Below are positions 1 to 64,000 of a DNA stretch of 64,000 nucleotides, in pieces. A model generated the notes under the pieces. It had not been told where the DNA came from. It was given only the letters and a program-made list of their open reading frames with translations, and made no database searches. The translations under genes and the position numbers were made by a program. Positions within the stretch are counted from its first letter, which is position 1; each line of letters begins with the position of its first letter. Source of the stretch: Caulobacter segnis (GTDB lineage: Bacteria > Pseudomonadota > Alphaproteobacteria > Caulobacterales > Caulobacteraceae); assembly GCF_019931575.1 (NCBI RefSeq), contig NZ_CP082923.1:248001-312000 (forward strand). Reading direction: 5' to 3'.

Positions 1-723
1 TACAAGCCGGCCGACCACCAGTTCGTGGCCCTGACCCTGTCGCGCAACGGCCGCGCCCCGACCGAGTTCGAGCTGTTCGCCGACGGCCCGCACCCGGGCA
101 CCGGCGGCTACGAGGTCGGCGACGCGGACCTGAAGTCCGAGAAGGTCACCTCGCTTGAGGCGACCTACCGCTACACCGGCGAGCGCCTGCGGGTGGAGGG
201 CCACCTGTGGGGCGCCCAGTACGACGGCTTCATCGAGGAGGCCCCGACCGGCGCGGTCCAGGACGATCTGCCGGTGTTCCAGTACTTCCAGACCGACGCC
301 AAGTTCCACGGCGCCGAGCTGGAGACCTCGTACGTCGCCTGGCGCGGCGGCGAGAACACCCTGAAACTGGAAGGCGTCTACGACTATGTGCGGGGCAAGA
401 CCGACCTGGGCGTGCCCGCCCGCGTGCCCCCGTGGGGTCTGACCGGCCGCGTGGTTTGGAGCGGCCCGCGCCTGGACGTGCAGACCGAGGTGCGCCGCGT
501 GGGCAGCCAGAACCGGGTGGCGGACTTCGAGCTGCCGACCGACGGCTATACCCAGGTCAACGCCATGGTCACCTTCAAACCCGTGGCGGACTCGGCGCTT
601 CGCCTGTTCGTCGACGGCCGCAACCTGACCAACGAGACGATCCGCGAGCACGCCTCGTTCCTGAAGGACTTCGCGCCCTCGCCGGGCCGCTCGGTCCGCG
701 CCGGTTTCGCCTGGCGCTTCTAG
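1..723 (+). CDS. TonB-dependent receptor, C-terminal part (5' end outside window)
   Basis: The reading frame is open from the first base, so the start lies upstream of the window. The visible 240 residues are alternating amphipathic strands typical of the last third of an outer-membrane beta-barrel. They include a late 'VDGRNLTNE' stretch, as in many TonB receptors, and end in 'AGFAWRF' with the terminal Phe used for outer-membrane insertion. TonB receptors import siderophores, vitamins or glycans using the proton motive force. The next gene is a SapC-family protein on the same strand. In Caulobacter and relatives such pairs often belong to nutrient uptake loci, so a carbohydrate substrate is possible, but nothing seen here fixes it. 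Confidence 0.88.
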   Translation, partial: YKPADHQFVALTLSRNGRAPTEFELFADGPHPGTGGYEVGDADLKSEKVTSLEATYRYTGERLRVEGHLWGAQYDGFIEEAPTGAVQDDLPVFQYFQTDAKFHGAELETSYVAWRGGENTLKLEGVYDYVRGKTDLGVPARVPPWGLTGRVVWSGPRLDVQTEVRRVGSQNRVADFELPTDGYTQVNAMVTFKPVADSALRLFVDGRNLTNETIREHASFLKDFAPSPGRSVRAGFAWRF

Positions 724-739
724 CGTCGGACGAGAGCGC

Positions 740-808
740 GGGACCCCAGCAGCCCCCGGGGTCCCGTCCCGCGCCGGGGCCTGGACGTCCTCCCCCCTTC
801 CAGGCCCC
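740..808 (+). terminator. Two GC-rich hairpins after the TonB receptor
   Basis: The first hairpin has perfect 8-bp arms (740-747 with 758-765). The second has perfect 10-bp arms (776-785 with 799-808). Neither is followed by a T-tract, so termination is inferred from position 3' of the receptor. They could instead be processing or mRNA-stabilising structures that separate receptor expression from sapC. Confidence 0.45.
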
Positions 809-998
809 GGACTGCTCGCCCGCCGAGGGCGGCAAGCAAGCTTACCGTTTCGCGTCGGAGATGAATCCGAGACCCGTGGTCTCGCGACGACAGCGGCCCA
901 GATTGCTCGGTCTCGAAGGATCGGCTAGAACGCCGAGCCTTTGCGGTCGTCTTGAAGCGTTCGAGCGTCCGTTTTCTAATTCTGTCGTAGAGCTCTTC

Positions 999-1787
999 AT
1001 GACCACGTCCCAGTCCGCCGGCGAGATCTCCGGCAACGTCCTGTTCTACAACTCGCCGGAGCCGCTGAACCGCGAGCAGCACGCCAAGCTGGCCCTGGTC
1101 CACAAGGACAAGCCGTACGGCTTCGCCGCCGCCGGCACCGCCGTGCCGCTGACGGTCTCGGAATTCGCGCCGGCCGCCCTGACCTTCCCGGTGATCTTCG
1201 CCGGCGAGGACAAGGTTCCGCTGGCCGTGATGGGCCTGAACCAGCAGGAAAACCTGTTCATCAACGCCGACGGCTCGGTCGAGGCGAACGTCTACATCCC
1301 GGCCTACATCCGCCGCTATCCGTTCGTCCTGGCCAACGATGAGACGCAAGACCGTCTGATCGTCTGCATCGACACCGGTTCCGACCTGCTGACCGAGCAG
1401 GGCCAGACCCCGCTGTTCGACGCCAAGGGCGAGCCGACCGAATACACCCAGAACTGCATCAAGTTCTGCGACGACTTCGAGATCGAGCGCCGCCGCACCG
1501 ACTCGTTCGTCCAGCTCCTGAAGGACCTGGACCTGTTCGAGCTGAAGAAGGCGATCTTCCAGCCGCAGGACGAAACCGGCGCTCCGGCCGGCGAACCGGT
1601 CACCGTCGCCGAGTACTTCGGCGTCTCGGAAGAGAAGCTGAACGGCCTGTCGGCCGCCAAGCTGAAGGAACTGCAGGAAAACGGCGCCCTGGCCCAGATC
1701 TACGCGCACCTGGTGTCGCTGCTGGGTTGGGACCGCCTGATCAACAAGACCATGCTGAAGCAGGCCGAGGCCGCGAACCTGAACTAG
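999..1787 (+). CDS. SapC family protein
   Basis: The product has 262 residues and matches the SapC family in length and pattern. It has an N-terminal 'LNREQHAKLAL' segment, a central 'QENLFIN' region and 'YIPAYIRRYPFVL'. No signal peptide is visible. The ATG at 999 was chosen because upstream sequence in this frame is non-coding and GC-skewed, and because the protein aligns with the family from here. SapC was named for an S-layer locus in Campylobacter, but in Caulobacterales and Xanthomonadales its homologues sit beside TonB receptors and are probably cytoplasmic; their biochemical role is not known. It follows a receptor gene here. A strong terminator lies just downstream. Confidence 0.88.
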   Translation: MTTSQSAGEISGNVLFYNSPEPLNREQHAKLALVHKDKPYGFAAAGTAVPLTVSEFAPAALTFPVIFAGEDKVPLAVMGLNQQENLFINADGSVEANVYIPAYIRRYPFVLANDETQDRLIVCIDTGSDLLTEQGQTPLFDAKGEPTEYTQNCIKFCDDFEIERRRTDSFVQLLKDLDLFELKKAIFQPQDETGAPAGEPVTVAEYFGVSEEKLNGLSAAKLKELQENGALAQIYAHLVSLLGWDRLINKTMLKQAEAANLN

Positions 1788-1813
1788 GGTTCGACGTCAG
1801 CTGAAGACGAGAG

Positions 1814-1845
1814 GGCGGCGGGGCTTCGGCTCCGCCGCCTTTTTC
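1814..1845 (+). terminator. Rho-independent terminator of sapC
   Basis: An 11-bp G+C stem with one G-U pair (1814-1824 with 1829-1839) and a TTCG tetraloop is followed directly by TTTTT. It lies 26 bases after the sapC stop and just before the convergent stop at 1856. Confidence 0.88.
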
Positions 1846-1855
1846 TTGGGCCAGG

Positions 1856-2248
1856 CTATCGGGCGAAGATGCTGCGGGTCAGGCACGAGAAGACCAGGCG
1901 GCCGGCCTCGTCCAGGAGGTCGTGCTGGGCGATGACGATGCCCTTGCCCTCGCCGACCGGGTCCTTGCCCATCACCGTCATCCGGCCGCGCAGCAGCTCG
2001 CCAACGGGCGGATTGCGCATCCAGCGCAGGGCGTCGACGCCCAGGCGCTTGGTCTGCGGCCAGGCGGCGCTGGCCTCGGCGTCCAGCCGGGTCCAGATGG
2101 CGAAGACCATGCCGTCGGGCGCGCCGTTCTCGATCGGCCAGCCCGGCGCGAAGGCGGCGATGAAGGTCTCCAGCGCCTTGCCGTCGACGGCGCGCGTGCC
2201 CAGCGAAACGACCTGACCGATCTCGATGTCGTCGAACGCGGCGGGCAT
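1856..2248 (-). CDS. MaoC/hot-dog-like acyl dehydratase family protein
   Basis: This 130-residue protein starts 'MPAAFDDIEIGQVVSLG', an opening typical of MaoC-like (R)-hydratase or acyl-thioester dehydratase folds. A longer upstream reading frame exists, but this ATG gives a natural family-like start. The canonical D-x-N-P-x-H hydratase motif seen in the MaoC protein at 42838-43290 is absent, so it may be a non-catalytic or divergent member. It is transcribed away from the scsB-like gene and converges on sapC. The substrate is unknown. An alternative is a thioesterase-like hot-dog protein. Confidence 0.6.
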   Translation of the reverse strand: MPAAFDDIEIGQVVSLGTRAVDGKALETFIAAFAPGWPIENGAPDGMVFAIWTRLDAEASAAWPQTKRLGVDALRWMRNPPVGELLRGRMTVMGKDPVGEGKGIVIAQHDLLDEAGRLVFSCLTRSIFAR

Positions 2249-2362
2249 GGGCGGCTCCGGATGATTCTGTAATCGACTGTCCGTCGCGACTTGAGCATTG
2301 TCGAGAGCAGGCTGGCGGGCCATGTGTTCGTCCGCGTTCTTTTTCCGCCGAGCCCGCCGCCG

Positions 2363-4522
2363 ATGTTCCTGAAGAAAGCCGTCCTCGCCCTGCAAGCCTT
2401 GCTGGCGGCGACTCTCCTGGCCGGCGCGGCCATGGCCGCGCCCGTGGTCAATTCCGGGCACATCGAGTCCGAACTGGTCGCCCAGGAGGCGGGGATCGCG
2501 CCGGGCGGCACGGTCTATGTCGCCCTGCGCCAGAAGATCATTCCCGGCTGGCACACCTATTGGCGCAACCCGGGCGACGCGGGCGAGGCGACCAAGATCG
2601 CCTGGACCCTGCCGGCCGGCTGGAGCGCCGGCGACATGGTCTGGCCGACGCCGCAAAAGGCCAAGCTGGGTCCGCTGCTGGACTATGCCTACGAGGGCGA
2701 GGTCTTCATCCCGGTGCCGATCAGCGCCCCGGCCAACGCCCAGGTCGGGACGACGATCAGCCTGAACGCCGACGTCGCCTATCTGGTCTGCGAACAGGTC
2801 TGCGTGCCCGAGGACGCCAAGCTGACCCTGCTACTGCCGGTCGTGGCCGGCGCGCCGTCGGCGGATCCGAAATGGGGTCCGGTCGTCGCCGACGTCCTGG
2901 CCAAGGCCCCCAAGCCGGCCGGGCTGAAGGCCGTGTTCAAGCTGGACGGCCAGACCCTGAAGCTGGCCGTCATCGGCGGGCCGCTGAAGGGCGCGGACAT
3001 GGCCGGGGCCTATTTCTTCCCCTATTCGTCCAAGGTCATCGAGCACGCCGCCGAGCAGGTCATCGAGCGCGGCCCCGAGGGCCTGACCTTGTCGCTGAAG
3101 CCGGGCTACGATTTCGTCGGCGGCGGGACGCCGCCGGCCGAGCTGCAAGGCGTGCTGGCCACCAAGGCCGGAGCCTGGGAGGTCACCGCCACGGCCGGAG
3201 AGCCGCCCGCGACCGCCAGCGGCCTGGGCGCGCCGCCGGCCGAGACCGCGCCCGCCGAGGGCGGCGCCGTTCGGGGCGGCCTGGTCGGGGCCCTGGTCTT
3301 CGCCTTCCTGGGCGGGCTGATCCTGAACCTGATGCCGTGCGTCTTCCCCGTGCTGTCGATGAAGGCCGCCAGCCTGGCCGGCCACGCCCACGATGGCGGC
3401 AAGGCCCGCCTGCAGGGCCTGGTCTTCCTGTCGGGGGTCGTGACCACCTTCCTGGTCCTGGCCGGCTTGCTGCTGGCCGTGCGGGCCGGCGGCGCGGCGG
3501 TGGGCTGGGGCTTCCAGCTGCAGTCGCCGCTGGTCATCGCGGGCCTGGCCCTGCTGATGCTGCTGGTCGCGCTGAACATGTCGGGCGTCTTCGAGATCGG
3601 GACCTCGGTGCAGAACGTCGGCTCGGGCGCCTCGGCCCAGGGCGGGGCGAGCGGGGCCTTCTTCACCGGCGCCCTGGCGGTGGTGGTCGCCGCCCCGTGC
3701 ACCGCGCCGTTCATGGCCGGCGCCCTGGGCTACGCCCTGACCCAGCCGGCCATCGTGGCCCTGGCGGTGTTCCTGGCCCTGGCCCTGGGCTTCGCCGCGC
3801 CCTTCGTGGCCGTGGCCTTCATCCCCGGCCTGCTGAAGCTTCTGCCGCGCCCCGGCGCCTGGATGGACGTGCTGAAGAAGGGCCTGGCCTTCCCGATGTA
3901 CGGCGCGGCCCTGTGGCTGACCTGGGTGTTCGCCCAGCAGGCCGGTCCGATCGCCCTGGGCCAGGTGCTGGGCGCGGGCGTGCTGGCCGCCTTCGGGGCC
4001 TGGCTTTACGGCCTGGCCCAGAACCGCCGCGCGGCGGGCGAGGGCTCGACTGTCTCGCTGGTCGTCGGGCTGCTGGCCGTGGTCGCCGCTATCGCCCTGG
4101 CCGCCTCGGCCGCCCTCGCGGCCAAGCCGCCGACGACGCCGACGACGTCGGCCGAGGCTCCGGCTGGTCCGGGCCTGGTCGCCGAGACCTGGTCGCCGGA
4201 GAAGGTCGCCGAGCTGCGGGCCGCCGGCCGTCCGATCCTGGTCGACTTCACCGCAGCCTGGTGCGTGACCTGCCAGGTCAATGAGAAGGTCGCCCTGTCC
4301 GGCGCCAAGGTCGCCGAGGCCTTCAAGGCCAAGGACGCGGTCTATCTGAAGGCCGACTGGACCAATCGCGACCCGGTCATCGCCAAGGCGCTGGCGCAGT
4401 TCAACCGCGTCGGCGTGCCGCTGTACGTGGTCTATCCGAAGAACGGCGGGCCGCCGGTCATCCTGCCCCAGCTCCTGACCGAGGGCATGGTCATCGAGGC
4501 GATCGAGAAGGCCGGCGCCTAG
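2363..4522 (+). CDS. scsB: ScsB/DsbD-type protein-disulfide reductase
   Basis: A 719-residue inner-membrane protein that passes electrons from cytoplasmic thioredoxin to periplasmic thiol proteins. A signal peptide covers about residues 1-25, with cleavage after 'AMA'. The periplasmic N-terminal domain carries a C-x3-C pair (C143, C147). The membrane core begins near residue 300 and holds the two exchange cysteines, C326 in 'MPCVFPVLS' and C446 in 'APCTAPFM'. A C-terminal periplasmic thioredoxin domain has 'WCVTC' (C634, C637). The long N-terminal domain fits the ScsB branch better than classical DsbD. ATG 2363 is preferred over a TTG 72 bases upstream because the signal peptide begins there. 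A likely substrate, an exported peroxiredoxin-like protein, is encoded at 5430. Confidence 0.88.
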   Translation: MFLKKAVLALQALLAATLLAGAAMAAPVVNSGHIESELVAQEAGIAPGGTVYVALRQKIIPGWHTYWRNPGDAGEATKIAWTLPAGWSAGDMVWPTPQKAKLGPLLDYAYEGEVFIPVPISAPANAQVGTTISLNADVAYLVCEQVCVPEDAKLTLLLPVVAGAPSADPKWGPVVADVLAKAPKPAGLKAVFKLDGQTLKLAVIGGPLKGADMAGAYFFPYSSKVIEHAAEQVIERGPEGLTLSLKPGYDFVGGGTPPAELQGVLATKAGAWEVTATAGEPPATASGLGAPPAETAPAEGGAVRGGLVGALVFAFLGGLILNLMPCVFPVLSMKAASLAGHAHDGGKARLQGLVFLSGVVTTFLVLAGLLLAVRAGGAAVGWGFQLQSPLVIAGLALLMLLVALNMSGVFEIGTSVQNVGSGASAQGGASGAFFTGALAVVVAAPCTAPFMAGALGYALTQPAIVALAVFLALALGFAAPFVAVAFIPGLLKLLPRPGAWMDVLKKGLAFPMYGAALWLTWVFAQQAGPIALGQVLGAGVLAAFGAWLYGLAQNRRAAGEGSTVSLVVGLLAVVAAIALAASAALAAKPPTTPTTSAEAPAGPGLVAETWSPEKVAELRAAGRPILVDFTAAWCVTCQVNEKVALSGAKVAEAFKAKDAVYLKADWTNRDPVIAKALAQFNRVGVPLYVVYPKNGGPPVILPQLLTEGMVIEAIEKAGA

Positions 4523-4525
4523 GGC

Positions 4526-5254
4526 CTACTTCTTCTTGTCGCCGAACGGCAGCTTGGCCTTCACCTGGTCCAGAGGCGTCTTGGTCACGACCACCGGCGG
4601 CGGGGCCACGATCGGGGCGACCTTGACAGGATAGGCGCGCCAGCCGGTCTGGATCAGGGCGCCGAAGCCCTGGCACTTGGGCAGGTAGCGGACCATGCCG
4701 GCGCGCGGCTTGGCGAACGGGGCGGGCTGGACGATGTCCTGGCGCTTGGGATCGACGAACCGCCAGTCGGTCGGCAGGCCGTAGCCCTTCTCGCCGCCCA
4801 GCCGCACGGCCTGGTAGGCGAGGTTGGCCTGGAAGGGCGTGACCCCGTATTTCAGCATCGCCCGCAGGAAGATCTGGTCGGCCTCTTCGCGCTTGCCCGG
4901 CTCGCCGATCGTGTAGAGCCAGTCGTGGACGATGGCCGCCCGCGCCGTCGGGCCCTGCGGGTCGACGAAGCCCTGACCGTACCAGGGCACGCTGGCGAAG
5001 TCGGTGACGTACCAGCGCGGCACGACGATCACCTTGCCCGTCTCGACGTCGCAATAGGGGAACTCGGCGTCCAGGGTGAACAGCTTGCGGCCGTCCTTGG
5101 TCTGGTTGAACAGCATGATCGGCTGCGGCGTCAGCGAGCTGGGCGGCGTCGGGGCCACGACCGGCACGAAGACGGTGGTGTTGGTCTCGGTGGCGCAGGC
5201 CGCCAGGAGCAGGCCGGAACCGACGAGGGCGGCGAAGGACTTGGTGCGGGACAT
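4526..5254 (-). CDS. DUF1353 domain lipoprotein
   Basis: This 242-residue protein has an N-terminal lipoprotein signal ending in the lipobox 'LAAC'. The body matches DUF1353: 'PRWYVTDFASVPW' followed by 'ARAAIVHDWLY' and 'RREADQIF'-like residues that place His, Asp and Glu in a conserved pocket. The biochemical function is unknown; related domains occur in phage and cell-envelope proteins. It lies between the ScsB-like reductase and the peroxiredoxin-like gene but on the opposite strand, and it converges on scsB with only 3 bases between the stops. A link to periplasmic thiol chemistry is therefore positional only. Confidence 0.82.
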   Translation of the reverse strand: MSRTKSFAALVGSGLLLAACATETNTTVFVPVVAPTPPSSLTPQPIMLFNQTKDGRKLFTLDAEFPYCDVETGKVIVVPRWYVTDFASVPWYGQGFVDPQGPTARAAIVHDWLYTIGEPGKREEADQIFLRAMLKYGVTPFQANLAYQAVRLGGEKGYGLPTDWRFVDPKRQDIVQPAPFAKPRAGMVRYLPKCQGFGALIQTGWRAYPVKVAPIVAPPPVVVTKTPLDQVKAKLPFGDKKK

Positions 5255-5429
5255 CGAGCGAGAGAGCAGCAGGGGAGGACGAAGGGTCTTCTGGGCGCGA
5301 GGGCCCTTTGGATCAAGCAAGAATGGCGAAGTTTCGGCCGTCGTCTCGATTGGCCCTGCGACCGTTTCGCAAATCCGCGATCCGTGAGAAGGTCTTCGGC
5401 GGGGGCGCTTTCTGGTCTGGAGAACCGAC

Positions 5430-6050
5430 ATGTCGATCACTCGCCGTCTCGTCGCCAGTTTTCCGTTTTGGGCCGGTCTGCCGTTGACCGCGCTTGTCCC
5501 GACCTTGGCGCAGGCCAAGCCGGCGCCCGACTTCACCGCCGTCGACGCCGACGGCAAGACCCGCTCGCTGTCGGAATTCCGCGGCAAGACCGTGGTGCTG
5601 GAGTGGGTCAACGAGGGCTGCCCCTATGTCCGCAAGCACTATTCGGGGAACATGCAGGGCCTGCAGCAAGCCGCCCGCGCCGACGGGGTGGTGTGGCTGA
5701 CCATCGCCTCGTCCGCGCCGGGCAAGCAGGGCTACTTCCCGGACGGCGCGGCCGCCAAGACTTGGATGGACGCCAAGGGCGCCAAGCCGACGGCCCTGCT
5801 GCTCGATCCCGACAACAAGGTCGCCACGACCTACAAGGCCAAGACCACGCCGCACATGTTCGTCATCGATAAGGCCGGCCAGGTCGTCTACGAGGGCGCC
5901 ATCGACGACATCCCGACCAGCAAGGTCGAGGACCTGCCCAAGGCCAGAAACCTGGTTGCCGCGGCCCTGGCCGACGTCAAGGCGGGCCGCAAGGTCGCCA
6001 CGCCGTTCGCGCCGCCCTACGGCTGTTCGGTGAAATACAAGGACGCCTGA
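5430..6050 (+). CDS. Exported peroxiredoxin/thioredoxin-fold protein
   Basis: A 206-residue protein with an N-terminal Tat-like or Sec signal ('SITRRLVAS' and a hydrophobic run, cleavage near 'AQA'). A thioredoxin-fold peroxiredoxin-like domain follows. The candidate peroxidatic cysteine is C64 in 'EGCPYVRKHY', and a second cysteine, C199, lies near the C-terminus. cis-Pro 'KTTPHMFVID' is present. This is the PRX-like-1 type of domain, not AhpC. In Caulobacter crescentus an ScsB protein is known to reduce a cell-envelope peroxiredoxin (PprX). Because an ScsB-like gene lies 0.9 kb upstream on the same strand, this protein is a good candidate partner, by inference. Confidence 0.85.
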   Translation: MSITRRLVASFPFWAGLPLTALVPTLAQAKPAPDFTAVDADGKTRSLSEFRGKTVVLEWVNEGCPYVRKHYSGNMQGLQQAARADGVVWLTIASSAPGKQGYFPDGAAAKTWMDAKGAKPTALLLDPDNKVATTYKAKTTPHMFVIDKAGQVVYEGAIDDIPTSKVEDLPKARNLVAAALADVKAGRKVATPFAPPYGCSVKYKDA

Positions 6051-6200
6051 GGCGAGGCGCGTCCGGGCCTGCCGAGATCTGCCTCGGCGCGGGGGACATC
6101 GGTGGTTTCCGCAAAAAACGTCATTGGTCTGCCATGACGCGGCGGCGCCTGTTTGGTAAGGCCCGTTGCACAAACACCGATTTTCCAAAGGACGTCCCGC

Positions 6201-7820
6201 ATGGCCGATCTCGACACCGCCTGGAACCGCCTGGAAGCCGCCGCCAAGGCCGCGGGCGACAAGCGCATTGTCGAGTTCTTCGATGCGGAGCCGGGGCGCC
6301 TGGACGCCCTGACCCTGGACGTCGCCGGCCTGCACCTGGACCTCTCCAAGCAGGCCTGGGACGAGGCTGGCCTCGAGGCCGCCCTGGACCTGGCCCACGC
6401 GGCCGGCGTCGAGGCCGCCCGGGCCCGGATGTTCGGCGGCGAGGCGATCAATTCGTCCGAGGGCCGCGCCGTCCTGCACACCGCCCTGCGCGCGCCGGCC
6501 GGCGCTGATTTCAAGGCCCAGGGCCAGCCGGTCATGGCCGAGGTCGAGAGCGTCCGCCAGCGGATGAAGGCCTTCGCCGAGGCCGTCCGCTCCGGCGCGA
6601 TTCTGGGCGCGACCGGCAAGCCGTTCAAGGCCATCCTGCACATCGGCATCGGCGGCAGCGACCTGGGCCCCCGCCTGCTGTGGGACGCCCTGCGCCCAGT
6701 GAAGACCCAGATCGACCTGCGCTTCGTGGCCAATGTCGACGGCGCCGAGTTCGCCCTGACCACGGCCGACATGGACCCGGAAGAGACCCTGGTCATCGTC
6801 GTCTCCAAGACCTTCACCACCCAGGAGACCCTGGCCAACGCCAACGCCGCCCGCGCCTGGCTGGTCGAAGCCCTGGGCGAGCAGGGCGCCAACCAGCACC
6901 TGGCCGCCATCTCGACCGCCCTGGACAAGACCGCCGCCTTCGGCGTGCCGGACGACCGCGTGTTCGGCTTCTGGGACTGGGTCGGCGGCCGCTATTCGCT
7001 GTGGTCGTCGGTCAGCCTGTCCGTCGCCGTCGCGGCCGGCTGGGACGCCTTCCAGGGCTTCCTGGACGGCGGCGCGGCCATGGACGAGCACTTCAAGACC
7101 GCTTCGCTGGAGAAGAACGCTCCGGTGCTGGTCGCCCTGGCCCAGATCTTCAACCGCAACGGCCTGGACCGCCGGGCCCGCTCGGTCGTGCCCTATTCGC
7201 ACCGCCTGCGCCGCCTGGCCTCGTTCCTCCAGCAGCTGGAGATGGAGAGCAACGGCAAGTCGGTCGGTCCGGACGGCAAGCCCGCCCAGCGCGGCACCGC
7301 CACGGTGGTGTTCGGCGACGAGGGCACCAACGTCCAGCACGCCTATTTCCAGTGCATGCACCAGGGCACGGACATCACGCCGATGGAGCTGATCGGCGTC
7401 GCCAAGTCGGACGAGGGCCCGGCCGGCATGCACGAGAAGCTGCTGTCGAACCTGCTGGCCCAGGCCGAGGCCTTCATGGTCGGCCGCACCACCGAGGACG
7501 TGGTCGCCGAACTGCAGGCCAAGGGCGTCTCGGAGGCCGAGATCGCCACCCTGGCCCCGCAGCGCACCTTCGCCGGCAACCGCCCGTCGACCCTGGTGGT
7601 GCTGGAGCGCCTGACGCCCCGGACCTTCGGCGCCCTGATCGCCCTCTATGAGCACAAGACCTTCGTCGAGGGCGTGATCTGGGGGATCAATTCCTTCGAC
7701 CAGTGGGGCGTCGAGCTGGGCAAGGTGATGGCGGGCCGCATCCTGCCCGAGCTGGAGAGCGGCGCGGCCGGCCAGCACGACCCGTCGACCACGGCCCTGA
7801 TCCAGCGGCTGAAGAAATAG
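6201..7820 (+). CDS. pgi: Glucose-6-phosphate isomerase
   Basis: The 539-residue enzyme interconverts glucose-6-phosphate and fructose-6-phosphate in the cytoplasm. The phosphoglucose isomerase signatures are clear: 'HIGIGGSDLGPRL' for phosphate binding, 'SKTFTTQET', 'DWVGGRYSLWSS' and 'EGTNVQHAYFQCMHQGTD', followed by the C-terminal 'GINSFDQWGVELGK'. ATG 6201 follows an AAAGGA ribosome site; a longer GTG form 48 bases upstream lacks family support. In Entner-Doudoroff organisms such as Caulobacter this enzyme mainly feeds fructose-6-phosphate back into the pathway or supplies envelope sugars. It converges on the esterase-like gene with a 21-base gap. Confidence 0.98.
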   Translation: MADLDTAWNRLEAAAKAAGDKRIVEFFDAEPGRLDALTLDVAGLHLDLSKQAWDEAGLEAALDLAHAAGVEAARARMFGGEAINSSEGRAVLHTALRAPAGADFKAQGQPVMAEVESVRQRMKAFAEAVRSGAILGATGKPFKAILHIGIGGSDLGPRLLWDALRPVKTQIDLRFVANVDGAEFALTTADMDPEETLVIVVSKTFTTQETLANANAARAWLVEALGEQGANQHLAAISTALDKTAAFGVPDDRVFGFWDWVGGRYSLWSSVSLSVAVAAGWDAFQGFLDGGAAMDEHFKTASLEKNAPVLVALAQIFNRNGLDRRARSVVPYSHRLRRLASFLQQLEMESNGKSVGPDGKPAQRGTATVVFGDEGTNVQHAYFQCMHQGTDITPMELIGVAKSDEGPAGMHEKLLSNLLAQAEAFMVGRTTEDVVAELQAKGVSEAEIATLAPQRTFAGNRPSTLVVLERLTPRTFGALIALYEHKTFVEGVIWGINSFDQWGVELGKVMAGRILPELESGAAGQHDPSTTALIQRLKK

Positions 7821-7841
7821 GCCCTTCGTCCCGGCTGGACC

Positions 7842-9578
7842 TCAGTAGCGCCAGCTCTTGAGGTCCGCGCCGGGCGGGGCCGTGTCCTCGATCCGCTTGA
7901 GGATCTTGGGCAGGTAGATGGTGTTGTAGCGCAGCCGGCTGATGGCGTTGGGCAGGTCCTTGGCGCCGTTCCAGCAGTGCTCGTCCTTGTCGCCATAGGC
8001 GACCTCGCCGCCGTAGGGCGGGTCCTTCAGGCCGTTGAAGACCTCCTCGGCGACGTAGACGGAATTGTTCAGGAAGTAGTTGTCGCCGCGGCCGACATAG
8101 ACGTGGATCTTGCCCTGGAGCTTCGGCCACAGGGTCTTCCAGTCGCGCTGGATGATGTGGGTCAGGTCGTAGTGTTCGCGCCAGTAGTCGGCGACCGAGC
8201 GGTCGATCTGGCCGGTGACCTTGTCGAAGATCGGCTTGGGGTAGCCGTCCGGCCCCTGGGGTCCGTAGACCGCCTGCCAGATGTCGTACTGCTCGCCCGA
8301 GCGGCCCCTGTCGCCCAGGGCCAGTTCGTAGGTGTTGACGTCGCGCTGGGTGGCGAAGACCTCGCCCAGATAGTTGCGATAGCCGGCCCGTTCGATCGAG
8401 CGGTTGGCGCCCTTCAGGACATAGGCGTTGTCGTCCCTGTAGAGGTCGATCGTCGTGTACTGACGGAAGCTGATCGGGTCGGGGCAGGCGGCGAAGGCGC
8501 CGTTGTACATGTCCGGATAGAAGACCTGGGTCGCCAGGGCCTCCCAGCCGCCGGTCGAGCCGCCGTAGGTGAAGCGCGCCCAGCCCTGGCCGATGCCCCG
8601 GAACTGCTTCTCGATCGCCGGGATCAGCTCCTTGTTGATGGCGTCGCCATAGGGGCCGAGATTGGCCGAGTTCACCGCGTAGCTGTCGTCGTAATAGGGA
8701 TTGGCGTGCTCGATCTCGATGGCCAGGAAGCGCGGGAAGTTCGGGCCGGTCCACTGGCGATAGAAGTCGTAGGCCTCCTGCTGCTGGATCCGGTTGTAGC
8801 CGGCCAGGTGGAAGCGGTCCGAATAGTCCGGCTTCAGGTCCGGATCGGGCGGGGTGGTGCGGAAGCCGCCGAAGTCGTCCGGATAGTGGCCGTGGAAGAC
8901 CATGAGCGGATAGCGGGCATTGGGGTGGGTCTCGAAGCCCTCGGGGATCAGCACGTGGGCCCCGAGATACATCGGTCGGCCCCAGAACTTGCTGAGCAGC
9001 TCGCTCTTGATGCGGACGTGCTTGATGTAGGGCGTGTCGGCCGGGCGGGCGATCTCGGGGATCTTCTGGTCCAGGCTGACGGCGACCTTGGCTGCGCCGA
9101 CGAACTCGCCGTTCGCGCCGATCTCGACCTCGACCGGGGTCGAGTAGAGGTTGCCCGGCTTGGTGTTCCAGTGCTGGCCCTCGCCCTGGTCGGGCGGCAG
9201 GCTGACCACCGAGCCGTCGCTGCGTTTGAAGGTCTCGTAGCGGTTCAGCACGACCTGCAGCCGGTACTTGCCCGGCTTGACGCCCGAGAGGCTCTTCACC
9301 GGCCAGCCGAAGGCCTTGTCGTCGACGGTGACGGCCGCTCCCGGGGCCAGGCCCTGGACGTTCTGGCCGAAGACCATCTGGGTCTTGAGGTCGAACCAGA
9401 TCTGGGTGCGCGGCTCGGCCGACGGGTCGTTGGACAGCAGCAGCAGCAGCCGGCCGTCCAGCGGCGCGGCGCTCATCGCCTTGGGAAACGAGACCTCGAC
9501 GGTCGGCGCGGCCAGGGCGGCCAGAGGCAGGACGAGCGCGCCGGCCAGGGCGGTGGCGGCGGTGAGCAGACGACGCAT
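7842..9578 (-). CDS. Secreted alpha/beta-hydrolase, putative esterase
   Basis: The 578-residue protein has a signal peptide (residues 1-24, cleavage after 'ALAA'). A beta-rich N-terminal region runs to about residue 180, followed by an esterase-type alpha/beta-hydrolase domain. The nucleophile elbow is 'YGGSTGGW' (Ser341). 'FHGHYPDDFGG' is a likely oxyanion loop, and 'DKDEHCW' near the C-terminus supplies a candidate catalytic His. The substrate is unknown. It lies immediately downstream of, and on the same strand as, a TonB receptor (61-base gap), so it may process the receptor's ligand, for example by releasing iron from an ester siderophore or deacylating a glycan. Confidence 0.78.
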   Translation of the reverse strand: MRRLLTAATALAGALVLPLAALAAPTVEVSFPKAMSAAPLDGRLLLLLSNDPSAEPRTQIWFDLKTQMVFGQNVQGLAPGAAVTVDDKAFGWPVKSLSGVKPGKYRLQVVLNRYETFKRSDGSVVSLPPDQGEGQHWNTKPGNLYSTPVEVEIGANGEFVGAAKVAVSLDQKIPEIARPADTPYIKHVRIKSELLSKFWGRPMYLGAHVLIPEGFETHPNARYPLMVFHGHYPDDFGGFRTTPPDPDLKPDYSDRFHLAGYNRIQQQEAYDFYRQWTGPNFPRFLAIEIEHANPYYDDSYAVNSANLGPYGDAINKELIPAIEKQFRGIGQGWARFTYGGSTGGWEALATQVFYPDMYNGAFAACPDPISFRQYTTIDLYRDDNAYVLKGANRSIERAGYRNYLGEVFATQRDVNTYELALGDRGRSGEQYDIWQAVYGPQGPDGYPKPIFDKVTGQIDRSVADYWREHYDLTHIIQRDWKTLWPKLQGKIHVYVGRGDNYFLNNSVYVAEEVFNGLKDPPYGGEVAYGDKDEHCWNGAKDLPNAISRLRYNTIYLPKILKRIEDTAPPGADLKSWRY

Positions 9579-9639
9579 GCGGAAGGGCCCCTCGAAAGAA
9601 CCCGCCGACCGTGCCGCGCCGCCGCCCTTCCCGCAACCT

Positions 9640-11739
9640 CTAGAACGTCTTGCGCACCCGCAGCGAGACGAAGGTGCGCGGGTTGATCGCGCGGTCCTCG
9701 ACGAAGGCCACCGCCCGGTTCGGGGCGCGGTCGGCGAAGACCGTGCGGCGGATGGTGAAGTCGTCCCACAGGTTCAGCTGGGCGCGGATCGCCAGGGTCG
9801 GGGTCGGCTTGTATTCGGCGAAGGCCTCGTAATAGCCCGAGCCGCGCCAGACATTGGTCTGGTCGACGTCGTAGGTGCCCTGGCCCAGCAGCGGCAGCCA
9901 GTTGACGCCCCACTGGGTCTTCCAGCGCGTCAGGTCCTGCTGGAAGCCGATATTGGCCTGGGTCGGACGAACGCCCGAGATCGGCCGGTCGCGGCCCGTG
10001 GTCGGGTCGGTGACGTGGGTCTCGTTCCAGTCGTTCTTGAAGGTGAAGCGGCCGCCCTTGATCCCGAACTTGTCGGTCGGCACCACGATGTTCAGCGACA
10101 GCCGGTCCAGGGTGGCGTCGCCGATATTGCCGGTCGCCGACAGGCCGCCCGGCAGGGGCAGGCGGTCGATCACGCCGATGATCTCGTCGTGGCGATAGCC
10201 GATCGAGACGATGCCCTCGCCCCAGAAGCGGCGCTCGTAGCTGATCTCGCTGATCCAGCGCTGCTCGGGCTTGAGGTCGACATTGCCGCCATAGACGGTG
10301 CTGTCGTCCAGGTCCGACGAGGCGGCGAAGTCCTCGAAGTCCAGCTGGCCCAGCTCGCGCTCGAAGCGGAGGCGGACCTGATTGTTGGCCTTGGGCGTCC
10401 AGGTCGCCAGGAACCGGGGCTTGGCGTAGAAGAAGCTCTCCTTGTTCGACGCGTCGCCCGACTGCTTGATCGTCGAGGTCTCCAGCCGCAGGCCGCCCTC
10501 CAGGGTCAGCTTCGGGTTCACCCGCCAGGTGGCCTTGGTGAAGGCCTCGCCGCGCAGCTCCTCGACCTTGACCGACGCCGAGGGCAGGGGCACGCCCACG
10601 CCGCCGACGCTGTAGGCCTGATGCACGTCCAGCATGTTGTAGGCGAACTCGCCCCCGGCCTCGAGGGTCAGGGCCTTGGAGACCTCGCCGCGCACCAGGC
10701 CGCGCAGGATCGACTCCGAGCTGTCGCCGTCGGCCGCGAAGCGCTGTTGGGCGTCCTTGACCCCCGACAGGGTCTGGTCGCCGGTCGAGACGTTGTCGAA
10801 GTCCTCGAAGCTGTGGATGGCGCGGGTCTCCAGCTTCCAGCGCGCGCTCAGCGGCCGCGTCCAGGTCAGGCCCAGCTCGCCCGAATGGCTCTCCTCGGCG
10901 TAATCGCTGCGGCGGAAGGCGACGTCCGAGCTCAGCTCCTGCCATTCCTTCCAGTCGTTGACGCCGTAGCGGGCCGTGGCCTCCAGCTTGCCGCCGGCGA
11001 CCGGGCCGTTGAAGTTGCCCCGGATCGAGCGCCCGCCGCCCCAGCCGTCGTTGATGAAGGCCTCGTCGCGGATCAGCTTGCCCGTCCCGTCGTGGCGGAC
11101 GTTGCGGCCCTTGCCGTTGCTGTCGCTGGACGAGGTGCCGTCGCTGAGCGTCACGCCCCAGCTGCGGTCGCCGTTGGTGGCGGTGAACTGGTAGCTGCCG
11201 CCCCAGACGTCGTGGCCGCCGTCGAAGAGCTGGTTGTTCCAGGTCAGCACCGACTGGTGGCTGACGCCCTTCTTGAGCACCACGTTCACGACCACGGCGT
11301 AGCCCTGCATGTCGACGCCCGGCGCCCCGCCGCGGATCAGCTCGATGCGCTCGACGCGGTTGGCGGGGGTGCGGGAGAGGACGTTGGAGCCGGTGTCGTT
11401 CTTGGAGGCCGGGCGGCTGCCGTTGATCAGGATGTTGCCGACCGCGCCCTCGAAGCCCCGGGCCCCCGAGCCGTCGTCGATGTCGAAGCCGGGCACCCGG
11501 TCGACCATGTCCAGGGCCGTGTTCGGGCGCTGGGCGGCGAAGAAGTCGGGCTGGAAGACCAGCACGCCGGTCGGGGCGTTGGCCGGATCCAGCGCCAGCG
11601 GCGGCGCGGTGGTCGGCGGCGGCGTTTGGCCCGAAGCGTCTTGGCCTTGGGCGGCCTCGCCGGCGTAAGCCGCGCTGGCGAAGGCCCCATTGGCCAGCAG
11701 AAGCGTGGCCGCGGTGGCCAGCCAGATGGTCTTGGTCAT
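9640..11739 (-). CDS. TonB-dependent receptor
   Basis: A 699-residue outer-membrane transporter. A signal peptide is followed by a Gln/Pro/Thr-rich linker, then a plug domain with 'ILINGSRP' and 'RVERIELIRGGAPGVDMQGYAVVVNVVLKK', a barrel, and a C-terminal 'RVRKTF'. The start at 11739 is supported by a GAGGGG ribosome site 6 bases upstream; a longer form would add residues ahead of the signal peptide. The plug resembles receptors of the outer-membrane beta-barrel family, which often handle carbohydrates or peptides. The esterase-like gene 61 bases downstream is probably co-transcribed. The substrate cannot be told from sequence. Confidence 0.92.
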   Translation of the reverse strand: MTKTIWLATAATLLLANGAFASAAYAGEAAQGQDASGQTPPPTTAPPLALDPANAPTGVLVFQPDFFAAQRPNTALDMVDRVPGFDIDDGSGARGFEGAVGNILINGSRPASKNDTGSNVLSRTPANRVERIELIRGGAPGVDMQGYAVVVNVVLKKGVSHQSVLTWNNQLFDGGHDVWGGSYQFTATNGDRSWGVTLSDGTSSSDSNGKGRNVRHDGTGKLIRDEAFINDGWGGGRSIRGNFNGPVAGGKLEATARYGVNDWKEWQELSSDVAFRRSDYAEESHSGELGLTWTRPLSARWKLETRAIHSFEDFDNVSTGDQTLSGVKDAQQRFAADGDSSESILRGLVRGEVSKALTLEAGGEFAYNMLDVHQAYSVGGVGVPLPSASVKVEELRGEAFTKATWRVNPKLTLEGGLRLETSTIKQSGDASNKESFFYAKPRFLATWTPKANNQVRLRFERELGQLDFEDFAASSDLDDSTVYGGNVDLKPEQRWISEISYERRFWGEGIVSIGYRHDEIIGVIDRLPLPGGLSATGNIGDATLDRLSLNIVVPTDKFGIKGGRFTFKNDWNETHVTDPTTGRDRPISGVRPTQANIGFQQDLTRWKTQWGVNWLPLLGQGTYDVDQTNVWRGSGYYEAFAEYKPTPTLAIRAQLNLWDDFTIRRTVFADRAPNRAVAFVEDRAINPRTFVSLRVRKTF

Positions 11740-11935
11740 ACTGTTCCCCTCAGTGAGGAGAGGTCTGACCGCCGCGCCCGCTGATCTCAAGTTACAAGAC
11801 CGAAAGGTGGGTTACTTCGTCGTCATATTACACGGGGTTCATGTTTCTATACGGCCAGAAATACCGGGAGGCTTGTGGATAAGTCTGGCCTGACTCGGCG
11901 AATGACTTAACAATTCGTGTATAGGGCGGTGAAGG
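11740..11935 (-). promoter_or_regulatory. AT-rich leader/promoter region of the TonB receptor
   Basis: This 196-base stretch is visibly richer in A+T than its surroundings and lies upstream of the receptor start. It probably holds the receptor promoter. I see no clear operator palindrome and cannot place the -35 and -10 boxes with confidence. Confidence 0.35.
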
Positions 11936-12151
11936 TCAGAGGTCGTCCAGCGGATCTTCGAACGACGCGGGCGCCGGCGGCAGCGCGTCCAGCTCGGCCC
12001 GCAGCGCCTGGTGGCGCTCCCAGGCGCTTCGCCGCATGATTTCCAGCTGGAGCCGGACGTTCTCTCGAAGGATGTCGAGGGCGGAGCTGTCGGCGGTGAT
12101 AGGGCGAGCGGTGGCAGGGCCGGCCTTAGCCTTTGGATTGCGCCTGGGCAT
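11936..12151 (-). CDS. Small hypothetical protein
   Basis: A 71-residue protein beginning 'MPRRNPKAKAGPA', with a basic N-terminus, a helical middle ('DILRENVRLQLEIMRRSAW') and an acidic tail 'EDPLDDL'. The ATG has a good GGAAGGAAA ribosome site about 5 bases upstream, which is the main reason for calling it. I recognise no family. The helical, charged pattern would suit a small cytoplasmic oligomer or adaptor. It is separated from the TonB receptor downstream by an AT-rich gap, so it is probably an independent unit. Confidence 0.5.
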   Translation of the reverse strand: MPRRNPKAKAGPATARPITADSSALDILRENVRLQLEIMRRSAWERHQALRAELDALPPAPASFEDPLDDL

Positions 12152-12760
12152 CGATGTTTCCTTCCGGGTTTGAGGCGTGAGGCGACGGTCTTCCGCCGGG
12201 AAAGCCGGCGGGCTGGGGAGGCGGCGGAGCGTCCGGGCCGCGCCCGGAGGTTTGGATGGGAGATACCGTTTCGACGTGACACGGGCGCTCCGCGCGATCG
12301 TCGGTGCGGAAGCCCTCGGGGCGCGGGGTATTGATCCGCTCCCGATGAGAGGCCTCCGGCGGGCGGGAGGGAAGCGACCCTCCCGGAACGCGCGGGGGAT
12401 TTCAGCCCGCGCCTGGCGCGCCGTCGAAGCCGTCGCCGCCAGCCTTTCGTCCCGATGTTTCAGGGAGCCCGTGCTGGATCCGTCGCGACGGCGCCTCTCC
12501 CAAGGAAGAGGCCGACGAGCGCTACCCGCTCGACCGCCCCGCACCGCCCGTCAGGTCGCCAGCTGGACGGCCTCCCCTGCGGTGGGGCGAGGACAAGTAT
12601 GGGGGGCGGTTTGAACGCGGATCATTCAGCGGGGCGTAAAATCGACAAGCCGTTGATTTCGCGGGAGTCGATCTCGCGAATTCCGAGGATAGAGCGCGCT
12701 GAACGCCCGTGCTGGCCCCGTGCGGAGCGCCCGTGACTGCCCAGGGCGCGCCGTCCGGGC
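12152..12760. other. Gene-free stretch, nothing recognised
   Basis: About 600 bases between two small reverse-strand genes. Open frames on both strands have shadow-like composition (Arg/Ala/Gly-rich, no ribosome site) and none resembles a known family. The end near 12640-12700 is less GC-rich and may hold a promoter, but I find no palindrome or hairpin worth naming. Confidence 0.5.
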
Positions 12761-13108
12761 CTAGGGCGCCTTGACCTGGGGCAGGCCCTGCGCGCGGCGG
12801 CAGGCGTTGCGCATGTCGTATTCCTCGGCCACCGACTGCGACAGCGGCTTGCTCCCCTTGGGCTTGCCCAGGCTGGCCAGGGCCCGGTCGGCGAACTTGC
12901 CGCCGAAGCAGTCGCAATAGGCGGCCAGCTGCGGCGCGTCCTTGATGTCCGACTCCCCGGCCGGACCCAGCACGTTGACGCCGCCCTGCCGGCACATCTG
13001 GCTGTAGGTCTTGACCATCTGCGACCGCGCGTCGGCCGGAACCTGGGCCAGGACCGGCGCGGCTCCCGCCAGCGACAGGACCAGGGCGAGGGGTGTCGCG
13101 AACTTCAT
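12761..13108 (-). CDS. Small exported hypothetical protein
   Basis: A 115-residue protein with a Sec signal peptide ('MKFATPLALVLSLAGAAPVLAQ', cleavage after 'VLA'). The mature part of about 90 residues has four cysteines: one in 'SQMCRQGG', two in 'YCDCFGGKFADRAL' and one in 'RNACRRAQGLP'. The spacing suggests two disulfides in the periplasm. It resembles small Cys-containing proteins common in Caulobacterales, but I cannot name a family. The ATG choice is fixed by the signal peptide. Confidence 0.7.
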   Translation of the reverse strand: MKFATPLALVLSLAGAAPVLAQVPADARSQMVKTYSQMCRQGGVNVLGPAGESDIKDAPQLAAYCDCFGGKFADRALASLGKPKGSKPLSQSVAEEYDMRNACRRAQGLPQVKAP

Positions 13109-13250
13109 GCGGATCTCCGGCGGCGATGACGGCGGCGACGCTGGCGCGCGAAGCCGACCAGGATGTGGCCGCTGGGTAACGAAGTGTAATCGCGGGGACG
13201 GGGCGGGGCGGGAAAGGCGGTGCGGAAAGGGGCAGGGCGCCTCCTCTCTC

Positions 13251-13297
13251 CTCCCCCGCATCGCGGGGGAGGTGGCCCAGAGGGCCGGAGGGGGCGC
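13251..13297. repeat. Dispersed GC-rich double-hairpin repeat
   Basis: A 9-bp hairpin (13251-13259 with 13263-13271, loop of 3) is followed at once by a 5-bp hairpin (13274-13278 with 13282-13286), then a GGAGGGGGC tail. From memory, this layout matches a dispersed intergenic repeat seen many times in Caulobacterales genomes. Only one copy is visible here. Confidence 0.55.
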
Positions 13298-13380
13298 TCG
13301 CCGCGCCAAGCCGCTTGCCCCCGTCGCCGCCCGACCGCCCCGGTCGGGCCGAGCCTTACATCTCTTGGAGGCTGCAGCGT

Positions 13381-13469
13381 GCAGGGCTGATCAGGTCAGT
13401 CAAGGACGGCTTCGCCGCCGCGGAGCGGCCGCCCGGAGGGCGGTCCTTGAGTGACCTGATCAGCCCTGC
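13381..13469. repeat. Long inverted repeat, 27-nt arms
   Basis: The arms are 13381-13407 and 13443-13469. They are complementary over 27 bases with one mismatch, around a 35-base GC-rich spacer that can itself fold. There is no T-tract, no ORF and no evident target duplication. It could be a MITE- or REP-like element or a strong RNA structure. It lies just downstream of the RES-domain gene's 3' end. Confidence 0.75.
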
Positions 13470-13519
13470 GATCGTCTCGCCGTGAGATTTAAGGGGCCCG
13501 GAATGTGTTGTTGGGTCAG

Positions 13520-13540
13520 ATTTGAGTTTCAAGCTCAAAT
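13520..13540 (-). terminator. Short hairpin at the 3' end of the RES gene
   Basis: A perfect 7-bp stem (13520-13526 with 13534-13540), rich in A/T, sits directly beyond the reverse-strand stop at 13542. It could act as a weak terminator or a 3'-end stabiliser. Confidence 0.4.
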
Positions 13541-13541
13541 T

Positions 13542-14498
13542 CTAGAGTGTGCACACTGCGCCAAGGCTTCCATCTGGAAGCTCCTTTGCGAAGCGATACA
13601 TCCCGTTCTCAACGAAAACTTTCATGGCTTCGCCTGGGCCTAGAGTAATGCCTCTCTCTGTTTCCCAGTTGATTTTGCCTCTTGAGAATTTACGGGCGAC
13701 AGCGATCGTCTCGAGAGAGCCTACTAGGCCTTCCCATTTTGTCAGCCTCAAGAATTCGACGTGTTCCAGCTCTAGGTGGCTATCAGCAAGGCGAGGCTTA
13801 ACTGCGACGTTGTCCGCATTGCAGCCCATCGCCATCGTTGGATAGAGCAACCCATAGCCGAACCCACCGTCTAGTTTCATGGTTCGGATAATGGATGCGA
13901 TAAATGATGAGCATTTATGATTTTCATCATTTGAGTCAGCGCCGAACACTTCAGCGAGCATCTGCTCGCCGATGCGATAGGCATTTTCTTGACTCCATGG
14001 TCCTTGGAAGCTGAGGGGAGGGAAGCGCTGCGAGCCATTTCTGGCGAAGATTGATTGATGATGGGCGACTACAATCGCGGTGAGCTTACGTCTAAGCTTC
14101 CAGTGGCCCAAAGCGAACGTTTGTCCCTCTTGGATTCTTATTTCGAAAGGAACAGCCGCCCGAGCCGTAGCTGCATAGAAGATGCTCTCACCTTCTTGAT
14201 TGACGCGTCCCAACTTACAGCGCGAAGGAGGAGGGGCGGATATCTCGCTGATGAGGCTAGGCCTCTGCTCCATTATTCGCCCACGGAAGAAAGTCGCGCC
14301 AGCGTCGAAGCGATATGCGCTCTGCACCAGTCCTTTGGATAGGTCTCGAAAAGCCATTTCCAGACTGTGTTTCTCGCTTTCTGGGTTGCGGCGAAATGCT
14401 TCGAGCGCAGCGCGGAAGCGCTCGGTCATCTCTATCGTCATTCGCTCATAAGGACCGTTGGGATTGAGTTTTGACAGCGACGAAACCTCGGCGTTCAT
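13542..14498 (-). CDS. RES-domain protein in a low-GC segment
   Basis: A 318-residue protein. After a helical N-terminal region of about 80 residues comes a RES-like core: 'FFRGRIM', then 'LGRVNQEGESIFYAATARAAVPFEIR', and near the C-terminus 'GLLYPTMAMGCNADNVAVKP', which matches the family's YPS...G.N..L pattern. Known RES toxins (MbcT, ParT) consume NAD+ or modify a metabolic enzyme. No Xre-type antitoxin gene is adjacent, and the protein is longer than typical toxins, so a solitary RES enzyme is also possible. Composition is unlike the neighbours: bases 13561-13620 are 30 G+C of 60, in a genome near 70 percent, which suggests transfer. ATG 14498 is preferred over an upstream TTG. Confidence 0.7.
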   Translation of the reverse strand: MNAEVSSLSKLNPNGPYERMTIEMTERFRAALEAFRRNPESEKHSLEMAFRDLSKGLVQSAYRFDAGATFFRGRIMEQRPSLISEISAPPPSRCKLGRVNQEGESIFYAATARAAVPFEIRIQEGQTFALGHWKLRRKLTAIVVAHHQSIFARNGSQRFPPLSFQGPWSQENAYRIGEQMLAEVFGADSNDENHKCSSFIASIIRTMKLDGGFGYGLLYPTMAMGCNADNVAVKPRLADSHLELEHVEFLRLTKWEGLVGSLETIAVARKFSRGKINWETERGITLGPGEAMKVFVENGMYRFAKELPDGSLGAVCTL

Positions 14499-14622
14499 GG
14501 TGTTAAGCCTTTGGAGTGTAACTATTTTCTCCAAAGAAGCTGTCGCAAGGACATACCAACTTTAGCACGATTCTAGATCCTCCCCTTCCCCCACCGCCCC
14601 ACATCCGCTACACCCCCGCCCG

Positions 14623-14703
14623 ATGACCCGCGCGCCGCACCATCACGGCCACCACCACCATCCGACCTCGCCTCGCGGGATCGGCCGGGTTCGCTCGCTC
14701 TAA
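14623..14703 (+). CDS. Histidine-rich leader peptide of the hisSZG operon
   Basis: A 26-codon ORF starting 'MTRAP' and containing 'HHHGHHHH' (codons 6-13, seven His of eight), ending in TAA at 14701-14703. It lies 86 bases before hisS. A run of His codons ahead of a his operon followed by alternative hairpins is the hallmark of ribosome-mediated attenuation: scarce charged tRNA-His stalls the ribosome on the His codons and favours the anti-terminator fold. No Shine-Dalgarno sequence is seen upstream of the ATG, so translation may be leaderless. The sequence is direct; the regulatory role is inferred. Confidence 0.8.
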   Translation: MTRAPHHHGHHHHPTSPRGIGRVRSL

Positions 14704-14714
14704 CGCAAGCTCCC

Positions 14715-14761
14715 AGCCAGAGCCCCGCCTAGCGGATGGGGCTTGGCTAAAGCGCCATCCG
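14715..14761 (+). promoter_or_regulatory. Candidate his attenuator, two competing hairpins
   Basis: Hairpin A pairs 14715-14726 with 14738-14748 (11 bp with one bulged G). Hairpin B pairs 14733-14739 with 14755-14761 (7 bp), continued inside by 14741-14744 with 14750-14753. Both need bases 14738-14739 and neighbours, so only one can form. Hairpin B is not followed by a T-tract, so control may act on hisS translation or via Rho. A small 4-bp hairpin (14768-14782) also includes the hisS AAGGA ribosome site. Confidence 0.6.
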
Positions 14762-14789
14762 TCGAAGCCTTGAAGACTAAGGACCGACG

Positions 14790-16277
14790 ATGACTACCCC
14801 CGCAGACGACACCACGCCCCAAGACTTCCGCCCCGAGGCGCGCAGCCCCAGGGGCTTCGCCGACAAGCGCGCCCGCGACCTGCGGGCCGAGCGGGCGATC
14901 CTGGAGGCGGTGTCGGCGGTCTATGAGCGCTACGGCTTCGAGGCGCTGGACACCGGGGCGTTCGAATACGCCGACGCCCTGGGCAAGTTCCTGCCCGACA
15001 GCGACCGGCCCAACGAGGGCGTCTTCGCGCTGCAGGACGACGACGACCAGTGGATGGCGCTGCGCTACGACCTGACCGCGCCGCTGGCGCGGTTCGCGGC
15101 GCAGAACTGGGAGACCCTGCCCAAGCCGTTCCGCCGCTACGCCTTCGGGCCGGTGTGGCGCAACGAGAAGCCGGGGCCGGGGCGCTTCCGCCAGTTCATC
15201 CAGTGCGACGCCGACACGGTCGGCTCGGCCCGTCCGGAGGCCGACGCCGAGATCATCGCCATGGCGGTCGAGGGGCTGGAGGCGGCCGGCCTGCCGCGCG
15301 GCGCGGCGGTGCTGAAGATCAACAATAGGAAGCTGCTGAACGGCCTGCTGACGGCGGCGGGCGCCGACAGCGCCGGCCAGAAGCTGGCCGTGCTGCGCGC
15401 GGTCGACAAGCTGGACCGCCTGGGCGTGGACGGCGTGCGGCTGCTGCTGGGCGAGGGCCGCCTGGACGAGAGCGGCGACTTCACCAAGGGCGCGGGCCTG
15501 AAGGGCAAGGCGATCGACTCGGTGCTGGACTTTGTCCAGGCCGGGGCGGGCGGCCGTTCGGCGACCTTGGACAACATCGCCAAGGTGGTGGCCGGCTCGG
15601 CCGAGGGCGACGAGGGCCTGCTGGAGCTGTCGCGGATCGACGCGGCCCTGACCAGCCTGGGCATCGCCGACGACCAGGCCTTCATCGACCCGTCGATCGT
15701 CCGGGGGCTGGAATACTACACCGGCGCGGTGTTCGAGGCCGAGCTGCTGCTGACGACCACGGACGAGAAGGGGAACAAGGTCTCGTTCGGCTCGATCGGC
15801 GGCGGCGGGCGCTATGACGACCTGGTGGCGCGGTTCACCGGCAATGTCACCCCGGCCACGGGCTTCTCGTTCGGGGTGTCGCGCCTGGCGGCGGCGCTGC
15901 GGGCGGCCGGACGCGAGCCGGGTGGGACGGCGCGCGGGCCGGTGGTGGTGATCACCTTCGACCAGGCGCACATGCCGGAATACTTCTCCGTGGTCGGACA
16001 GCTGCGCGCGGCGGGCATCCCGGCCGAGGTCTATCTGGGGACCTCGGGCATGAAGCCGCAGATGAAATACGCCGACCGCCGGGGCGCGCCGGCCGTGGTC
16101 ATGCTGGGCGGGGACGAGATCGCCGCCGGCACGGTGACGATCAAGGACCTGGACGCCGGCCGCATGGCCGCCGAGGGCTTGGCCGACAACGCCGCCTGGA
16201 AGGCCGAGCGTCCCGGCCAGCAGACCATCCCGCGCGACCAGCTGGTCGCCGCGGTTCGCAAGATCATCGGGGGCTAA
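14790..16277 (+). CDS. hisS: Histidine--tRNA ligase, divergent alphaproteobacterial type
   Basis: A 495-residue class II aminoacyl-tRNA synthetase that charges tRNA-His. Motif 2 reads 'RRYAFGPVWRNEKPGPGRFRQF', the HisA-type motif is 'RGLEYYTGAVFE', and motif 3 lies in 'TGFSFGVSRLAAAL'. A C-terminal anticodon-binding domain follows from about residue 385. Compared with common bacterial HisRS (motif 2 with 'FRHERPQ.GR.RQF'), motif 2 differs in the way described for a clade of alphaproteobacteria, including Caulobacter, whose tRNA-His lacks the extra G-1. It is the first gene of an operon with hisZ (4-base gap) and hisG, behind a His-rich leader. The ATG is preceded by AAGGA. Confidence 0.96.
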   Translation: MTTPADDTTPQDFRPEARSPRGFADKRARDLRAERAILEAVSAVYERYGFEALDTGAFEYADALGKFLPDSDRPNEGVFALQDDDDQWMALRYDLTAPLARFAAQNWETLPKPFRRYAFGPVWRNEKPGPGRFRQFIQCDADTVGSARPEADAEIIAMAVEGLEAAGLPRGAAVLKINNRKLLNGLLTAAGADSAGQKLAVLRAVDKLDRLGVDGVRLLLGEGRLDESGDFTKGAGLKGKAIDSVLDFVQAGAGGRSATLDNIAKVVAGSAEGDEGLLELSRIDAALTSLGIADDQAFIDPSIVRGLEYYTGAVFEAELLLTTTDEKGNKVSFGSIGGGGRYDDLVARFTGNVTPATGFSFGVSRLAAALRAAGREPGGTARGPVVVITFDQAHMPEYFSVVGQLRAAGIPAEVYLGTSGMKPQMKYADRRGAPAVVMLGGDEIAAGTVTIKDLDAGRMAAEGLADNAAWKAERPGQQTIPRDQLVAAVRKIIGG

Positions 16278-16281
16278 TAGG

Positions 16282-17427
16282 GTGAGGCTCGAGCGTTCCA
16301 TTCCGGCGGAGGCGCTCGACGCCATCCGCGCGCCCCTGCTGGCGGCCGGCGCCGTGGCGACCGACGCGCCCGTGCTGCAGCCCCTGGGCCTGCTGCTGGA
16401 CCTGACCGGCGAGGCCATGCGCGCCCGGCTGTTCGTCGTCTCCGGCGACGGCGGCGAGGAGGCGGCCCTGCGCCCCGACTTCACCGTGGCCGTGGCCCGG
16501 CAGCACTTTTCCGCCAGAAGCGAAAATGGGGGCGGCGGGGCGGGCCGCTACCGCTACGAGGGCAAGGCGTTCCGCGTCGCGCCACGTGGCTCGGACCGGG
16601 CCGAGGAGTTCCTGCAGATCGGGATCGAGGCCTTCGAAGCCGGCGACCCCGTGGCCGCCGACGCCGAGATCGCCGCCCTGGCCTGGGCGGCCTCGGCCGC
16701 CGGCGGGCGGGACGACCTCAGCCTGATCCTGGGCGACGTCTCGCTGTTCGCCGCCTTCGTCGACAGCCTGGATCTGGCCGCGCCCCTGGCCGCCCGGCTC
16801 AAGCGCGCCTTCGCCAAGCCGCGCCAGCTGAAGGCCGAGCTGGACGGCGACGTGGAGCAGCCGACCGGCGAGGAGAGCCGCATCGCCTCGCTGCTGGCCG
16901 GCCTGCCGGAGGCCGAGGCCTCGGCGGTGCTGCAGGAGCTGTGGTCCCTGGCCGGCATCGAGCCCGTCGGCGGCCGCCGCCCGGCCGAGATCGCCCACAG
17001 GCTGGTCGAGCGCGCCGAGGCCGCCAAGGCCGGCCGTCTGGACGCCGAGCAGGCCGCCAAGGTCCGCGCCTTCCTGGCCGTCTCGGATCGTCCGGACGCG
17101 GCGCTGGACGCCATCGCGGCCCTGGCGGGTCCGAACGGCGCGGCGCTGAAGGCCGCCGTCGCCGGCTGGCGGTCGCGCCTGTCGGGCCTGGCCGCGCGCG
17201 GGGTTCCGCTGGACCGCGTGACCCTGGCCGCCGCCTTCGGCCGGGCCTTCGGCTATTACGACGGCTATCTGTTCGAGGTCCGCTCTTCCGCCCTGGGCGA
17301 CGAGCGGCCGCTGGCTGCGGGCGGCCGCTATGACGGCCTGCCCGGCAAGCTGGGCGCCGAGACCAACACCGGCGCGGTGGGCTTCATGGTCCGTCCGGCG
17401 CGCGCCTATGCGGGAGGCGGCGAATGA
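16282..17427 (+). CDS. hisZ: ATP phosphoribosyltransferase regulatory subunit
   Basis: A 381-residue HisRS paralogue that lacks tRNA charging and works as the regulatory partner of the short HisG. It has an N-terminal class II-like core: 'LRPDFTVAVARQHFS', 'RYRYEGKAFRVAP', and 'EFLQIGIEAF' in place of the synthetase motif. Near the end is 'AGGRYDGLPGKLGAETNTGAVGFMV'. It starts with GTG at 16282, 4 bases after hisS, and its stop overlaps the hisG ATG. HisZ-HisG forms a hetero-octamer that carries feedback inhibition by histidine. Confidence 0.95.
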   Translation: MRLERSIPAEALDAIRAPLLAAGAVATDAPVLQPLGLLLDLTGEAMRARLFVVSGDGGEEAALRPDFTVAVARQHFSARSENGGGGAGRYRYEGKAFRVAPRGSDRAEEFLQIGIEAFEAGDPVAADAEIAALAWAASAAGGRDDLSLILGDVSLFAAFVDSLDLAAPLAARLKRAFAKPRQLKAELDGDVEQPTGEESRIASLLAGLPEAEASAVLQELWSLAGIEPVGGRRPAEIAHRLVERAEAAKAGRLDAEQAAKVRAFLAVSDRPDAALDAIAALAGPNGAALKAAVAGWRSRLSGLAARGVPLDRVTLAAAFGRAFGYYDGYLFEVRSSALGDERPLAAGGRYDGLPGKLGAETNTGAVGFMVRPARAYAGGGE

Positions 17428-18383
17428 CGGCTGCACCTATGATCTTCGCCATCCCCTCCAAGGGCCGCCTGAAGGACCAAGTCGAGGCCTGGCTGGCCGA
17501 GTGCGGCTTCAAGCTGGAAATGACCGGCGGCGCGCGCGGCTATTCGGCCGAGCTGGCCGGCCTGCCGGGCGTCTCGGTGCGGCTGCTGTCGGCCGGCGAC
17601 ATCGCCGCGGGGCTGGACAGCGGCGACCTGCACCTGGGCGTCACGGGCGAAGACCTGCTGCGCGAGCGCGGCGACGACATGGACAGCCGGGTCATGCTGC
17701 TGCGGGCCCTGGGCTTCGGCCGCGCCGACCTGGTGGTGACCGCGCCCAAGAGCTGGCTGGACGTCGACACCATGGCCGATGTCGACGAGGTTGGGCACGC
17801 GCACCTGGCCCGCACCGGCCGCCGCCTGCGGGTGGCGACCAAGTACGTCACCCAGACCCGGGCCTTCTTCGCCCGCCACGGCGTCGCCGACTACCGCATC
17901 GTCGAGAGCAGCGGCGCGACTGAAGGCGCGCCCGCCGCCGGCGCGGCGGAACTGGTCGTCGACATCACCACCACCGGCGCGACCCTGGCCGCCAACGGCC
18001 TGAAGATCCTGTCGGACGGCGTGATCCTGAAGAGCCAGGCCCAGCTGACCGCCTCGCTGATCGCCAGCTGGACGGCCGAGCAGCTGGACAGCCTGAAGCG
18101 GCTGCTGTCGGTGGTCGAGGCCAAGGGCCGGGCGGGCAAGCTGGCGACCCTGGTCTGGCCGGCCGAGCAGGACGCGGCGGCCCAGGCGGCCGTGGCGGCC
18201 TTCGTCGCCAAGGGCGGCTCGCGCCGGGCCAACGGCGCCCTGCTGGCGACCGGCGACCTGTTCGACGCCGCCGCCGCCCTGGCGGCCGCCGGAGTCGAGC
18301 CGGTGACCGTCTCGCGCCCGGACTACGTGTTCGAGTCGCGGTCGGCGGTGCTGGATCGCTTCACCGAGGTTCTGCGAAAGTAA
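17424..18383 (+). CDS. hisG: ATP phosphoribosyltransferase catalytic subunit
   Basis: The first enzyme of histidine synthesis joins ATP and PRPP. The 319-residue protein begins 'IFAIPSKGRLKDQ' and has 'DLHLGVTGEDLL', 'RLRVATKYV' and the PRPP loop 'VVDITTTGATLAANGLKI'. It belongs to the HisZ-dependent type; the C-terminal part is longer than in minimal short HisG proteins but does not look like the ACT-like regulatory domain of long HisG. ATG overlaps the hisZ stop (ATGA), indicating translational coupling. The rest of the histidine pathway is not in the window. Confidence 0.95.
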   Translation: MTAAPMIFAIPSKGRLKDQVEAWLAECGFKLEMTGGARGYSAELAGLPGVSVRLLSAGDIAAGLDSGDLHLGVTGEDLLRERGDDMDSRVMLLRALGFGRADLVVTAPKSWLDVDTMADVDEVGHAHLARTGRRLRVATKYVTQTRAFFARHGVADYRIVESSGATEGAPAAGAAELVVDITTTGATLAANGLKILSDGVILKSQAQLTASLIASWTAEQLDSLKRLLSVVEAKGRAGKLATLVWPAEQDAAAQAAVAAFVAKGGSRRANGALLATGDLFDAAAALAAAGVEPVTVSRPDYVFESRSAVLDRFTEVLRK

Positions 18384-18806
18384 GTTTTGACATATCTGTC
18401 AAATATGGACGCGGAATCCGGGGGTATCTTCGACTTTCGCGTCCAAACTACGCCTTCCGCGTCAAAAATCTGGCGAACCCGTTGCGAAAAAGGGTTTTGA
18501 TGCGTTGACACCGTCATGAATTTGACGTTTCTAGACACTGCAAGAGCGAAACGAGCCCAACAGAGAGCTCCCGTTCTTCGGCGTTTCGGGGAGGAAACGC
18601 CCGCCTAGATCGAATGATCGAGAAAATAGCCAGCCCGTCGCGATTATCCCCCGCGGCGGGTTTGGTGTATCTGGGCTATAGCCAAGCTTTTTGACGTTAT
18701 GGTCAAAATTGACCGGAGCGGTTTTCGAGCGCCCACGCGGCGTATCGCGCCGCCGCGTCGCGACGTGCTCAGAGGGTCTTCACGGAACGTGGATGGGAGG
18801 CTCGGC
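18384..18806. promoter_or_regulatory. Gene-free stretch with TTTGAC/GTCAAA palindromes
   Basis: This 420-base, relatively AT-rich region follows hisG. It holds two inverted repeats of the same half-site: 18386-18392 with 18397-18403 (TTTGACA, spacer 4) and 18689-18695 with 18702-18708 (TTTTGAC, spacer 6). Single half-sites also occur at 18461 (GTCAAA), 18505 (TTGACA), 18521 (TTTGAC) and 18709 (TTGAC). A further 8-bp inverted repeat joins 18406-18413 and 18438-18445. No ORF with a ribosome site is seen. It looks like an operator cluster or an undescribed small RNA locus. Confidence 0.5.
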
Positions 18807-19004
18807 TCAGGCCGAGATGTTGAGCAGCACGCCGGTCAGTTCGCCGGTGGTCTGGCCCATGGCCGCGCCGGCCGCCGCCGCCATTTTCACATTGGTCTGC
18901 GCCACGGCCAGCTGGGTCAGGTCGACGGCCGGGGCCGGGGCCTCTTGCGAGGCGGCGGGGCGCGGCGCGGCGTAACGGGCGGCGTTGGTGGCGGAAACCT
19001 GCAC
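18807..19004 (-). CDS. Small Ala-rich hypothetical protein
   Basis: A 65-residue protein with a GTG start at 19004 and a strong TTGAGGAA ribosome site 6 bases upstream. The N-terminal half is Pro/Ala-rich ('RPAASQEAPAPAVDL'); the C-terminal half, 'LAVAQTNVKMAAAAGAAMGQTTGELTGVLLNISA', looks like a single amphipathic helix. In length and pattern it vaguely recalls small YjfB-type putative motility proteins, but that resemblance is weak and not relied on. It is transcribed toward hisG, with the operator-like cluster beyond its 3' end. Confidence 0.55.
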   Translation of the reverse strand: MQVSATNAARYAAPRPAASQEAPAPAVDLTQLAVAQTNVKMAAAAGAAMGQTTGELTGVLLNISA

Positions 19005-19152
19005 GGCGATTCCTCAAGGGATGCGCCGGTAGTCTGGTCCGCAAGCCTTAAGCCGGACTGACCAAGCAAGGTTAAGGCGGCGCGCTTGCCTGGCCCCGGG
19101 CCGGTGGATGGCTCGGCTCGCGGCATGACTTCGCCCGCCCCAGGCGGATGAC

Positions 19153-19183
19153 AAAAACCCCGCCGGTCTTTCGACCGACGGGG
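19153..19183 (-). terminator. Rho-independent terminator of the 19269-21773 TonB receptor
   Basis: An 11-bp stem with one mismatch (19158-19168 with 19173-19183) and a 4-base loop. Read on the reverse strand it is followed by TTTTT (19157-19153). It lies 86 bases beyond the receptor stop. Confidence 0.85.
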
Positions 19184-19268
19184 CTTTCGCCGTGGGCGCG
19201 TTCGGGGCCGCCGAAGGGGGGCGGCCTCGTGGCGGTGTGGTCGGGAGGGGGTGTCCCGACCTCTTTCG

Positions 19269-21773
19269 TCAGAACGTGTACCGCAGCGTCGCCGAGGCCG
19301 TGCGGCCGAGGTAGGCGCGGCCGAGCACGACGCCGCTGGCCGGGATCGTGGCCTGTTCGGAGTCGCTCAGGGCCAGCTTATTGAACAGGTTGTTGACGTT
19401 CAGCATCAGCTGCACCCGCTCGGTCGGGCGGACCTGCACGAAGGCGTTGACCAGCTTGTAGCCGGGCAGCTTCAGCTGGTTGGTGTCCTGCGCGTAGGCG
19501 CTGGTGGTGCCGATCACATTCGCGCCGAAGGTCACGTACTTCAGCTCGACCTGCGGGGTCACCGAGTAGATGAAGTCGGCCTGGTGGCGCGGCGTGTTGC
19601 CGACCAGCTCCGGACGCTGGGCGTCCTTGGAGATCTTGGCGTCCGTATAGGTGGCGCCGGCGGTCACGCTGAACGGGCCCTTGCGAACAGCCGCTTCCAG
19701 CTCGACGCCCTTGGCCTTGTAGCTGCGAACGATGTTGTAAATCTGAGTTGAGCCATCAGCGCCGCTGCTGACCTGGGTGTTGCGCTCGCCTGTCTTCGCC
19801 GAGAAGCCCGTGACGTTGAAGGTCACGCCCGAGACCCGGTACTTCAGGCCCAATTCGGCCTGTTTCACGGTGTCGTAGGCGCTCTGGTCGTCCACCAGCT
19901 TGCCGGTGTTGTAGTTGACCGCTGGCGTGAACAGGATCTTGTCGCCCGAGGCGCGTCCGCCGCGGCTGTAGCGGCCGAAGACGGCCAGTTGCTCGGCGAC
20001 GCGGTAGTTCACGCCCGTCGAGTAGCTGAGGTAGTTGTAGTCGTAGTGGACATCGCCCGGTTGGCCCAGCGGCAGGACCGACACCTTCGTCTCCGCCGTC
20101 GAGACCGTACCGTCACGGTTGATGTCGAAGGACGCCGTGCCCTGCCGCCCGCCGCCCAGCTCGGCGCCGAGAAGCGTGCCGCGGACCTTGCCCATGTCGT
20201 AGCGCAGGCTGCCGCCGACGGCGATCTTGCCGATGTGGTAATTGACCGACGCGTAGGGCGCGTTGACGCCGTAGTTCATGTCGTAGTTGCGGCGGAAGGT
20301 GTTGCCGAGACCGTAGGAGACGTAACCGTCCTGCGTGAACGGCACGCCGGCCGCCGTCTTGGTGTTGATCAGCGTCGACTGGCCGTTGCCCGCCACGCCG
20401 AGCAGGACGTTGGGGAACACCATATCGGCCGCGTAGTCCTGGGACGAGGCGTAGAACCCGGCGGTGGTGGTCAGGTCCCCGCCGTTGATGTCCCAGACGC
20501 GGCTGGCGCGCAGGTCGTTGGTGACGTTGTTCAAGCTCTTGATCTTGGTGGTGAGCTGCAATGCCGAGGTCAGCAGGCCATTGCCGTTCAGCGTCGCCGG
20601 GCTGGTGATGGCCTGACCCGCTCGCGGGCCCGTGGCGTAGCTGAGCGTGTTGCCAACGCCGCCATAGGCCACCGACAGGACGGACGCCTGGTTCACGGCG
20701 ATCGGGCGAATGGTCAGGTTGCTCCCGCCCACGTCCGAGAAGCGGAACTTCTCGCTGATGGTCCAGCCCTTCACCTCATACTGGGCGTCCAGGCCCACGG
20801 ACTTGACCACGGCGTGTTGGCCGCCGCGCAGATCGTCTTGAGTGAGGTTGTTGTTCTCGTCCAGCCGGATGACGTTGCTGACGTAGCGCGACAGCAGCGA
20901 GTCGGTCTTCACGTTGAAGTTGGCCGGGCTGGTGAAGGTCGGATCGGCGTTCGTGCCCGAGACCTTGATGGGAACGAACTGGTAGTTGGGCGTGTGGTCG
21001 TTCAGATACTTGCCGTAGACGCGGACATAGCCGTTGTCGAACGTCTTGGTGATGTTGGCCTTGATCTGCCCGCCCTTGTAGGCCGTGTAGCCGACGTCGC
21101 GCGGCCCTTCGCCCTGGCGATAGAAGCCGCCGACATGGAAGCGCAGCGTGTCGCTGATCTTGCCGCCGTACTCGCCATCGACGCGCTTTTCGCCGTAGCC
21201 CAGGCCGTACGTGGCCTGAACGGCGCCGCCTTCGGTGTCGCCGGTCTTCGAGATCAGGTTGATCACGCCGCCGGGCGAGTTCGAGGCGAAGGTCGAGGCC
21301 GAGCCGCCGCGGATGGTCTCGATCTGCGAGACGTTGAGATCGGCGCGCATGAACATGTCCGTGCCGAACTGGTACATGTCGCCGAATTCCAGGACCGGCA
21401 GGCCGTCTTCCTGGAGCTGCACGTATTTCGAGCCCGTGCCCGACAGCGGCAGACCGCGGATCGAGTAGTTGGCGTTGCCTTCCCCGATCGCGTACTCGGC
21501 GCGGATCCCAGGGATGTTGCGCAGCACTTCACCCAAGGAGTGGGCGCCGTAGGTCTCGAATTCGGAAGCGCGTAGGGCGCTGGTCGAGGTGGCGCTGTCG
21601 AGGCGGTCGCGCCCCTTGGCGACGCCGGTCGAGAAGACGGCCTCGCCGTGAGCCTTGCCGCCAGCACTTTGAATGACCTTGTCGGCGGGTTTCGCCGCCT
21701 CGGCGCTCTGAGCGGCCGCCGGCATGATCAGCAGGAAGGGCGCGATCGCCGCGGACACGTACAGATGCTTCAT
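19269..21773 (-). CDS. TonB-dependent receptor
   Basis: An 834-residue outer-membrane receptor. A signal peptide ends at 'AAAQSAEA'. The plug has 'SLGEVLRNIPGIRAEY', 'NYSIRGLPLSG', 'QLQEDGLPVLEFGD' and 'QIETIRGGSASTFASNSPGGVINLISKTGD'. The barrel ends 'GRTASATLRYTF' with a late 'MLNVNNLFNKLALSD'. The plug resembles receptors of the CirA/Fiu type for small ligands, but the substrate is not evident. The start at 21773 is set by the signal peptide; a much longer upstream frame is non-coding. Upstream (21774-22131) lies an AT-rich region with direct repeats of TGCGACAT. Confidence 0.95.
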   Translation of the reverse strand: MKHLYVSAAIAPFLLIMPAAAQSAEAAKPADKVIQSAGGKAHGEAVFSTGVAKGRDRLDSATSTSALRASEFETYGAHSLGEVLRNIPGIRAEYAIGEGNANYSIRGLPLSGTGSKYVQLQEDGLPVLEFGDMYQFGTDMFMRADLNVSQIETIRGGSASTFASNSPGGVINLISKTGDTEGGAVQATYGLGYGEKRVDGEYGGKISDTLRFHVGGFYRQGEGPRDVGYTAYKGGQIKANITKTFDNGYVRVYGKYLNDHTPNYQFVPIKVSGTNADPTFTSPANFNVKTDSLLSRYVSNVIRLDENNNLTQDDLRGGQHAVVKSVGLDAQYEVKGWTISEKFRFSDVGGSNLTIRPIAVNQASVLSVAYGGVGNTLSYATGPRAGQAITSPATLNGNGLLTSALQLTTKIKSLNNVTNDLRASRVWDINGGDLTTTAGFYASSQDYAADMVFPNVLLGVAGNGQSTLINTKTAAGVPFTQDGYVSYGLGNTFRRNYDMNYGVNAPYASVNYHIGKIAVGGSLRYDMGKVRGTLLGAELGGGRQGTASFDINRDGTVSTAETKVSVLPLGQPGDVHYDYNYLSYSTGVNYRVAEQLAVFGRYSRGGRASGDKILFTPAVNYNTGKLVDDQSAYDTVKQAELGLKYRVSGVTFNVTGFSAKTGERNTQVSSGADGSTQIYNIVRSYKAKGVELEAAVRKGPFSVTAGATYTDAKISKDAQRPELVGNTPRHQADFIYSVTPQVELKYVTFGANVIGTTSAYAQDTNQLKLPGYKLVNAFVQVRPTERVQLMLNVNNLFNKLALSDSEQATIPASGVVLGRAYLGRTASATLRYTF

Positions 21774-22131
21774 TGGATTTCCCCAGTCCCATTTGGAATA
21801 GTTTTGTTTCCTGGGGTCCGTAATGGCGCAGTTTTCGTAACTTATATGTAAATAGAAGTTCCGCTGTGGCCGGTTAAGCCTGCGACATTTTGTACATGCA
21901 GCTGCGACATATTGCACTATATCATGTAGTGATGTGCGAATATCTCGCACTCTACTTGAAAGTACATTTGATACTGATTGTCGGATATTGCTCGAAGCCC
22001 GCGCTGGCATGCGGCTTCGGGAATGGGCCGTGCGGGCTGGGGGCGGTCGCGCCGCTCGGATCGCTCCGCCAGCGGCCGTCCGGACCCCGCCGTTCCTCCT
22101 CGTCGCGCCCGTCTTCATGGGCGCGACCCTC
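21774..22131 (-). promoter_or_regulatory. AT-rich control region with TGCGACAT direct repeats
   Basis: Two copies of TGCGACATWTTG start at 21881 and 21903, exactly 22 bases apart, on the same face of the helix. A GTGCGA/TCGCAC inverted repeat lies nearby, around 21934-21950. The core GCGACAT recurs as an inverted repeat at 24123-24165. A perfect 9-bp hairpin at 22102-22127, just beyond the chemoreceptor stop, may end that transcript but lacks a T-tract. Confidence 0.5.
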
Positions 22132-23958
22132 CTAGGCGGCCGCCGCCGGGCGAGCGCCCCGCCCCGTCGCGCCCGACGCGCTGGAGCCGGTCTCGGTCGA
22201 GCGCAGCCGGAAGCGGGCGACCAGCGTGGTGAGCTCATCGGCCTCCGCCGCCAGGCTGCGGGCGGCCGCGGTCGCTTCCTTGACCATCGCCGCGTTCTGC
22301 TGGGTCATGCTGTCCATGCTGGCGACGGCGCTGCTGACCTGCTTCAGGTTGTCGGCCTGGGTTTCGGTGCTTTGCGCGATCTCGTTGATGAGGGCGTTGG
22401 TGTCACCGATCTTCGCGCCGATCTGCGTCAGCATCTGACCGGTGTCGCCGACCCGGCCCACGCCGCTGGCGACCTGGACCGAGGACGTGTGGATCAGCGT
22501 CTTGATGTCCCGCGCGGCGTCGGCGGAGCGCTGGGCCAGCGCGCGGACTTCCTGCGCGACGACCGCGAAGCCACGGCCGGCTTCACCGGCGCGCGCAGCT
22601 TCGACGCCCGCGTTCAGCGCCAGCAGGTTGGTCTGGAAGGTGATGGCGTCGATCAGGTTGATGATCTGGCTGATCTCTTCCGAGCTCGTCTGGATGGCGT
22701 CCATCGCCGAGATCGCCTCGTTCACGATGGCGCCGCCTTCCATGGCGTTGCCGTTCGCGACCTGGATCGCCGTCCGGGCGTCCAAGGCGCGCTGAGCGGT
22801 CTCGCCCACCATCACGGTCACCTGTTTGGTCGCCATGCTGGTTTCTTGCAGGCGCGTGGCCTGCTGTTGCGTCTGGCGCGACAGGTCCTCGGAGGCCGAG
22901 TAGATCTCGGCCGCGCCCAGGTGGACGCTTTGCGCGGACCGCGCGACGCCCGAGATGCTCTGCTCGAGGCCTTCCACGGCGCTGTTGAACGACTGGCGCA
23001 GGCGCTCGTATTCGGCTTCGAACGGGCTCGTGATGACGTGGGTCAGGTCGCCGGAAGCGAGCGCGGCCAGGGCCGTGTCCAGCGTTTCCACGACGCGCCG
23101 CTGGGCGGCCTCGGCGCCGATCTTGGCCTGGTCGGCCTCGGCCTTGGCCCGCTCGGCGCGGGCTTTGGCCTGGTCGGCCTCGGCCTTGGCCAGGGCCGCG
23201 TCGCGAAAGACGAGCACGGCGCGGGCCATGTCTCCCAGTTCGTCGGCGCGGTCGGCGTCGACGGAGATGTCGTTGTCGCCTTCGGCGAGTTGGGTCATCG
23301 CGTGGGTGAGGGTCGTGATGGGGCGCGCGATCGTGCGGCTCAGCATCCGCGAGAGCGTCATCGCGATCGCGATCAGGGCGACGCCGCCCACGCCCAGGGC
23401 CGCCAAGGCCGTGACGATGGCGGTCTTTTGGCGCGCGCCGGCCTCGGCGATGTGCTTGGCCTCGGCGTCGCGGATGTCGCGCAAGGGCAGCACCGCCGCG
23501 CTGACCAGAACCTTCTTGCCGGCGTCGCGCACCATCTGTTGCGCCTCGTCACGCTGTCCGGCCTGGACGACCTCGATCATCCGGTCGCCCCAGTTCTTCC
23601 GCCACGTGAGCGTCGCGACGCGCGAGTCGTCGATGGCCTTCAGCATGACCGGGTCGGTGAGCGTCGACTTCAGCTTCTCCGAGACGCGGTCATATTCGTC
23701 GCGCCCTTCGTAGTAGGACTTCAGATAGCTCTTGTCCCCGGTGACGAGGAAGCCGCGGAACTGGCTGTTCTGCCTGAGAATGGCCGTCTCGAGCGCCAGG
23801 GCGTCCGCGTGAATCGACTGGCTGCGATTGTTGGTCTCGGTCGAGGCGCGGACCATCATGATGGTCGCGAGAAAGACGACCATCATGATCGCCGCCGACA
23901 CGCAGATGAAAACGAACGACAGGCTGAGCTTCTTCGGGATGTTCATCTTGGATGTCAT
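22132..23958 (-). CDS. Methyl-accepting chemotaxis protein with CHASE3-like sensor
   Basis: A 608-residue transmembrane chemoreceptor. TM1 lies at about residues 12-34. A periplasmic helical domain follows with the CHASE3-like '[20 protein letters not shown]'. TM2 is at about 180-203, then a HAMP domain ('[17 protein letters not shown]') and an unusual Ala/Glu/Lys coiled-coil ('[16 protein letters not shown]'). The signalling domain carries the highly conserved hairpin tip '[28 protein letters not shown]'. No NWETF-like C-terminal tether is present; the protein ends in an Ala-rich tail. ATG 23958 was chosen; 23946 is possible. It controls the CheA kinase; the ligand is unknown. Confidence 0.95.
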
Positions 23959-24312
23959 CGTTCCACTAATAGCCGGCCGGCTATCCCCTTGATCCCGGCG
24001 CTTATCGAACCGTTCTTGCGAACACTTTCGCCGCGGATTCCTGCCTCGACATTGATGACAACAGCTAGGCAATAGTTATTTCCTGGTCATTAAAAACGAC
24101 CTCATGTCCCCGATTTGGGTCTGCGACATAAAGTCTCGCCAAGGATTGCGGGGCATTTATGTCGCCTTAACAGGCGCTGCTGTTCATTGGTTTCTACCGT
24201 ACTGACAATACTAGATTTCAATTCTACACGCAGGCGTTGTTTCAGCTTGGTCGGCGTGAGCCGTTTTACCTTAAATTGCGTGGGGCGTGTTGCTCGTGTG
24301 GATTGTGACCCT
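23959..24312. promoter_or_regulatory. Divergent control region with a GCGACATAAA inverted repeat
   Basis: The region lies between the chemoreceptor and DUF2332 starts, which are divergent. GCGACATAAA at 24123-24132 is repeated as its exact complement at 24156-24165, a perfect 10-bp inverted repeat with a 23-base spacer. The same GCGACAT core occurs as direct repeats upstream of the TonB receptor. No ORF with family similarity is seen here. Confidence 0.45.
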
Positions 24313-25362
24313 ATGAAAACGCTCACGAGGGCTGGCGCCGCGCACGCGTTCGTGGAGCAGGCTGAAAGCTGCCGCTCGACGGGCTCGGCCTTCCTCGCCG
24401 CCGTGCTCGAGGCGGTCGATCGCCAGCTGCCGCTCGCGCCGATCAGCAACCGCATGATCCAGGGCTGGCCGGGCGATCCGGCCGCCGCCGCCGTCGCGCT
24501 TCGCGTCAATGGGGCCCTTCACGCGCTCGCGCGCCGCGGGACGCCCCGATATCTCGCCGACCTTTATAACGGCGAGCACGAGGACTTCGACGGCGCGATC
24601 GCCGAGGCGTTGACGCGGGAAGACCAGTTCATCGCCGATTGGATGCGCTATCCGACCCAGACAAACGAGGTGGCCCGGGGGGCGGCGATCATGTCCGCGC
24701 TGATGGCGGTCGCCGCGGAACGGCCTATGCCGTTCCAGATCCTGGAACTCGGCTCGAGCTGCGGCCTGAACCTCAATCTCGCCCTATACGCCTACAGGCT
24801 GGGCGCGGTCTCCGCGGGGGATCCGGCCTCCGCCGTTCGCATCGCGCCGCAATGGCGTGGCGCGGATCCGCCGACCGCCCCGGTGTCGATCGCCTCGGCC
24901 CAGGGCGTCGACCTGAGCCCGCTGAACGCCCTGGACCCGGCCGATCGCGAACGGCTGCTGTCCTTCACCTGGGCCGATCAGCCCATGCGATCGCAACGCC
25001 TCGAGGCGGCGTTGCAGATCGCCGTCGCGCATCCGCCTCGGGTCCACCGGGGCGACGCCAAGCTTTGGCTCGCGCAACGCCTGGCCGAGCGCCAGCCGGA
25101 GGGGCTGTGCCGCGCCGTCGTGCACACGATGTTCCTGCAGTACCTGAGCGATCGGGACCGGCGCGAGGTCGCGGCCATGATGAACGCCGCCGGCGCCGGG
25201 GCGACGGCCGAGCGGCCGCTCGTCGAGATCGGCCTCGAATGGACCGCCGACCGCCGCGAGGTCCAGCTGCGCTGCACCCGCTGGCCGGACGGCGAAAGCA
25301 AGGTGCTGGCCATCTGCCATCCCTACGGGGATTGGGTGGAATGGTTCGGGATGGGCGAGTGA
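24313..25362 (+). CDS. DUF2332 family protein
   Basis: The 349-residue protein matches DUF2332 over its length. It contains 'YTQTNEVARGAAI'-like spacing (here 'YPTQTNEVARGAAIM'), 'QILELGSSCGLNLNL', reminiscent of an S-adenosylmethionine-binding Gly loop, and 'VHTMFLQYLSD' near the end. The family's function is not known; the Gly-rich loop suggests a methyltransferase-like fold. No signal peptide or membrane segment is visible. ATG 24313 fits the family start; an upstream extension of this frame is AT-rich and non-coding in character. It converges on mrdA. Confidence 0.82.
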   Translation: MKTLTRAGAAHAFVEQAESCRSTGSAFLAAVLEAVDRQLPLAPISNRMIQGWPGDPAAAAVALRVNGALHALARRGTPRYLADLYNGEHEDFDGAIAEALTREDQFIADWMRYPTQTNEVARGAAIMSALMAVAAERPMPFQILELGSSCGLNLNLALYAYRLGAVSAGDPASAVRIAPQWRGADPPTAPVSIASAQGVDLSPLNALDPADRERLLSFTWADQPMRSQRLEAALQIAVAHPPRVHRGDAKLWLAQRLAERQPEGLCRAVVHTMFLQYLSDRDRREVAAMMNAAGAGATAERPLVEIGLEWTADRREVQLRCTRWPDGESKVLAICHPYGDWVEWFGMGE

Positions 25363-25408
25363 GGAGCGAAGGCCGCCGGCCAACCGCGCCGTCATCGCCT
25401 GTCGCGCG

Positions 25409-27382
25409 CTACCCCGTCGACTGAACGCCTTCGGTCGGCGTCGGCGCTTCCGAGGGCTCGCCCTCTTCCGGCCCGAGGGTCGGCAGGGGCATCGGCCTTT
25501 CGATGCGGGCGCGGATCTCGGGGTCCTTCAGCAGCGCCACGCGCATCACCTCGCGCGCTCTCGGCGCGGCGGCGCTGGAGCCGAACATGCCGCCGTGCTC
25601 GACCAGCACCGACATCGCGTAGCGCGGCTGGTCGTAGGGCGCGAAGGCGATGAACAGGTTGTGGTCCTTCAGCCGCCAGGGCACCCCCTGGTTGCTGCGC
25701 GAGCCGGTCTGGGAATACTGGCGGACCTGGGCCGTGCCGGTCTTGCCCGCCATCAGGACGTCGCCGAGGCCCAGCTGGCTCTGCTTGTAGGCGCCGCCGG
25801 TCGGGTCGTTGGCCACCGCCGCCATGCCGGCCCGGACGATCTCGACATGCTCCTGCGGGAACGGCAGGTCGCCCACCGCGTCGCCGTGGGGCTGGTCGAC
25901 CCCGCCGATCGACTGGACCAGCCGAGGGTTCAGCGCCCGCTTGCCGTTGGCCAGGCGCGCGCACATCACCGCCAGCTGCAGGGCGTTGACGTTGATATAG
26001 CCCTGGCCGATCCCGTACGGCACGGAGTCGCCGGGATGCCAGACCGGATCGCGCTTGAAGGCCTTCTTCTTCCACTCGCGCGAGCCGACCAGGCCCTTGC
26101 GCTGGCCGGGGATCCCCAGGTCGAAGGTCTGGCCGAAGCCCAGGGCGGTGGCGGTCGCGTGGATCGGGTCCGGGCCGATGCGCAGCGCCATCTGGTAGAA
26201 ATAGACGTCGCAGGAGTTCTTGATGGCGTCGTGCATGGACTGCACGCCATGCCCGCCCTTCTTGTGGCAGTGCCAGGTGCGGCCGCCGAAGTACCATCCG
26301 CCGGTGCAGACCACCCGTTCGGTCGGGTCGATCCCCGCGCTCAGCGCCGCCAGGGCCACGGTCGGCTTGAAGGTGGAGCCCGGCGGGTAGACGCCGGTCA
26401 TGGTCTTGTCCAGCAGCGGCTTGCGTTCGTACTGCGCCAGGGCCCGGTACTCGGCGCCCGACAGACCCTTGACCAGCCGGTTGGCGTCGAAGCTGGGGGT
26501 CGAGGCCATGCACAGCAGGTCGCCGGTCCGGCAGTCGACCATCACGATCGCGCCGCTCTCCTCGCCCATCACCTCGAGGGCGCGGTTCTGGATGTCGGCG
26601 TCGAGGGTGAGGCGGATCTCCTTGCCGGCGGTCGCGGCGATGTCGCCGGCCGGATCCAGCCGCACGACGCGGCCCTGGGCGTCGACCTCGGCCTTGGTGG
26701 CGCCGGCCTGGCCGCGCAGGTCCCGGTCGAAAGCCTTCTCGACGCCCTGCTTGCCGATCCGGAAGCCCGGATTGTGCAGCAGCGCCTGGTCCTGGGTGGC
26801 GTCGTCCCTGGCGGCCTCCAGATCCCGGTCCGAGGCCTTGGCGACATAGCCGATGACGTGGGCGAAGGCGCCGCCGAACGGGTAGACCCGCACCTCGCCC
26901 ATGTCGGCCGTGACGTTGGGCAGCTCCGGCTCACGGATGTTGATGCGCGAGAACTCTTCCCACGACAGGTCCTCCATCACCACGACCGGGGCCTTGCGCG
27001 GGGCGCGGGCCAGGTCCTTGAGGACGCGAGCGCGGCGCGTTCCGTCGATCGGGACCAGCTTGGCTAGGTCGTCCATGACGGCCTCGGCGTCCAGGTCCTT
27101 GTCCTTGTTGATCATCAGCCGGAAGTTCGGCCGGTTGGAGGCCAGGGACACGCCGTTGCGGTCCAGGATCAGACCGCGCGGCGGCGGCGCCAGGCGGTAG
27201 TTGAACTGGTTGCCGGCCGAAAGCGTCTGGTAGCGCCGGGCCTCGACCAGCTGCAGCTGGGCCAGACGGCCGCCCAGGGCCAGCAGGCCCAGGCCCGTGA
27301 AGCCGCCCAGCAGGAACGCGCGCCGGTGGAAGGCGCCCTGGCGCTCATTGACCTCCGAGAAGAAGATGGAGGGTTCGCTCAT
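25409..27382 (-). CDS. mrdA: Penicillin-binding protein 2 (peptidoglycan transpeptidase)
   Basis: A 657-residue class B PBP that cross-links peptidoglycan during elongation, anchored in the inner membrane. It has a short cytoplasmic N-terminus, one TM segment (about residues 23-42), a PBP dimer domain and a transpeptidase domain with 'PPGSTFKP' (nucleophile Ser336, Lys339), 'SCDVYFYQ' and 'KTGTAQ' (Lys547). The 'PPPRGLILDRNG' segment after the TM is typical of PBP2. The usual mreB-mreC-mreD-mrdA-rodA context is missing here, so this may be an additional, specialised PBP2. The next upstream gene on this strand is a NO reductase. Confidence 0.93.
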   Translation of the reverse strand: MSEPSIFFSEVNERQGAFHRRAFLLGGFTGLGLLALGGRLAQLQLVEARRYQTLSAGNQFNYRLAPPPRGLILDRNGVSLASNRPNFRLMINKDKDLDAEAVMDDLAKLVPIDGTRRARVLKDLARAPRKAPVVVMEDLSWEEFSRINIREPELPNVTADMGEVRVYPFGGAFAHVIGYVAKASDRDLEAARDDATQDQALLHNPGFRIGKQGVEKAFDRDLRGQAGATKAEVDAQGRVVRLDPAGDIAATAGKEIRLTLDADIQNRALEVMGEESGAIVMVDCRTGDLLCMASTPSFDANRLVKGLSGAEYRALAQYERKPLLDKTMTGVYPPGSTFKPTVALAALSAGIDPTERVVCTGGWYFGGRTWHCHKKGGHGVQSMHDAIKNSCDVYFYQMALRIGPDPIHATATALGFGQTFDLGIPGQRKGLVGSREWKKKAFKRDPVWHPGDSVPYGIGQGYINVNALQLAVMCARLANGKRALNPRLVQSIGGVDQPHGDAVGDLPFPQEHVEIVRAGMAAVANDPTGGAYKQSQLGLGDVLMAGKTGTAQVRQYSQTGSRSNQGVPWRLKDHNLFIAFAPYDQPRYAMSVLVEHGGMFGSSAAAPRAREVMRVALLKDPEIRARIERPMPLPTLGPEEGEPSEAPTPTEGVQSTG

Positions 27383-27495
27383 CCCGTGGCCGACTCAACC
27401 GTTGCTTGTCGCGACAAAATCATGCCGGCGAGTCGCGTCAAAGGCCCTTTTCACGTCGTGTCAGAAGAAGTTTTTCGCGGGCCCCGAACCGGTCG

Positions 27496-29784
27496 CTAGT
27501 CCGCCCGCGTCGTCTTCCCCTTCGACAGGAACGCCTGGACGAAGAACACCACGAACGCCCCGACCCCGACGGCGAAGACCACGTCGCCGGGCACGCGGGC
27601 CCAGACCAGCGCCTCCATCAGCGGATGGTGCATCATCTCGGCGGAGCGGGCCGCCGCGTAGTGGTCGCTGAACGAGACGTAGGTCTGCCACAGGCCCTGG
27701 GGCAGCAGCGACAGGAAGGTCATCATCGCCAGGCCGATGTTCAGGCCCCAGAAGGCGATCGACAGCGCCTTCTGGTTCCATCGGCTGGGGTCGGTCAGGC
27801 CCCGCAGGCAGTAGAGGATGAGGCCCAGGCCCAGCATGCCGTAGACGCCGAACAGCGCCGTGTGGCCGTGGGCCGCCGTCGTGTTCAGGCCCTGCATGTA
27901 GTAGAGCGCGATCGGCGAGTTGATCAGGAAGCCCAGCAGGCCCGCGCCGATCAGGTTCCAGAACAGCACGGCGGCGAAGAACCGGAACGGCCAGCGATAG
28001 ACGTGCTCCCAGGCCTGCTGGCCTTCCAGCTTGGAGCGGTTGAAGGCCTCGAAGCCGACCACGACCAGCGGCACGACCTCCAGCGCCGAGAACACCGAGC
28101 CCAGGGCGATGACCCCGATCGGCGTGCCGCTGAAATAGAGGTGGTGGAAGGTGCCCAGCACCCCGCCGCCGAGGAAGACGATGGTGGCGAACAGCACCGA
28201 GGTGGCCGCCACCGAGGCGCGGACCAGACCCATGCGCACCAGCAGGGCCGAGACGATGGCGGTGGCGAAGACCTCGAACACGCCCTCGACCCACAGGTGG
28301 ACGACCCACCAGCGCCAGTACTCCATGATCGAGATGTGGGTCTTCTCGCCCCACATCAGGCTGGCCCCGAACAGCAGGCCGATCGAGACCGCCGAGACCG
28401 CGACCAGCAGCACCAGAGACACGCCGCCCTGGCCGCGCAGCGCCGGCCACAGCGATCGCAGCACCAGCACGACCCAGAGCAGAAGGCCGATGAACAGGTA
28501 GATCTGCCAGAAGCGGCCGAAGTCGGTGTACTCGTAGCCCTGATGGCCGAACCAGAAGTTGGCGGTCAGGTCGTGGAAGAAGCCGTTGACCGCCGCCCAC
28601 TGGCCGGCGAAGGCGCCGACGACGATGACCAGCAGGCTGCCAAACAGGAAGTTGACGCCCCAGACCTGGAATCTCGGCTCGTGGCCGGTCAGCAGCGGCG
28701 CGACATAGAGGCCCGTGGCCAGCCAGGCCGTGGCGATCCACAGCACCGCCAGCTGGGTGTGCCAGGTGCGGGTGATGGCGTAGGGCAGCATGTCCGAGAA
28801 CGGCAGGCCGTAAAGGCCCTGGCCCTCGACCTGGTAGTGGGCGGTGATGACGCCCAGCAGCACCTGGGCGCTGAACAGCGCCATGACCACCCAGAAGTAC
28901 TTGCGGACGGCCAGCATGGACGGGGTCACGGTGACGCGGTCCATGAAGTCTACGCCTGCGAAGCCGCCGTCGGGCTCGCTGTCGGCGCGCCAGGCGTCGA
29001 ACTCGCGGGCGTAGTAGGCGACGATGGCCCCGACGCCGGCCAGCAGGACGATGATCGAGATCATCGACCACAGGAAGACCGCCCCCGTCGGGGTGTTGCC
29101 GACCAGCGGCTCGTGCGGCCAGTTGCTGGTGTAGGTGATGGTCTTGCCAGGTCGCTCGGTGGTGGCCGACCAGGCGGTCCAGAAATAGAAGGCCGACAGG
29201 GCGCGGGCGTCCGCGTCGCTCAGCCGGGTGTGGGTGGGGAAGGCGTACTTGACCCGCAGCGCGCGGGCCTCCGGCGTCCGCGCTTGGTAGAGGTCGCGAT
29301 AGTGCGCCTGCACCAGCGCGACGGCCGCGGCGCGGTCGGGCGAGATGCGGATCACCTCGGTGGCGGGATCATAGGTGTTGCGGCGCATGTCGACGCGCAG
29401 GACGGCCTGCTCGGCGGCCTGTCGCCGCGCGTCCAGCGCTGCGAACGTGGCCGCGCCGTCGGCCTTGGCCCGCGCGTCCAGTTGGGCGACCGCTTCCCGG
29501 TGCAGCCAGTCGGCGCTCCAGTCCGGCGCCAGATAGCCGCCATGGCCCCAGATCGAGCCCTGCTGCATGCCGCCCATGGCCTGCCACACGGCCTGGCCGC
29601 GCTGGATGTCCTCGCGGGTATAGACCGTCGTTCCCGTGGTGGTCTGGACCGCCGCCGGAATGGGCGGGGCGGCGTGATAGATCTCGCGCCCGAAGAATAG
29701 CAGTACAGAGAACATCGCGACGACGCCGAGCGTCAAAATTAGCCAAAGGCGTCGCAAGGTGAACAGATGCGCGTAACTAGCCAT
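27496..29784 (-). CDS. norB: Quinol-dependent nitric oxide reductase (single subunit)
   Basis: A 762-residue inner-membrane enzyme that reduces NO to N2O with electrons from quinol. The N-terminal extension replaces the NorC subunit: TM1, then a periplasmic domain with 'QGSIWGHGGYLAPDW'. It is followed by the 12-helix haem-copper-oxidase-like core. Metal-ligand histidines are visible in 'TRTWHTQLAVLWI', 'RWWVVHLWVEGVFE', 'GTFHHLYF' and 'AAHGHTALFG'. No norC, norD or norQ is adjacent, which fits the qNor type, usually for NO detoxification. I did not find a convincing FNR/NnrR or NsrR site in the 200 bases upstream. Confidence 0.95.
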   Translation of the reverse strand: MASYAHLFTLRRLWLILTLGVVAMFSVLLFFGREIYHAAPPIPAAVQTTTGTTVYTREDIQRGQAVWQAMGGMQQGSIWGHGGYLAPDWSADWLHREAVAQLDARAKADGAATFAALDARRQAAEQAVLRVDMRRNTYDPATEVIRISPDRAAAVALVQAHYRDLYQARTPEARALRVKYAFPTHTRLSDADARALSAFYFWTAWSATTERPGKTITYTSNWPHEPLVGNTPTGAVFLWSMISIIVLLAGVGAIVAYYAREFDAWRADSEPDGGFAGVDFMDRVTVTPSMLAVRKYFWVVMALFSAQVLLGVITAHYQVEGQGLYGLPFSDMLPYAITRTWHTQLAVLWIATAWLATGLYVAPLLTGHEPRFQVWGVNFLFGSLLVIVVGAFAGQWAAVNGFFHDLTANFWFGHQGYEYTDFGRFWQIYLFIGLLLWVVLVLRSLWPALRGQGGVSLVLLVAVSAVSIGLLFGASLMWGEKTHISIMEYWRWWVVHLWVEGVFEVFATAIVSALLVRMGLVRASVAATSVLFATIVFLGGGVLGTFHHLYFSGTPIGVIALGSVFSALEVVPLVVVGFEAFNRSKLEGQQAWEHVYRWPFRFFAAVLFWNLIGAGLLGFLINSPIALYYMQGLNTTAAHGHTALFGVYGMLGLGLILYCLRGLTDPSRWNQKALSIAFWGLNIGLAMMTFLSLLPQGLWQTYVSFSDHYAAARSAEMMHHPLMEALVWARVPGDVVFAVGVGAFVVFFVQAFLSKGKTTRAD

Positions 29785-29981
29785 GATAATAGCCTCCGCA
29801 ACCTGATTTAGCCTTAGCTTGCATGGATCACGGCGGGCAGGAAGTATTATTTCAGGAAAGACCTGAGCGAGTCTGTGACGATAGTGCGTAAACGCTTATG
29901 CGGTCGGGCTTTGCGGGCTCAATCTTGACGCGCGCCGCCCCGCGCCCGCAGCCTGCGGGAAATCCATAGGGGGAGGGCGCC

Positions 29982-30512
29982 TTGGCGAACCCGCACGATT
30001 TCCACGTTCCGCAGGACCACTACACGAAGGCGGACCTGCTGAAGTCCGGCCTGGGCGGCTATTTCGGGCCGGGCAACGCGCAGCTGCCGGCCCCGCCGAT
30101 GCTGATGATGGACCGGATCACCGACATCACCCTGGACGGCGGCGACTTCGGCAAGGGCTTCGTGGCGGCCGAGCTGGATATCACCCCGGATCTCTGGTTC
30201 TTCGACTGCCACTTCATCGGCGACCCGGTGATGCCGGGCTGCCTGGGGCTGGACGCCATGTGGCAGGTGATCGGCTACTGGCTGGGCTGGTCGGGCTCGC
30301 CGGGCAAGGGGCGGGCCATCGGGGTGGGCGAGGTGAAGTTCCGCGGCCACGTCACGCCCGAGGTGAAGCTGGTGCGGTACGAGATCAGCCTGCGCCAGGT
30401 CCGGCGCGGCAGGCTGGCCCTCGGCCTGGCGAACGGCCGCCTGCTGGCCGACGGCGAATGCGTCTACACCGCCAGCGACCTCAAGGTCGGCATGATCGCG
30501 GGTCCCGAATAG
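29982..30512 (+). CDS. fabA: 3-hydroxydecanoyl-ACP dehydratase/isomerase
   Basis: A 176-residue cytoplasmic hot-dog enzyme that dehydrates 3-hydroxydecanoyl-ACP and isomerises the double bond, starting unsaturated fatty acid synthesis. The signature '[23 protein letters not shown]' carries the catalytic His77 and Asp91. A TTG start at 29982 is forced by an in-frame TAG only four codons upstream and is supported by a strong GGGGGAGGG ribosome site. The partner gene fabB, often directly downstream in proteobacteria, is absent here; an RTX gene follows instead. Confidence 0.95.
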
Positions 30513-30659
30513 GGCGAGTTCATCGCGCCGGCGTCACCTCTGGTCGAATTCGGCGCCGCGCTCGTCGCACGAGAATCCCATCCGCTCGGTTCGCATGGCT
30601 TTGCGAGGAGACGGCGGTCCCCCACCGCCATTTCCTTCCCCCAAGACCATGAGGCTAAA

Positions 30660-32333
30660 GTGGCGGTTTTCACGGGCGGCGACGCCGACGACATCTATAC
30701 GGGCGGCGACGCCGGCGACCAGATCAACGGCGGCAAGGGTAACGACACCCTGTCGGGCCAGGGCGGCGCGGACCAGATCTGGGGCGCCGACGGCGCCGAC
30801 ACCCTGAACGGCGACGACGGCGACGACTATCTGTACGCTGGCGGCACGAACGATTCCGACGGCTATTCGGATCGCCTGAACGGCGGCGCCGGCTTCGACC
30901 GTCTGTACGGCGGCGTCGGCGACCACTTCGACGGCGGGGCCAACGGCGCCCAGGGCGACTTCGCCTATCTGAACCTGACGCAGTCGGTCGTGTCGGTGAT
31001 CCTCGACATGAACAGCACGGCGCTGCAGTCGATCGCCGGCGGCGGCAGTATCGCCAATGTCGAGCAGGTCGAGATCTGGACTGGCGCGGCCTCGGACCGC
31101 GTCAAGGGCGGCGCGGCCGACGACAAGATCCACGGCGGCGACGGCCATGACGCCCTCTATGGCGGCGACGGCGGCGACTACATATACGGCATGGCCGACA
31201 ACGACACCCTGCGCGGCCAGGGCGGCAGCGACAGCCTGCGCGGCGACGGCGGCCACGACCGCCTGATCGGCGGCGACGGCGCTGACACCCTGTCGGGCGA
31301 CCAGGACGCGGCCCTGAACACCGATGGCCAGGACCAGCTGGATGGCGGGGCCGGCGCCGACTTTCTGTACGGCAACGGCGGCAATGACATCCTGATCGGC
31401 GGCGCGGGCGACGACCAGCTCTACGGCGGGACCGGGGCGGACCGCTTCGCCTTCTCGGGCGTCGGCCAGGGCAACGACCTGGTGCGCGACTTCTCCATCG
31501 CCGACGGGGATCGCTTCGACCTGGATGGCAAGCAATTCACCGCCGCGGCCAGCGACGGCGCGGGCGGCACGACCCTGACCTGGGACGGGGGCACGATCCG
31601 CGTGGAGAAGGTCACGGCGACCCTGGCGGAGTTCAACGCCTTGACGGCGACGGGCGCCAACACCCTGGTCCGCCTGACCAACGCCTTCGACAACATCTTG
31701 CGCTACGCCCCGGCCAACGACGCCGACCGGGCTTACGTCCAGGGGCTGGCCGACAAGGTCGTCGCGGGCCAGCTGACCGAGGCCTCGGCCCTGAAGGCGA
31801 TCATCAACCTGGCCGACGCCTCCTCGGCGGTGGCGACGGTGTCGTACGCCTTCTTCACCGGCCATGCGCCGAGCGAGGGCGGCATGGACTATCTGCTGTC
31901 GCCGATCGGCCCCAACGGCAACAACCTCAACAGCGCCTACTACCAGTCGTTCAACGCCGAGAACCGCTACATCAACTTCGCGGTGAACCTGGGCCGCGAC
32001 GGCGAGGGCAAGGCCGCGTTCGAGGCCGAGTACGGCGGCAAGAGCTTCTTCGAAGCCACCCGCAGCGCCTATGCCAAGATCTTCGGGGCCACGCCCGACG
32101 ACGCCAAGGTCCACGCCCTGATCGACACCCGCACCGACTATTTCACCGCCTACGGAAAGACCGACATCGGCGCCAAGGCGGCCATGGTCGGCTGGCTGCT
32201 GGCCGAAGCCATGAAGGCGGACGTCGGCATGTTCGCCGGGGCCAACAACGCCTATTTCGCCGACCTCGCCGACGGGGCGGCCTTCAACGTCGATCTGGTC
32301 GGCCAGTACGGCAAGCCCGAGTACAATCTCTGA
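30660..32333 (+). CDS. RTX calcium-binding protein with RsaA-like surface-anchor domain
   Basis: A 557-residue protein without an N-terminal signal peptide. Residues 1-90 and 145-262 hold RTX nonapeptides (GGxGxDxLx; for example 'GGKGNDTLSGQGGADQI' and 'GGNGGNDILIGGAGDDQLYGG' in split form), which bind calcium after type I secretion. Residues about 355-551 resemble the N-terminal LPS-anchoring domain of Caulobacter S-layer protein RsaA: 'VSYAFFTGHAPSEGGMDYLL', 'AYYQSFNAENRYINFAVNLG' and 'RSAYAKIFG' align with RsaA's 'YQFFTGVAPSAAGLDFL', 'AYYSKFAQENRFINFSINL' and 'TAYDKIIG' as I recall them. So the module order is reversed relative to RsaA. The start is GTG with GAGG upstream. Confidence 0.85.
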   Translation: MAVFTGGDADDIYTGGDAGDQINGGKGNDTLSGQGGADQIWGADGADTLNGDDGDDYLYAGGTNDSDGYSDRLNGGAGFDRLYGGVGDHFDGGANGAQGDFAYLNLTQSVVSVILDMNSTALQSIAGGGSIANVEQVEIWTGAASDRVKGGAADDKIHGGDGHDALYGGDGGDYIYGMADNDTLRGQGGSDSLRGDGGHDRLIGGDGADTLSGDQDAALNTDGQDQLDGGAGADFLYGNGGNDILIGGAGDDQLYGGTGADRFAFSGVGQGNDLVRDFSIADGDRFDLDGKQFTAAASDGAGGTTLTWDGGTIRVEKVTATLAEFNALTATGANTLVRLTNAFDNILRYAPANDADRAYVQGLADKVVAGQLTEASALKAIINLADASSAVATVSYAFFTGHAPSEGGMDYLLSPIGPNGNNLNSAYYQSFNAENRYINFAVNLGRDGEGKAAFEAEYGGKSFFEATRSAYAKIFGATPDDAKVHALIDTRTDYFTAYGKTDIGAKAAMVGWLLAEAMKADVGMFAGANNAYFADLADGAAFNVDLVGQYGKPEYNL

Positions 32334-32360
32334 CCTGACGGTCGCCTGCGGACCCACCTG

Positions 32361-32420
32361 CTCTGGCGGCCCCATCCGCCAGAGAAAAGGGCCGCCGGTC
32401 TGTCCGGCGGCCCTTCTTTT
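32361..32420. terminator. Bidirectional terminator between convergent genes
   Basis: The main hairpin has perfect 10-bp arms (32389-32398 with 32404-32413), followed by TTCTTTTT on the forward strand and, read backwards, by TTTTCTCT on the reverse strand. It therefore serves both the RTX gene and the M13 peptidase gene. A second perfect 9-bp hairpin (32361-32369 with 32376-32384) sits directly before it. Confidence 0.9.
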
Positions 32421-32444
32421 TATCCACCTGGTCGGCGCTGTGGC

Positions 32445-34562
32445 CTACCAGATCTTCACGCGGTCTTCCGGCGCGACGTACAGCTTGTCGCCCGGCTTGA
32501 CGTCGAAGGCCGCGTACCAGCCGGGCTGGTTCCGGATCGTGCCGTTGACGCGATAGTAGGCCGGCGAGTGCGGGTCGCTGGCGATCTGCTGCTTGAGGGC
32601 GTCGTCGCGCGACTTCTGGCGCCACACCTGGGCCCAGCCCAGATAGACGCGCTGGTCGCCGGTGAAGCCGTCCAGCACCGGCGAGGGCTTGCCCTGCAGC
32701 GAGACGTGGTAGGCGTCCAGGGCGAAGCCGAGGCCGGCCATGTCGCCGATGTTCTCGCCCATGGTCAGGTCGCCGTTGACGTGCATGCCCGGGAAGGGCT
32801 CGAAGGCCGAGTACTGCTTGCCCAGCTTGACCTTCTGGACCTCGAACTTGGCGGCGTCTTCCGCCGTCCACCAGTCGCGCAGCACGCCGTCGCCGTCGGA
32901 CTTGCGGCCCTGGTCGTCGAAGCCGTGGCCGATCTCGTGGCCGATCACGCCGCCGATGCCGCCGTAGTTGACGGCCGGGTCGGCGTCCGGATGGAAGAAC
33001 GGCGCCTGCAGGATGGCGGCCGGGAACACGATCTCGTTGTTGACCGAGTTGTAGTAGGCGTTGACCGTCTGCGGGGTCATGCCCCACTCGGTCTTGTCCA
33101 CCGGCTGGTTCAGGCGCTCGACGTCGTGGCGATAGTCCCAGGCCCCCTCGCGGATGGCGTTGCCGTAGGCGTCGCCTTCCTTGATCTCCAGCTTGGAATA
33201 GTCGCGCCACTTGTCGGGATAGCCGATCTTGACGGTGAACTTGGCCAGCTTGTCCTGGGCCTTGGCCTTGGTCTCCGGACCCATCCAGTCGGAGCCGTCG
33301 ATGCGGGTCTTCAGGACCGTGCGGATGTCGCCGACCAGGGCGACCATCTTGGCCTTGGAGTCCGGCGGGAAGTAGGCCGCGACATATTCCTTGCCGACCG
33401 CCTCGCCCAGCAGGCCGTTGACCTGGGCCACGCCGCGCTTCCAGCGGGGCTTCTGCTCGGGCTGGCCGGCCAGGGTCTTGTTGCGGAACTCGAAGCTGGC
33501 GTCGGCGAAACGCTTGGACAGCATCGGCGCGCCGCCATCGATCACCTTGAACGCCTGCCAGGCCTTGAGGGTCTCCAGCGGGGTGTCGGCGTAGATCTTG
33601 GCGTACTTGGGGAACGAGGTGTTGGTGGTGACGATGAAGCGGTCGAGCTTGGGCAGCTCGGTCCCGACCAGATAGCGGTTCCAGTCGTAGCCCGGCGTCA
33701 GGGCCTGCAGCTCGGCCAGGGTGGCGGGGTTGTAGGTCTTGTCGCGGTTGCGGCGCTCGACGCGGGTCCACGAGGCCTCGGCCAGCTTGGTCTCGAAGTC
33801 GACGATGGCCTTGGCGTTCTCGGCCGGCTTCTCCCAGCCGCCCAGGGTCAGCATCTTCTCGACATAGGCCAGATAGGCCGTCTTCTTGTCGGCGAACTTG
33901 GCGTCCAGATAGTAGTCGCGGTCGGGCAGGCTGAGGCCGCCGGTCTGGGCGTAGACGGCGTAGCGCTGCGGGCTCTTGGCGTCGGTCGAGACGCCCAGGC
34001 CGATCAGGGTCGAGTAGGGCGTGACCGAGCTCTTGCCCATCAGGGCGGTGAACTCTTCCTTGGTCTTGACCTTCTTGACGCCGTCCAGCCACGGCTGGAT
34101 CGGCTTGGCGTCCAGCTTCTCGACGCCGGCCTCGTCCATGAAGGCGCGGTAGGCGGCGCCGATCTTGGCCTTCTCGCCCGTCGCGGTCTTGTCGGCGGCG
34201 GCGCCTTCGATGATCGCCTTGGTGCGGGCTTCGGACAGCTCGGCCAGCTTGTCGAAATTGCCGTAGCGGACGCGGTCCGACGGGATCTCGGTCTTGGCGT
34301 CCCAGGCGCCGTTGGCGAACTTGTAGAAGTCGTCGCCCGGCTTCACGGAGGTGTCCATGCCGGTGAGGTCGAAGCCCCAGGTCCCGTAGCGCGGCGACTC
34401 CAGCGAGGTGACGTCGCCGGCGACGCCCTCCGCCAGGGTCGGCATCAGCGACTGCACGGTGCAGGCCTCGTCGATGCAGGCGTGTTGTTCGTGGGCCTGG
34501 GCCCCGAAGGCGCAGATCGACAGGGCCGCCGCGGCGGCGGCGCCGAACCAAACTCTTTTCAT
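32445..34562 (-). CDS. M13 family (neprilysin-like) zinc metallopeptidase
   Basis: A 705-residue exported peptidase. A signal peptide (residues 1-23, 'AFGAQA') is followed by an M13 N-terminal domain starting 'GMDTSVKPGDDFYKFANGAW' and a catalytic domain with the zinc motif 'HEIGH' (His542, Glu543, His546), third-ligand 'ENIGD' and the family's late 'PHSPAYYRVNG'. Such enzymes cut oligopeptides in the periplasm or outside the cell. ATG 34562 was taken because the signal peptide begins there. It converges on the RTX gene through a shared terminator. Confidence 0.96.
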   Translation of the reverse strand: MKRVWFGAAAAAALSICAFGAQAHEQHACIDEACTVQSLMPTLAEGVAGDVTSLESPRYGTWGFDLTGMDTSVKPGDDFYKFANGAWDAKTEIPSDRVRYGNFDKLAELSEARTKAIIEGAAADKTATGEKAKIGAAYRAFMDEAGVEKLDAKPIQPWLDGVKKVKTKEEFTALMGKSSVTPYSTLIGLGVSTDAKSPQRYAVYAQTGGLSLPDRDYYLDAKFADKKTAYLAYVEKMLTLGGWEKPAENAKAIVDFETKLAEASWTRVERRNRDKTYNPATLAELQALTPGYDWNRYLVGTELPKLDRFIVTTNTSFPKYAKIYADTPLETLKAWQAFKVIDGGAPMLSKRFADASFEFRNKTLAGQPEQKPRWKRGVAQVNGLLGEAVGKEYVAAYFPPDSKAKMVALVGDIRTVLKTRIDGSDWMGPETKAKAQDKLAKFTVKIGYPDKWRDYSKLEIKEGDAYGNAIREGAWDYRHDVERLNQPVDKTEWGMTPQTVNAYYNSVNNEIVFPAAILQAPFFHPDADPAVNYGGIGGVIGHEIGHGFDDQGRKSDGDGVLRDWWTAEDAAKFEVQKVKLGKQYSAFEPFPGMHVNGDLTMGENIGDMAGLGFALDAYHVSLQGKPSPVLDGFTGDQRVYLGWAQVWRQKSRDDALKQQIASDPHSPAYYRVNGTIRNQPGWYAAFDVKPGDKLYVAPEDRVKIW

Positions 34563-34661
34563 GGAAAGTCGTATCCGTTGGAGTGAGCTGGGCGGCAATC
34601 TGCACGGACGCGGAATATTTGCTCCCTTAAAAAAAGTTCATGTTCCGCGTTTCGGGCAGGA

Positions 34662-35147
34662 TCAGTGGTGGTGCTCGCCCATGGGCGAAGCCTGCCCGCC
34701 GGGCGGCGGAGCCAGTTGCACGGTCAGCTCGACCTGGGCCTTGCGACCGTTATCGAAGATCAGCGTTACCGGAACTTTTTGCCCCACGCCTTGGGCCGCC
34801 TTCAGGGACAGCAGCATCAGGTGATAGCCGCCGGGCGCGAAGGCGACCTGGCCGCCGGCCGGGACGACGACGCCGGCGTCCTGGCGGCGCATGGTCATGA
34901 CGCCATTGGCCATGGCCGACTGGTGGATCTCGACCTTGGCGGCGGCCGGGCTCTCGACGCGCTGCAGCGTCACCGGCGTCTTGCCGGCGTTGACCACGGT
35001 GAAGAAGCCGACCCCGTTCATCCCCGCCTGGGCCGGGCGGCTCCAGGGCTGGCGGACGGTCAGGGCGCCCAGCTTGTAGTCGCCGGCGTGGGCCAGCGGA
35101 GCGGCGAGGGCGGCGAGGGCGAAGGCGGCGGCGAACAGGCGCGACAT
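34662..35147 (-). CDS. Periplasmic copper chaperone PCu(A)C
   Basis: The 161-residue protein has a signal peptide (cleavage near 'AHAG') and the PCu(A)C fold. The Cu(I) site is formed by His and Met residues in 'VEIHQSAMANGVMTM' and 'YHLMLL'. A Met/His tail 'SPMGEHHH' is typical of family members that pick up copper. These proteins deliver Cu(I) to cytochrome oxidase or bind it during uptake. It is the last gene of a four-gene reverse-strand operon, 12 bases after the YcnI-family gene. Confidence 0.93.
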   Translation of the reverse strand: MSRLFAAAFALAALAAPLAHAGDYKLGALTVRQPWSRPAQAGMNGVGFFTVVNAGKTPVTLQRVESPAAAKVEIHQSAMANGVMTMRRQDAGVVVPAGGQVAFAPGGYHLMLLSLKAAQGVGQKVPVTLIFDNGRKAQVELTVQLAPPPGGQASPMGEHHH

Positions 35148-35159
35148 GGGCGCTCCTTC

Positions 35160-35669
35160 TCAGTGCTGGTGGGCGGCGGGCGCCGCGCCATTGGGGATCA
35201 GGGTGACGACCGGGGCGGGACGGGTCAGCTTCTCGTCCAGAGCGTCGGGGCTGGCGAACTCCGTCCACTGGCTCTCGCCCTTCTCGCAGGTCTGGACGAC
35301 CGGGAAGATGAGGCGGTCTCCGGTCGCGGGCAGCTTCATCAGGATGGCGAAGTCGTCGAAGGCCTCGTCGGGCAGGCGGCCTTCGAAGGTGATAGCGGTG
35401 GGGGCGGCCTTCGGGTCCGTTCCGCGCTCGAGGACGTAGGTCCAGCCGGGCTTGACCTGCGGCCGGGCCGAGGCGACGCCCTCGGGGATCTCGATGCGGA
35501 CCTTCAAGGTCACGTCGCCCGCCGCGCAGGCGTGGCCGACGCGGAAGGCGATGGCGGAATACGAGCCGGCCTTGGCGGTGTCGGGGACCGCCACCACGTG
35601 GGCGGCGGCCTCCGTGGCCAGGAGGGGGCTGGCGAGGAGCGCCAGGAGGGCGATCAGCGGGGCTTTCAT
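35160..35669 (-). CDS. YcnI family (DUF1775) copper-binding protein
   Basis: A 169-residue exported protein. Cleavage after 'ATEAAA' would leave an N-terminal His ('HVVAVPDTAKAGSYSAIAFRVGHAC'), the conserved N-terminal residue that with nearby Glu/Trp residues forms the copper site in YcnI proteins. 'VKPGW' and 'DEAFDDFAILMKLP' follow the family pattern. No C-terminal TM is present; the end is His-rich ('PAAHQH'). It lies between a TonB receptor (15-base gap) and PCu(A)C (12-base gap), which supports a role in periplasmic copper handling. Confidence 0.9.
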   Translation of the reverse strand: MKAPLIALLALLASPLLATEAAAHVVAVPDTAKAGSYSAIAFRVGHACAAGDVTLKVRIEIPEGVASARPQVKPGWTYVLERGTDPKAAPTAITFEGRLPDEAFDDFAILMKLPATGDRLIFPVVQTCEKGESQWTEFASPDALDEKLTRPAPVVTLIPNGAAPAAHQH

Positions 35670-35684
35670 GATGTCGTCCTCCCT

Positions 35685-37763
35685 TTAGAAGCTCAGCGTA
35701 ACGCCGCCGAACACCGACCGGCCATCGCCGGGCCAGAGCGTGGCGGTCGCGGCGGTCCAGGCGACGGCGGCCTGGGTGTTGGATACATAGGCCTTGTCCG
35801 TCAGGTTCCGGGCGTCGAGGAACAGCGAGACCGCCGGGGTGACCTTCCAGCCGGCGTTCAGGTTCAGGATGGCATAGCCTGGCGCGGTCTGGGTGTTCTT
35901 GTAGTCGATCCACTGGTCGCTGGCCGACCACTCGACCGACGGGGCCAGGAACCAGCCGCGCGGGTCGTCGTAGCGGACCTCCGAGCGGTAGAAGTGCCGG
36001 GGCACGATCGGCAGGCGGTTGTCGCCGAACTGGACGTCGTCCTTGAAGCGGAAGTCCGAATACGTCCAGGTCTGGCGGACGCGCCAGTGCTTGGCCGGGG
36101 CCCAGTCCAGCGCCGCCTCGATCCCCTGGTGGACGGTCTTGTCGGCGTTGAAGGTGGCGGCCGGGATCGACGAGGTCACCGCGTACTGCAGCATCTCGTC
36201 CTTCAGCTTGGCGCGATAGAGCGTCAGGTCGTAGGTGAACGGGCCCTTGTGGCCGCGCGCGCCGACCTCGCCGGTCCAGGCCTTCTGGGCGCGGACCGGG
36301 GTGAAGCCGGTGTTGGTCGGGGTCATGGCGCTGAAGTTCGGCGGCTCGACCGAGCGGGTCAGGTTGGCGAACAGCTGGTTCCCCGTCTCGTCTTGCCACA
36401 GCAGGCCCACGCGCGGCGAGATCCAGTCATAGGTCTTGTCGGCCTTGAGATTGAAGGTCGTGGCGACGCCCGGCACGGCGAAGCTGGCGTAGTCGCGCCT
36501 GGCCTGACCCCAGGTCGCGCCGGCCACCACGGCGACGCGGTCGGTGACGAAGACGCGCCCCTCGCCGAACAGGTCGATCGCCTTGGCGTTCTGCTGCGTC
36601 CGCGAGGTCGGCGCGCCGCGCGCCCCGCGATTGTTGACGTAGAAGTTGGAGTCCATGTCGCCGGTCCGGTACCAGGCGCCGAAGAAGGCGTCGGCGCGTT
36701 TGCCGCCGATTTCGCCGTCCCAGTCGAAGCGGCCGAAGGCGCCGTAGTTACGGCTTTGCTGGTCGATGACCTGGAAGATCGGGTGGTCCAGGTCCTTCCA
36801 CACCGCGTAGACCGCGCCCTCGAAGACCAGCTGGTCGGAGAGCCGCCAGGTCGTGCGCAGCGAGCCGCGCAGGCCGCGCTGGTTGCGGCCCTGGTCGCTG
36901 GCCAGGTTGGCGGCCGCGGTCTGATGCGGATCGGCCTGGAACTGGGCCAGGGTCAGGGCGCCGGGGATCTCCTGGTTGACGTTCGAGCCGTTGACGATGA
37001 ACCGGACCTCGCGGTCCTCGCCGAACGACCGGCCGATGTTGAGCGATCCGAACTGGATGTTCTGCTGGCTCTGCGAGCGCCAGCCCTGGCCGGTCTGGTT
37101 GGTCAGCGCGGCATAGACGTCCCAGTCGCCCGACTGTCGCGCGATGGCGACATGCTCGCGCAGCAGGCCCCACGAGCCGCCGTCGAGGCGGACCTCGTTG
37201 TCGAAGCCGGCGTCCTTGCCCGTGGGGGTGACCATGTTGATCGCCCCGCCCAGCAAGGCGCCGCCGAAGCGCAGGGCGTTGCCGCCGCGATAGACCTCGG
37301 CGTAGCGGGTGTTCAGCGGGTCGGCGACCTGGCTGTCGCCATAGCCGTCGGCCTCGTTCAGCGGCACGCCGTCCTGGGCCAGCAGCAGGCCGCGGTTGTG
37401 GCTGGCGTTGCCGATGCCCGACCCGCGGATCGAGATGCGGATGTCGCCGCCCCACTTGCGCTGGGCGTAGACGCCGGGAGCGTCGCGCAGCATGTCGTCG
37501 AGGGCCAGGGCCTCGCGGTTGATGTAGCTCTCCTGCGAGATCACCGACACCGCGCCGGGCGTTTCGGACAGTCGCTTGCGGGCGGCGGCGACGACCGGCG
37601 GATCCTCGGGATTGAGGCGGGCGGTGACGATGACCGACGAGACCTCGGCGCCGTCGGAGGGCGGGGCGGGATCGGGCGCGGCGTGCGCGTCGGAAGCGAG
37701 GCAGGCCCCGGAAAGACAGGCGAAGGCGGCGGCGCCCGTGAGGGCGTGGCGATAGGTCGACAT
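35685..37763 (-). CDS. TonB-dependent receptor, probable copper receptor
   Basis: The 692-residue receptor has a signal peptide, a plug with 'RKRLSETPGAVSVISQESY', 'DMLRDAPGVYAQRKWGGDIRISIRGSGIG' and 'YAEVYRGGNALRFGGALLGGAINMVTPTG', and a barrel ending 'FGGVTLSF'. The plug is like that of OprC-type and similar receptors. Operon partners YcnI and PCu(A)C both bind copper, so copper or a copper complex is the best guess for the ligand, by context. No Met-rich tail is visible to prove it. The gene starts 66 bases after the DUF2946 gene. Confidence 0.92.
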   Translation of the reverse strand: MSTYRHALTGAAAFACLSGACLASDAHAAPDPAPPSDGAEVSSVIVTARLNPEDPPVVAAARKRLSETPGAVSVISQESYINREALALDDMLRDAPGVYAQRKWGGDIRISIRGSGIGNASHNRGLLLAQDGVPLNEADGYGDSQVADPLNTRYAEVYRGGNALRFGGALLGGAINMVTPTGKDAGFDNEVRLDGGSWGLLREHVAIARQSGDWDVYAALTNQTGQGWRSQSQQNIQFGSLNIGRSFGEDREVRFIVNGSNVNQEIPGALTLAQFQADPHQTAAANLASDQGRNQRGLRGSLRTTWRLSDQLVFEGAVYAVWKDLDHPIFQVIDQQSRNYGAFGRFDWDGEIGGKRADAFFGAWYRTGDMDSNFYVNNRGARGAPTSRTQQNAKAIDLFGEGRVFVTDRVAVVAGATWGQARRDYASFAVPGVATTFNLKADKTYDWISPRVGLLWQDETGNQLFANLTRSVEPPNFSAMTPTNTGFTPVRAQKAWTGEVGARGHKGPFTYDLTLYRAKLKDEMLQYAVTSSIPAATFNADKTVHQGIEAALDWAPAKHWRVRQTWTYSDFRFKDDVQFGDNRLPIVPRHFYRSEVRYDDPRGWFLAPSVEWSASDQWIDYKNTQTAPGYAILNLNAGWKVTPAVSLFLDARNLTDKAYVSNTQAAVAWTAATATLWPGDGRSVFGGVTLSF

Positions 37764-37829
37764 GGAACGCGAAGTCCTGAAAGCGTGACGAGGCGCGCGG
37801 CGTCACGGACGCGGCGCGGCGAGGTAGGG

Positions 37830-38234
37830 TCAGGCGTTCAGGTTGGCGGGCGGGCCCTGGCTGGGCGGACGCGGGGGCGCGCGAGCATGGCCGCGCACGC
37901 CCAGGACGCGCTGGACCGGCGTCGGGGCGAACTCGGCGTATTGGACGGGCGCGATGGCCGGGACCGGCGTGTCCAGGGTGACCGCCAGGGTCGGGCCCAC
38001 GCAATCCGAGCACTTCAGGCCCATGAAGCCCTTGGCCGGCGCGGTGCGGACCGAACCGTCCTCGCTCAGGATCACGACCTTGGAGCCTTCGGCCGAACAG
38101 ATGACGATCGCCGAGCCGCTTTCGCGCAGGTCGTGGGCCATGGCCGCGGCGGGCGTCATCACCTGGACGAACACGGCCAGCATCGCCGCGAGCGCGGCGA
38201 GCAAGGCTCGGAACTGTCCGGAACGGGCGATCAT
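37830..38234 (-). CDS. DUF2946 family protein
   Basis: A 134-residue protein with an N-terminal TM or uncleaved signal ('LLAALAAMLAVFVQVMTP'), then 'IVICSAEG' and 'FMGLKCSDCVGP', the three conserved cysteines of DUF2946. The C-terminus is Pro/Arg-rich. Genes of this family commonly precede copper-related TonB receptors in proteobacteria. It is the first gene of the likely copper operon, so the promoter should lie in the short space upstream of 38234. A Cys-based metal-sensing or delivery role is inferred only. Confidence 0.85.
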   Translation of the reverse strand: MIARSGQFRALLAALAAMLAVFVQVMTPAAAMAHDLRESGSAIVICSAEGSKVVILSEDGSVRTAPAKGFMGLKCSDCVGPTLAVTLDTPVPAIAPVQYAEFAPTPVQRVLGVRGHARAPPRPPSQGPPANLNA

Positions 38235-38404
38235 GGTCCCGGCTGAGTAGGGCGCGGCGGCGGGCGGGTCAATCAGGCGCGCGTGAGGCAGATGCGCGCG
38301 CGAACGCTTAAGGGACGCGAGTTCTCGTTCATGCGCGCTCGCCTAGAGGGAGAGGACGCGGCATGTATCCTCTCGGCTATCGTGCGCCTGACCGGAGCGG
38401 AACC

Positions 38405-38845
38405 ATGACGACGCCTCGACTCTGGATCGCCGTCGCGCTGGTCGTGTTCGTCGGCGCGCGGGCGGACGCCGGGCAGTCGGGATCTAGCGACCCGGCCTGC
38501 CGCAAGTCGACGGCGAGCGCTAGCCGTATGACCAGCTCGGGGCGCCTCATCCACGTTGACACCTTTCCGGCAGGCGTCGAGATCCAGGCGCGCTACCTGC
38601 CCTACTTCGACGACGATAAGGACGGCAGGATAGACGGTGGGGACGTGCGCTTCCGAGACAGCATCGGCTTTCGCGATCGCGACGACCCTCGGGCGCCCGT
38701 TCGGACGCCGCGCGAGTCCAGGATCAAGCGGGTCTATCTTTCGGCGCGTGGCGCGAGCCTGGACCGGTGGGGCCGGCGGCCGGTGAAGGTCTATGCCCTG
38801 CGCTGTTTTGGCATGGCGCAACCGGTCGAGCCGCGCGACCGATAG
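38405..38845 (+). CDS. Exported hypothetical protein with EF-hand-like loop
   Basis: A 146-residue protein starting 'MTTPRLWIAVALVVFVGARADA', a plausible signal peptide. The mature part contains 'YFDDDKDGRIDGGDVRF', close to a DxDxDG calcium-binding loop, and two cysteines ('PACRK', 'RCFG') that could form a disulfide. I recognise no family. ATG 38405 was preferred over 38363 because the hydrophobic signal starts there. Composition is less extreme than that of the neighbours. A long antisense frame covers the same bases, so confidence is moderate. Confidence 0.5.
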   Translation: MTTPRLWIAVALVVFVGARADAGQSGSSDPACRKSTASASRMTSSGRLIHVDTFPAGVEIQARYLPYFDDDKDGRIDGGDVRFRDSIGFRDRDDPRAPVRTPRESRIKRVYLSARGASLDRWGRRPVKVYALRCFGMAQPVEPRDR

Positions 38846-38960
38846 AGGCGCGCCCGGAACCGGCGCCAAGCTGATCAATCGCGCGGCGCTGGGGCGAGAG
38901 CGCTGGGAGTCGCGGAGGAACGACTTTGACACGCCGCCCGGATGGCGGTCGTGTCGCCGC

Positions 38961-38984
38961 GAGACGTCGGTAGGGCGACGTCTC
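38961..38984 (+). promoter_or_regulatory. Perfect 9-bp hairpin in the ggt leader
   Basis: GAGACGTCG (38961-38969) and its complement (38976-38984) are separated by 6 bases and lie 24 bases before the ggt ATG. It could be an operator or an RNA structure affecting translation. A TTGACA sequence (about 38926-38931) upstream may be a -35 box. Confidence 0.4.
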
Positions 38985-39008
38985 TCTGTCAGTTGGGGAA
39001 ATCGGAAC

Positions 39009-40781
39009 ATGCGTAAGTTGACCCTCGCCGCGCGCACGGCGTTGCTGCGCGTCACGCTGGCGAGCGTGCTCGTCGTCTCGAACCTGTCGTTCGCGCCGGC
39101 CTTCGCTCAGGACGAGGCAACCGCGCCGGCGATCGCCAGGACCGGCGGCGACTTGATCGGTTACGGCTCGATCCACCATCCGGTGGTCGGGCGCGGGGGC
39201 ATGGTCGTGGCCCAGAACAAGATCGGCGCCCGGATCGGCGCGGACATCCTGGCCAAGGGCGGCAACGCGGTCGATGCGGCCGTGGCCGTGGGGATCGCCG
39301 AGGCCCTGACCCTGCCGCGCGCCGGCAATCTGGGCGGCGGCGGCTACATGCTGGTCTATGACGCCGCCTCGAAGAAGACGGTCGCCATCGAGTACTACGG
39401 CCAGGCGCCGCTGGAGGTGACGCCGGACTTCCTGCTGGGCGACAACGGCCGGGTCGATCCGGCCAAGGTGGAGTCGTTCAAGGGCGTGACCGTGCCCGGC
39501 ACTGTGGCCGGCCTGTGGGAGGCCCACAAGCGCTTCGGCAAGCTGCCCTGGGCGACCCTGATCCAGCCGACCATCGACCTGGCGACCCAGGGCGTGGTGA
39601 TGAGCGACGACGAGTCCCAGGCCCTGGCCCAGCGCAAGAAGGCGATGTCGAAGGATCCGGGCGGCGCGCTCAAGGTGTTCTTCAAGCCGGACGGTTCGGC
39701 CTACGCGCCGGGCGAGGTGTTCAAGAACCCGGACCTGGCCTGGACGCTGAAGCAGATCCAGGCGCGCGGCGCCGACGGCTTCTACAAGGGGCCGGTGGCC
39801 GAGAAGATGGTCGCCGGGATCAAGGCCGGCGGCGGCATTATCACGCTGAAGGACCTGGCGGCCTACAAGGCCAATGTCCTGGAGCCGATCTGGTCCAGCT
39901 ATCGCGGCTACCCGATCGCCTACATGCCGCCGACCTCGGCCGCGTCCAGCGTCGCCGAGGTGATGAACATCCTCGAGCAGTTCCCGATGGACAAGTTCGG
40001 CCAGGGCAACGTCGCCTCGATGCACGTGATGGCCGAGGCCCTGAAGATCGCCACCATGGATCGCCGCTATTCCGGCGGCGGACCGCAGTGGAAGACGCCC
40101 GCGAAGGGCATCGCCAGCAAGGAATTCGCCGCCGAGCGCGCCAAGCTGATCTCGATGGACAGGTCGCTGGACTCCAAGACCCTGACGGCGCTGGACCCGC
40201 ACAATTTCGAGGGGCCGGACACCACCCACTTCTCGATCGCCGACAAGGACGGCAACGTGGTCTCCAACACCTACACCCTGACCGCCTCGTTCGGGGCGCA
40301 CGTGGTGGCGCCGGGCACCGGCTTCCTGCTCAACAACTCGCTGGGCAATTTCGACTGGAGCCAGCGGGCGACCAGCCTTGGCAACAGGATCGAGCCGGGC
40401 AAGCGGGCCCAGTCGACCATCTCGCCGATCATCGTCTTCAAGGACGGCAAGCCCTGGGTGGCCACCGGCACGCCGGGCGGCGGCACGATCATCGGCACCA
40501 TGGCCCAGATGCTGTCGAACCTGATCGACTACCAGCTCAACGTCGCCGAGGCGGCCCAGCGTCCGCGCGTCTACCAGTCGGGCATCGACGGCCCGCTGCA
40601 GCTGGAGGAGTCGATCCCGCAGGACCTGGTGGCCGGGCTGGAGGCCAAGGGCCACAAGGTCGAGCGCTCTCAGATCATCGGCAGCACCCAGTCGATCATG
40701 ATCGGCCCGGACGGCGTCTTCTACGGCGCGGCCGACACCCGTCGCCCGGACTCGGCGGCGATCGGCGTGAAGCAGTATTGA
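39009..40781 (+). CDS. ggt: Gamma-glutamyltransferase
   Basis: The 590-residue proenzyme is exported (signal peptide ending 'APAFAQ') and cleaves itself at Thr405 in 'DTTHFSIADKDGN'; that Thr becomes the catalytic nucleophile of the small subunit. 'GGNAVDAAVAVGIAEALTLPRAGNLGGGGYML' and 'PGTPGGGTIIG'-like segments (here 'TGTPGGGTII') match the family. It breaks glutathione and other gamma-glutamyl compounds in the periplasm, releasing glutamate. No operon partner is apparent. A perfect 31-nt inverted repeat follows downstream. Confidence 0.96.
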   Translation: MRKLTLAARTALLRVTLASVLVVSNLSFAPAFAQDEATAPAIARTGGDLIGYGSIHHPVVGRGGMVVAQNKIGARIGADILAKGGNAVDAAVAVGIAEALTLPRAGNLGGGGYMLVYDAASKKTVAIEYYGQAPLEVTPDFLLGDNGRVDPAKVESFKGVTVPGTVAGLWEAHKRFGKLPWATLIQPTIDLATQGVVMSDDESQALAQRKKAMSKDPGGALKVFFKPDGSAYAPGEVFKNPDLAWTLKQIQARGADGFYKGPVAEKMVAGIKAGGGIITLKDLAAYKANVLEPIWSSYRGYPIAYMPPTSAASSVAEVMNILEQFPMDKFGQGNVASMHVMAEALKIATMDRRYSGGGPQWKTPAKGIASKEFAAERAKLISMDRSLDSKTLTALDPHNFEGPDTTHFSIADKDGNVVSNTYTLTASFGAHVVAPGTGFLLNNSLGNFDWSQRATSLGNRIEPGKRAQSTISPIIVFKDGKPWVATGTPGGGTIIGTMAQMLSNLIDYQLNVAEAAQRPRVYQSGIDGPLQLEESIPQDLVAGLEAKGHKVERSQIIGSTQSIMIGPDGVFYGAADTRRPDSAAIGVKQY

Positions 40782-40831
40782 GGAGGGCGGGGGATCGATA
40801 CGCCGCCCACGATCCTTCGATCCCCAAACAC

Positions 40832-40939
40832 CGCTCATCCCCGCGAAAGCGGGGACCCAAGCCGATTCTCAGTTGGTGGCGTGGGCGGCGGATGAATCTT
40901 CGCGCGCCGCTTGGGTCCCCGCTTTCGCGGGGATGAGCG
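40832..40939. repeat. Perfect 31-nt inverted repeat
   Basis: The arms 40832-40862 and 40909-40939 are exact complements over 31 bases, with a 46-base spacer. Each arm contains the smaller palindrome CCCCGCGAAAGCGGGG. This is a well-known type of REP-like intergenic element in Caulobacterales and other alphaproteobacteria. It lies between the convergent ggt and LytTR genes and may also act as a terminator. Confidence 0.85.
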
Positions 40940-40973
40940 AACGTTGGGGGCGAGATCTGAGCCTAGTAGCGCC

Positions 40974-41738
40974 CTACCCCCGCCAGCCGGCCTCCTTCAG
41001 CACAGGGGCGTAGGTGCGGCTGACCGGGGCTACGAGCCCCCCGGCCAGGCGGGCCTCGCCGGTCCCGCGCCGCCAGCGCACGGCCTCGACCGCCTCGGCC
41101 GCGACCCACCACGAGCGGTGGATGCGCCAGCCGTGGGCCTTGTCCAGCTCGGCCAGGGCGTCGGCGAAGCGCAGGGTAATCAACTCCTCGCCGGCGTCGG
41201 TGTGGACCTTCAGATAGTGGTCGTGGGCCTCGACGGCGATCAGCCGGGCGCCGCGGCGTCTAGCCGAGAGGCGCTTGCGGAAGGCCGTCTCGGCCTCGGG
41301 CGTGGGCGGGGCCACGACCGTGCGGGTCTCGATCCGGGTGGGACGCGGCCGCCAGACCAGGGCCCGGACCAGCATCACCGCCAGCGAGATTGGCAGCACC
41401 TGGATCAGCAGCGGCGCGTAGTCCCGCCAGTCGAAGCCGTCGCCCAGCAGGACCGCCTCGCTGGTCCGCACCCACAGCGTGACCGGCGGCGTCATCAGGA
41501 CCGAGACCAGGAGCGCGCGCCGCCACGGATGGGGCAGTCGCGTCTCGAGCAGGCGATCCAGCACGAAGCCGATCCCCCCGCCGACGACCATGCAGCTCAT
41601 CCAGTAGGCGTAGCGATAGGGGGCCGGGATCTGGTCGGAGCCGAAGGGGCCCAGGAAACCCATCAGGAGGCCGATGGCGACCAGCACCGCCAGGTCGACA
41701 ACCCATCGTCGCGCGCTCGCCCTGTCTGCCTCGCCCAT
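40974..41738 (-). CDS. Membrane-bound LytTR-type transcriptional regulator
   Basis: A 254-residue protein. The N-terminal half has four hydrophobic segments between about residues 10 and 130, followed by a LytTR DNA-binding domain (about 150-254) with 'LIAVEAHDHYLKVHTDAGEELITLRFADALAEL' in the family order and 'RIHRSWWVAAEAVEAV'. No receiver domain is present. Such regulators usually sense a membrane signal or pair with a membrane partner that blocks them. The divergent neighbour encodes a DUF2306 membrane protein, a likely target or partner. ATG 41738 was chosen over 41780. Confidence 0.85.
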   Translation of the reverse strand: MGEADRASARRWVVDLAVLVAIGLLMGFLGPFGSDQIPAPYRYAYWMSCMVVGGGIGFVLDRLLETRLPHPWRRALLVSVLMTPPVTLWVRTSEAVLLGDGFDWRDYAPLLIQVLPISLAVMLVRALVWRPRPTRIETRTVVAPPTPEAETAFRKRLSARRRGARLIAVEAHDHYLKVHTDAGEELITLRFADALAELDKAHGWRIHRSWWVAAEAVEAVRWRRGTGEARLAGGLVAPVSRTYAPVLKEAGWRG

Positions 41739-41850
41739 CACGGTCCCGTTCGCGCAGCCCTGGCGCCGTTCACGAAGCAAGGCCTAGCGAGACGCCGCGC
41801 GCGCCGCAATCCATCGGGCGACATCGCCATCGCCGAGGACCGTTCCGACC

Positions 41851-42465
41851 ATGACCGCGCTCGCCCAGACCCGTCTCCAGGCCCGATGGCCGCCCCGGGT
41901 CTTCTGGATCCTGGCGGCGCTGCTCAGCGTCGCCATCGCCGCCTATTCGGCCCGCTACCTGCTGCATCCGCCGCGCACGCCGGCCGAGGCCCTGGGCAAT
42001 CCGCTGGGCGTTCCCTGGCTGGTCGTCCATGTCGGCGGCGCGGTGACGGCGCTGGTGCTGGGCTCGCTGCAGTTCGCGCCCGGGCTGCGCCGGGTCGGGG
42101 CCCATCGCTGGATCGGCCGGACCTATGTGCTGGGCTGCCTGGTCGGTGGCGCGGCGGGGCTGGTTCTGGCCCCCGGCTCCTCCGCCGGCCCGATCGCCTC
42201 GGCCGGGTTCGGAAGCCTGGCGGTGGTCTGGATCGCCGTGAACCTGCTGGGCTGGCGCGCGGCGCTGGACCGGCGCTTCGAGGATCATCGCCGCTGGATG
42301 ATCCGCTCGTGGGCCCTGACCCTGGCGGCGGTCACCCTGCGGCTCTACCTGCCCCTGGTCGGCGTGCTGGATCTGCCGTTCCTGCCCTGGTACCGGGCCA
42401 TCGCCTTCCTGTGCTGGGTCCCCAACCTGATCGTCGCCGAGCTCTACCTTCGGCGCCGCGCCTAA
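41851..42465 (+). CDS. DUF2306 family membrane protein
   Basis: A 204-residue protein with about five to six TM segments. The family's His residues appear in 'VPWLVVHVGGAVTALVLGSLQF', 'RRVGAHRWIGRTYVLG' and 'FEDHRRWMIRSWALT'. These conserved histidines within or near the membrane suggest haem or metal binding. The function is unknown. It is divergent from the LytTR regulator (112-base gap) and overlaps the convergent ABM-domain gene by 4 bases at the stops. Confidence 0.85.
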   Translation: MTALAQTRLQARWPPRVFWILAALLSVAIAAYSARYLLHPPRTPAEALGNPLGVPWLVVHVGGAVTALVLGSLQFAPGLRRVGAHRWIGRTYVLGCLVGGAAGLVLAPGSSAGPIASAGFGSLAVVWIAVNLLGWRAALDRRFEDHRRWMIRSWALTLAAVTLRLYLPLVGVLDLPFLPWYRAIAFLCWVPNLIVAELYLRRRA

Positions 42466-42770
42466 CCCAGATCGACGGGCTCGCAGACCATCGAGGTCCG
42501 CTCGGCCAGGTCGCCGATCCGGGCCAGATAGGCCTTGAAGTGCGGGGTCTCGCGGTGGGCGGCGACGGCGGCGTTGTCGACATACAGCTCGTCCAGCACG
42601 AAGCGGTCGGCGTTGGCCTGGTCACGCCAGACGTCCCAGCGCAGGTTGCCCGGCTCGGCTCGGCAGGCGGGGGCCATGCCCAGCAGCAGGGCCTGGAGTT
42701 CGTCGGTCTTGCCGGGACGAGCGGTCAGGATCGCGGTGATCTTGGCGAGGGTAGGGGCTGGGGTCGGCAT
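42462..42770 (-). CDS. ABM-domain protein, putative quinol monooxygenase
   Basis: A 102-residue dimeric alpha+beta-barrel protein (antibiotic biosynthesis monooxygenase domain). It shows 'ILTARPGKTDELQALLLGM', 'LRWDVWRDQANADRFVLDELYVDNAAVAAH' and 'HFKAYLARIGDL', the usual layout of YgiN-like proteins. Such enzymes oxidise quinols or similar aromatics without a bound cofactor, though many members are untested. It overlaps the DUF2306 stop. Confidence 0.85.
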   Translation of the reverse strand: MPTPAPTLAKITAILTARPGKTDELQALLLGMAPACRAEPGNLRWDVWRDQANADRFVLDELYVDNAAVAAHRETPHFKAYLARIGDLAERTSMVCEPVDLG

Positions 42771-42837
42771 CGGGGTCCTCTCGTGGCGTCGCGCGACAGA
42801 TAGGGTCCCGGACGGCCCGTCCCAGGTCTTGAAGCGT

Positions 42838-43290
42838 TCAGTCCTTGGCGGGACGGCGGCGGCGCGGCACGCGGACCACGGCCTCGCCGTCCATGATCAG
42901 GTCCTCGCCGACCAGGCCCTCGCAGCGCAGGGTAACGCGGGCGCTCTCGGGATCGATGGCGGCGACGGTGACGCGGGCGGTGACCACGTCGCCGATCCGC
43001 ACCGGCCGGTGGAAGGCCAGGGTCTGGGACAGATAGATCGAGCCGGCTCCCGGCAGGATGGTGCCGACCACCGCCGACCCGAAAGAGGCCGACAGCAGGC
43101 CGTGGGCGATGCGGCCGCGATAGGCCGTCTTGGCCGCGTAGGCCTCGTCCATGTGGACCGGATTGAAGTCGTCCGACGCCTCGGCGAACAGGCGGATGCG
43201 CTCCTCGCTGATGGGGACGTGCTTTTCGGCCGTCATGCCGACGGAGAGCTCTTCGAGGATGTAGCCGCCCGAGGCGTGAGGCTGGATCAT
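42838..43290 (-). CDS. MaoC family (R)-specific enoyl-CoA hydratase
   Basis: A 150-residue hot-dog enzyme with the hydratase motif 'DDFNPVHMDEAYA' (catalytic Asp and His) and 'GRIAHGLLSASF'. These enzymes hydrate trans-2-enoyl-CoA to (R)-3-hydroxyacyl-CoA, feeding polyhydroxyalkanoate or lipid pathways. A short Arg/Lys tail ends the protein. It lies on the same strand as the ABM-domain gene, 67 bases upstream of it. Confidence 0.9.
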   Translation of the reverse strand: MIQPHASGGYILEELSVGMTAEKHVPISEERIRLFAEASDDFNPVHMDEAYAAKTAYRGRIAHGLLSASFGSAVVGTILPGAGSIYLSQTLAFHRPVRIGDVVTARVTVAAIDPESARVTLRCEGLVGEDLIMDGEAVVRVPRRRRPAKD

Positions 43291-43371
43291 CAGGCGCGGT
43301 TAGCGCTCATGTGCGGTTAAGGCCAGCGAAAATGCCGTTGTCGGCGCGAAACCTCGTCCGGATGACCGGCG

Positions 43372-45072
43372 TCAGTGATGGGCCTGGGCGGGCGGCTTCT
43401 TGCGTGGCGCGCGGGCCAGCATGCCCTTGGCGATCTCCTCCTCGCCGATCAGGGCGTGGGTGGCGCCCATCTGCTTGAGCAGGGTGACGTCGGCGTCGGT
43501 ATAGGCGCGGGCGACGATCTCGCACTGGGGATTGGCCGCGCGGGCCTGCTCGATGATCCGGGCGGCCTCGAACGGGTTGGGCACGGCGACGAACAGGTGG
43601 GTGGCCTTGTCTAGGCCCGCCTTCAGCAGCACCTCGGGCTTGACCGCGTTGCCGCCGATCGTCTCGAAGCCGGCCTTGCGCAGCTCGTCGGCGCGCTCGA
43701 CGTCGTCCTCGATCACCACCAGGGGCATCTTCTTGCTCTTGAGTCCCTCGGCCACGGCCTTGCCGACCCGGCCGTAGCCGATCAGCAGGGCGTGGGGCTG
43801 GGCGGCGGCGGTCATGGCGGGCTCCTCGCCCGCCGCCCCTGTGGCGTTTTGAGCCTCCTTGGCGATCATCCCGGGCAGGATCCTGTCCAGCCAGGCGAAC
43901 AGCAGCGGGTTGAGCAGGATCGACAGGATCGCGCCGGCCAGGACCAGGTCGCGGCCGTCGTCGGGCAGCAGCTTCAGCGACACGCCCAGGCCGGCCAGGA
44001 TGAACGAGAACTCGCCGATCTGGGCCAGACTGACCGAGATGGTCAGGGCCGTGCTCATCGGGCGGCGGAAGGCCAGGACGATGACCAGGGCGGCGATCGA
44101 CTTGCCGACGACGATGATCGCCAGGGTGGCCAGCACCGCGACCGGCTCGCGGATCAGCACCATCGGGTCGAACAGCATGCCGATCGAGACGAAGAACAGC
44201 ACCGCGAAGGCGTCGCGCAGCGGCAGGGTGTCGTTGGCGGCCTGCTGCGACAGCTCGCTCTCGGCCATGATCATGCCGGCGAAGAAGGCGCCCAGGGCGA
44301 AGGACACGCCGAACAGGGCGGCTGAACCAAAAGCCACGCCCAGGGCGATGGCCAGCACGGCCAGGCGGAAGAGCTCGCGCGAGCCGGTGTGGGCGATGCG
44401 GTGCAGGATCCACGGGATCACCCGCCGCCCGACGATCAGCATGAAGGCGACGAACGCCACGACCTTGCCGATGGTGATGGCGAAGGCGGCCATCACGCCA
44501 CCGCCCAGGAAGGCGTGCGCTCCGCCCTGGGCGGTGGGCGCCTCGCCGCCCATCACGCCCGACAGGGCCGGCAGCAGGACGAGGGCCAGCACCATGGCCA
44601 GGTCCTCGACGATCAGCCAGCCGACCGCGATCTTGCCGCGCCCGGTCTCGATCAGCCGCCGCTCCTGCAGGGCCCGCAGCAGCACCACGGTCGAGGCGAC
44701 CGACAGGGCCAGGCCGAACACCACCCCCGCGCCGACGCCCCAGCCCAGGGCCATCGCCAGGCCCAGGCCCATCACCGTCGCCGCGCCGATCTGCACGACC
44801 GCGCCGGGAATGGCGATGTTCTTCACCGCCATCAGATCCTTCAGCGAGAAGTGCAGGCCGACGCCGAACATCAGCAGGATCACGCCGATCTCGGCCAGCT
44901 GCGGAGCCAGCTCCTGGTCGGCGACGTAGCCGGGGGTGAACGGCCCGACCAGTACGCCCGCCAGCAGGTAGCCGACCAGAACCGGCAGCTTCAGCCGGTT
45001 GGCGATGGCGCCGAAGACGAAGGCCAGGCCCAGGCCCGCGACGATGGTGGCGATCAGCGAGGTATGGTGCAA
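43372..45072 (-). CDS. ybaL: CPA2 cation:proton antiporter, YbaL type
   Basis: A 566-residue inner-membrane protein with about 12 TM helices, then a TrkA-N Rossmann domain ('HALLIGYGRVGKAVAEGL'). It starts 'HHTSLIATIVAGLGLAFVFG' right after the initiator, matching YbaL of E. coli, and has 'LMFGVGLHFSLKDLMAVK'. The start is TTG at 45072 with a near-perfect AAGGAGGA ribosome site; no ATG fits. These proteins exchange K+ or Na+ for H+ under control of the nucleotide-binding domain. The C-terminus is 'PPAQAHH'. It is divergent from a small XRE regulator. Confidence 0.94.
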   Translation of the reverse strand: MHHTSLIATIVAGLGLAFVFGAIANRLKLPVLVGYLLAGVLVGPFTPGYVADQELAPQLAEIGVILLMFGVGLHFSLKDLMAVKNIAIPGAVVQIGAATVMGLGLAMALGWGVGAGVVFGLALSVASTVVLLRALQERRLIETGRGKIAVGWLIVEDLAMVLALVLLPALSGVMGGEAPTAQGGAHAFLGGGVMAAFAITIGKVVAFVAFMLIVGRRVIPWILHRIAHTGSRELFRLAVLAIALGVAFGSAALFGVSFALGAFFAGMIMAESELSQQAANDTLPLRDAFAVLFFVSIGMLFDPMVLIREPVAVLATLAIIVVGKSIAALVIVLAFRRPMSTALTISVSLAQIGEFSFILAGLGVSLKLLPDDGRDLVLAGAILSILLNPLLFAWLDRILPGMIAKEAQNATGAAGEEPAMTAAAQPHALLIGYGRVGKAVAEGLKSKKMPLVVIEDDVERADELRKAGFETIGGNAVKPEVLLKAGLDKATHLFVAVPNPFEAARIIEQARAANPQCEIVARAYTDADVTLLKQMGATHALIGEEEIAKGMLARAPRKKPPAQAHH

Positions 45073-45143
45073 AGGTCCTCCTTGACGGTCATCTTTTTCG
45101 GGCGTACTCAACCAATATGGGTGACAAAACCCAGGTACGCTAG

Positions 45144-45407
45144 ATGCCACACGCAAAAATTCTCCTCCCGGCGCAATGCCGGGCCGCCCGCGGGCTGATC
45201 AACTGGTCCCAGGGCGAGCTCGCCGATCGGGCGGGCGTGTCGCGCAGCACGGTCAAGGATTTCGAGACCGAGCGCCACGCCCTGCACCATAGCACCGAAC
45301 GCCTGCTGATCGACGCGATCGAGGCCGGCGGGGTGTCGCTGATCAAGCCCGACCAGGCTGGCGGCGACGAGGCGGGACCGGGCGTGCGGCTGAAGCGACC
45401 GATCTGA
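45144..45407 (+). CDS. Small XRE-family regulator
   Basis: An 87-residue protein that is almost entirely one helix-turn-helix domain ('CRAARGLINWSQGELADRAGVSRSTVKDFETER'), with a short tail 'AGPGVRLKRP'. It lies between two CPA2 antiporter genes, divergent from ybaL (71-base gap) and 22 bases before the second antiporter gene. It probably represses or activates one or both. No clear palindrome was found in the 71-base gap. Confidence 0.85.
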   Translation: MPHAKILLPAQCRAARGLINWSQGELADRAGVSRSTVKDFETERHALHHSTERLLIDAIEAGGVSLIKPDQAGGDEAGPGVRLKRPI

Positions 45408-45429
45408 CGGGCAGCATCCAGGAGGGGCA

Positions 45430-47229
45430 GTGGCGCACGACGTTTCACCAGAGAGCTACAAGGACCTCGTCCTGTTCCTGGCGACCGCCGGCATCGTCGC
45501 GCCGCTGTTCAAGCGCCTGAAGATCAATCCCATCCTAGGCTACCTGCTGGCCGGGGTGATCCTGGGGCCGTTCGGCCTGGGCCGGTTCATTGGCGTCGCG
45601 CCCTGGCTGGACTACGTCACCGTCGACAATCCCGATGAAATCGCCCAGCTGGCCGAGTTCGGGGTGGTCTTCCTGCTGTTCATGATCGGGCTGGAGCTCT
45701 CGTGGGAGCGCCTGCGCCTGATGCGCAAGTGGGTGTTCGGCCTGGGCGCCGTGCAGGTGATCGGCTGCTCGCTGGTGCTGGGCGGCGGCGCCATGCTGCT
45801 GGGCCAGAGCCCGGTGGCGGCCCTGACCATCGGCGCGGCCCTGACCCTGTCTTCGACCGCCATCGCCGTGCCGGTGCTGGCCGAGCGGCGGCGGCTGCAC
45901 TCGGAGGCCGGGCGGGCGACCTTCTCGGTGCTGCTGTTCCAGGACCTGGCCGTCGCCCCGATCCTGATCACCCTGGCGATCCTGGGGCGCGGCCACGGCG
46001 CCTTCCAGATGGCCGACCTCCTGGCCCTGGCGCCGGCGGCCCTGGGCCTGGGCCTGATCGTGCTGGTCGGCCGCCTGGCCCTGCGCCCGATGCTGAAGTC
46101 GGTCGCCAAGGCCAAGAGCGAAGAGATGTTCATGGCCGCCTGCCTGCTGGTGATCATCGGCGCGGGCCTGGTCAGCCAGATGTCGGGCCTGTCGATGGCT
46201 CTCGGGGCGTTCGTGGCCGGCATCCTGCTGGCCGAGACCGAGTACCGCCACGAGGTCGAGGTCAAGATCGAGCCGTTCAAGGGCCTGCTGCTCAGCCTGT
46301 TCTTCGTCTCGCTGGGCATCCGCCTGGACCTGTCCCTGTTGGCCGCCCAGCCGGCCGCGATCCTGGCCACGGCGGTGGGCCTGCTGGTGCTGAAGACCGT
46401 GGTGGTGTTCGGCAGCGGCCTGCTGATGGGCCTGAACCGGCGCGCGGCGATCGAGGCGGCCCTGATCCTGGCGGCCGGCGGCGAGTTCGCCTTCGTGCTG
46501 CTGGACAACGCCATCGGGGCCGAGGTGGTGTCGCCCGCCATTGGCCAGGCGGTGCTGGTCTCGGCCACCCTGACCATGTTCCTGATCCCGGCCCTCGCGG
46601 CGCTGGGCGGCTATCTGGGCCGCAAGAGCGCGCCGCTGCCGGTCAGCGAGGCCCCGCCGTCCACGGCCAGCGAGCCGGACCGCGTCGGCCCCGAGCCCGC
46701 CGGCCAGGTGCTGGTCATCGGCTATGGCCGGGTCGGCAAGCTGGTCGGCGACATGCTGGGCCGCCACGACCTGCCCTGGATCGCCATCGACCGCGAGGCG
46801 CGTCTGGTCGAGCAGGGGCGGCGCGAGGCCCATCGCATCTATTACGGCGACGCCTCGCGGCTGGAGCTGCTGGAGCGCTGCGGCCTGGCCACGGCCCGGG
46901 CGGTGGTCGTGACCATGGACGCCTTCGAGGTGGCCGAGGCGGTGGTCGCCGCCGCGCGCGGAGCCCGGCCGGACGTGCCGATCGTGGTCCGCGCCCGCGA
47001 CGCCCGCCACGCCGCCCGCCTCTACGAGCTGGGGGCCACCGACGCCGTGCCCGAGACCATCGAGGCGTCCCTGCAGCTGTCCGAGGCCGTGCTGGTCGAC
47101 ATCGGCGTGCCGATGGGTCTGGTCATCGCTTCGATCCACGAGCGCCGCGACGAATATCGCAAGGTCCTGAACCGTCCCGACGCCCTGGGCGGGCGGCGAC
47201 GGCGACTGCGGGACGCCAGCCTGCGTTAG
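45430..47229 (+). CDS. CPA2 cation:proton antiporter, KefB/KefC type
   Basis: A 599-residue protein with about 12 TM helices, a Na+/H+ exchanger-like core ('GVVFLLFMIGLELSWERLRLM', 'FQDLAVAPILITLAIL', 'SGLSMALGAFVAGILLAETEYRHEVE') and a C-terminal TrkA-N domain with 'VLVIGYGRVGKLVGDML'. It is closer to KefB/KefC, the glutathione-gated K+ efflux systems, than to YbaL. A separate KefF/KefG-like quinone oxidoreductase gene is not nearby. GTG start at 45430 with AGGAGGGG upstream. Probably co-transcribed with the XRE regulator. Confidence 0.93.
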   Translation: MAHDVSPESYKDLVLFLATAGIVAPLFKRLKINPILGYLLAGVILGPFGLGRFIGVAPWLDYVTVDNPDEIAQLAEFGVVFLLFMIGLELSWERLRLMRKWVFGLGAVQVIGCSLVLGGGAMLLGQSPVAALTIGAALTLSSTAIAVPVLAERRRLHSEAGRATFSVLLFQDLAVAPILITLAILGRGHGAFQMADLLALAPAALGLGLIVLVGRLALRPMLKSVAKAKSEEMFMAACLLVIIGAGLVSQMSGLSMALGAFVAGILLAETEYRHEVEVKIEPFKGLLLSLFFVSLGIRLDLSLLAAQPAAILATAVGLLVLKTVVVFGSGLLMGLNRRAAIEAALILAAGGEFAFVLLDNAIGAEVVSPAIGQAVLVSATLTMFLIPALAALGGYLGRKSAPLPVSEAPPSTASEPDRVGPEPAGQVLVIGYGRVGKLVGDMLGRHDLPWIAIDREARLVEQGRREAHRIYYGDASRLELLERCGLATARAVVVTMDAFEVAEAVVAAARGARPDVPIVVRARDARHAARLYELGATDAVPETIEASLQLSEAVLVDIGVPMGLVIASIHERRDEYRKVLNRPDALGGRRRRLRDASLR

Positions 47230-47295
47230 GCTTGACGCCGATCAAGGCGGTGGAAACGGCGCGGCGTCGTATGGTCGCCTCAGCGGGAGACGGGA

Positions 47296-49503
<2,208 letters not shown>

Positions 49504-49556
49504 ACCGGGGCGCGCCACCGCCGACATCAGCCTCTGGCGAAAAGAGGAGAGGCGTG

Positions 49557-50393
49557 ATGAGCGACACCGTTCTGGAGAAGGACATGTCGGCCTACTGGGA
49601 CCGGGCCGGCAAGGTCTGGGTCGAGCAGCAGGCCTTGCTGGACCGCCTCTACGCGCCGATCGCCAAGGCGGTGGTCGATCGCGCCGATCTGCGGGCCGGC
49701 GAGCGCGTGCTGGACGTTGGCTGCGGCGCGGGCGCGACCACCTTCGAGGCCGCCTGGCGGGTCGGGCCGCAGGGCCAGGCCGTCGGGGCCGACATCTCCG
49801 GGGCCCTGGTCGAGTTGGCGCGCCGCCGGGCGGGCGAGGCGGGGCTGGAGGGCGTCGACTTCGTCCTGGCGGACGCCCAGACCCACGCCTTCGCGCCGCG
49901 CTTCGACGCCGTCGTCTCGCGGTTCGGGGTGATGTTCTTCCCCGATCCCGTCGCGGCCTTCGCCAACCTGCGGCGCGCCGTGACGCCGGGCGGGCGGCTG
50001 GTCTTCGCCAGCTGGCGCGGACCCGAGGACAACGCCATCTCGCTGGTCCCGCTGCAAGCCGCCGCGCCGTTCCTGCCGGCGGTCCCGGCGTTCGAGAAGG
50101 ACGCGCCGGGCCGCTTCGGCCTGGCCGATCCTGACCGCACGCGAACCATTCTGGAGGCCGCCGGCTGGCATGATGTCCGCATCGATCGGCTGGACGATCC
50201 GACCCCGGTCAGCTTCGACGAGCTCCTGACCATGAGCCTGCGCGTCGGCCCGCTGAACCCGGCCCTGGCGAACCAGGACGAGACCGTGCGCGAAAAGGTC
50301 CGCGAAGCCGTGACGCGGGCGCTGGAGCCCCATGTGAAGGACGGCGTCGCTCACATGAACTCGGCCTGCTGGCTGGTTTCGGCGGAGGGGTAG
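49557..50393 (+). CDS. SAM-dependent methyltransferase
   Basis: A 278-residue class I methyltransferase with motif I 'VLDVGCGAGATTFEAA', motif II 'VGADISGALVELARRR' and post-motif 'FDAVVSRFGVMFFPDP'. The substrate is unknown; the family includes UbiE-like and small-molecule methyltransferases. ATG 49557 was chosen over an earlier ATG (49500, overlapping the copA stop) because of the AGAGGAGAGG ribosome site and family alignment. It lies before the TetR operator. Confidence 0.88.
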   Translation: MSDTVLEKDMSAYWDRAGKVWVEQQALLDRLYAPIAKAVVDRADLRAGERVLDVGCGAGATTFEAAWRVGPQGQAVGADISGALVELARRRAGEAGLEGVDFVLADAQTHAFAPRFDAVVSRFGVMFFPDPVAAFANLRRAVTPGGRLVFASWRGPEDNAISLVPLQAAAPFLPAVPAFEKDAPGRFGLADPDRTRTILEAAGWHDVRIDRLDDPTPVSFDELLTMSLRVGPLNPALANQDETVREKVREAVTRALEPHVKDGVAHMNSACWLVSAEG

Positions 50394-50456
50394 CGCCCCT
50401 AACATCCGCTCTTCCCGGCGAAAGCGGAAAGGCGGAGCGCCTTGAGTTTTCCACAG

Positions 50457-50492
50457 GTCCATATATAACCGACCAGTCAGTTATATATGGAC
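50457..50492. promoter_or_regulatory. 36-bp palindrome, candidate TetR operator
   Basis: The arms 50457-50473 and 50476-50492 are complementary over 17 bases with one mismatch, around a 2-base centre. It begins GTCCATATATAAC and has a central ACCGACCAGTCAGT, close to operators of many TetR repressors. It ends 8 bases before the tetR ATG, so a bound repressor would block tetR and the efflux genes. TATATA in each arm may be part of a -10 element. Confidence 0.8.
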
Positions 50493-50500
50493 TCGAGAAA

Positions 50501-51142
50501 ATGCAGGCCCGTTCCCCCAAATGGCGGCGGCGCAGCGAGGCGCGGCCGGGCGAGATCGTCCAGGCGGCGCTCGAGGTGTTCGCGGAGAAGGGCTTCGCCG
50601 CCGCGAAGCTGGACGAGATCGCCGCACGGGCTGGGATCTCGAAGGGGGCCCTCTATCTCTATTTCGAGACCAAGGAGGACATCTTCCGCGCGGTGGTGCG
50701 CGAGGCGGTGGCCCCCAATCTGGACATGGTCGAGGGCCTGCTGGCCCAGGCGACCCTGCCGTTTCCGGACCTGCTGCGCCTGGTGATCGGCCGCATCGTC
50801 AAGGTCATCGGGACCACGCGCCTGGGGGCGGTGGCCAAGCTGGTCATCGGCGAGTCGCGCAACTTCCCGGAGCTGGCCCGCGTCTGGCACGACGAGGTGG
50901 TCAGCCGCGCGCTCGGCGCGATGACCGGCGCGCTGGCCAAGGCCCAGGACCGGGGCGAGATCCGCCCGGGCGATCCGCGCCTGCAGGCCTTCAGCATCGT
51001 CGGCCCGGTCCTGATGGGGGTGATCTGGCAGGAAACGTTCACCCCGGTGGGGGCGTCGGCCCTCGACCTGGAGGCCCTGGCCCTGCAGCACTGCGAGACC
51101 GTGCTGACGGGCCTGGCCTCGCGCGTGGTCATGCTGCCATGA
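50501..51142 (+). CDS. TetR family regulator
   Basis: A 213-residue regulator. The N-terminal HTH reads 'GEIVQAALEVFAEKGFAAAKLDEIAARAGISKGALYLYFETKEDIF'-type in order (given here in outline only), followed by a ligand-binding domain with 'LVIGESRNFPELARVWHDEV', typical of the AcrR/YbiH group. It is the first gene of a four-gene operon; its stop overlaps the hlyD ATG. The 36-bp palindrome just upstream points to autorepression. Related regulators respond to drugs or toxic small molecules. Confidence 0.95.
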   Translation: MQARSPKWRRRSEARPGEIVQAALEVFAEKGFAAAKLDEIAARAGISKGALYLYFETKEDIFRAVVREAVAPNLDMVEGLLAQATLPFPDLLRLVIGRIVKVIGTTRLGAVAKLVIGESRNFPELARVWHDEVVSRALGAMTGALAKAQDRGEIRPGDPRLQAFSIVGPVLMGVIWQETFTPVGASALDLEALALQHCETVLTGLASRVVMLP

Positions 51143-52134
51143 GGCCCGCGGTTCGGATCATCGCCGTCACGGCCGTGGTCGGCGTCGCCGGTTTCCTGGG
51201 CTGGAAGCTGCTGGGACCCGACGCCCATCGGCCGCACCGCCTGTCGGGCTATGTCGAGGGCGAGACGCTGTATGTCGGGGCCTCGAACGCGGGCCTGGTC
51301 AGTGTTGTGGCCGTCCAGCGCGGCGACCAGGTGAAGGCGGGTCAGCCGCTGTTCGCCCTGGACGCGGCCCAGCTGACCGCCGCCCGCGACCAGGCCGCCG
51401 CCCAGGCAGCCATCGCCTCGGCCCAGCTGCGTGACGCCGAGAAGGGCCAGCGCCCGCAGGAGCTGGCGGTCTACGACGCCGAGCGCGCCGCGGCCCAGGC
51501 CCAGGTCCGCCAGGCCCAGGCCGACTACGACCGTTTCGCCCCACTGGTGCGCAAGGGCGTCTACGCCCCCGCCAAGCTGGACCAGGTCAAGGCCGCCCTG
51601 GACACCGCCCGCGCCAACGCCGCCGCCGTGGCCCGCCGCAAGGACGTCGGGACCCTGGGGGCGCGGCCGGACGCGGTGAGCGCGGCCCGGTCCGCGGTCG
51701 CCTCGGCCCGCGAGGCCCTGGCCGCCGCCCAGGACCGCCTGGACCAGATCAGCCCGCGCGCCCCGGCGGCGGCGCGGGTGCAGGACGTCTTCTACCAGCC
51801 CGGCGAATGGGCCGCCGCCAACCAGCCGGTCGTGGCCCTGCTGTCCGACAGCCGCGTGCGCGTGCGCTTCTTCGTGCCCGAGGCCGAGGTGGCGCGCTAC
51901 CGGCCGGGCATGACCGTCCGTTTCTCGTGCGACGGCTGCGGGGCCGAGCGCGCGGCGCGGATCAACTATGTCTCGCCGCGTTCGGAGTTCACCCCGCCGG
52001 TGATCTACAGCCGCGAGGCCCGCCAGCGGCTGGTGTTCCTGGTCGAGGCCAAGCCCGAAGCGAGCCCCGATCCGGGCGCGCCCCTGGCGGTCGGCCAGCC
52101 GGTCGACATCGTTCCGCTGGAGGACGAGAAGTGA
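51139..52134 (+). CDS. HlyD-family periplasmic adaptor (YbhG-like)
   Basis: A 331-residue membrane-fusion protein. One N-terminal TM (about 5-22) is followed by a biotinyl-lipoyl half ('GYVEGETLYVGASNAGLVSVVAVQRGDQVKAGQPLFALD'-type pattern), a long coiled-coil hairpin (about 75-215, Ala/Gln-rich) and a C-terminal barrel domain. It links the ABC transporter to an outer-membrane channel. ATG 51139 overlaps the tetR stop; its own stop overlaps the ATPase GTG. The layout TetR-HlyD-ABC resembles ybiH-ybhG-ybhF. Confidence 0.92.
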   Translation: MRPAVRIIAVTAVVGVAGFLGWKLLGPDAHRPHRLSGYVEGETLYVGASNAGLVSVVAVQRGDQVKAGQPLFALDAAQLTAARDQAAAQAAIASAQLRDAEKGQRPQELAVYDAERAAAQAQVRQAQADYDRFAPLVRKGVYAPAKLDQVKAALDTARANAAAVARRKDVGTLGARPDAVSAARSAVASAREALAAAQDRLDQISPRAPAAARVQDVFYQPGEWAAANQPVVALLSDSRVRVRFFVPEAEVARYRPGMTVRFSCDGCGAERAARINYVSPRSEFTPPVIYSREARQRLVFLVEAKPEASPDPGAPLAVGQPVDIVPLEDEK

Positions 52135-53066
52135 GCGATCTGGCCGTCGACGTCCGGGGGCTGAACAAGAGCTTCGGCCCGCGCCACGTGGTGCAGGACG
52201 TCTCGATCCAGGTGGGCAAGGGGCGGATCACCGGCTTCCTCGGCCCCAACGGCTCGGGCAAGACCACCACCCTGCGGATGCTGTGCGGCCTGCTGACGCC
52301 CGACAGTGGCGAGGGGGCGGTGCTGGGCCTGGACTTCCGCAAGGACGCCGAGGCCGTCAAGCGCCAGACCGGCTACATGACCCAGAAGTTCTCGCTCTAC
52401 GAGGACCTGTCGATCGAGGAGAACCTCGACTTCGTCGCCCGGGTCCACGAACTGGACCGGCGGCGCGAGCGGGTGAAGGAGAGCCTGGACCGACTGGGCC
52501 TGACCGCCCGCAAGAAGCAGCTGGCCGGCAGCCTGTCGGGCGGCTGGAAGCAGCGCCTGGCCCTGGCCGCCAGCGTCATGCACCAGCCCAAGCTGCTCCT
52601 GCTGGACGAGCCCACGGCGGGCGTCGATCCGAAGGCGCGGCGCGAGTTCTGGGACGAGATCCACGCCCTGTCCGGCGAGGGGCTGACCGTCATGGTCTCG
52701 ACCCACTACATGGACGAGGCCGAGCGCTGTCACGACATCGCCTATATCGCCTATGGGCGGCTGATGGCGCGGGGCACGGCGGACGAGGTGATCGCCGCCA
52801 GCGGTCTCGTCACCTTCCGCGCCGAAGGGCAGACCGCCGACGGCATGGGGGCGGACCGGCTGGCGCGCGCGCTGGCCGACAAGCCCGGCGTGGTCATGGC
52901 CGCTCCATTCGGCGCGGCCCTGCACGTCAGCGGCACGGACCGCGCCGCGCTGGAGGCCGCCATCGCCCCCTATCGCCAGGCGCCCCTGGAATGGACCGAG
53001 GTCCAGCCGACCCTGGAGGACGTCTTCATCCGCCTGATGGATCAGTCCTCGGACAACTTCCAATGA
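52131..53066 (+). CDS. ABC transporter ATPase subunit
   Basis: A 311-residue ATPase of the drug/YbhF type. Walker A is 'GPNGSGKTT', the signature 'LSGGWKQRLALAASVMH' and Walker B 'LLLLDEPTAGVD', with a switch His in 'VSTHYMDEAERC'. A C-terminal domain of about 80 residues follows. GTG start overlapping the hlyD stop; the ORF ends in a 4-base overlap with the permease. Only one ATPase domain is present, unlike the fused YbhF. Confidence 0.95.
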   Translation: MSDLAVDVRGLNKSFGPRHVVQDVSIQVGKGRITGFLGPNGSGKTTTLRMLCGLLTPDSGEGAVLGLDFRKDAEAVKRQTGYMTQKFSLYEDLSIEENLDFVARVHELDRRRERVKESLDRLGLTARKKQLAGSLSGGWKQRLALAASVMHQPKLLLLDEPTAGVDPKARREFWDEIHALSGEGLTVMVSTHYMDEAERCHDIAYIAYGRLMARGTADEVIAASGLVTFRAEGQTADGMGADRLARALADKPGVVMAAPFGAALHVSGTDRAALEAAIAPYRQAPLEWTEVQPTLEDVFIRLMDQSSDNFQ

Positions 53067-54211
53067 GCGCGACCCGAGAGAGAAGGCGAGGCCTCTCCGG
53101 CGCCCGCATACTGGCGGTGCTGATCAAGGAGTTCATCCAGCTCACCCGCGACCGGCTGACCTACGCCATGATCCTGGTCATGCCGATCGTGCAGCTCCTG
53201 CTGTTCGGCTACGCCATCAACAACGATCCTCGCGACCTGCCGACGGCGGTGCTGGTCCAGGACCAGGGGCCGATGGCCCGCTCGACCCTCTCGGCCCTGG
53301 TCAACAGCGGCTATTTCGAGATCGTCCGCGTGGCGGGATCGCCTCGCGAGCTGGACGAGGCGGTGGCGCGGGGCGAGGTGCAGTTCGCCCTGACCATCCC
53401 GGCTGACTTCACCCGCCGCGTGGTGCGTGGCGACGCGGCCCAGATCCTGGTCGAGGCCGACGCCTCGGACCCCGCCGCCACCGGCGGGGCGATCGCGGCT
53501 CTCGCCAGCCTGCCCCGCGTGGCCCTGTCGCGCGACCTGGTCGGCGCCGTGGCCAAATCCGGGAGCGATCCGTTCGAGGTGGTGATCCACCGCCGCTACA
53601 ACCCCGAGGCCATCACCGCGTACAATATCGTGCCGGGTCTCTTGGGCGTGATCCTGTCGATGACCCTGGTGATGATGACCTCGCTGGGCGTCACCCGAGA
53701 ATACGAGCGCGGGACCATGGAGAGCCTGCTGGCCACCCCCGCCAGGCCGATCGAGGTGATGATCGGCAAGCTGGCCCCCTATGTGGCCGTGGGTCTGATC
53801 CAGACGGCGGTGATCCTGATGCTGGCCCGGGCGTTGTTCGGCATCCCCATGGCCGGCGGCTGGGCGGCGCTGTCGCTGGGCGTCCTGTTGTTCATCGTCG
53901 GCTCGCTGTGCCTGGGCTTCCTGATCTCGACCGTGGCGCGCACCCAGCTGCAGGCGATGCAGATGTCGTTCTTCTACATCTTCCCGTCGATCCTGCTGTC
54001 GGGCTTCATGTTCCCGTTCCGGGGCATGCCCGGCTGGGCCCAGACCCTGGGCAGCGTGATCCCGGTGACGCATTTCCTGAGGGTGGTGCGCGGCGCCTTG
54101 CTCAAGGGGCTGGACATGGCTCAGCTATGGCCAAGTCTCGCGGCCCTCGGACTGTTCGTGCTGGTGGTCTCGGGGCTGGCGATGGCGCGCTATCGCACCA
54201 CGCTGGACTAG
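53063..54211 (+). CDS. ABC-2 type permease
   Basis: A 382-residue permease of the YbhR/YbhS type: TM1 ('MILVMPIVQLLLFGYAINNDP'), a large extracytoplasmic domain (about 50-190), then five TM segments with 'REYERGTMESLLATPARPIEVMIGKL' and 'SGFMFPFRGMPGWAQ'. Only a single permease gene is present, so the transporter is likely a homodimer. It completes the TetR-HlyD-ATPase-permease operon; no outer-membrane factor gene is adjacent. Confidence 0.94.
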   Translation: MSATRERRRGLSGARILAVLIKEFIQLTRDRLTYAMILVMPIVQLLLFGYAINNDPRDLPTAVLVQDQGPMARSTLSALVNSGYFEIVRVAGSPRELDEAVARGEVQFALTIPADFTRRVVRGDAAQILVEADASDPAATGGAIAALASLPRVALSRDLVGAVAKSGSDPFEVVIHRRYNPEAITAYNIVPGLLGVILSMTLVMMTSLGVTREYERGTMESLLATPARPIEVMIGKLAPYVAVGLIQTAVILMLARALFGIPMAGGWAALSLGVLLFIVGSLCLGFLISTVARTQLQAMQMSFFYIFPSILLSGFMFPFRGMPGWAQTLGSVIPVTHFLRVVRGALLKGLDMAQLWPSLAALGLFVLVVSGLAMARYRTTLD

Positions 54212-54557
54212 GTCACGTTTCGTTAAGAGTCCGTCGAGGACCTGACGAAGTCCGCCAAAAGGTGAGGATTTTCGGCGACGCTCCGCGAATGCTTGGCCAT
54301 TTCCTGGCTTGGAGCCCTTGCGTGCAAACGGTTCACGTGCGAACCCAACACAGCTGACGCTTATCTCTCGTGGATGTCGGCGGACACGCTCGGAAGACGA
54401 TTCTGAGGGGCGGTCTTGTTTAGCTTTCCTGAGCAAAGAGCAGGGGGCGAAACCTGACGAGTGTGTCCCTGCTGACACTTTCCCGTGGCGTTCGCCTTGG
54501 TATAACAGTGCTCGGTCGGTCTCCGGCCTGGGCAGGGCAATAGAGGGCTCTTCAACG
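54212..54557 (+). promoter_or_regulatory. Upstream region of the OmpA-family gene
   Basis: A 346-base, comparatively AT-rich region. TATAAC at 54501-54506 may be a -10 box. GTTC and GAAC half-sites flank a short spacer near 54330. No ORF with a family match is seen, though the OmpA frame is open back to 54309 without supporting features. Confidence 0.35.
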
Positions 54558-55763
54558 ATGAAACTCAACCTCCTGGCGGGAGCTGCTCTGGCCGCGGTGT
54601 TCGCCGCGTCGGGCGTTTCGGCCCAAGAGACCGGCTGGTACGGCGCGGTCGACCTTGGCTACCACTGGCCGCAGAGCATCAAGTCCGAGTCGGACCAGAA
54701 CGCTTCGGACGGCGCGCACTATCACTGGTCGTGGAAGTCCGAGAAGGACTGGACCGGTTTCGTCCGCCTCGGCTATCAGTTCAACCCGCACTGGCGCGCT
54801 GAAGTCGAGGGCGGCTATCGCCCCGGCGACCTGAAGAGCGTTCACGGCAACGCCGTCCGCGCCCAGCCCGTCGGCCTCTGCACCCCGGGCGTGACCCGCA
54901 CCGCCGCCGCTCCGACCTGCGGCTCGCCGGACGGTTCGATCGAGTCGTGGAGCCTGATGGCGAACGTCATCTATGACTTCGCTCCGGACTCCTGGCTGAA
55001 CCCGTTCCTGGGCGCCGGCGTCGGCATCAACCGTCTGGACGTCAAGGCCCTGGGCCAGTTCAGCGGCGTTGGCGCGATCACGACCACGAACCCCGCCATC
55101 CAGAACCTGACCGTCGACGACAACGACCTGGCCGTCGCTTGGCAGGCCATCGCTGGCGCTTCGATCAAGGCGACGGACAAGCTGAAGATCGACTTCACCT
55201 ACCGCTACATCACGGGCGCGGATCACACCTGGCAGACCACGGGCTCCAGCGCGATCCAGCCGGGCGCCTTCGAAGGCCAGTACAAGGACCAGTCGGTGAC
55301 CGTGGGTCTCCGCTACTCGTTCGCGTCGCCGCCGCCTCCGCCGCCCCCGCCCCCTCCGCCGCCGCCTCCGCCGCCGCCCCCTCCGCCGCCTCCCCCGCCG
55401 CCGCCGCCTCCGCCGCCGCCGCAGTATGAGGCCCGCGAGTTCATCGTGTACTTCCCGTTCGACCAATCGGTCCTGACGCCGGAAGCGCAATCGGTGGTCA
55501 CGGAAGCCGCGAAGTACGCCAACGACGGTCACGCGACCAAGATCGTTGTCGTCGGCCACACCGACACCTCGGGTTCGCCGAAGTACAACGTGAAGCTCTC
55601 GGAACGCCGCGCTAAGGCCGTCGCTGACGCCCTGGCCTCGCAAGGCGTCCCGACGTCGGCCCTGGCCGTCGACTGGAAGGGTGAAAGCGCTCCGGCCGTC
55701 GCCACCGGCGATGGCGTGAAGGAACCGCTGAACCGTCGCTCGACGATCTCGATCAACTTCTAA
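54558..55763 (+). CDS. OmpA-family protein with 31-proline linker
   Basis: A 401-residue outer-membrane protein. A signal peptide ('MKLNLLAGAALAAVFAASGVSAQ') is followed by an eight-strand barrel (about 25-256), an uninterrupted run of 31 Pro codons (55329-55421) and an OmpA-type peptidoglycan-binding domain ('FIVYFPFDQSVLTPEAQ', 'VVVVGHTDTSGS'-like, 'LSERRAKAVADAL', 'NRRSTISI'). It tethers the outer membrane to the wall. The polyproline stretch would form a rigid PPII rod of roughly 10 nm and may need EF-P for translation. The C-terminal domain has visible Asp and Arg contacts. Confidence 0.95.
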   Translation: MKLNLLAGAALAAVFAASGVSAQETGWYGAVDLGYHWPQSIKSESDQNASDGAHYHWSWKSEKDWTGFVRLGYQFNPHWRAEVEGGYRPGDLKSVHGNAVRAQPVGLCTPGVTRTAAAPTCGSPDGSIESWSLMANVIYDFAPDSWLNPFLGAGVGINRLDVKALGQFSGVGAITTTNPAIQNLTVDDNDLAVAWQAIAGASIKATDKLKIDFTYRYITGADHTWQTTGSSAIQPGAFEGQYKDQSVTVGLRYSFASPPPPPPPPPPPPPPPPPPPPPPPPPPPPPPPQYEAREFIVYFPFDQSVLTPEAQSVVTEAAKYANDGHATKIVVVGHTDTSGSPKYNVKLSERRAKAVADALASQGVPTSALAVDWKGESAPAVATGDGVKEPLNRRSTISINF

Positions 55764-55789
55764 GATCGAATCGACTGAAGACTCGGGAG

Positions 55790-55822
55790 GGCCCGGCGGA
55801 AACGCCGGGCCCTTTCTCTTTG
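55790..55822 (+). terminator. Rho-independent terminator of the ompA-like gene
   Basis: A perfect 10-bp G+C stem (55790-55799 with 55804-55813), GAAA loop, followed by TTTCTCTTT. It lies 26 bases after the stop. Confidence 0.92.
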
Positions 55823-56165
55823 TCCGGACTCCAACGCCGAATCTCGGGGCGGCGACGCTTGGCGGCCGGGTCCATCGATCCCACATTTGATCCGAAGGCC
55901 CGGTTTCCGGGGCTTTCGTCGAGGTGGTCCCCGGCGACATCCGAAGGGGCGCTGTCCACCGTCGACCACTATCCCTTGTGGTCAGCTTGTTGACGAACGG
56001 CGTTGTCCGGGGGCGGATGTCCAGGGGGCTCTTGCGGCGTACCGCGGCGGCTGAAAAAAGTTCGCTCAGGCAACCCCTTGTCCCGCCTAGGCAAGTTGCG
56101 GCCGTTCACAGCTTGTTAACGAAAAACTCAGCCCAGGGGCGTTGACGAGTCGTTCACCACTGTGG

Positions 56166-56211
56166 CCCCATATCTGGGTTGAGGGGGCTCCTCAGCCACA
56201 AGATATAGCGG
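56166..56211 (+). promoter_or_regulatory. Candidate NrdR boxes upstream of nrdA
   Basis: CCACAAGATATAGCGG (56196-56211) matches the NrdR box well; read in reverse it is close to the consensus ACACTATATCTTGTGT. A second, weaker site CCCCATATCTGGGTTG lies at 56166-56181, 30 bases upstream, about three helical turns. Tandem boxes at this spacing are the usual arrangement. No NrdR gene is in the window. The remaining stretch back to 55823 has no ORF with family similarity. Confidence 0.65.
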
Positions 56212-56267
56212 CTGACCGGGGTTATTCCCTTCTCCGGAACACGCTGATTGAGCAATGGAATTTGGTC

Positions 56268-58145
56268 ATGAACGGCAGTGAAGCGGCGAAGACGAGCGTT
56301 CGGAAAGAAGCCCGGCTGGCGGCGATCAAGCCGAGCAAGCGGCCCCAGCTGGCGCTGGTGCGGAAGGTGGAGGTCGATCGCTCGCGCGACGCCCTGCTGA
56401 CCGACTTCGGCAAGACCACCCTGGAAGATCGCTATCTGCTGCCGGGCGAGTCCTACCAGGACATGTTCGCGCGCGTGTCGACGGCCTTCGCCGACGACGC
56501 CGACCACGCCCAGCGCGTCTATGACTATATGAGCCGCCTGTGGTTCATGCCGGCCACGCCGGTGCTGTCGAACGGCGGCGCCGACCGCGGCCTGCCGATC
56601 AGCTGCTTCCTCAACGCCGTCAACGACAGCCTGGACGGCATCCTGGGCGTCTGGAACGAGAACGTCTGGCTGGCCGCCAATGGCGGCGGCATCGGCACCT
56701 ACTGGGGCGGCGTCCGCTCCATCGGCGAGAAGGTCAAGGGCCAGGGCCAGACCTCGGGCATCATCCCCTTCATCCGCGTGATGGACTCGCTGACCCTGGC
56801 CATCTCGCAAGGCTCGCTGCGTCGCGGCTCGGCCGCCGTCTATCTCGACATCCACCACCCGGAAATCGAAGAGTTCCTCGAGATCCGCAAGCCGTCGGGC
56901 GACTTCAACCGCAAGTCCCTGAACCTGCACCACGGTCTCAGCATCACCGACGAGTTCATGCACGCCGTGCGTGACGGGACCAAGTTCGGCCTGCGCTCGC
57001 CCAAGACCAACGAGGTCCTGCGCGAGGTCGACGCCCGCGCCCTGTGGCAGAAGGTTTTGGAACTGCGCCTGCAGACCGGCGAGCCCTACCTGATCTTCTC
57101 CGACACGGTGAACCGCGCCATGCCCTCGTTCCAGCGTGAGCTGGGCCTGAAGGTGCGCCAGTCGAACCTGTGCAGCGAGATCATGCTGCACACCGGCACC
57201 GATCACCTGGACCAGGAGCGCACCGCCGTCTGCTGCCTGTCGTCGGTCAACGCCGAGACCTATCTGGAATGGCGCGACCACCCGACGTTCATCGAGGACG
57301 TCATGCGCTTCCTCGACAACGTCCTGCAGGACTTCATCGACCGCGCGCCCGACGCGGCCTCGACCGCCGCCTACGCCGCCATGCGCGAGCGTTCGGTGGG
57401 CCTGGGCCTGATGGGCTTCCACAGCTTCCTGCAGAGCCAGAACGTCCCGTTCGAGAGCGCCCTGGCCAAGAGCTGGAACATGCGGATGTTCAAGCACCTG
57501 CGCCGCGAGGCCGACAAGGCCTCGATCGCGCTGGGCGAGGAGAAGGGCCCGTGCCCGGACGCCGCCGATCGCGGCTCCAAGGAGCGCTTCGCCCACAAGC
57601 TGGCCATCGCCCCGACCGCGTCGATCTCGATCATCTGCGGCGGCACCTCGGCGGGCATCGAGCCGATCCCGGCCAACATCTACACCCACAAGACCCTGTC
57701 GGGCTCGTTCGCGGTCAAGAACCCCTATCTGGAGAAGCTGCTCGAGGAGAAGGGCCAGAACACCGACGCGGTGTGGGGCTCGATCCTGGAGCACGAGGGC
57801 TCGGTCCAGCACCTCGACTTCCTGAACCAGGACGAGAAGGACGTCTACAAGACCGCCTTCGAGCTGGATCAGCGCTGGGTGATCGAGCTGGCCGCCGACC
57901 GCACGCCGGAAATCTGCCAGAGCCAGTCGGTCAACGTCTTCCTGCCGGGCGACGTCGACAAGTGGGACCTGCACATGCTGCACTGGATGGCCTGGGAGCG
58001 CGGCGTGAAGTCGCTGTACTACCTGCGCTCCAAGTCGGTGCAGCGCGCGGCCTACGCCGGCGCCGAGGACAAGGCCGAAGCGGTCGCCAGCGGCTTCGAC
58101 GTTCCGGAAAAGACCGACTACGACGAGTGCCTCGCCTGCCAATAA
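56268..58145 (+). CDS. nrdA: Ribonucleotide reductase alpha subunit without ATP cone
   Basis: A 625-residue class I catalytic subunit converting NDPs to dNDPs. Cys113 ('ISCF') and Cys323 (in 'AVCCLSS') are the likely redox pair. 'NLCSE' (Asn300, Cys302, Glu304) holds the thiyl-radical Cys. The C-terminal shuttle pair is in 'ECLACQ'. Compared with E. coli NrdA the N-terminal ATP cone (about 95 residues) is missing, so overall dATP control must differ. nrdB does not follow; the next gene is unrelated. ATG 56268 was chosen because no family-like residues precede it. Confidence 0.95.
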   Translation: MNGSEAAKTSVRKEARLAAIKPSKRPQLALVRKVEVDRSRDALLTDFGKTTLEDRYLLPGESYQDMFARVSTAFADDADHAQRVYDYMSRLWFMPATPVLSNGGADRGLPISCFLNAVNDSLDGILGVWNENVWLAANGGGIGTYWGGVRSIGEKVKGQGQTSGIIPFIRVMDSLTLAISQGSLRRGSAAVYLDIHHPEIEEFLEIRKPSGDFNRKSLNLHHGLSITDEFMHAVRDGTKFGLRSPKTNEVLREVDARALWQKVLELRLQTGEPYLIFSDTVNRAMPSFQRELGLKVRQSNLCSEIMLHTGTDHLDQERTAVCCLSSVNAETYLEWRDHPTFIEDVMRFLDNVLQDFIDRAPDAASTAAYAAMRERSVGLGLMGFHSFLQSQNVPFESALAKSWNMRMFKHLRREADKASIALGEEKGPCPDAADRGSKERFAHKLAIAPTASISIICGGTSAGIEPIPANIYTHKTLSGSFAVKNPYLEKLLEEKGQNTDAVWGSILEHEGSVQHLDFLNQDEKDVYKTAFELDQRWVIELAADRTPEICQSQSVNVFLPGDVDKWDLHMLHWMAWERGVKSLYYLRSKSVQRAAYAGAEDKAEAVASGFDVPEKTDYDECLACQ

Positions 58146-58326
58146 AGGCGTCACGAGCGTATGATATCCGGGCGGCGGCGCGAGCGATCGGCGCCGCCGT
58201 TTCGCGTTTCGGCTCCGTGGGGGAACCCGAGACGTTGATGGCGGTTCACCATGTGCGCATTCGTCACCGTGGACAGGCGGCGAGAAGCGCGTAGGCTGGA
58301 CGTCCATTGGGATTGGGGAATCCGAG

Positions 58327-59340
58327 ATGCGGGTCGCTGGGGAGCGTACCGTCTTCTGCTTGATGGCCTTGGTGGCGACCATGGCCAGCGCGTACGCGGG
58401 CGGCGCCTGCGCGGCCCAACTGGCCGGCAAGCAGGCTGGCAAGCCCGCCAAGGCGGCCAAGGCCCCTGTGACGCCCGCTCCCGCCCAGATGTCCTTCCAG
58501 CTGAAGCCCGAGACCCTGCGCCCCCTGGATCCGGCGAAGATGGACTCCGCCGGCATGACCGGCTTCGCCGCGCGCGACGTCGCCGCGCCGGAGGCTGAGC
58601 TGGATGGCGGCTTCGCCCTCTCGCCCGCCGCCGTGGCCGGCGACGCCCGCCTCCTCGACGCCGACCGCTACTATGACGGCGCGGGCCCGGTGACCTGGCG
58701 CTCGAACGCCTTCACCCGCCAGGCCCAGGCCGGCGGCCCGATCGACAGCGTCCGCGTCTCGATGGCCGGCGTGGCCAAGACCGCCGCCGTCGCGCCCCTG
58801 ACCCTGGTCCGTCCCGATAGCGACGCCTACGACGTCCAGGACGTCGACGTCACCGTCACGCGGGGCTGGCCCTCGGCCGTCTCGCTGAAGGGCCGCAAGT
58901 TCGCCCTGGACGTCACGCCGCACGCCGGGATCGGCTATGGCGGGGCCGGCGGCTCGGCCGAGGCCGGCGCCACCGTGCGCCTGGGCAAGAAGAAGAACAT
59001 GGGCGACCGGGTGAACGACGCCCTGGGCGTGCGTGAGGGCGACGAGGCTTTCGGCGACCGGGGGCGCTGGTACATCTTCGCCGCCGCCAGCGGCCGGGCC
59101 GTGGGCCTGAACATGCTGCGCGGCCAGAACGGCGACTGGAGCCGCGCGGGCCTGACCCAGGACGTCACCAGCCGCCTGATCGGCGACAGCCAGGCCGGCG
59201 TCGCCTGGCGGCGCGGGCCGATGCAGGCTTCGCTGGGCTATATCCACCGAGAGATCCGGGCCAAGGAAGGCATCATGGGTCTGGCGACCCAGAAGGATGA
59301 CGTGGTCGCCCTGTCATTCAGCCTGAAGCCGCACTGGTAG
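58327..59340 (+). CDS. Exported beta-barrel protein resembling LpxR/DUF2219
   Basis: A 337-residue protein with a signal peptide ('FCLMALVATMASAYAGG'), an Ala/Lys/Pro-rich linker, an unusual middle region and a C-terminal segment (about 190-337). The latter recalls LpxR-family (DUF2219) outer-membrane proteins: 'GNVNT'-like 'AEAGATVRLG', 'WYIFAAASGRAVGLNML' and 'DSQAGVAWRRGPMQASLGYIHREI'. LpxR removes a lipid A acyl chain, but the N-terminal catalytic part is not recognisable, so enzymatic activity should not be assumed. It ends in 'LKPHW' with a terminal aromatic. Confidence 0.6.
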   Translation: MRVAGERTVFCLMALVATMASAYAGGACAAQLAGKQAGKPAKAAKAPVTPAPAQMSFQLKPETLRPLDPAKMDSAGMTGFAARDVAAPEAELDGGFALSPAAVAGDARLLDADRYYDGAGPVTWRSNAFTRQAQAGGPIDSVRVSMAGVAKTAAVAPLTLVRPDSDAYDVQDVDVTVTRGWPSAVSLKGRKFALDVTPHAGIGYGGAGGSAEAGATVRLGKKKNMGDRVNDALGVREGDEAFGDRGRWYIFAAASGRAVGLNMLRGQNGDWSRAGLTQDVTSRLIGDSQAGVAWRRGPMQASLGYIHREIRAKEGIMGLATQKDDVVALSFSLKPHW

Positions 59341-59423
59341 GGGCTCTTTTCCCCTATTAAGCTTGTGTTTCCGGCCGCTATCATGCAGCAAGCGCCGTCC
59401 CGTCCACTGCCGCCAGCGAGATC

Positions 59424-59765
59424 ATGAGCGAGAGCGAGCCCCCGCGCCGCAAGACCTTGAGCCTGAAGAGCCCGGTCGCCGCCCCCGGCGGGCCGCCGCC
59501 GCTCGAACGCATGGTCAAGCCGTCGGCCCGCACCACCGTGTTCACGGGGTCCCAGGCCGCGCCGCCGCCCCCGCCGCCCCCCGCGCCGACGGGCGACTGG
59601 AAGTGCAAGCCCTGTGGCGCCCGTTTCGACCCGCCGGCCGAGCTGGCCGACGAGGACCATGTCCGCTGCCCCTCGTGCAACGCCCGCCTGGGCCTGGCCT
59701 CGGACTTCCGCGCCGACCCGCCGAACGTCGCCAAGCTGCGCGCCCGCTGGCTGAAGAAGGCCTGA
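59424..59765 (+). CDS. Small zinc-ribbon protein
   Basis: A 113-residue protein. The first half is Pro-rich and disordered, including a run of seven Pro ('APPPPPPPAP'). The second half is a zinc ribbon with 'CKPC' and 'CPSC' separated by 21 residues, followed by a basic helix ('KLRARWLKKA'). It probably binds RNA or protein; the function is unknown. It converges on the SDR gene with a 13-base gap. Confidence 0.75.
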   Translation: MSESEPPRRKTLSLKSPVAAPGGPPPLERMVKPSARTTVFTGSQAAPPPPPPPAPTGDWKCKPCGARFDPPAELADEDHVRCPSCNARLGLASDFRADPPNVAKLRARWLKKA

Positions 59766-59778
59766 CGCGCCGGCGGGC

Positions 59779-60534
59779 TCAGCCGCCGAACGCGCGCCGC
59801 TTGGCCAGATCGACGGCGTCCTCGCCGGCCGGGAAATGGATCCGACCCGTGGTGTCGTTCGCCGCCGCCCAGACTGCCTGGGCGACGTCGATCTCCTTCG
59901 TCGTCATCGCGGGCGTGGCGAAGGCCGTGAAGATCGGCGCGGCGAAGCCCTCGTAGGGCTTGGGGATCAGGTCCAGCGGATTGATCGACGTGTTCTGGGT
60001 GAACCGGGTGGTGGGGGCGTAGCCGGGCTCGACCAGCTTCACGCGGACGTCGAAATAGCCAAGCTCCAGGGCCAGGGATTCCGAGAAACCCTCGATCGCC
60101 TGCTTGCTGGCCTTGTACGCCGCGGCGAGCGGGAAGGCGGCCAGGGTGACGCTGGACGTCACATTGACGATGACGCCTGCACGGCGGCTCCGCATTCGCG
60201 GGATGACGGCCTGGCACATGGCCATGACGCCGAAGGTGTTGGTCTCGAACACCTTGCGGATATGCGCCATCGGCGTGGCCTCGAAGGCGCCGACCACGCC
60301 GATGCCGGCATTGTTGACCAGGACGTCGATCGGCCCGACGGCCTCGACACAGTCGGCGATGCTGCGCGGGTCGGTGACGTCGAGCGGCGCGATCCGCAGG
60401 GCCTCCGAGCGCGGCAGGATGGCGGGGTCGGGCCGGCGCATGGTGGCGACGACGTTCCAGCCCTTGGCCAGGAAATGGCGGGCCGTCTCGAGGCCGTAGC
60501 CGGAGGACGCGCCGGTGATCAGGATGGTGGGCAT
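59779..60534 (-). CDS. SDR family oxidoreductase
   Basis: A 251-residue short-chain dehydrogenase. The NAD(P)-binding 'TGASSGYG', 'NNAGIG', catalytic Ser in 'NVTSSVTLAA' and 'YKASK' (Tyr and Lys) are all present. It is the classical SDR type used on small carbonyls; the substrate is unknown. Divergent from the HAD gene. The AraC regulator at 61363-62274 is of the cupin type that often controls an SDR gene. Confidence 0.92.
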   Translation of the reverse strand: MPTILITGASSGYGLETARHFLAKGWNVVATMRRPDPAILPRSEALRIAPLDVTDPRSIADCVEAVGPIDVLVNNAGIGVVGAFEATPMAHIRKVFETNTFGVMAMCQAVIPRMRSRRAGVIVNVTSSVTLAAFPLAAAYKASKQAIEGFSESLALELGYFDVRVKLVEPGYAPTTRFTQNTSINPLDLIPKPYEGFAAPIFTAFATPAMTTKEIDVAQAVWAAANDTTGRIHFPAGEDAVDLAKRRAFGG

Positions 60535-60691
60535 GAAGGACCTCCAAGGATGGGACGATCGCTTCACTACGGGCAAAGGCTGGGACGGACGATAATCAAA
60601 GATCCATAATTCGTTTCCAACTATCCATATCCGGGACGCGATGATAGGACGGCGCGCAGGGCCATCGGCCCCACGGGAAGAGGAGAGCGGA

Positions 60692-61366
60692 ATGCGGACG
60701 CGGCCGATCGATGCGGTTCTCCTGGACATGGACGGAACGATCCTGACCTCGATCAAGGCGGCCGAGCGCGTCTGGGCCGCCTGGGCGGTGGGGCGCGGTC
60801 TCGACGTCGAGGCCTTCCTGCCGACGATCCATGGCGTCCAGTCGGTCGAGACCATTCGGCGTCTGGGCCTGCCCGGCGTCGATCCAGAACAAGAGGCCGC
60901 GGCGATCACGCGGGCCGAGATCGCGGACGTCGTCGGGATCGAGGCGATCGCCGGCGCCGCCGCCTTCCTGGCCGCGCTCGCGGTGGATCGCTGGGCCATC
61001 GTCACCTCGGCCCCGCGCGCCCTGGCCCTGCGGCGGATCGAGGCGGCCGGCCTGCCCGTCCCGCCGCTGCTGATCGCCGCCGAGGACGTGGCGCGCGGCA
61101 AGCCGGCCCCCGACTGCTTCCAGCTGGCGGCCCAGCGGCTGGGGACCACGGCGGACCGCTGCCTGGTCGTCGAGGACTCCGTGGCCGGCGTCGCCGCCGC
61201 CGAAAGCGCCGGCGCGATGGTGCTGGTCGTGACCGCCACCCATCACGCGCCGATGGACTTCCCGCATCCGGCGATCCTGGACTATCGCGAGCTGACGCTC
61301 GAGCCGTCCGATGGCGCGCTCGCCATCCGCCACGCCGCGCGGACCTGGGCGCTGCGCGGAGCCTAG
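60692..61366 (+). CDS. HAD-family phosphatase
   Basis: A 224-residue HAD hydrolase: motif I 'LLDMDGTIL' (nucleophile Asp), motif II 'IVTSAPRALA' and motif III/IV 'GKPAPDCFQLAAQRLG...VVEDSVAG'. The cap domain is of the small helical type found in sugar-phosphate phosphatases (GPP/YfbT). ATG 60692 follows AGAGGAGAGCGG. Stop overlaps the convergent AraC gene by 4 bases. Confidence 0.93.
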   Translation: MRTRPIDAVLLDMDGTILTSIKAAERVWAAWAVGRGLDVEAFLPTIHGVQSVETIRRLGLPGVDPEQEAAAITRAEIADVVGIEAIAGAAAFLAALAVDRWAIVTSAPRALALRRIEAAGLPVPPLLIAAEDVARGKPAPDCFQLAAQRLGTTADRCLVVEDSVAGVAAAESAGAMVLVVTATHHAPMDFPHPAILDYRELTLEPSDGALAIRHAARTWALRGA

Positions 61367-62274
61367 GCGGGGACCGCGCCGCCCGCCCGCGCGAACCGGC
61401 CGGGAGAGCAGCCCAGCCGCTTGCGGAAGGCGGTGCTGAAGGCGCTGGCCGACTCGTAGCCGATCTCGTCGGCGATCCGGTCCAGGGTCTTGGCCCCGCC
61501 GATCAGCGCGTCCTTGGCCAGGGCCATGCGCCAGCGCGCCAGATATTCGATCGGGCCGCAGCCCAGCACCTCGCCGAAGCGCGCGGCGAAGGCCGACCGC
61601 GAGAGGCCCGCGACCCGGGCCAGGCCGGCGACCGTCCAGTGGGCCCGCACGTCCGCGTGCATGGCGCGCAGCACCCGCGCCAGGGCCGGGTCGCGCAGGC
61701 CGTGAAGCAGGCCGGCCCGGGCGTCGTCCCGCGCCACGCCGCGCCAGCGCAGGGCCTCGACCAGCAGCACTTCCAGCAGGCGCTGCAGGATCATGTCGCG
61801 GCCCGGATCCTCGCCGGCGCATTCGTCCATGATCAGCGCGATCACGGCGCCCAGCCGGGCGGTCCGTCCCTCCGCAGCCGGGATGTGGATCATGCCCGGC
61901 AGCAGGGCCAGCAGCAGCGGCGCGTTGACCGTCTCGATCCGGAAGGCGCCGCCCAGGGACTCGAACTCGGCCTCGCCCGTCTGGTCGCCGTGCCGCACGG
62001 GCGCGTCGCCGGGATCGCGGAGCGCGCCGTCGTCGTCCGGGTCGCTGCCCAGGACGAAGGCCGGGGTGGACGGCAGCAGCAGGAAGTCGCCGGTCTCCAG
62101 CTTCAGCGGCGCCTGGCCCTGGAAGGTGATCCAGCACCGGCCCTTCAGGACGATCGTGTAGCCGGGCGCGTCATGGGCGGCGTAGCGCACGCCCCAACGG
62201 CCTCGCCCGGTGATCGGCTTGGCGACGACGGAGTTCGGCCGGAGCAGCGCGATGACGTCGCTGAGAGGATCCAT
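61363..62274 (-). CDS. AraC-family regulator (cupin_6 type)
   Basis: A 303-residue regulator with an N-terminal cupin ('GYTIVLKGRCWITFQGQ', 'LETGDFLLLPSTPAFVLGSDP') and two C-terminal HTHs ('LARVAGLSRSAFAARFGEVLG', 'IADEIGYESASAFSTAFRKRLG'). Members of this type commonly regulate a nearby oxidoreductase. The closest candidate is the SDR gene. A palindromic element lies upstream of its own start. Confidence 0.93.
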   Translation of the reverse strand: MDPLSDVIALLRPNSVVAKPITGRGRWGVRYAAHDAPGYTIVLKGRCWITFQGQAPLKLETGDFLLLPSTPAFVLGSDPDDDGALRDPGDAPVRHGDQTGEAEFESLGGAFRIETVNAPLLLALLPGMIHIPAAEGRTARLGAVIALIMDECAGEDPGRDMILQRLLEVLLVEALRWRGVARDDARAGLLHGLRDPALARVLRAMHADVRAHWTVAGLARVAGLSRSAFAARFGEVLGCGPIEYLARWRMALAKDALIGGAKTLDRIADEIGYESASAFSTAFRKRLGCSPGRFARAGGAVPA

Positions 62275-62288
62275 GTGGACGATCAGAA

Positions 62289-62319
62289 ATCAAATGTCGG
62301 TATTTGATGATCGATCATC
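62289..62319. promoter_or_regulatory. Palindromic elements upstream of the AraC gene
   Basis: ATCAAAT (62289-62295) and ATTTGAT (62302-62308) form a perfect 7-bp inverted repeat. It overlaps a perfect 14-bp palindrome at 62306-62319. A GGACGAT...ATCAAA element also occurs at about 60588-60600, upstream of the SDR gene, so both may bind the same regulator. Confidence 0.5.
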
Positions 62320-62343
62320 CGTGAAGCTCTGTCCAGCCGACGG

Positions 62344-62997
62344 TCACCACCCACCGTAGCGCGGCGAGAAGCGGGCTCTCAGGTCGTCGACCTCGCGCTC
62401 GGCGTCGCGGATCGCCGCGTCGGCCCGGCGGCCATCCTCGATGGCGTCCCGGCGCTCGCGGCGCAGACGGTTCAAGCGGTCGCGCAGCTCGCGGGTCTGC
62501 TCGTCGGTGAGCTTGGGATTGCGCAGCTCGTCCTCGACCCCGTCGGCCTGGCGGGCCCGCTTCTCGGCCCGGGCGTCGGCCGCGCTGAGATCCGACCGCG
62601 CCGACTCCAGGCGCTGCGTCGCCGCGTGGACCCGTTCGCCGTCCGCGTAGCCGCCCAGGAACTCGGCCTCGGCCGGGGGCGGACACACCCCGGCATAGGT
62701 CTGGCCCTCGCGGCCGACCCGGAAGCCGTTCGGCTCGGTGCAATAGCGCTTCAGCCCCTCGGCGCGCGCCGCGAAATAGGGGACGGGCTCCGGCGTCACC
62801 CCGACCTTGGCGCAGGCCTTGGCGTGGTCGTCGAGCCGGCTCATCGGGCGGCCGTCCAGCCCATCGTCATAGCCGACCGCGCCCCAGTCGCCGCGCATAC
62901 ACTGCTCCTTGCTGATGGTCGCGCAACTGGCGGTGATCAGCGCGCCGACGGCGACCAGCGTCCCGACGACCAGGCTCCGCATCGATGGGCTCGGCAT
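62344..62997 (-). CDS. DUF2799 lipoprotein
   Basis: A 217-residue protein with a lipobox ('LITASC'), DUF2799 ('SKEQCMRGDWGAVGYDDGLDGRP', 'RLDDHAKACAKVGVTPE', 'YRYC..GF'-like segment) and a C-terminal highly charged coiled-coil (about 125-210). The function is unknown; members are envelope lipoproteins, often Cys-containing. ATG 62997 was used; an internal Met, six residues on, is possible. Confidence 0.9.
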   Translation of the reverse strand: MPSPSMRSLVVGTLVAVGALITASCATISKEQCMRGDWGAVGYDDGLDGRPMSRLDDHAKACAKVGVTPEPVPYFAARAEGLKRYCTEPNGFRVGREGQTYAGVCPPPAEAEFLGGYADGERVHAATQRLESARSDLSAADARAEKRARQADGVEDELRNPKLTDEQTRELRDRLNRLRRERRDAIEDGRRADAAIRDAEREVDDLRARFSPRYGGW

Positions 62998-63076
62998 TCA
63001 AAAAGCTCCCCTTATGTCGGAAGAGCTTAGAGCTTGGCCGTGTGAACCGTGGCTGAACGGTGTTCGCCGCTCGCCC

Positions 63077-64000
63077 CTAGGGCTCCAGCGGCGCCTCGAT
63101 GCCCACGGGGCCGGGGGCGTCGCGGATCATCACGCCGGTGCCGGCGGCCGCCGAGGCCGACAGCGGCTTCTTGAACAGGCCGCGCCACAGGCTCTGCTCC
63201 TCGACCGCGCTGGTCCACACCGAGCCCTGCATCGCCTGCTCGACCCCGGCGTCATAGATGCGGCGCATCAGGTCGGTCTCGAACTTCAGGAGGTTCATGC
63301 CCTCGAAGCTGTTGGGGATCGAGGCCACGCTGAGCGGAAGGTTGTGGCGCGAGCAGAAGCCGGCGGCCAGGCTCAGGGCCTGGCGATACGAGAACCGAAG
63401 CATGGTGTCGAAGCTGCGGGCCATGATCGAGGCCACGCCCGGCGGGGTCGACTGGGTCGAGGGATCCAGCACCGTGTTGACGATCACGTGCACCCGGCCG
63501 CGCCGGAAGCGGGGGCCGAGGTTGCGCCAGTGCAGCAGGGCGTCGGGCATCAGGAACAGCGGCGCGGCGACGCCGCCGTCGACGTGCATCTCCTGATAGG
63601 TCTGGCCGTCGGTCTCGACCTCGACCAGCTTGGGCGGGAAGATGCCGGGCACCGAGGACGAGGCCACCAGCAGGGTGCGGAACAGCTTCAGGGCCTCCTC
63701 GCCGCCGCGGGTGGCGATCTCGCCCATGTCCCAGACCACGGCCCGCTGGCTGTCGAGATTGGTGGTGGCGATCAGCAGGCGCCGGCCCCGGGCGTGCTCG
63801 ACGGCGACGGCCTCGACCATCTCCATGTCGACGAAGGTCTCGACCAGGGCGTCCAGCGACTCGCCCTTGAAGATGCTGGGACCCAGGGCGGGCCCCAGGC
63901 GGCGCAGGCTGAGCAGCTCGGTGGCGTGGCCGCCGACATAGGCGTCGGTCAGGCGGTCGTCCCAGGCCGGGCCGAGGAAGGCCAAGGGCGCGATCAGGGC
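63077..64000 (-). CDS. Patatin-like phospholipase, N-terminal part outside window
   Basis: The frame is open to the window's edge, where 'ALIAPLAFLGPAWDD' continues the usual GTSAGAL nucleophile region; the Ser itself lies beyond the end. The catalytic Asp is in 'HVDGGVAAPLFL'. 'ASSSVPGIFPP' is typical of patatins. Visible length 307 residues. Likely a membrane-associated lipid acyl hydrolase. An internal TTG is not the start. Confidence 0.9.
   Translation of the reverse strand, partial: ALIAPLAFLGPAWDDRLTDAYVGGHATELLSLRRLGPALGPSIFKGESLDALVETFVDMEMVEAVAVEHARGRRLLIATTNLDSQRAVVWDMGEIATRGGEEALKLFRTLLVASSSVPGIFPPKLVEVETDGQTYQEMHVDGGVAAPLFLMPDALLHWRNLGPRFRRGRVHVIVNTVLDPSTQSTPPGVASIMARSFDTMLRFSYRQALSLAAGFCSRHNLPLSVASIPNSFEGMNLLKFETDLMRRIYDAGVEQAMQGSVWTSAVEEQSLWRGLFKKPLSASAAAGTGVMIRDAPGPVGIEAPLEP

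Follow-up and report, generated by a model that had tools for sequence, protein, structure and literature searches.

A probable translational His attenuator ahead of hisS-hisZ-hisG in Caulobacter segnis, with a predicted relay of RNA hairpins

In Caulobacter segnis the operon hisS-hisZ-hisG is preceded by a short His-rich ORF and a series of overlapping hairpins, and from conservation and modelled folds we judge it probable, at roughly 60%, that this element is a ribosome-operated translational His attenuator controlling the operon. The window, i.e. the whole stretch of DNA that was analysed, comprises 64,000 nucleotides (NZ_CP082923.1, positions 248,001 to 312,000), and coordinates here and in Table 1 count from its first letter.

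In the proposed mechanism, six segments numbered 0 to 5 would pair in two alternative registers. With sufficient charged tRNA-His, the ribosome would clear the His run and 0:1, 2:3 (hairpin A) and 4:5 (hairpin C) would pair, so that the hisS start would be hidden in 4:5. With charged tRNA-His scarce, the ribosome would stall near the end of the His run and cover segment 0; segment 1 would then be free to pair with 2, A would be blocked, 3 would pair with 4 (hairpin B), and segment 5 and the hisS AUG would be released. Expression of hisZ-hisG would presumably follow that of hisS. Because stalling would release the hisS AUG, this parity would fit derepression on histidine limitation with no terminator needed. 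Stalling in vivo and a translational output are what we infer.

Table 1. Features of the hisS leader region and operon (window coordinates)
Feature	Position	Strand	Basis
-10-like promoter element GCTACACC	14607..14614	+	16 nt 5′ of leader ATG
His leader ORF, 26 codons, probably leaderless	14623..14703	+	ORF translation, conservation
His run, codons 6-13 = HHHGHHHH	14638..14661	+	leader translation
Segment 0	14662-14671	+	
Segment 1	14675-14689	+	
Segment 2	14708-14728	+	
Segment 3	14733-14748	+	
Segment 4	14755-14764	+	
Segment 5	14779-14792	+	
Hairpin 0:1, CCGA.CUCGC / GCGGG.UCGG, directly 3′ of last His codon	14662..14684	+	folding
Hairpin 1:2, GCGGG/CCCGC + GGC/GCC + GGG/CCC	14675..14728	+	folding, RNAalifold
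Hairpin A = 2:3	14715..14748	+	folding, pair counts
Hairpin B = 3:4	14733..14761	+	folding, RNAalifold
Hairpin C = 4:5, CAUC.GUCG with CGAC.GAUG, includes hisS AUG	14756..14792	+	folding
Match to Rfam RF01528 (Caulobacter sRNA CC3513)	14568..14737	-	124.6 bits, gathering 40
hisS, histidine-tRNA ligase	14790..16277	+	TIGR00442 389.3 bits, cut-off 286.75 (NCBIfam)
hisZ, ATP phosphoribosyltransferase regulatory subunit	16282..17427	+	NF008949 695.3 bits, cut-off 420
hisG, ATP phosphoribosyltransferase	17424..18383	+	TIGR00070 162.4 bits, cut-off 75.75

The His leader, its promoter and its distribution

The leader ORF translates to MTRAPHHHGHHHHPTSPRGIGRVRSL followed by a stop, with 86 bases between that stop and the hisS ATG, and the three genes behind it are tightly packed (spacings of 4 bases from hisS to hisZ and -4 bases from hisZ to hisG). 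A first-pass annotation of this DNA had described a 26-codon ORF with seven His in codons 6-13, 86 bases 5′ of hisS, which proved correct when the sequence was re-read, and had read it as a His leader with an attenuator ahead of hisS-hisZ-hisG, a view now backed by the conserved peptide, the promoter spacing and the hairpins. Consecutive His codons in a leader before a his operon, the mark of the classical his leader, are thus present. Diverging from the leader is a 330-aa ORF on the minus strand (13542-14534) with no Pfam or NCBIfam match.

Among 27 distinct Caulobacter-type ORFs, picked by peptide motif, the His codons swap between CAC and CAT while His is mostly retained; the leader core is HHHGxHHHP, with H, R, C or Q at codon 10. 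Silent sites in codons 13-22 are invariant in these ORFs, one of which carries Thr15 to Asn. The in-frame pattern CAYCAYCAYNNNCAYCAYCAY (HHHxHHH) occurs at two places in the 5.17 Mb genome and at none in a backwards-read control; the second place lies close to the beginning of a 735-aa ORF, which by a sequence motif looks like a P-type ATPase. A four-His-codon pattern in any frame is found at 56 genome places, too many to be telling, and conservation in relatives is a stronger argument against chance than the genome pattern count.

Of 87 leaders, 86 (76 of 77 distinct upstreams) have a GCTA, TCTA, GTTA or GATA element 14-18 nt 5′ of the ATG, compared with 2.7% of shuffles; the sole exception, L146, has ACTATAG. 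We read this GCTA-like element, by assumption, as an alphaproteobacterial -10. None of the 77 distinct upstreams contains AGGA, GGAG or GAGG within 15 nt 5′ of the ATG, and since a -10-like element at this distance is combined with a lack of any SD-like motif, the leader mRNA is probably leaderless and probably translated as such. Transcription would start approximately 7 nt past the -10, at or beside the leader ATG, if the promoter is read correctly. The first-pass annotation had likewise seen no Shine-Dalgarno sequence here and taken this as a hint of leaderless translation, the same conclusion that we draw; its counter-scenario, a transcription start only after 14703, is disfavoured as judged from promoter position alone. 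In C. crescentus, 375 leaderless mRNAs with translation about equal to that of other mRNAs are reported (PMC4117421).

The conservation search used HisS and was blind to the leader. Within the best 80 of at least 567 loci, 48 were tallied by taxon, and the leader was present in 6/6 Caulobacter and 8/8 Phenylobacterium loci, in 7/11 Hyphomonadaceae and 5/9 unplaced MAG loci, and in 0/10 Brevundimonas, 0/3 Asticcacaulis and 0/1 Phycosocius loci. Two of the 32 untallied loci have almost no upstream DNA, and 30 farther relatives within the same best 80 have no leader of this kind (one, L069, has a long frame). Loci chosen by matching the element itself were excluded from the frequency counts; L001, which duplicates the window, was omitted; each set of identical leaders entered once; and L106 and L130, which carry inserts, were dropped before the tail-length counts and later analyses. 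In the wider class, no such leader was seen at 50 of 137 hisS places (20 upstream stretches and 30 loci, both strands), the 137 places representing 136 of 142 genomes and a few His-containing frames not being placed relative to hisS. A covariance model of the sense strand built here was matched in 43 genomes among the 398 from this order, with other elements as its weakest matches. Conservation in relatives, which had been named as the check to make, holds for both the His run and the hairpins, so that the refutation by lack of conservation did not hold.

Several relatives differ in detail. Hyphomonadaceae-type short His leaders, e.g., MNTTLHHHHHHA, have TTGAC upstream, other downstream sequence and a different hairpin set (L043, L044, L046, L050, L054, L056, L058, L061); in L043 a tRNA-like sequence lies between the His leader and hisS. 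In L121 (genome G130), unrelated AT-rich DNA replaces the promoter and the His half, with the GGGATCGGCC-to-hisS stretch intact, a natural loss. In L106 and L130, the loop of hairpin A (between segments 2 and 3) holds a palindromic insert of approximately 80-90 bases, and L106 keeps the hairpin A arms despite it. In L122, L125, L126, L128, L131, L133, L136, L138, and L141, the start codon that follows hairpin C belongs to a separate 19-22-codon ORF, which frequently contains PRLAAR and terminates just short of hisS, while in other Phenylobacterium loci such a start codon extends HisS in frame. By eye, a second promoter-like pair (CTTG... and a GCTARGC-like element) lies right before hisS in the L122-type loci.

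Alternative folds and their predicted response to ribosome position

Two mutually exclusive hairpins (14715-14748 and 14733-14761) had been recognized in the first pass; both are present in our folding and have 14733-14748 in common, and hairpins 0:1 and C are additional to them. Hairpin 1:2 encloses the leader stop codon, and hairpin C an SD-like AAGGA (14779-14783). Folds begun at the leader ATG contain 0:1, 2:3, and 4:5; when the fold is begun at 14600, 2:3 and 4:5 are kept and 0:1 is lost. The mean pairing of 0:1 is 0.51 in the full ribosome-free RNA and 0.79 before the downstream part exists. Of 31 distinct 26-mers, which come from related rows, 30 have a hairpin beginning no more than 2 nt from the last His codon; the same holds for 36% of shuffles and for 41% of sequences recoded synonymously. 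This argument is weakened by the fact that GC-rich 26-mers fold well regardless. This hairpin persists in relatives, including Phenylobacterium, despite differing loop, length and sequence. A pairing of segment 3 with CCATCCG, in the last His-Pro codons, was rejected; it fits Caulobacter, but by eye the relatives whose segment 3 has GGACGG keep CATCCG in the leader, and the pairing therefore does not covary.

In an alignment of 60 of the 77 distinct leaders, from which near-copies had been removed, RNAalifold returned unprompted three pairs of 1:2 and nine pairs of 3:4. Both registers are supported, as a switch needs, with 0:1, 2:3, and 4:5 given by the single-sequence fold and 1:2 and 3:4 by RNAalifold. 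One B pair is U-A in 42/60 and C-G in 15/60 relatives. In a quick tree built from partial HisS, L016 and L020, which have the C-G pair, sit within a U-A clade (97; starred in that tree), apart from the other C-G rows, so this change arose at least twice. Covarying stems had been suggested as a test. B has a recurrent double change; A has double changes in 3 pairs, compared with 0.9 in shuffles, with 94.7% of its cells paired. Pairing in hairpin C amounts to 90.6%, and none of the three pairs counted has a double change. Taken jointly, 1:2, B and C have double changes in 2 pairs, compared with 1.9 in shuffles, yet in 17 cells compared with 5.2, a count that omits one pair of B and one of C.

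The predicted effect of ribosome position was scanned by folding, codon by codon, the RNA 3′ of a ribosome whose edge was set 12 nt from the start of the A-site codon (a figure of approximately 12 nt is also given in PMC4833913). In 40 Caulobacter-type leaders folded with 10 nt of hisS, the mean predicted openness of the hisS AUG was 0.84, 0.89, 0.80, and 0.81 with the A site at -2, -1, 0, and +1 from the last His, 0.62 at -3 and 0.55 at +2, 0.19-0.40 at -8 to -4, and 0.17-0.30 from +3 on; the last His was misplaced for L122, L133, L136, L138, L141, L017, and L019 in this and the tail-length scans. Switching by more than 0.1 was predicted in 38 of 40 Caulobacter-type leaders and in 21 of 37 others, the mean AUG peak of these 37 being lower (0.54 over 0.33-0.36). 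Footprints of 10-15 nt shifted the peak by approximately one codon (14 leaders), and a stall on the first His codons had little predicted effect. With 16 nt of hisS, the Caulobacter-type peak fell to 0.52-0.71. Across 77 leaders, a few of them with the last His misplaced, AUG openness rose or fell by more than 0.1 in 45 and 7, respectively, with 10 nt of hisS, in 25 and 11 with 20 nt, and in 22 and 12 with 35 nt. The predicted switch is dependent on the length of hisS folded, and is weaker with more coding sequence. Openness of the SD stretch (-12 to -7) was nearly constant, so only the AUG is predicted to be freed. Alternative pairings that hide or free the start, the hallmark of a translational attenuator, are thus found in prediction, and more weakly with longer tails.

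Null sequences for the region past the His run were generated for 12 leaders. The AUG was at least as open as in the real leader in 8 of 300 sequences made by dinucleotide shuffling and in 54 of 300 made by synonymous recoding; in 5 of the 12 leaders, 7-9 or 4-5 of 25 synonymous recodings matched the real one. Scored by formation of B, 88 of 300 recodings and 41 of 300 shuffles equaled the real leaders, with L093 scored B 0 from a misread arm.

The opposite strand and rival explanations

The minus strand over the leader matches Rfam RF01528, the family of the sRNA CC3513, which reportedly goes back to Landt 2008. Rfam also has a His leader family, and no match to it was listed in Rfam searches with E up to 1 and up to 5. 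The functional RNA might accordingly be a minus-strand antisense sRNA, CC3513, over the hisS leader, with the plus-strand ORF secondary. Beside the match itself, silent-site conservation would be compatible with a functional RNA on the plus or the minus strand, a C.A mismatch seen by eye in the 1:2 arm of Caulobacter becomes G.U on the minus strand, and the ratios of G.U to C.A do not decide between strands for 1:2 (2:1, 8:6), inner B (8:6) and inner C (33:31). Elsewhere, however, G.U exceeds C.A as read on the plus strand, in A (29:6, with 24 of the 29 G.U cells in one column), B (10:1), P (9:3), C (8:3), and outer C (23:11), and His is retained while codons change. The B loop, where an antisense promoter would be expected, is variable (by eye), the conserved B and C arms lie outside RF01528, and the element is recovered by the sense model, itself derived from related sequences, in G022 and G111, both missed by RF01528. 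A sigma-70 consensus scan, which misses the sense promoter too, found no minus-strand promoter site. We regard a functional antisense RNA as very unlikely, and take RF01528 to be an opposite-strand image of the attenuator, arising via a strand error or as an antisense by-product.

A second rival is a transcriptional attenuator, in which the ribosome on the His run decides the folding and a hairpin acts with Rho or as a T-less terminator. The exclusive A and B and the leader stop inside 1:2 resemble the classical trp/his layout, and in Phenylobacterium a T-tailed hairpin does occur in two leader-like elements, L244 and L245, that stand ahead of a different gene. Hairpin B had been noted in the first pass to have no T-tract, and none follows it here; across 72 leaders the longest T run in the 12 nt past B is 0-3, and an intrinsic terminator was rejected for lack of a T-tract. 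Moreover, B is the predicted fold when the A site lies close to the last His codons, and A when the ribosome has reached the stop. A terminator at B would need the opposite order, as in these predictions stalling would switch it on rather than off. The C arm beside the hisS ATG is also conserved, and we consider a transcriptional output rather unlikely. The earlier guess of a translational or Rho-dependent output is one we share, with a preference for translation. The leader peptide could alternatively be a small functional His-rich (metal-binding) protein whose site before hisS is incidental, as PTSPRGIGRV beyond the His run is conserved in Caulobacter-type leaders. Silent sites are conserved in that part too, though, while in Phenylobacterium the peptide differs and the hairpin persists, and as a leader HHHxHHH is found in this genome before hisS only; we find this explanation hardly credible.

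Known systems, similar layouts and meaning

The enterobacterial his operon leader is a case of ribosome-mediated transcription attenuation. It has in common with the translational His attenuator favored here a leader ORF with a His run and a ribosome whose position picks between overlapping hairpins; here, by contrast, the genes are hisS-hisZ-hisG, no T-tract terminator is present, the ORF is probably leaderless, the hairpins reach the start codon with opposite parity, and no Rfam His leader match was listed. In translational attenuators of the ermC kind, stalling of a ribosome on the leader ORF changes the RNA fold such that the start of the downstream gene becomes accessible. That feature would be shared, but here uncharged tRNA-His, not a drug, would be read, by a codon run, and six segments would be involved.

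Published work includes close parallels. Transcription attenuation by his leaders is described, and variants that hide the RBS are acknowledged (PMC9413887). In bacilli, a different phylum, His leader peptides occur before hisS* (a histidyl-tRNA synthetase paralogue) and hisZ (Naville and Gautheret 2010, PMC2965389); these were detected through premature terminators and are therefore taken as transcriptional, and the same source saw no similarity between Firmicutes and Proteobacteria leaders. In S. meliloti, trpL/rnTrpL is likewise an alphaproteobacterial attenuator with a leaderless leader ORF, for Trp, in which transcription attenuation yields a trans-acting sRNA (PMC10117765). In C. crescentus, of the same genus, a leader CDS precedes another aminoacyl-tRNA synthetase gene, trpS, again for Trp (PMC4117421). 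The wiring proposed in the first pass, one leader before the synthetase together with hisZ and hisG, is supported, but it is not without precedent, given the bacilli hisS*/hisZ leaders and the C. crescentus trpS leader CDS. In the literature searched, the element, its six-segment relay and its identity with RF01528, a family that covers this DNA on its other strand and is presented as an sRNA gene, are undescribed, although Lopatovskaya 2010 (aminoacyl-tRNA operons) may include the element and the leader might figure among the 94 new CDSs of PMC4117421.

Leader-like elements were also seen before other genes. The hisS leader model has weak matches in L247 (752-893) and, on the reversed locus, in L248 (814-954) and L249 (895-1035), all preceding an ORF resembling aspartate-semialdehyde dehydrogenase. 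Their leader ORFs are rich in Thr, Ile and Lys (MLKTQIIITTKTTRLCGTLRVRAI; MLMTKTITSKTTCLGGAVSGVRKV), a GCGGG hairpin follows right after the Thr codons (by eye), and the layout is apparently the same for other amino acids, as far as sequence can suggest. A second model match, in two Phenylobacterium-group genomes (L244, 996-1132, and L245, 1144-1272, on the reversed locus), precedes an ORF resembling a GNAT acetyltransferase, with leaders MTAFATLMHMTCRTAQ... and MRAAIALMHVTCRTAQ... and a hairpin followed by T-rich DNA. In L183, trpS of the C. segnis genome itself is preceded by a short ORF, MAPIGLLAPRWRGSF (1336-1383), with a GGCTAAC element just 5′ of its ATG, perhaps the counterpart of the C. 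crescentus trpS leader.

The most inclusive form of our proposal is more tentative, and we rate it somewhat below an even chance: that a six-segment relay (0:1, 2:3, 4:5 versus 1:2, 3:4) on a leaderless ORF sets hisS translation, and via the operon that of hisZ-hisG, in Caulobacter and Phenylobacterium, that CC3513 is its wrong-strand image, and that the same layout with other codons precedes other genes in the order, such as the asd-like one. If true, a single sensor of charged tRNA-His would set the charging enzyme together with the first step of synthesis, translationally and through a leaderless ORF, in a model genus. It would be a directly testable Caulobacter regulator, and the strand of an Rfam family would be called into question. 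The layout, a codon run with a hairpin directly behind it and a relay to the start codon, would offer a search template for leaders in alphaproteobacteria.
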